A DNA stretch of 15,002 bases, from assembly GCA_021157815.1 (NCBI GenBank), contig JAGGVT010000193.1, positions 1 through 15,002 on the forward strand. Reading direction: 5' to 3'. Position numbers and translations under genes: made by a program. Shown one piece after another: positions 1 to 15,002 of the stretch. Under the pieces are notes generated by a model. The model worked only from the letters and a program-made list of their open reading frames with translations, had not been told where the DNA came from and ran no database searches. The first letter of the stretch is position 1; every line of letters begins with the position of its first letter. This DNA is from a bacterium (lineage in GTDB: Bacteria; JAJVIF01; JAGGVT01).

Positions 1-160
1 CGAGAGCTTCCCACATAACCTGCGAGCCGTAGGTGATACGAAAATATCCCATCGCGGATTTAGGGTGAATACCGAATCGTTCTATCCGCAAAAAGGAGCA
101 TTCCCCAATCATGGGGTACGTCCACATAAGGCTTCAAATCTGACGTTATCAATAAACTAA
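1..160. other. Window-edge stretch with two opposed open frames, coding status unclear
   Basis: Two frames are open to the window edge here and neither is recognised. On the plus strand a frame entering from the edge at base 2 reads 52 codons to a TAA at 158-160, and would be the C-terminal end of a gene. On the minus strand an ATG at 127-125 opens a frame of about 42 codons that leaves the window at base 1. Neither has a clear ribosome-binding site or a family motif, and at most one can be real. A short inverted repeat, CCCCA-atca-TGGGG, lies at 103-116. From 161 to 369 I see only the palindrome at 201-211 and the esterase's upstream region. Confidence 0.25.
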
Positions 161-200
161 ACCGCGAACCCGCATTTATACTGAGTTTATTTGCTTTGTT

Positions 201-217
201 GGGACAGTCCCTTTTTT
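201..217. repeat. GGGACAGTCCC palindrome followed by a T tract
   Basis: The 11-base motif GGGAC-A-GTCCC at 201-211 is followed by six T. Its reverse complement recurs at 7656-7666, and the related GGGGACAGGTAC motif forms the arms of the inverted repeat at 7097-7170. To my knowledge, motifs of this kind often accompany REP-associated (Y1/Transposase_17) transposase elements, but no transposase is visible here. The stem is too short to be a convincing terminator by itself. Confidence 0.45.
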
Positions 218-369
218 ACTACCGTCGTGGAATATTCTCAGTTTTTACTTTCATTCGAATTTAACCGGACAGTAGTGCTAACATCTATTGAATTAAAATA
301 CTGTAACCTTTTTACGTTTTCACTCGACTACTTGTGTAGGAAAGCATCAGCATAGAAGGTGAAGCAACC

Positions 370-1341
370 ATGATGATTCACGTAAAACAGGCAGCAGCAA
401 TTGCATTATGCATTGTCATTTTCACATTAGTTAATTTTGTGGATATCGACATTTGCTCATCGCAGATTAATCCCTCTCCCGGAGATTATGAAAGCTCAAT
501 ATTCCATGATGGATTGGAACGTACATTTTTATATCACATTCCTCAGTCGTATGATATATCCACTCCGACACCGCTTGTAATCGCAATTCATGGCGGTGGT
601 GGAACAGGATTTCATATGGTGCGGCTTACATTTGGACGATTTAATTCACTATCTGAAGAAGAGGGCTTCATTGTTGTTTATCCAGACGGTATCGAACGGC
701 ATTGGAATGATGGGCGGAAGATTCATTATCGCGCGCATAGGGAAAACATAGATGATACAGGTTTTATGCTGGCGTTGATTGACACTTTTGTGCAGGAATT
801 GAATGTTGACCCGGACTGCGTTTTCGCAACAGGAATATCGAATGGCGGAATGATGTCTTTTCGTCTTGCCTGCGAAGCCACTGACAGGATAACTGCAATC
901 GCATCGGTTTCCAGTGCGTTGTCCAGCGAACTGTCAGCACATTGCGTGCCATCTTGCCCGATTCCAACCTTACTGATTACAAACACTGAAGACCCTCTTG
1001 TTCCGTGGGAAGGTGGTGTAATCCGGTTTGGACGGATGAGGCTTGGGAGAGCAATGTCGGCATCCGATATCGCAATGTACTGGGCGAGAAACAACAACTG
1101 CTCGGATACTCCAATTATCACAGAATTACCTGATAATGACCCGACAGATGGCACAAGAGTGCGCCGTGAGGAATTCACACAATGCGCCAATGACACGAAT
1201 GTGGTTCATTATATCGTTGAGGGCGGCGGACACACTTGGCCTGACGGTTATCAATATCTGCCGGAGAGTTTAATCGGTGTAACCTGTAAGGATATCAATG
1301 CCTGCGAGGTAATCTGGGAATTTTTTAAAGGATATTTATAA
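370..1341 (+). CDS. Secreted PHB depolymerase / LpqC-type carbohydrate-esterase family hydrolase
   Basis: A 323-residue alpha/beta-hydrolase of the polyhydroxybutyrate depolymerase / LpqC / feruloyl-esterase-like group, which cleaves ester bonds in polyesters or acylated polysaccharides. A hydrophobic stretch at about residues 8-24 suggests a signal peptide or membrane anchor, so it probably acts outside the cytoplasm. The oxyanion-hole region HGGGG is at 74-78. The nucleophile elbow GISNG is at 155-159, with Ser157 as nucleophile. The acid is likely Asp208 (TEDPLVPW) and the base His288 (GGGHTWP). The DDTGF motif at 128-132 is typical of the family. Several cysteines (150, 168, 192, 196, 244, 272, 306, 312) fit an exported, disulfide-bonded protein. 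The ATG follows a purine-rich AGAAGGTGAAG at a reasonable spacing. The gene stands alone, converging on the prepilin gene. The substrate cannot be read from sequence. Confidence 0.88.
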   Translation: MMIHVKQAAAIALCIVIFTLVNFVDIDICSSQINPSPGDYESSIFHDGLERTFLYHIPQSYDISTPTPLVIAIHGGGGTGFHMVRLTFGRFNSLSEEEGFIVVYPDGIERHWNDGRKIHYRAHRENIDDTGFMLALIDTFVQELNVDPDCVFATGISNGGMMSFRLACEATDRITAIASVSSALSSELSAHCVPSCPIPTLLITNTEDPLVPWEGGVIRFGRMRLGRAMSASDIAMYWARNNNCSDTPIITELPDNDPTDGTRVRREEFTQCANDTNVVHYIVEGGGHTWPDGYQYLPESLIGVTCKDINACEVIWEFFKGYL

Positions 1342-1370
1342 TTAACTTTTTTCTGAATGCAACAGCTAAT

Positions 1371-1408
1371 CAAAAACCCCTCCCGTTAAGGGAGGGGCTG
1401 TTTGGTTT
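1371..1408. terminator. Bidirectional rho-independent terminator
   Basis: A perfect 8-bp GC stem, CCCCTCCC (1377-1384) and GGGAGGGG (1390-1397), surrounds the loop GTTAA. On the minus strand the stem is followed directly by TTTTTG, a good U tract for the prepilin gene. On the plus strand it is followed by the weaker CTGTTTGGTTT, serving the esterase gene. Its position between two convergent genes fits shared termination. Confidence 0.85.
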
Positions 1409-1472
1409 CGCGCTTTACTGCATTGAATGAAAAATAAATAATTGCGGGTTTTAGGTACTGGATACGGTTGCT

Positions 1473-2657
1473 TTAGAAAGTACCTGCATCGTCAGTACCA
1501 CTGGTTAACGCAATGATGATACCATCGCGGAAACCGTCGGGTGCACCATAAAGCCAATCCCCTGAGGATGGGCTAAGGTACGGGTAATACGGCATCGTGT
1601 CTCTCTCGCCACCGCCAAAAATCTCGGGGCTGGAGAACAGGATTGGTGTGGAATCCGTGCGTGTGTAGTTCGGATGTGGTTCGTATGTTCCACCACCATA
1701 ATAGCCCATAAGGTTGTTGATCGCCATACCGTCAACATCGGTAAGCCGGATCAAGTCCATGCCGTCTGTCCTCATCGAACCATATCCACCGAGGAAATAT
1801 CGGTCGATGCGCGTGTACTGGAAGTCCCAGATATAGCGCATGTTCGGATTGGAGAGTGTATCGATAAGGAAGTTCTGTGGGAACAGATATGTTCCACCAG
1901 AACGGTAGAAGAATTCACCGGGCCAGAATGCTTTCAGGGTTACGCCTGAATCCGGGTCGCTGGTCGCGATACCGGAGCTGGTATCGCTGCTGAAGCGAAG
2001 CCATTCAGGAATACCACCCATCGCATAGAACGGGTTCGCTGGTGTTTGACGGTTGACCATGCCAACATAGTTATTCTCCGCTTCATCAAGGAAACAGTTC
2101 TTTATACGGGTCAGTCCGACTGATCCGTTGGGATATTGTTTCCAGAGGTATCGTGGGTCTTCAAGAATATTACCCATGATCTCTCCTGCGAAACCAAACC
2201 TGGGGTCACCGTCGCCTATCACACAAGGTGCCGGAGCAGTCCATCGGATGATTGTGGAGAGTCCCTCTCCGTCATTCATGAACGCGCAGCGTGGGTATGT
2301 GTACATGTAACCGAGATGAATAAGAGGATCGAACGGTGGATGTGCTGTTCCCTCATTTGATCCATCCCATGCCTCGTGAACGCTGGGCCACATGGTTTTG
2401 CAGCCAATATCTTCTACTGGAGTCCAGCCTTTTTCGTCTCCACCCCAAATCATCTTGGGATACTGTCCACCGTGGTCAACAGCATACCTTTCAAGGGCGA
2501 TTTGAATTGAGTGAACGTTGGCTTTAACCTCTGCTTCACGTGCTTTGTCTTTCGCCTTGATGTAGTTGGGGAGAGCGATAGCGGCTAGGATTCCAATGAT
2601 GGTTATTACCACCAAAAGTTCGATAAGGGTGAATCCCTTATCTTGAATTCTCGACAT
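1473..2657 (-). CDS. Long type II secretion / type IV pilin-like prepilin
   Basis: A prepilin-type protein of 394 residues. It has a short basic leader ending at Gly8, the cleavage/methylation motif KG|FTLIELLVVITI with mature Glu5 (residue 13), and a hydrophobic helix to about residue 29 ending in ALPNY. The polar helix that follows (KAKDKAREAEVKANVHSIQ) is that of GspG-type major pseudopilins. A prepilin peptidase would be expected to cut and N-methylate it before assembly into a pseudopilus or pilus. GspG-like proteins are usually about 140-170 residues. Here about 330 residues follow the stem, rich in Gly, Tyr, Trp and Pro, with no domain I recognise. The ATG at 2657 is chosen because AGGAGT at 2670-2665 sits 7 nt upstream; the in-frame GTG at 2666 overlaps that site. 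No secretion or pilus machinery genes are nearby, so it is an orphan. Confidence 0.9.
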   Translation of the reverse strand: MSRIQDKGFTLIELLVVITIIGILAAIALPNYIKAKDKAREAEVKANVHSIQIALERYAVDHGGQYPKMIWGGDEKGWTPVEDIGCKTMWPSVHEAWDGSNEGTAHPPFDPLIHLGYMYTYPRCAFMNDGEGLSTIIRWTAPAPCVIGDGDPRFGFAGEIMGNILEDPRYLWKQYPNGSVGLTRIKNCFLDEAENNYVGMVNRQTPANPFYAMGGIPEWLRFSSDTSSGIATSDPDSGVTLKAFWPGEFFYRSGGTYLFPQNFLIDTLSNPNMRYIWDFQYTRIDRYFLGGYGSMRTDGMDLIRLTDVDGMAINNLMGYYGGGTYEPHPNYTRTDSTPILFSSPEIFGGGERDTMPYYPYLSPSSGDWLYGAPDGFRDGIIIALTSGTDDAGTF

Positions 2658-2664
2658 CTGTATC

Positions 2665-2670
2665 ACTCCT
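2665..2670 (-). promoter_or_regulatory. Shine-Dalgarno AGGAGT that sets the prepilin start
   Basis: AGGAGT reads on the minus strand 7 nt before the ATG at 2657-2655. The upstream in-frame GTG overlaps this element and therefore cannot use it, so the shorter form starting MSRIQDKG is favoured. That form also gives the short leader normal for this class. Confidence 0.75.
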
Positions 2671-2706
2671 AATGTTGAAATAAATAAAAACGCGCAAAAC
2701 CATACA

Positions 2707-2735
2707 TATATAATCCATCAACCTGAATTTCTCAA
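2707..2735 (-). promoter_or_regulatory. Candidate sigma70-type promoter of the prepilin gene
   Basis: On the minus strand TTGAGA (2735-2730) is followed after 17 bp by TATATA (2712-2707), about 50 bp upstream of the prepilin ATG. The -35 matches the consensus at five of six bases and the spacing is ideal. The region is AT-rich, so a chance match is possible. Confidence 0.45.
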
Positions 2736-2888
2736 TCCAGACAATGGAATTATATACTCTGATTATACATTAATCGCTCTAATATGTATAGAGCTTTCGA
2801 TATGTATTTGATGCGAAAATTGGAGCGACCCGACGGGTACGTCCCTGCAACAATCAACCATCTAATGCATTCAACAGCTCCATATCGC

Positions 2889-3557
2889 CTATTTTATCTG
2901 GCAGGCGCCCAGATGGCTCAGGGCGACATCCAAATCATGCCCCTGAGGATCAAGGTCGATATACTTCTGCCAGTTTTCCGCCGCTTCCTTGAATCGGTTT
3001 GAGTGCTCAAGAGAAAGAGCAAGATTCATATATGCGGTCTTGTTCGTTTTATCATGCTCAATGCCCATCTGGAAATTGTAGATCGCGTCATGATAGTTCT
3101 CTTCCGCGAAATGAGTCAGGCCAAGATTGATATAGGCTCCAGCGTGAGTTGTGTCCAGATCAAGCGCGGCGTTGTAATGGGTTCTTGCCATGCGATAATT
3201 TGCTTCCTTACGGAAACAATTCGCGAGCTGGAACTGCGCCTCGGCGCTTTTGGCATCAAGCTCCACACCTTTTTTGAAATGATTTTTCGCCTCATCATAC
3301 TTGCCCGCTTTGTAAAGCAGTCCGCCGTATGTGAGAATCAGGCTCATTTCGCGTGGATTTGCCTCGATGCCTTTTTGAAAATATTCTTTCGCACTATCCA
3401 GGTCTTTTGTAATGAAGGCGACTTTGATCAACGCCTTCACTGCCTCCATGTTTGACTGGTCCAAACTGAGCGCTTCCTCGAGTTTTGCCTTTCCCTCATC
3501 GAGCTTTTTATTGCGGCACAGCTCAAGACCTTCTTTGACTAATGTTTCTGACGACAC
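2889..3557 (-). CDS. TPR (tetratricopeptide) repeat protein
   Basis: A 222-residue protein made almost wholly of six consecutive 34-residue TPR units (about 3-36, 37-70, 71-104, 105-138, 139-172, 173-206) and a short C-terminal helix. The units keep the TPR pattern of small residues and paired helices, for example the stretch AYINLGLTHFAEENYHDAI. TPR arrays form a superhelical groove that binds partner proteins. No signal peptide or membrane segment is seen, so a cytoplasmic scaffold is likely. The start is GTG at 3557, preceded by GGAGG (3572-3568) at a slightly long 10-nt spacing; an out-of-frame ATG between them opens only 13 codons. It lies 163 bp downstream of yraN on the same strand and may be co-transcribed. 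The specific partner is unknown. Confidence 0.88.
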   Translation of the reverse strand: MSSETLVKEGLELCRNKKLDEGKAKLEEALSLDQSNMEAVKALIKVAFITKDLDSAKEYFQKGIEANPREMSLILTYGGLLYKAGKYDEAKNHFKKGVELDAKSAEAQFQLANCFRKEANYRMARTHYNAALDLDTTHAGAYINLGLTHFAEENYHDAIYNFQMGIEHDKTNKTAYMNLALSLEHSNRFKEAAENWQKYIDLDPQGHDLDVALSHLGACQIK

Positions 3558-3720
3558 TTTGCATAAACCTCCGTGGTAATGAGTTTATGATGGTTATAAC
3601 AAATAAAATGTATAACAAATCACTACATAATAATTATCTGCACAAATTAATTGCCCCACATGACTGGAGCGTGAAATAGTTTTACATTTCAAACGGGATT
3701 TTGCAATCACTTTTTGAATT

Positions 3721-4071
3721 TCAGTAATTATCTTCTACCAGTTCAATTACCACATCCTCCTTTGACGGGTCTCCCGTTATACCCAGCACCATAAATGAAA
3801 TCTGGCTGTCTGTCTCATTCAGGGCAATATATGCCTCGGCAATCTGCCTTTGTCTTTTTCTCTGATGTTCCGAATATCCCTCTTTGAAATCAGCGCGTTT
3901 CCGCGTTTTAACCTCGATAAAATAAAGCACATCACCCTTTTTCGCAATGATATCAATTTCACCTGTACGGCATCTGTAATTTCTATCGACAATAATATAG
4001 CAGTTATTCAGTAGATATGCCACTGCCGCATCCTCGCCTGATTTCCCCAGTTCTTTACGTTTATCCGTCAT
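3721..4071 (-). CDS. yraN: YraN / UPF0102 family nuclease-like protein
   Basis: A 116-residue protein matching the YraN (UPF0102) family, which has a restriction-endonuclease-like fold related to Holliday-junction resolvases; its cellular role is not settled. The core motifs are present: an N-terminal GKSGEDAA helix with Glu13, then GEIDIIA (37-43) with Asp40, then FIEVKTR (51-57) carrying the E-x-K pair Glu53/Lys55, followed by a basic helix KRQRQIAEAYI. Length is normal for the family. The ATG at 4071 has no clear Shine-Dalgarno. Elsewhere yraN is often near rnhB, lepB or rplS, so its placement beside a divergent signal peptidase gene is in keeping with that. Confidence 0.9.
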   Translation of the reverse strand: MTDKRKELGKSGEDAAVAYLLNNCYIIVDRNYRCRTGEIDIIAKKGDVLYFIEVKTRKRADFKEGYSEHQRKRQRQIAEAYIALNETDSQISFMVLGITGDPSKEDVVIELVEDNY

Positions 4072-4172
4072 TTAATGAATAGCCAACCAATGCTCATTGA
4101 TATCAAATAGAATTTCAATTAAATCCCAGTGATATTACCATAACCATACCACACTACTCAACCAGTCAACTT

Positions 4173-4364
4173 ACCAACCTGCAAACCTGCTAACCTGCAA
4201 ACCTGCTAACCTGTTAACCTGCAAACCTACTAACCTGCTAACCTACTAACCTGCTAACCTGCTAACCTGCTAACCTGCTAACCTGCTAACCTGCAAACCT
4301 GCAAACCTGCTAACCTGCTAACCTGCTAACCTGCTAACCTGCTAACCTGCTAACCTGCTAACCT
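4173..4364. repeat. Tandem array of 24 eight-base units (consensus GCTAACCT)
   Basis: Twenty-four uninterrupted 8-bp units run from 4173 to 4364 without any phase shift. By hand count, 15 are GCTAACCT, five GCAAACCT, two ACTAACCT, one GTTAACCT and one ACCAACCT. The right half is nearly homogeneous, with seven identical units at 4309-4364, and ends in a T7 run. The left end decays into degenerate copies from about 4157. Because the unit is not a multiple of three it cycles through all frames, and TAA or TAG stops occur on both strands, so it is non-coding. It fills most of the 360-bp gap between the divergent yraN and signal peptidase genes. The remaining unique sequence (4072-4156, 4371-4452) must hold both promoters. 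Confidence 0.95.
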
Positions 4365-4452
4365 TTTTTTATTTGAACTCTACTTGAGTTGAATTCATCG
4401 TAATTTCGTTTAAACTATATGGTTTGCTGAAAACTTGATGAAAGGGGAAACT

Positions 4453-6126
4453 GTGCCTACATCATTTTTGGATGATTATATTTCTTTAGAGTTGTTTCCA
4501 AAGAAACTTTCCGCGGATGGGAAAAGCATAGGGCATTTTGTCATCACCACCAATGACCCGAAAAAGCGTTCAATTGACGGCTCCTATCCGATTCAGGTCG
4601 CGATGAGAAACGCCGCGATTATAACGAAATCGAACAATCCTGCCGCACAGTCCGAGAATGATTCACAGCATCGGAAGGTTTCCTTTCTGACTACAGACAA
4701 CGAACTTCGAATAAATTATATCCCGGATAAAAACACAGAGGAATCAGACCTTTTCATATCGACGCCGTGGGGGGATATTGAACAGAGAATCAAATTCACA
4801 ACCGGCTTAAAACATTCAATCAGCGAAACAATGGAGTGCATGATTTACGCTTTCATTATCGCTATCATTTTCCGCTATCTTCTTTTCTCCGCGTTTTTCA
4901 TTCCATCGCAATCAATGAAAAACACGCTAGATATCGGCGACAGGATAATCGCCAGCAAGATTGTTTACACTCTGCGTGACCCCAGGAATCAGGAAGTCGT
5001 GATTTTTAATACCTTTTCACCAAAAGAAAGAATGGCGAAATTCCATCTTGAAAGTTCCATTCATTTCGACCCGATAAGGAATCTTCGTGAGCCTGATTAT
5101 TACAAGGATGCCGGCGAGCTTGTCAAGGCGATTGTTGACGCGGATTTCAGGGACAGGGTGGAAATACGGGATGACGCTTTTTATGTAAACAACTTGTGCA
5201 TGGGGTTTCCGCAAAATTCAGACGATCCCGGAAAACTCGAAATCGATGGCAAGTTCTTCGCCTATGGTGAAATTATCAATGACGATATCACTCTCCCCGA
5301 CCAGTTCCTTGGCTCACTCTACATAATCGGCAATCATCTAATGCTGGGCGACAATCGAATCGACCTTGGGCAGGTGGACGTTTACTATCCGCTCGGCAAT
5401 CCCGGTTATGTCATGTACAAGAGCCAGATGCCGAGGAATTTGATTCTGGATGCCATCAAAGCGGGTTTCTTCAAATTGATAGGTAGAAAACCGCAGCTTC
5501 TTGTCGGTGAAAATCAGGTTATCGGCGATTTGATTCTCAAAGGGCGGGACTGGACCATCTTCGGTCAGCCTCTCGATTTGAACATGAACAGGCGACCCCT
5601 GCGATTTTCGCTGCCATACCAGGGTAGAAACCAAAACAGAATCGAACTTGGCAGAATGTATGTCGAGAACGGAGTTATTGTTTTGAAAAATGGCGACAAA
5701 ATACTTAAGCGATTCGGCCAACCGATTTTACGCGATGATATCGCTCTCATCAATGGCCAGCTTCTTGGGTACGTGCGTAAAACGGATGACGGTTTCACAA
5801 TAAACAGCCTCCCGCTGACAACACTGTGGGAAACTCGGGATTTTATCAAACGGTGCATCGCTGTCCCCGGTGATGAATTGAAAATCGAAAATGGCAAGGT
5901 GTTCATTAACGGTGAACCGTTGAATGAACCATACCTCGATGATGAAAACATGCGCTATGATGATTTCGGACCTATCACAATCCCTGAAGGCCGCTATTTC
6001 ATGATGGGCGACAATCGCAATAACTCAAAGGACAGCCGGTATCTGGGCCCTGTCCTCAGGGAGAACATACGGGGAAAAGCCATGCTCGTATTCTACCCCT
6101 TCAATAGAGTCAAAAGCGTGCGTTGA
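4453..6126 (+). CDS. lepB: Enlarged type I signal peptidase (S26 family) with duplicated catalytic region
   Basis: Type I signal peptidases remove signal peptides from exported proteins with a Ser/Lys dyad outside the inner membrane. From the GTG start the protein has 557 residues, against the usual 200-320. In order: an N-terminal domain (about 1-115) that resembles a bacterial Ig-like (Big_1) fold; one membrane helix (about 132-150); the nucleophile box IPSQSM with Ser154; box C (GDRIIASKIVY, 162-172); and, far downstream, the Lys box FIKRCIAVPGD with Lys466 and GDNRNNSKDSR at 519-529. Between these, VKAIVDADF..RVEIRDDAFYVNN (Lys225) and LMLGDNRID (299-302) look like a degenerate earlier copy of the same boxes. 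GTG at 4453 is preferred because AAAGGGG lies 5 nt upstream; ATG at 4438 and TTG at 4435 are alternatives without a ribosome-binding site. Confidence 0.88.
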   Translation: MPTSFLDDYISLELFPKKLSADGKSIGHFVITTNDPKKRSIDGSYPIQVAMRNAAIITKSNNPAAQSENDSQHRKVSFLTTDNELRINYIPDKNTEESDLFISTPWGDIEQRIKFTTGLKHSISETMECMIYAFIIAIIFRYLLFSAFFIPSQSMKNTLDIGDRIIASKIVYTLRDPRNQEVVIFNTFSPKERMAKFHLESSIHFDPIRNLREPDYYKDAGELVKAIVDADFRDRVEIRDDAFYVNNLCMGFPQNSDDPGKLEIDGKFFAYGEIINDDITLPDQFLGSLYIIGNHLMLGDNRIDLGQVDVYYPLGNPGYVMYKSQMPRNLILDAIKAGFFKLIGRKPQLLVGENQVIGDLILKGRDWTIFGQPLDLNMNRRPLRFSLPYQGRNQNRIELGRMYVENGVIVLKNGDKILKRFGQPILRDDIALINGQLLGYVRKTDDGFTINSLPLTTLWETRDFIKRCIAVPGDELKIENGKVFINGEPLNEPYLDDENMRYDDFGPITIPEGRYFMMGDNRNNSKDSRYLGPVLRENIRGKAMLVFYPFNRVKSVR

Positions 6127-6153
6127 TAAATTCAAAGCTTAAAAAGAATGTAA

Positions 6154-6173
6154 CCCGGTGTCCCTTCACCGGG
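6154..6173. other. GC-rich hairpin after the signal peptidase gene
   Basis: CCCGGTG (6154-6160) and CACCGGG (6167-6173) form a 7-bp perfect stem with loop TCCCTT, 27 bp after the signal peptidase stop codon. No T tract follows (GGTCTCGTTGG), so it is at best a weak terminator. It could instead protect the mRNA end or affect initiation of the next gene. Confidence 0.45.
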
Positions 6174-6214
6174 GGTCTCGTTGGACATGTATCTGTTGTA
6201 TTATTAAGTTTGAA

Positions 6215-6979
6215 ATGATGAATTCACTAAAAAAAATCCTGATTATTTTACTTTGCATTCTCTTTTCTCCTCTGAATATACTTCTGGGTATTGTTTTTGT
6301 TTTTTCCTTTTATATGGTGCAATCGGAGGTTATAGGTTTCATACTGGGAACGTTCTCGATAAGCTCGTTGATTTCCATTTACCTGGTTTATCGAAATGGT
6401 TATTTGAAAAGAGTTGCATTCAACCTAATTGCATCAATGATTCTTCTTCTATCTCTATTCCTCGGATATGCAGGTGGAAACTACTGTCAATGTATGACAG
6501 GATTCGATTGGTACGGGCGCACCTACTCGTCACTATGGGAATTTGCAATTGCTCAAAAAAGAATCAAGAGCGAAAGCCAAACAGGTAATTACGCAAACTG
6601 GTCTGAACTGATGGAGTATTTATCTCACGAAAGAAGGAACACGCATGAAGATGCGATTCGTGATTACAACATTACTTTGTTTGAAGTTAAACCCAGATTG
6701 CTTAATGAAAACGGGGAAATGGTAACTGATTCATCATTTACTATTGTTGCAGAACCGGATTTTATCAACCCTCGTGTAAAATTTATTCCCTATCCAATTT
6801 ATATTCATAAACATGGAAACGATACATTTTTACTCTTTGGCAGCGAACCAAAATATCAACTTCGCACTTTCGCAATATGTGAAGATATGATACCCCGTGT
6901 TTGGATTGGTAAAGATAGTGATTTCGATATCGAAGATATAAATCTGGATAATTCAGAACAATGGGAAATAATTCAGTAA
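6215..6979 (+). CDS. Unrecognised membrane protein with soluble C-terminal domain
   Basis: I do not recognise this protein. From ATG 6215 it has 254 residues. The first 85 or so hold about three hydrophobic segments (near 8-33, 38-58 and 66-86). A short Cys-containing motif NYCQCMTGFDWYGR follows, then a mainly hydrophilic domain of about 160 residues. The segment SLWEFAIAQKRIKSES, followed by NYANWSELMEYL, recalls the region after the stem in pilin-like proteins, but no prepilin motif is present. The start is uncertain: the frame can be extended to GTG 6158, but that codon sits in the preceding hairpin, so ATG 6215 or 6218 is preferred although neither has a good Shine-Dalgarno. It follows the signal peptidase gene by about 90 bp on the same strand and may be co-transcribed. 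Confidence 0.6.
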   Translation: MMNSLKKILIILLCILFSPLNILLGIVFVFSFYMVQSEVIGFILGTFSISSLISIYLVYRNGYLKRVAFNLIASMILLLSLFLGYAGGNYCQCMTGFDWYGRTYSSLWEFAIAQKRIKSESQTGNYANWSELMEYLSHERRNTHEDAIRDYNITLFEVKPRLLNENGEMVTDSSFTIVAEPDFINPRVKFIPYPIYIHKHGNDTFLLFGSEPKYQLRTFAICEDMIPRVWIGKDSDFDIEDINLDNSEQWEIIQ

Positions 6980-7075
6980 CCCGTGGACGTTTCTCCGGGC
7001 TTTAGTCGTATTTTGACTTCGCCCGGCTACATATTTCAGGCGGACTCACAACTACAAAAGGGACCGCCTGAATTT
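6980..7075. repeat. Cluster of short inverted repeats downstream of the membrane protein
   Basis: CCGGGC (6995-7000) pairs with GCCCGG (7021-7026) across a 20-nt loop. TTCAGGCGG (7035-7043) pairs with CCGCCTGAA (7064-7072) across another 20-nt loop. The first starts within 20 bp of the TAA at 6977-6979 and may aid transcript termination, but neither has a T tract. The second shares sequence with a stretch inside the Gly/Pro-rich frame at 7386-7401. Confidence 0.5.
7033..7048. repeat. 16-bp direct repeat, second copy at 7386-7401
   Basis: The 16-base sequence ATTTCAGGCGGACTCA occurs identically at 7033-7048 and 7386-7401, 353 bp apart. In the second copy it encodes, on the minus strand, part of the LSPPEID stretch of the Gly/Pro-rich frame. 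The first copy lies beyond that frame's stop and beyond the inverted repeat, so it may be a leftover of a duplicated or interrupted gene end. Confidence 0.6.
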
Positions 7076-7090
7076 AAATCGAGATGCAAA

Positions 7091-7648
7091 TTAAGGAAAA
7101 GGGGACAGGTACATTAAAATGGAATGACAATGGTTGTTGTTGTTTATTGTAAATGTACCTGTCCCCTTTTTCTCGCTAAATTCCGGGAGGTCGGGGATTA
7201 GCGCGTCGGGACCGAACAATCCGCCCGGAGGAATTCCCGGCTGCATTTCGTTCGGAATGTTGCAAGCCGCATCAAACCTACCCATCCCGATAAACGCGCC
7301 ACCGCCATCCGACGGCAGCCCGTAATTCGGATTATTGTAGCCGGATGGCATTAGCATTGCCCCACCGACATCGAACCCCGGATCAATTTCAGGCGGACTC
7401 AAATCAGGAGCGCCCTCGCCGGGATTAGGTCGCGGATGCCAGTCAGGACGCCGTATTATATTACCTCTTTTTGGGATATCCCAACCTGACCCATCCCTCA
7501 GATCAGGAATCAAACCCTCCGGCGCGGGGCAGAACGGCAAAAACGGCCCCTCCGACCAGTACGGCGACCGCATCCCGCTGTTCGGAAACAGCATCCTGCC
7601 GGCAACCTGCTCATCGTTCGATTGCGGATCTTTGCTGCCGTCCTCCAA
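7091..7648 (-). pseudogene. Gly/Pro/Asp-rich hypothetical frame, probably cut by a repeat insertion
   Basis: A 185-codon frame of low-complexity, Gly/Pro/Asp-rich protein with no domain I recognise. The phrase LIPDL occurs twice (GLIPDLRDG and ALIPDLPEF). Base composition is visibly more GC-rich than the flanks and the codon choice looks gene-like. However, it begins at a TTG without a ribosome-binding site, just inside the GGGACTGTCCC palindrome at 7656-7666. Its last 30 or so residues (from EKKGTGTF to YLSPFP) are translated from the 74-bp inverted repeat at 7097-7170. The natural reading is a gene remnant whose 3' end was replaced by a repeat element. A genuine short protein cannot be excluded. 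Confidence 0.4.
7097..7170. repeat. Perfect 19-bp inverted repeat with GGGGACAGGTAC arms
   Basis: The left arm AAAAGGGGACAGGTACATT (7097-7115) is the exact reverse complement of the right arm (7152-7170), with a 36-nt loop. The right arm runs into TTTTT, so on the plus strand it could also act as a strong terminator for the membrane protein gene. Its GGGGACAG core relates it to the palindromes at 201-211 and 7656-7666. By analogy with REP/MITE-like elements mobilised by Y1 transposases, it is probably a non-autonomous repeat element. No target-site duplication is evident. Confidence 0.75.
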
Positions 7649-7655
7649 TTCCAGA

Positions 7656-7666
7656 GGGACTGTCCC
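7656..7666. repeat. GGGACTGTCCC palindrome (repeat family copy)
   Basis: This is the reverse complement of the 201-211 copy, likewise followed on the plus strand by T-rich sequence (TATTTATTTTC). It lies at the upstream boundary of the Gly/Pro-rich frame and 30 bp past the WD40 gene's stop codon. Confidence 0.45.
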
Positions 7667-7696
7667 TATTTATTTTCTTTCATTCTATATATTTGT

Positions 7697-8635
7697 TCAT
7701 AGAATTGCGGAATAATCCACATTCCAAATCCTGAGTGTCGTATCCCGCTTATCCAGCGTGGCAAGGATCGGCTTACTTGGATGAAATGCGATTCCGGAAA
7801 TCGAATAGTGATGTCCTTTAACCCTTAAACCAACCTCCTGCGAATTCTTCTCAAGGTTCCATATTCTCACGCTGTTATCGTGGGATTTGGACGCCATAAT
7901 CCTGCTGTCAGATGCAAACGACATCGCGTTAACAAGGTTTTCGTGTCCAATCAAAGTCGCTTTTTCTTTAAATGTTTCAAGATTCCAGCTGATAATGGCG
8001 CCGTCCTCGGAACCGGACAGGAGGTATTTCCCGTCAGGTGACCAGAGCGCGGAAGTAACAATTCCCCTGTGTCCGTGTAATGTTGCCACAAGATCATTGT
8101 TCTCAACGTTCCATATTTCGATTTCCCGCCTTTGCTGCAATACGATGATTGTCTTTCCATCCGGTGACCAGGCGAGATCGTTGGGATTTGTTTCAATATT
8201 GACAGGTTTGTATTTCTCCTCCCACGATTCGGTATCCCAGAATTTGACTGTACGATCATTGGATGTTGTCGCGATAGTCTTATCATCGGGTGACCAGGCG
8301 ATTGCGCAAATCGAATCTGTGTGCTTCTTTTCGATCCTCTCAGGTTCTTTTGCATCTTTGTCCCAGATTATGAAGCTGTGGTCATCGGATGCTGAAGCAA
8401 GTCTGCCGCTTTTATGCGACCAGTCAACACAGACAGCTCGCCGGGTGTGTTTTCTCAGTGAATAGAGCATCTTTCCCGTACCAGGATCCCAGAATGTGAT
8501 AGAGCCGTTCTTGTAGGGAGCAGTGATAAGTTTTCCATCAGGAGTCCACTTGAATCGTCCAACTCCTCCTTTGGATGCTCTCAGAGTTTTTACGAGTTCC
8601 AATTGGGACGGTCGGTCTTCAATAACGCTGTTCAT
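7697..8635 (-). CDS. WD40-repeat beta-propeller protein
   Basis: A 312-residue protein made of seven WD40 repeats, enough for one closed seven-bladed propeller and no other domain. The blade-closing W-D/N pairs are at residues 49, 91, 133, 175, 217, 259 and 304. The first six are exactly 42 residues apart, and each blade has the usual SPDGK-type turn (WSPDGK, WSPDDK). WD40 propellers are protein-interaction platforms. With no signal peptide, membrane segment, kinase or NACHT module attached, the partner is unknown and a cytoplasmic location is likely. The ATG at 8635 has AAGGA (8648-8644) 8 nt upstream. It stands alone, with repeats downstream and a 380-bp gap upstream. Confidence 0.9.
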   Translation of the reverse strand: MNSVIEDRPSQLELVKTLRASKGGVGRFKWTPDGKLITAPYKNGSITFWDPGTGKMLYSLRKHTRRAVCVDWSHKSGRLASASDDHSFIIWDKDAKEPERIEKKHTDSICAIAWSPDDKTIATTSNDRTVKFWDTESWEEKYKPVNIETNPNDLAWSPDGKTIIVLQQRREIEIWNVENNDLVATLHGHRGIVTSALWSPDGKYLLSGSEDGAIISWNLETFKEKATLIGHENLVNAMSFASDSRIMASKSHDNSVRIWNLEKNSQEVGLRVKGHHYSISGIAFHPSKPILATLDKRDTTLRIWNVDYSAIL

Positions 8636-9017
8636 TCTCTCTATCCTTTCAATTAATTCTCAAAAAGATTCCTATTCTAACGCAAGAATCTCACTTTTTC
8701 ACCATGTTTGTTAGTTAGTAGCCCGGTTTTTCATTAACCTAGAAAACGCGGGTGATTTCCACGCATTATCCAGGCAAATGAATTTTTGGTAGAGTTTGCG
8801 CTCATTTGGAGGAAAAAACGTGTGCGTTCGTTTAATGTAATGGAACATGATATTCCAGAATTCCGGAGGGTATTATCCTTATTTATCAAGCAGGTGGAAT
8901 TCTGTTATTCTACAATTTAATTTGCAGCCCAGAGTGCCTATAAGACACTCTGAGCTACGTTCAAACATGAAACTAGCTATCTGTTAATATGCAGCGCTCG
9001 CAGCTGCTTTGTTGTCA
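8636..9017. other. Intergenic gap between chemoreceptor and WD40 genes
   Basis: No gene is supported here. A 7-bp inverted repeat CAGAGTG (8930-8936) / CACTCTG (8946-8952) lies about 70 bp past the chemoreceptor's stop and may be a weak terminator, though without a T tract. A perfect GGAGG (8808-8812) is followed 7 nt later by GTG, but that frame stops after six codons. An imperfect hairpin with CCCGG and GCGGG ends lies near 8722-8752. The WD40 gene's promoter must be within this stretch, but I cannot single one out. Confidence 0.6.
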
Positions 9018-10910
9018 TTAGAATTTGGCAAGTTTTTCATCATCACTCTCGAAAGGTATGACATCTTCCGGCCTTTCCATTTGCGCACTGGAAACAGTGC
9101 TTGCCATTTGATGAACAGCAGCATGCCCATTTGTGCGATTCGTCAGCTTATTCACAACATGCTTAATGCCCGCCCTTGTGCTTTTGCGCCCGGATGAACC
9201 CAACTCATTATCATCACTACCTGCTCTGCCAACGATTTTTATTAAATCATTTACCATAGTCTTCAGCATTTCAGCCTGTCCAGCCATCTCCTCAGCTGCA
9301 GATGCTGATTCTTCCGAATTCGATGCGTTAGCCTGTGTTGCCTGATCAACCTGAGTCATTGCAATGTTCATCTGCTCAATTCCCTGAGCCTGCTCAGTTG
9401 ATGCAGCAGCGATTTCAGCAACCAGCTCTTTCACCTTGTTCGAGGAACTAATGATTTCATTCAAAGTCTGTGAAGTTTCCTCTGAAACTTTTACGCCTTG
9501 CTCGGCATTCCCGACTGATTCCTCGATCAGCGCTGATGTATTCTTTGCAGCTTCTGCTGATCGTTGTGCAAGGTTTCGGACCTCCTCGGCAACGACAGCG
9601 AACCCCTTGCCGGCATCACCGGCTCGAGCGGCTTCCACTGCAGCGTTCAAGGCAAGAAGGTTTGTCTGGAAAGCAACATCATCGATGGTTTTGACAATCT
9701 TCGCGGTTTCATCTGAGGAGGCTTTGATTTTATCGACAGAACTGGTCAATCGCTTCATTGCATCCTGTCCCTTGCCAATTATCTCCACAGTTTCGCCTAC
9801 CAGTGTATTCGCCTGTTGCGAATTTGAGGCGTTCTGTTTTGTCATTGAGCTTAATTCCTCAAGTGAACTTGTGGTTTCTTCGACTGCCGCCGCCTGTTCA
9901 CTTGTCCCTTGCGCAACCTGCTGGCTGGATTCTGACACCTGTTCAGCAGCTGTGCCCATCTGGCCTGAGCTTTCAGTTAATCCGGCAATAACACGATTAA
10001 TCGGCAACGTGATGGATCTGGCGATAAAAAACGCAACTACGACACCGATAACGAATGTTACTATCCCGATAATAAGAGCCAGTGTCATTCTTTGGCTTGC
10101 CATATTGCTTGTGGATTCCACATCTGAATTCATTCCTGCCAGTGCCTCCTCCCTGATTTCCCTTGCCAGTGGCTCGATCTTGCTGACCTCAGCTCGCAAT
10201 ACTTCCATACCGGAAGCTATCTTCTTATCCTGTGCTACAAGAGCATTAAAGCTGGATATATATTTGTCACAAACATCGATAATATTCTTGTTATCCGTTC
10301 GACTCTTAAGTTCAGCGATATTGTTACGAGTATTGTCCACATATTTCTCGTCTCCTCGAATAAGATAATTCTTCTCGTCCCTGCGCACTGTAAGAAGCAA
10401 TATCTGGAGATCCTTATCGCTGTTATTTTCCAGTGTTGCTTCCAAATCTCGAGCAGCAGTTACGAACTCACCTTGAAGGCCGGATTCGTGATCCAATCCC
10501 TTCGTTTCCCACGCGGCTGCAACCTTCTTGAATTCCTTAATATAGGCTTCCCCATATTTCTCGATTTCCTTTGTTTTTAAGGAAAGATCATCCGCACCGC
10601 TTTTATCAGCTATTTCATTAATAGCAACTGCATCCTCCATAACCATTGCATAATGGCTTTCCAGGCTCTCCACATGTTTGTTGTCCAACTCCATCAGGAA
10701 GTTTTTCTCGTCACGACGGCATTGAATAATATCCTTCTCGGCTTCAAGTCCAAGTTCAGCTATTCTGACTTCATTTTCAAACAGATTACCAAATCCTGTT
10801 TTGACAGACATGAGCGATAAATGGTAAATAGCCATTATTCCGACCAGCAGGACAAGCACAAGTCCAAAGCCAAAACCGATCTTCGCTCCTAATTTCATAT
10901 TATTAAACAT
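9018..10910 (-). CDS. Methyl-accepting chemotaxis protein with two-module helical sensor
   Basis: A 630-residue transmembrane chemoreceptor that senses ligand outside the inner membrane and controls CheA through CheW. Membrane helix 1 is about residues 11-30 and helix 2 about 276-297. The sensor between them (about 31-275) is all-helical and holds two copies of the motif RRDEKN[FY]L (65-72 and 176-183), as in HBM-type bimodular sensors. After helix 2 there is only a short HAMP-like start ([14 protein letters not shown]), and the conserved second HAMP helix is not evident. The cytoplasmic coiled coil carries the standard hairpin tip around 411-445 ([19 protein letters not shown]). The C-terminus ends EKLAKF without the NWETF-type CheR/CheB tether. 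The ATG has AAGGAG (10925-10920) 9 nt upstream. No che genes are in the window, so it is an orphan receptor. Confidence 0.95.
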
Positions 10911-11290
10911 TTTCCCTTACTCCTTTGTTTATATGTAAAATTTTATTAATTTACTAAAATACACTCCTTTAATTGTCTTGCCAGACTTTTCCAGTGATCC
11001 GCCTTTTCACACCTGGTTTTCAAACATTAATACACAGTTTAAGTGATTGTGTTTATTGGTACCATTCCACCATGCCAGATCTAATTAACTTTTCAAATAC
11101 TGGCCTTTATGTTGAATATCTTCGCTTTTTTGAAGACAATATGACGTCAGCAAAAAACGGTTTTTATTGTAGAGTATCACAGTTGGTTTGTTTGCATTTT
11201 ATTGCTACTCTAATGTAGTAATTTCGCGATAGATAAATACGGTAATTCACAAAGCAAACAATCTATATTGCCCTAATTATTTCGCTCAAA
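10911..11290. other. Intergenic gap upstream of the chemoreceptor
   Basis: AT-rich and without a supported gene; an 81-codon plus-strand frame (10973-11218) has no ribosome-binding site or recognisable features. The chemoreceptor promoter should lie here, but I found no convincing sigma70, sigma28 or sigma54 match. An 8-bp palindrome TGACGTCA is at 11142-11149. No terminator is obvious after the regulator ending at 11291. Confidence 0.55.
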
Positions 11291-11932
11291 CTATTTTATC
11301 AGGTTGTTTTGTATGGCAAAACGCACAAGTTCACCAAGGTTTTTCAATCCAAGTTTTTTCATCGCCCGGCTTTTATACGTTTCAATAGTGTGTGGGCTTA
11401 AACCCAATTCATCAGCAATCTCGGTCAACGTTTCGCATCGGCTCAATCTGGTTACAACCTGCAGTTCCCTGTCAGAAAGCAGCGAAACAGGATCCTCACC
11501 GCCAGGTTGAAGCAATCGTGATGTTATTCTCTCCTTTAATGATGGCGACAAATAAAGTAAATCGGACGATACGGCTATTATTGCTTCTAATAATTCATCA
11601 TATGAACACTGTTTATTGAGATAGCCCTTTGCGCCGGATTTTATAAGTCGAATTGCGTATTTCTCATTGTCATGTTCAGTAAGAACAAGCATCTTTACAC
11701 ATGGCTCGAAAGAAACCAATTGGTTAATGACTTCAAAACCATCGATATCAGGCAGATCCAATTCCAGTAACAATATATCTGGCTGCAACTTTTTACATAA
11801 TTCCATGGCATCACGGCCTGTTGCAGTGTCCCCAACTACCTCAATATCGGGATTATCTTTAATCAAATGCCTCAATATCTCTCTAAAAAGCGTGTTGTTA
11901 TCAGCTATGATTATTCGAATTCCTTTTTTCAT
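11291..11932 (-). CDS. NarL/FixJ-type regulator with Glu at the phosphoacceptor site
   Basis: A 213-residue two-domain regulator: receiver domain (about 4-120) and LuxR-type helix-turn-helix (about 151-207, with LSDRELQVV and TIETYKSRAMKKLG). In ordinary members the receiver is phosphorylated on Asp in a motif like LLDLxMPxxxG. Here it reads LLELDLPDIDG, with Glu57 at that place. The acidic pair that binds Mg2+ reads ADNN, so only Asp11 is kept. Thr85 and Lys107 are conserved. It is probably not regulated by Asp phosphorylation and may be permanently active or respond to another signal. The ATG at 11932 gives the normal family length; a GTG at 11971 would add 13 residues without a ribosome-binding site. 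It is a close paralogue of the next gene upstream, with no kinase nearby. Confidence 0.9.
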   Translation of the reverse strand: MKKGIRIIIADNNTLFREILRHLIKDNPDIEVVGDTATGRDAMELCKKLQPDILLLELDLPDIDGFEVINQLVSFEPCVKMLVLTEHDNEKYAIRLIKSGAKGYLNKQCSYDELLEAIIAVSSDLLYLSPSLKERITSRLLQPGGEDPVSLLSDRELQVVTRLSRCETLTEIADELGLSPHTIETYKSRAMKKLGLKNLGELVRFAIQNNLIK

Positions 11933-12020
11933 AACATAATCTTGTTTTAGACATAATTTTAGATATATCACTTTGGCAAGTATTTCTGATATATTGAATT
12001 TCGGAATATGCTACAAATTC

Positions 12021-12031
12021 TACTGTCAGTA
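12021..12031. promoter_or_regulatory. TACTG-T-CAGTA palindrome upstream of the first regulator
   Basis: The 11-bp palindrome TACTGTCAGTA is centred 94 bp upstream of the ATG at 11932, or 55 bp upstream of the alternative GTG at 11971. It matches the core of the palindrome upstream of the paralogous regulator (13045-13060) except for one extra central base. It is a candidate operator shared by both genes. Confidence 0.4.
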
Positions 12032-12215
12032 TTAGCAGGTTAATAATGAGGTAGGTTTACTATTTATAATGAGATTTAATCCCGCAATAAAGTTCATTAT
12101 ATTTACTATCTGAATGTAGTTCTTTTGCGACTACCTTGTAATCAAGATATAACCTTAACATTAATAAATGACTTAAAAGAGGCAATGAATGATAAAATAA
12201 AGTTAACATAAATAT

Positions 12216-12241
12216 GGAAACTAAACACGAAAACAGTTTCC
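12216..12241 (-). terminator. Possible weak terminator after the second regulator
   Basis: GGAAACT (12216-12222) and AGTTTCC (12235-12241) form a 7-bp stem with a 12-nt loop, about 75 bp past the regulator's stop. On the minus strand it is followed by T-rich but interrupted sequence (ATATTTATGTT). The stem is AT-rich, so it is only a weak candidate. Confidence 0.3.
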
Positions 12242-12314
12242 GTTAAAAGAGAGAACCCAAGAATATTTCTTGATTTCCAGTGGTCTTGAGATATTATGAA
12301 AGAGAGAGAATTAG

Positions 12315-13001
12315 CTAATACTTGCTAATCAGGTTGTTTCTAATGGTAAAACGCACTAGTTCGCCAATGTTCTTTAGACCAAGCTTTTTCATTGCTCGGC
12401 TTTTGTATGTTTCAACTGTACGTTGACTTAAAAATAAGTTACTCGAAATGGTTTTGATTGTTTCACCCAGCCCCAATCTTGATATGATCTGGAGTTCCCT
12501 GTTGGAAAGATCAGCCACAGAAAAACTTCCGACTGGTTGAAGCAATCGTGAAGTTATTCTTTCCCTCAATGATTGGGATAAATAAAGTGAGCCTGATGAG
12601 ACAATCTTAATTGCTTCAATCAGTTCATCAAATGTAATTTCCCTGTTAATGTATCCTGTTGCCCCTGATTTGATAAGTCGAATTGCGTACTCCTCATTGT
12701 CATATGCCGTAAGAACAAGTGTCTTAACGCTTGATTTTGAAATTAAAAGTTGCCTTACAACATCAAATCCATCAATATCAGGCAGGTCTAATTCGAGCAA
12801 TAATACATCCGGCTGTAGTTTTTCACATAATTCGATAGCCTCTCGACCTGTTCCGACATCTCCTATAACTTCAATTTCAGGCGTTGTGGCAATATAATTA
12901 CTTAATCCAATCCTGCATAAAGACTGATGGTCAGCTAACAGGACCTTGATTCGACCCTTTGGAATGTGGCCTTTCTGATCTGTTTTCATGCTATCATTCA
13001 T
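12315..13001 (-). CDS. NarL/FixJ-type regulator with degenerate receiver (Glu for Asp, Arg for Lys)
   Basis: A 228-residue paralogue of the regulator at 11291-11932, with obvious similarity throughout, including DNA level. The receiver spans about 18-135 and the LuxR-type helix-turn-helix about 166-220 (LSNRELQII, TVETYKSRAMKKLGLKN). The phosphoacceptor position is Glu70 (LLELDLPDIDG). The acidic pair reads ADHQ, so the second acid is His25. The conserved Lys is Arg120 (GYINRE), while Thr98 is kept. Loss of Asp, one metal ligand and Lys together argues against normal phosphotransfer. DNA binding looks intact. The start is ATG 13001, or ATG 12989; a GGGGG upstream is too far away to serve as a Shine-Dalgarno. 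It is transcribed divergently from pncB. Confidence 0.9.
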   Translation of the reverse strand: MNDSMKTDQKGHIPKGRIKVLLADHQSLCRIGLSNYIATTPEIEVIGDVGTGREAIELCEKLQPDVLLLELDLPDIDGFDVVRQLLISKSSVKTLVLTAYDNEEYAIRLIKSGATGYINREITFDELIEAIKIVSSGSLYLSQSLRERITSRLLQPVGSFSVADLSNRELQIISRLGLGETIKTISSNLFLSQRTVETYKSRAMKKLGLKNIGELVRFTIRNNLISKY

Positions 13002-13044
13002 GTTTAAACGTAAATACCCCCTTATGCCGTTATCAGCAAAATTA

Positions 13045-13060
13045 GAATACTGCAGTATTC
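13045..13060. promoter_or_regulatory. 16-bp perfect palindrome GAATACTGCAGTATTC
   Basis: The sequence GAATACTGCAGTATTC is its own reverse complement across all 16 bases. Its centre is about 51 bp upstream of the regulator start at 13001 and about 200 bp upstream of pncB. A perfect palindrome of this length between divergent genes suggests a site for a dimeric DNA-binding protein. A shorter relative lies upstream of the paralogous regulator, so autoregulation by the regulator pair is one possibility. Confidence 0.55.
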
Positions 13061-13146
13061 ATGCTGTATCTTTTACATCCCTGGAGTTAGAAGTATATCA
13101 TATAGATAATACGATTTAAAGAGATTTAGTCATGATTTTTTCATTT

Positions 13147-13252
13147 GGGGACAAAAAACAAAATCGGGGCAAATACCTTTGGGTTTTAAAAATTCAACAT
13201 GCCCGGCTAGAATTTGCCCCCATAATGGATTAGTATTTAACCTGGGGGCAAA
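13147..13252 (+). promoter_or_regulatory. pncB leader with mutually exclusive hairpins
   Basis: Three segments of the leader are complementary: A, GGGGCAAAT (13166-13174); B, ATTTGCCCCC (13212-13221); C, GGGGGCAAA (13244-13252). A pairs with B over 9 bp (37-nt loop), and B pairs with C over 9 bp (22-nt loop); the two cannot coexist. C contains the GGGGG that serves as pncB's Shine-Dalgarno, 7 nt before its ATG. The B-C hairpin would block translation and the A-B hairpin would free it. A further near-copy, GGGGACAAA, is at 13147-13155. A weak GATAAT -10 at 13105-13110 would start a transcript covering all segments. What tips the balance is unknown. Confidence 0.5.
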
Positions 13253-13255
13253 CTC

Positions 13256-14635
13256 ATGCGACACTCAAACGAAACCGACCCTGATATCCCGGCGTTGCTG
13301 ATCGACCTTTATGAGCTCACGATGTCAGCCGCGTACTGGGACAATAATATCAATTCAGTCGCGACGTTCGACCTGTTTTTCCGCAATCTGCCTGAGAATC
13401 GCAACTACCTGATTACGTGCGGCATTGAACGAGCTATCAATTTCATCCTTAATCTGAAATTCGACCATCGCGAGATAAACTACCTGCGAGGACTCCCGAT
13501 TTTCGAAAACCTGTCGCCGATTTTCTTTGAGTATCTTTCGCAATTGAGATTCACCGGAACGGCTCGCGCGATGCCTGCCGGGACATTCGTTTTTCCCAAC
13601 GAGCCTGTGGTTGAAATAACCGCTCCGATTATCGAGGCGCAAATTTTGGAAACCGCGCTTTTAAGCGTGATCAATTTCGAAACGATGGTGGCATCCAAAG
13701 CCGCGCGAGTTGTGCAGGCGGCGGAGGGGCGAATGGTCGTTGAATTCGGAGCACGGCGCGCGCATGGCCCCGGTGCTGCTGTTGCAGGCGCGCGAGCAGC
13801 GTGTATCGGCGGTTGCGTGGGGACATCGAATCTGGAGGCCGGACTGCTCTATAATCTGCCCGTTTACGGCACAATCGCACATTCATATATCATGGCTCAT
13901 GATGATGAACTCGAGGCTTATGAGAATTTCGCCAAAACATTCCCGAACGATACCATCCTTCTAATTGACACCTACGACACAATCGAGGGTGCGAAACTGG
14001 CAGTTAGAATCGGGAAAAGTGTAAAAGCGGTCAGGCTGGATTCAGGTGACTTGCTTGAACTGAGCCGGGAGGTAAGGAAGATACTTGATGACGCCGGCAT
14101 GGCTGAGACTAAAATCATGGCATCAAGCGATTTGAACGAGACCAAATTACGAATGTTGATGAACGAGAACGCGCCGATAGACAGCTTCGGAATCGGCAGT
14201 GAGCTGATTACATCGAAGGATGCCCCATCCATGCCCGGTGTCTATAAACTGGTTGAAACGCGGGAGGATGGTAAAACGCATTATCGAATCAAACTAAGCA
14301 AAGATAAAATCAATCTCCCGGGACGCAAGCAGGTTTACAGGATGCGCGACGCCAACGGCATGTTTGTAAAGGATATCATCGCGGCCGGTGGCGAGTTCGA
14401 CAACGAGACGAATCTCAGCCCTCTGCTGATTACATACATTAATGATGGCAAACTTGTGGAGGAATTGCCGTCGATTGAGTGGATTCAGAATCAAGTAAAA
14501 CGAGGCATGACTGAATTCAGCGATGAGCTAATAGATCCGCTGGCATCGGTGGATTATCCTGTGGAGGTAAGTCCGCGGATAAAAGAGATGATTAAGATCG
14601 CGAAAAGCGAGCATGAGGGAACTACCGAATCGTAA
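13256..14635 (+). CDS. pncB: Nicotinate phosphoribosyltransferase
   Basis: This 459-residue enzyme joins nicotinate and PRPP, with ATP hydrolysis, to give nicotinate mononucleotide in the Preiss-Handler NAD salvage pathway in the cytoplasm. The family pattern is complete: N-terminal LLIDLYELTM (14-23), EFGARRAH (163-170), GTIAHS with His209 at the position of the autophosphorylated histidine, the phosphate-binding region LDSGDL (261-266) and GIGSELITSKD (312-322). Length is normal. The ATG at 13256 is preceded by GGGGG at 13244-13248, which is also one arm of a leader hairpin. It is transcribed away from the regulator at 12315-13001. No other NAD genes are in the window. Confidence 0.97.
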   Translation: MRHSNETDPDIPALLIDLYELTMSAAYWDNNINSVATFDLFFRNLPENRNYLITCGIERAINFILNLKFDHREINYLRGLPIFENLSPIFFEYLSQLRFTGTARAMPAGTFVFPNEPVVEITAPIIEAQILETALLSVINFETMVASKAARVVQAAEGRMVVEFGARRAHGPGAAVAGARAACIGGCVGTSNLEAGLLYNLPVYGTIAHSYIMAHDDELEAYENFAKTFPNDTILLIDTYDTIEGAKLAVRIGKSVKAVRLDSGDLLELSREVRKILDDAGMAETKIMASSDLNETKLRMLMNENAPIDSFGIGSELITSKDAPSMPGVYKLVETREDGKTHYRIKLSKDKINLPGRKQVYRMRDANGMFVKDIIAAGGEFDNETNLSPLLITYINDGKLVEELPSIEWIQNQVKRGMTEFSDELIDPLASVDYPVEVSPRIKEMIKIAKSEHEGTTES

Positions 14636-14696
14636 CCCGGCATGCCGTCCCGAATAGAGCTAATCAGTTTCTTCAATGTACATCAGGCATGCCGGG
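14636..14696. terminator. 11-bp inverted repeat directly after pncB
   Basis: CCCGGCATGCC (14636-14646), starting at the base after the TAA, pairs perfectly with GGCATGCCGGG (14686-14696) across a 39-nt loop. Each arm also contains the self-complementary GGCATGCC. No T tract follows (GCTTCTCC), so it is not a standard intrinsic terminator. It may stabilise the mRNA end or be a repeat element. Confidence 0.45.
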
Positions 14697-14753
14697 GCTT
14701 CTCCTAACAAAGTACACTCCAGGCTAATACTCCTGAAATAAAATCTTTGAAAT

Positions 14754-14797
14754 TTCTTGTAACCCCTCTTGACAATTCCTGTAACTTCCTGTATATT
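14754..14797 (+). promoter_or_regulatory. Strong sigma70-like promoter overlapped by direct repeats
   Basis: TTGACA (14769-14774), a perfect -35, is followed after exactly 17 bp by TATATT (14792-14797). Three direct repeats overlap it: TTCTTGTAAC (14754-14763), TTCCTGTAAC (14776-14785) and TTCCTGTATA (14786-14795), spaced 22 and 10 bp, close to whole helical turns. This looks like an operator for a protein binding one face of the DNA. A transcript would start near 14804 and read toward the mini-ORF and out of the window. Confidence 0.65.
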
Positions 14798-14844
14798 CTG
14801 GATAGTAAATTGACAATTTAGTTGAACCACGGGAACCGTTCGAC

Positions 14845-14907
14845 GGAGGAGGCATGGCAGTAAAGATTGATTTTTGGAAGGATTTCAATTGAGTTGCTGC
14901 CTCCTCC
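14845..14907 (+). promoter_or_regulatory. Hairpin sequestering the mini-ORF ribosome-binding site
   Basis: GGAGGAGGCA (14845-14854) and TGCCTCCTCC (14898-14907) are perfect 10-bp complementary arms with a 43-nt loop. The left arm holds the Shine-Dalgarno and the first base of the mini-ORF's ATG, and the right arm is an anti-Shine-Dalgarno. Initiation on the mini-ORF would compete with hairpin formation. Confidence 0.55.
14854..14892 (+). CDS. Candidate 12-residue leader peptide
   Basis: A frame ATG..TGA encodes MAVKIDFWKDFN. It has the best Shine-Dalgarno in the window (GGAGGAGG, immediately upstream, so spacing is short) and lies about 50 bp after the start point predicted from the promoter at 14769-14797. 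It is enclosed in a hairpin. No family is recognised. It may be a leader peptide that controls a gene beyond the window, or simply the remains of a longer gene cut by an early stop. No other feature is supported from 14893 to the end. Confidence 0.35.
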   Translation: MAVKIDFWKDFN

Positions 14908-15002
14908 TGACAACATCCGTAAGCGTTTTACATAGAAGCACTAACTAGCAGAATGCTGGCAGAACGAATGAAATAGCATAAAATTGGCTACAAGTACCGT
15001 CC

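Follow-up and report, generated by a model that had tools for sequence, protein, structure and literature searches.

Background

Established receiver chemistry needs an acceptor Asp together with a Mg ion held by DD2, the second Asp of the acidic pair DD1-DD2 (PMC12632262). In aspartate-less receivers Glu is the most frequent replacement of the acceptor Asp (26%), and as a rule DD1 persists and DD2 is missing (PMC4395418, PMC12632262); how such pseudo-receivers are switched on and off was called a mystery in a 2025 review (PMC12632262). An Asp-to-Glu exchange activates some receivers, often only alongside other changes, and ChxR still bound DNA constitutively after its Glu had been substituted (PMC4395418). 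CmrT (Clostridioides difficile) forms homodimers and was inferred to be constitutively active; in its crystal structure the bonds among Glu, Thr and Lys largely resemble those of an active receiver, the E53A allele was like wild type, and function was reduced by D9A and K102A (PMC12548384). AtvR (Pseudomonas aeruginosa), as it is described in PMC12548384, was inferred to be constitutively active without a kinase.

Locus and domain composition

The window, i.e. the whole stretch of DNA analysed, is the entire 15,002-base contig (C205) of a 3.2-Mb, 221-contig assembly (91% complete); the source phylum was represented in the comparison by four genomes, the window's genome included. The regulator pair and its surroundings are as follows.

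9018 to 10910, minus strand: methyl-accepting chemotaxis protein, downstream neighbour, not a kinase (Pfam)
11291 to 11932, minus strand: copy 1, NarL/LuxR-type regulator with aspartate-less receiver (213 aa from ATG)
11762 to 11764, minus strand: GAA codon of Glu58, phosphoacceptor column of copy 1
11933 to 12314, minus strand: intergenic stretch between the copies, 382 bases
12315 to 13001, minus strand: copy 2, paralogous NarL/LuxR-type regulator with aspartate-less receiver (228 aa)
12792 to 12794, minus strand: GAA codon of Glu70, phosphoacceptor column of copy 2
13256 to 14635, plus strand: nicotinate phosphoribosyltransferase, divergent upstream neighbour, not a kinase (Pfam)

A preliminary description of the region 11291–13001 had named two paralogous NarL-type regulators with an intact LuxR-type DNA-binding domain. 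Both reading frames were found, with receiver (PF00072, Response_reg) and GerE/LuxR helix-turn-helix (PF00196) matches well above the cut-offs; copies 1 and 2 are 62% identical. The most likely start of copy 1 is ATG at 11932, the alternative being GTG at 11971. Each copy may have a promoter of its own, as a candidate only; promoter and terminator scans (consensus matches) gave results equal to those of shuffled sequence, the 382-base gap included. Nothing was found that links the chemotaxis receptor gene to the pair.

The AlphaFold2 model is a confident two-domain structure (mean pLDDT 92) with complete receiver and helix-turn-helix, the interdomain arrangement being uncertain (pTM 0.67). The best full-length fold matches to solved structures (Foldseek) include activated NarL-type LiaR and DesR, a rank that reflects mostly domain fold, activation state not being distinguishable by fold search. 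The N-terminal receiver and C-terminal GerE/LuxR helix-turn-helix (Pfam), the model and the tree placement given below assign both proteins to the NarL/FixJ family, and Pfam match and model show the DNA-binding domain to be intact.

Recognition helices are near-identical between the copies (ETYKSRAMKKLGLKN is common to both) and the linker ERITSRLLQP is conserved. This suggests that the DNA targets of the two copies overlap, so that homo- and heterodimers are possible. That the copies act mainly as a heterodimer, i.e. as a coincidence detector like BldM-WhiI, would fit adjacent paralogues with such helices and linker, and heterodimers are known for BldM-WhiI and suggested for CmrR-CmrT; paralogy alone, however, predicts residues common to both copies, and we regard a mainly heterodimeric mode of action as very doubtful.

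Further reading frames of the window: a signal peptidase I-like protein (4435–6126; 563 aa, far above the usual length, with two separated Peptidase_S26 stretches), a membrane-protein-like frame (6158–6979; 273 aa) and a Gly/Pro-rich frame (7091–7648; 185 aa), the latter two without Pfam match, and a bacterial WD40 beta-propeller protein (7697–8635).

Active-site pocket

HMMER alignments to VraR, DesR and DevR placed E58 (copy 1, P0001 numbering) and E70 (copy 2) in the phosphoacceptor column, and N13 (copy 1) and H25 (copy 2) in the column of the second Asp of the Mg pair, as had been proposed at the outset; in 148 of 148 other NarL-type homologues, drawn from many phyla, both columns hold Asp. 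The signature DD1-DD2-D-T-Y-K reads D-N-E-T-Y-K in copy 1 and D-H-E-T-Y-R in copy 2. Kept in both pockets are the first Asp, Thr, Tyr at K-3, Pro at D+4 and Gly at D+8; the conserved Lys is retained in copy 1 and exchanged for Arg in copy 2, and the T+1 residue of copy 1 is bulky and acidic. Since copy 1 has the acidic T+1 residue and copy 2 Arg for Lys, the pockets may differ in how "on" they are. Both proteins lack the phosphorylatable Asp and the complete Mg-binding acid pair of a canonical member (E58/E70, N13/H25), and therefore neither copy is a canonical response regulator; with receiver homology, a replaced acceptor Asp and at least one of the five active-site residues missing, both are aspartate-less receivers.

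With neither acceptor Asp nor DD2, phospho-chemistry should be unavailable according to receiver chemistry (PMC12632262), and loss of kinase-driven phospho-signalling by the pair is well supported at the level of sequence. Of the phosphorylation independence suggested originally, this part stands. Activity may stem from phosphomimicry, but that a phosphomimetic Glu keeps the proteins constitutively active is no more than plausible, because substitution of the Glu left ChxR and CmrT active.

The same pocket could also belong to pseudo-receivers set by a ligand, a redox change or a protein partner, the Glu not being the source of activity. Precedents among atypical regulators are RedZ/JadR1 (antibiotic end products) and Hp1021 (Cys redox), and the pocket changes differ between the copies (N/H at DD2, K/R), as if tuned separately. 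No ligand pocket was seen, however, and the receiver core is otherwise conventional; the sole shared Cys, C47, is not unusual, occurring also in most kinase-linked relatives. Such an input is judged unlikely, though it deserves to be kept in view.

Homologues and timing of the exchange

The 13 closest relatives, with about 37–49% identity to copy 1, are encoded in four genomes (G259, G385, G122, G386) of another little-sampled phylum and have intact pockets in all 13 cases; one reads LLDLDLPDIDGFE, which is the window motif with Asp replacing Glu. In the maximum-likelihood tree the two copies group together with support of 100/99, their clade being nested among these Asp-bearing relatives. From this placement, by parsimony, the Asp-to-Glu exchange most simply falls on the branch preceding an old duplication, in keeping with the order of events proposed earlier; DD2 Asp and the T+1 residue were probably lost before the duplication as well.

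Whether Glu is fixed in a wider clade had been put forward as a check, and beyond this genome it is not: no other retrieved relative has Glu. A scan of 335 genomes with the LLELDLPDIDG pattern gave Glu in the window's two genes only, the other matches being ordinary Asp receivers; the three other genomes of the source phylum contained no NarL-type relative at E<=1e-30, and the viral contigs searched for receivers gave weak matches only.

Selection and conservation

Comparison of copy 1 with copy 2 gave dN 0.31 and dS about 1.9, the synonymous sites of the receiver being saturated. In the beta3/acceptor loop 17 of 18 residues are identical and codons 55–66 differ synonymously in most codons; the identity of the loop is thus not due to recent duplication, gene conversion or chance. 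Purifying selection on both copies is shown by these values, and the Glu has persisted through saturation of synonymous sites, as expected from the earlier suggestion that it was kept by selection.

Thirty receiver columns are conserved in the kinase-linked clade; six of them are changed in both copies, and four of the six (columns 13, 14, 58 and 87, i.e. DD2, DD+1, D and T+1) lie in the pocket (P about 0.03 for the clustering, indicative only because the sites were chosen after the data had been seen). The DNA-binding domain has 20 columns conserved in the clade, one of which is changed in both copies. Change in the pocket with retention of the output domain fits phospho-chemistry that was freed from constraint. 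Copy 1 is additionally without G20 and G125.

The absence of several normally invariant residues, with G20 and G125 missing in copy 1 and Lys in copy 2, is also what non-functional relics in decay would display. Against this, the frames are open, dN is well below dS, the DNA-binding domain is conserved and two copies have been retained; decay is hardly credible.

Kinase linkage

All 12 closest relatives whose upstream side is visible are immediately preceded by a histidine kinase gene (the thirteenth sits at a contig end and was left out): 11 kinase ATPase domains, on the same strand, before the G259, G385 and G122 relatives, and a kinase C-terminus before the G386 relative. Those kinases whose H box can be seen are of the HisKA_3 type (RELHDELGQQ-like). 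The adjacent or orphan kinase that was to be sought gave a divided result. A HATPase_c search of the whole 15,002-base contig found no kinase, so that the pair consists of orphan response regulators; the kinase was probably lost, like the acceptor Asp, before the duplication. The source genome encodes two HisKA_3 kinases, one on C172 adjoining a canonical NarL-type regulator and one orphan on C49.

The orphan (L217:838-2121, G000) is DegS-like; its H, N and G boxes can be recognised and no receiver gene adjoins it. A ribosomal protein L9-like gene precedes it, and no membrane segments were seen by eye. A role as the ancestral partner of the pair was not supported, the kinase not being specifically similar to those of the relatives (REIHDGPAQ vs RELHDELGQQ).

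That the pair is still phosphorylated or allosterically driven by an unlinked kinase, e.g. the one on C49, would draw on the presence of these two kinases, and since the assembly is fragmented and 91% complete, a partner could sit in the missing part. However, acceptor Asp and second Mg ligand are both missing, the C49 kinase shows no clear preferential similarity to the relatives' kinases, and it might act on the canonical NarL-type regulator on C172; control by an unlinked kinase is accordingly rated as highly improbable.

Other pseudo-receivers of the source genome

The acceptor Asp is missing in 7 of 30 receivers of the source genome vs 0 of 32 in three genomes of the same class, a biased contrast, since the 32 were drawn from the strongest matches. 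Beyond the window pair, the pseudo-receivers of this genome comprise an NtrC-type regulator with the signature D-S-E-A-V-K, a receiver that is C-terminal and reads D-T-E, and more that lack the acceptor Asp. Loci of these pseudo-receivers are:

G000 C178:34786-35106 (L133)
C150 (L136)
C194 (L139)
C184 (L135)

Proposed explanation

The reading we favour, and consider rather probable, is that the pair are aspartate-less (pseudo-receiver) NarL-type factors descended from a kinase-controlled ancestor, in which Glu holds the receiver near the active state. The ancestor would have been an ordinary kinase-controlled NarL-type regulator; its phosphorylation chemistry would have been lost (Asp to Glu) before duplication, and today there is no kinase gene beside the pair. 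Aided by the first Asp, the Thr and the basic residue that were retained, the Glu may hold the receiver near the active conformation, and each protein would then be active once made, control being exerted via synthesis or a partner and not by phosphorylation. The receivers would serve folding and dimerisation in kinase-independent transcription factors.

A fuller, lineage-specific route from a two- to a one-component system (kinase lost, Asp turned into a permanent phosphate mimic, duplication, then a new input via homo- vs heterodimers) is offered as speculation and, taken as a whole, is decidedly unlikely.

Comparison with known systems

AtvR, as described in PMC12548384, belongs like the pair to the NarL family, with Glu for the acceptor Asp and a single remaining member of the DD pair, and it keeps T/S, K, Y, P at D+4 and G at D+8 (PMC12548384); it differs in being a single gene with anoxic induction, and copy 2 has Arg for the Lys of AtvR. 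CmrT shares the acceptor Glu (E53), an altered DD motif and the retained Thr and Lys; unlike the pair, it has an OmpR-family output, and its operon also encodes a kinase and a typical regulator. BldM and WhiI (Streptomyces) are likewise orphan atypical regulators, WhiI lacking the Lys and one of the two DD acids, but BldM retains its acceptor Asp (D54), and both are from Actinomycetota and are not described as adjacent close paralogues. Aspartate-less receivers in general show the same Glu/DD1/DD2 pattern as the pair, with no fundamental difference.

The pair is a useful test case and not a new phenomenon. Pseudo-receivers with Glu are already known; what the pair adds is a sister group that is kinase-linked, and a duplication that followed the exchange. 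An identifiable sister group with intact pockets, beside two copies that have kept the Glu and vary at other residues of the pocket, offers a natural before/after comparison of Glu as the source of activity.
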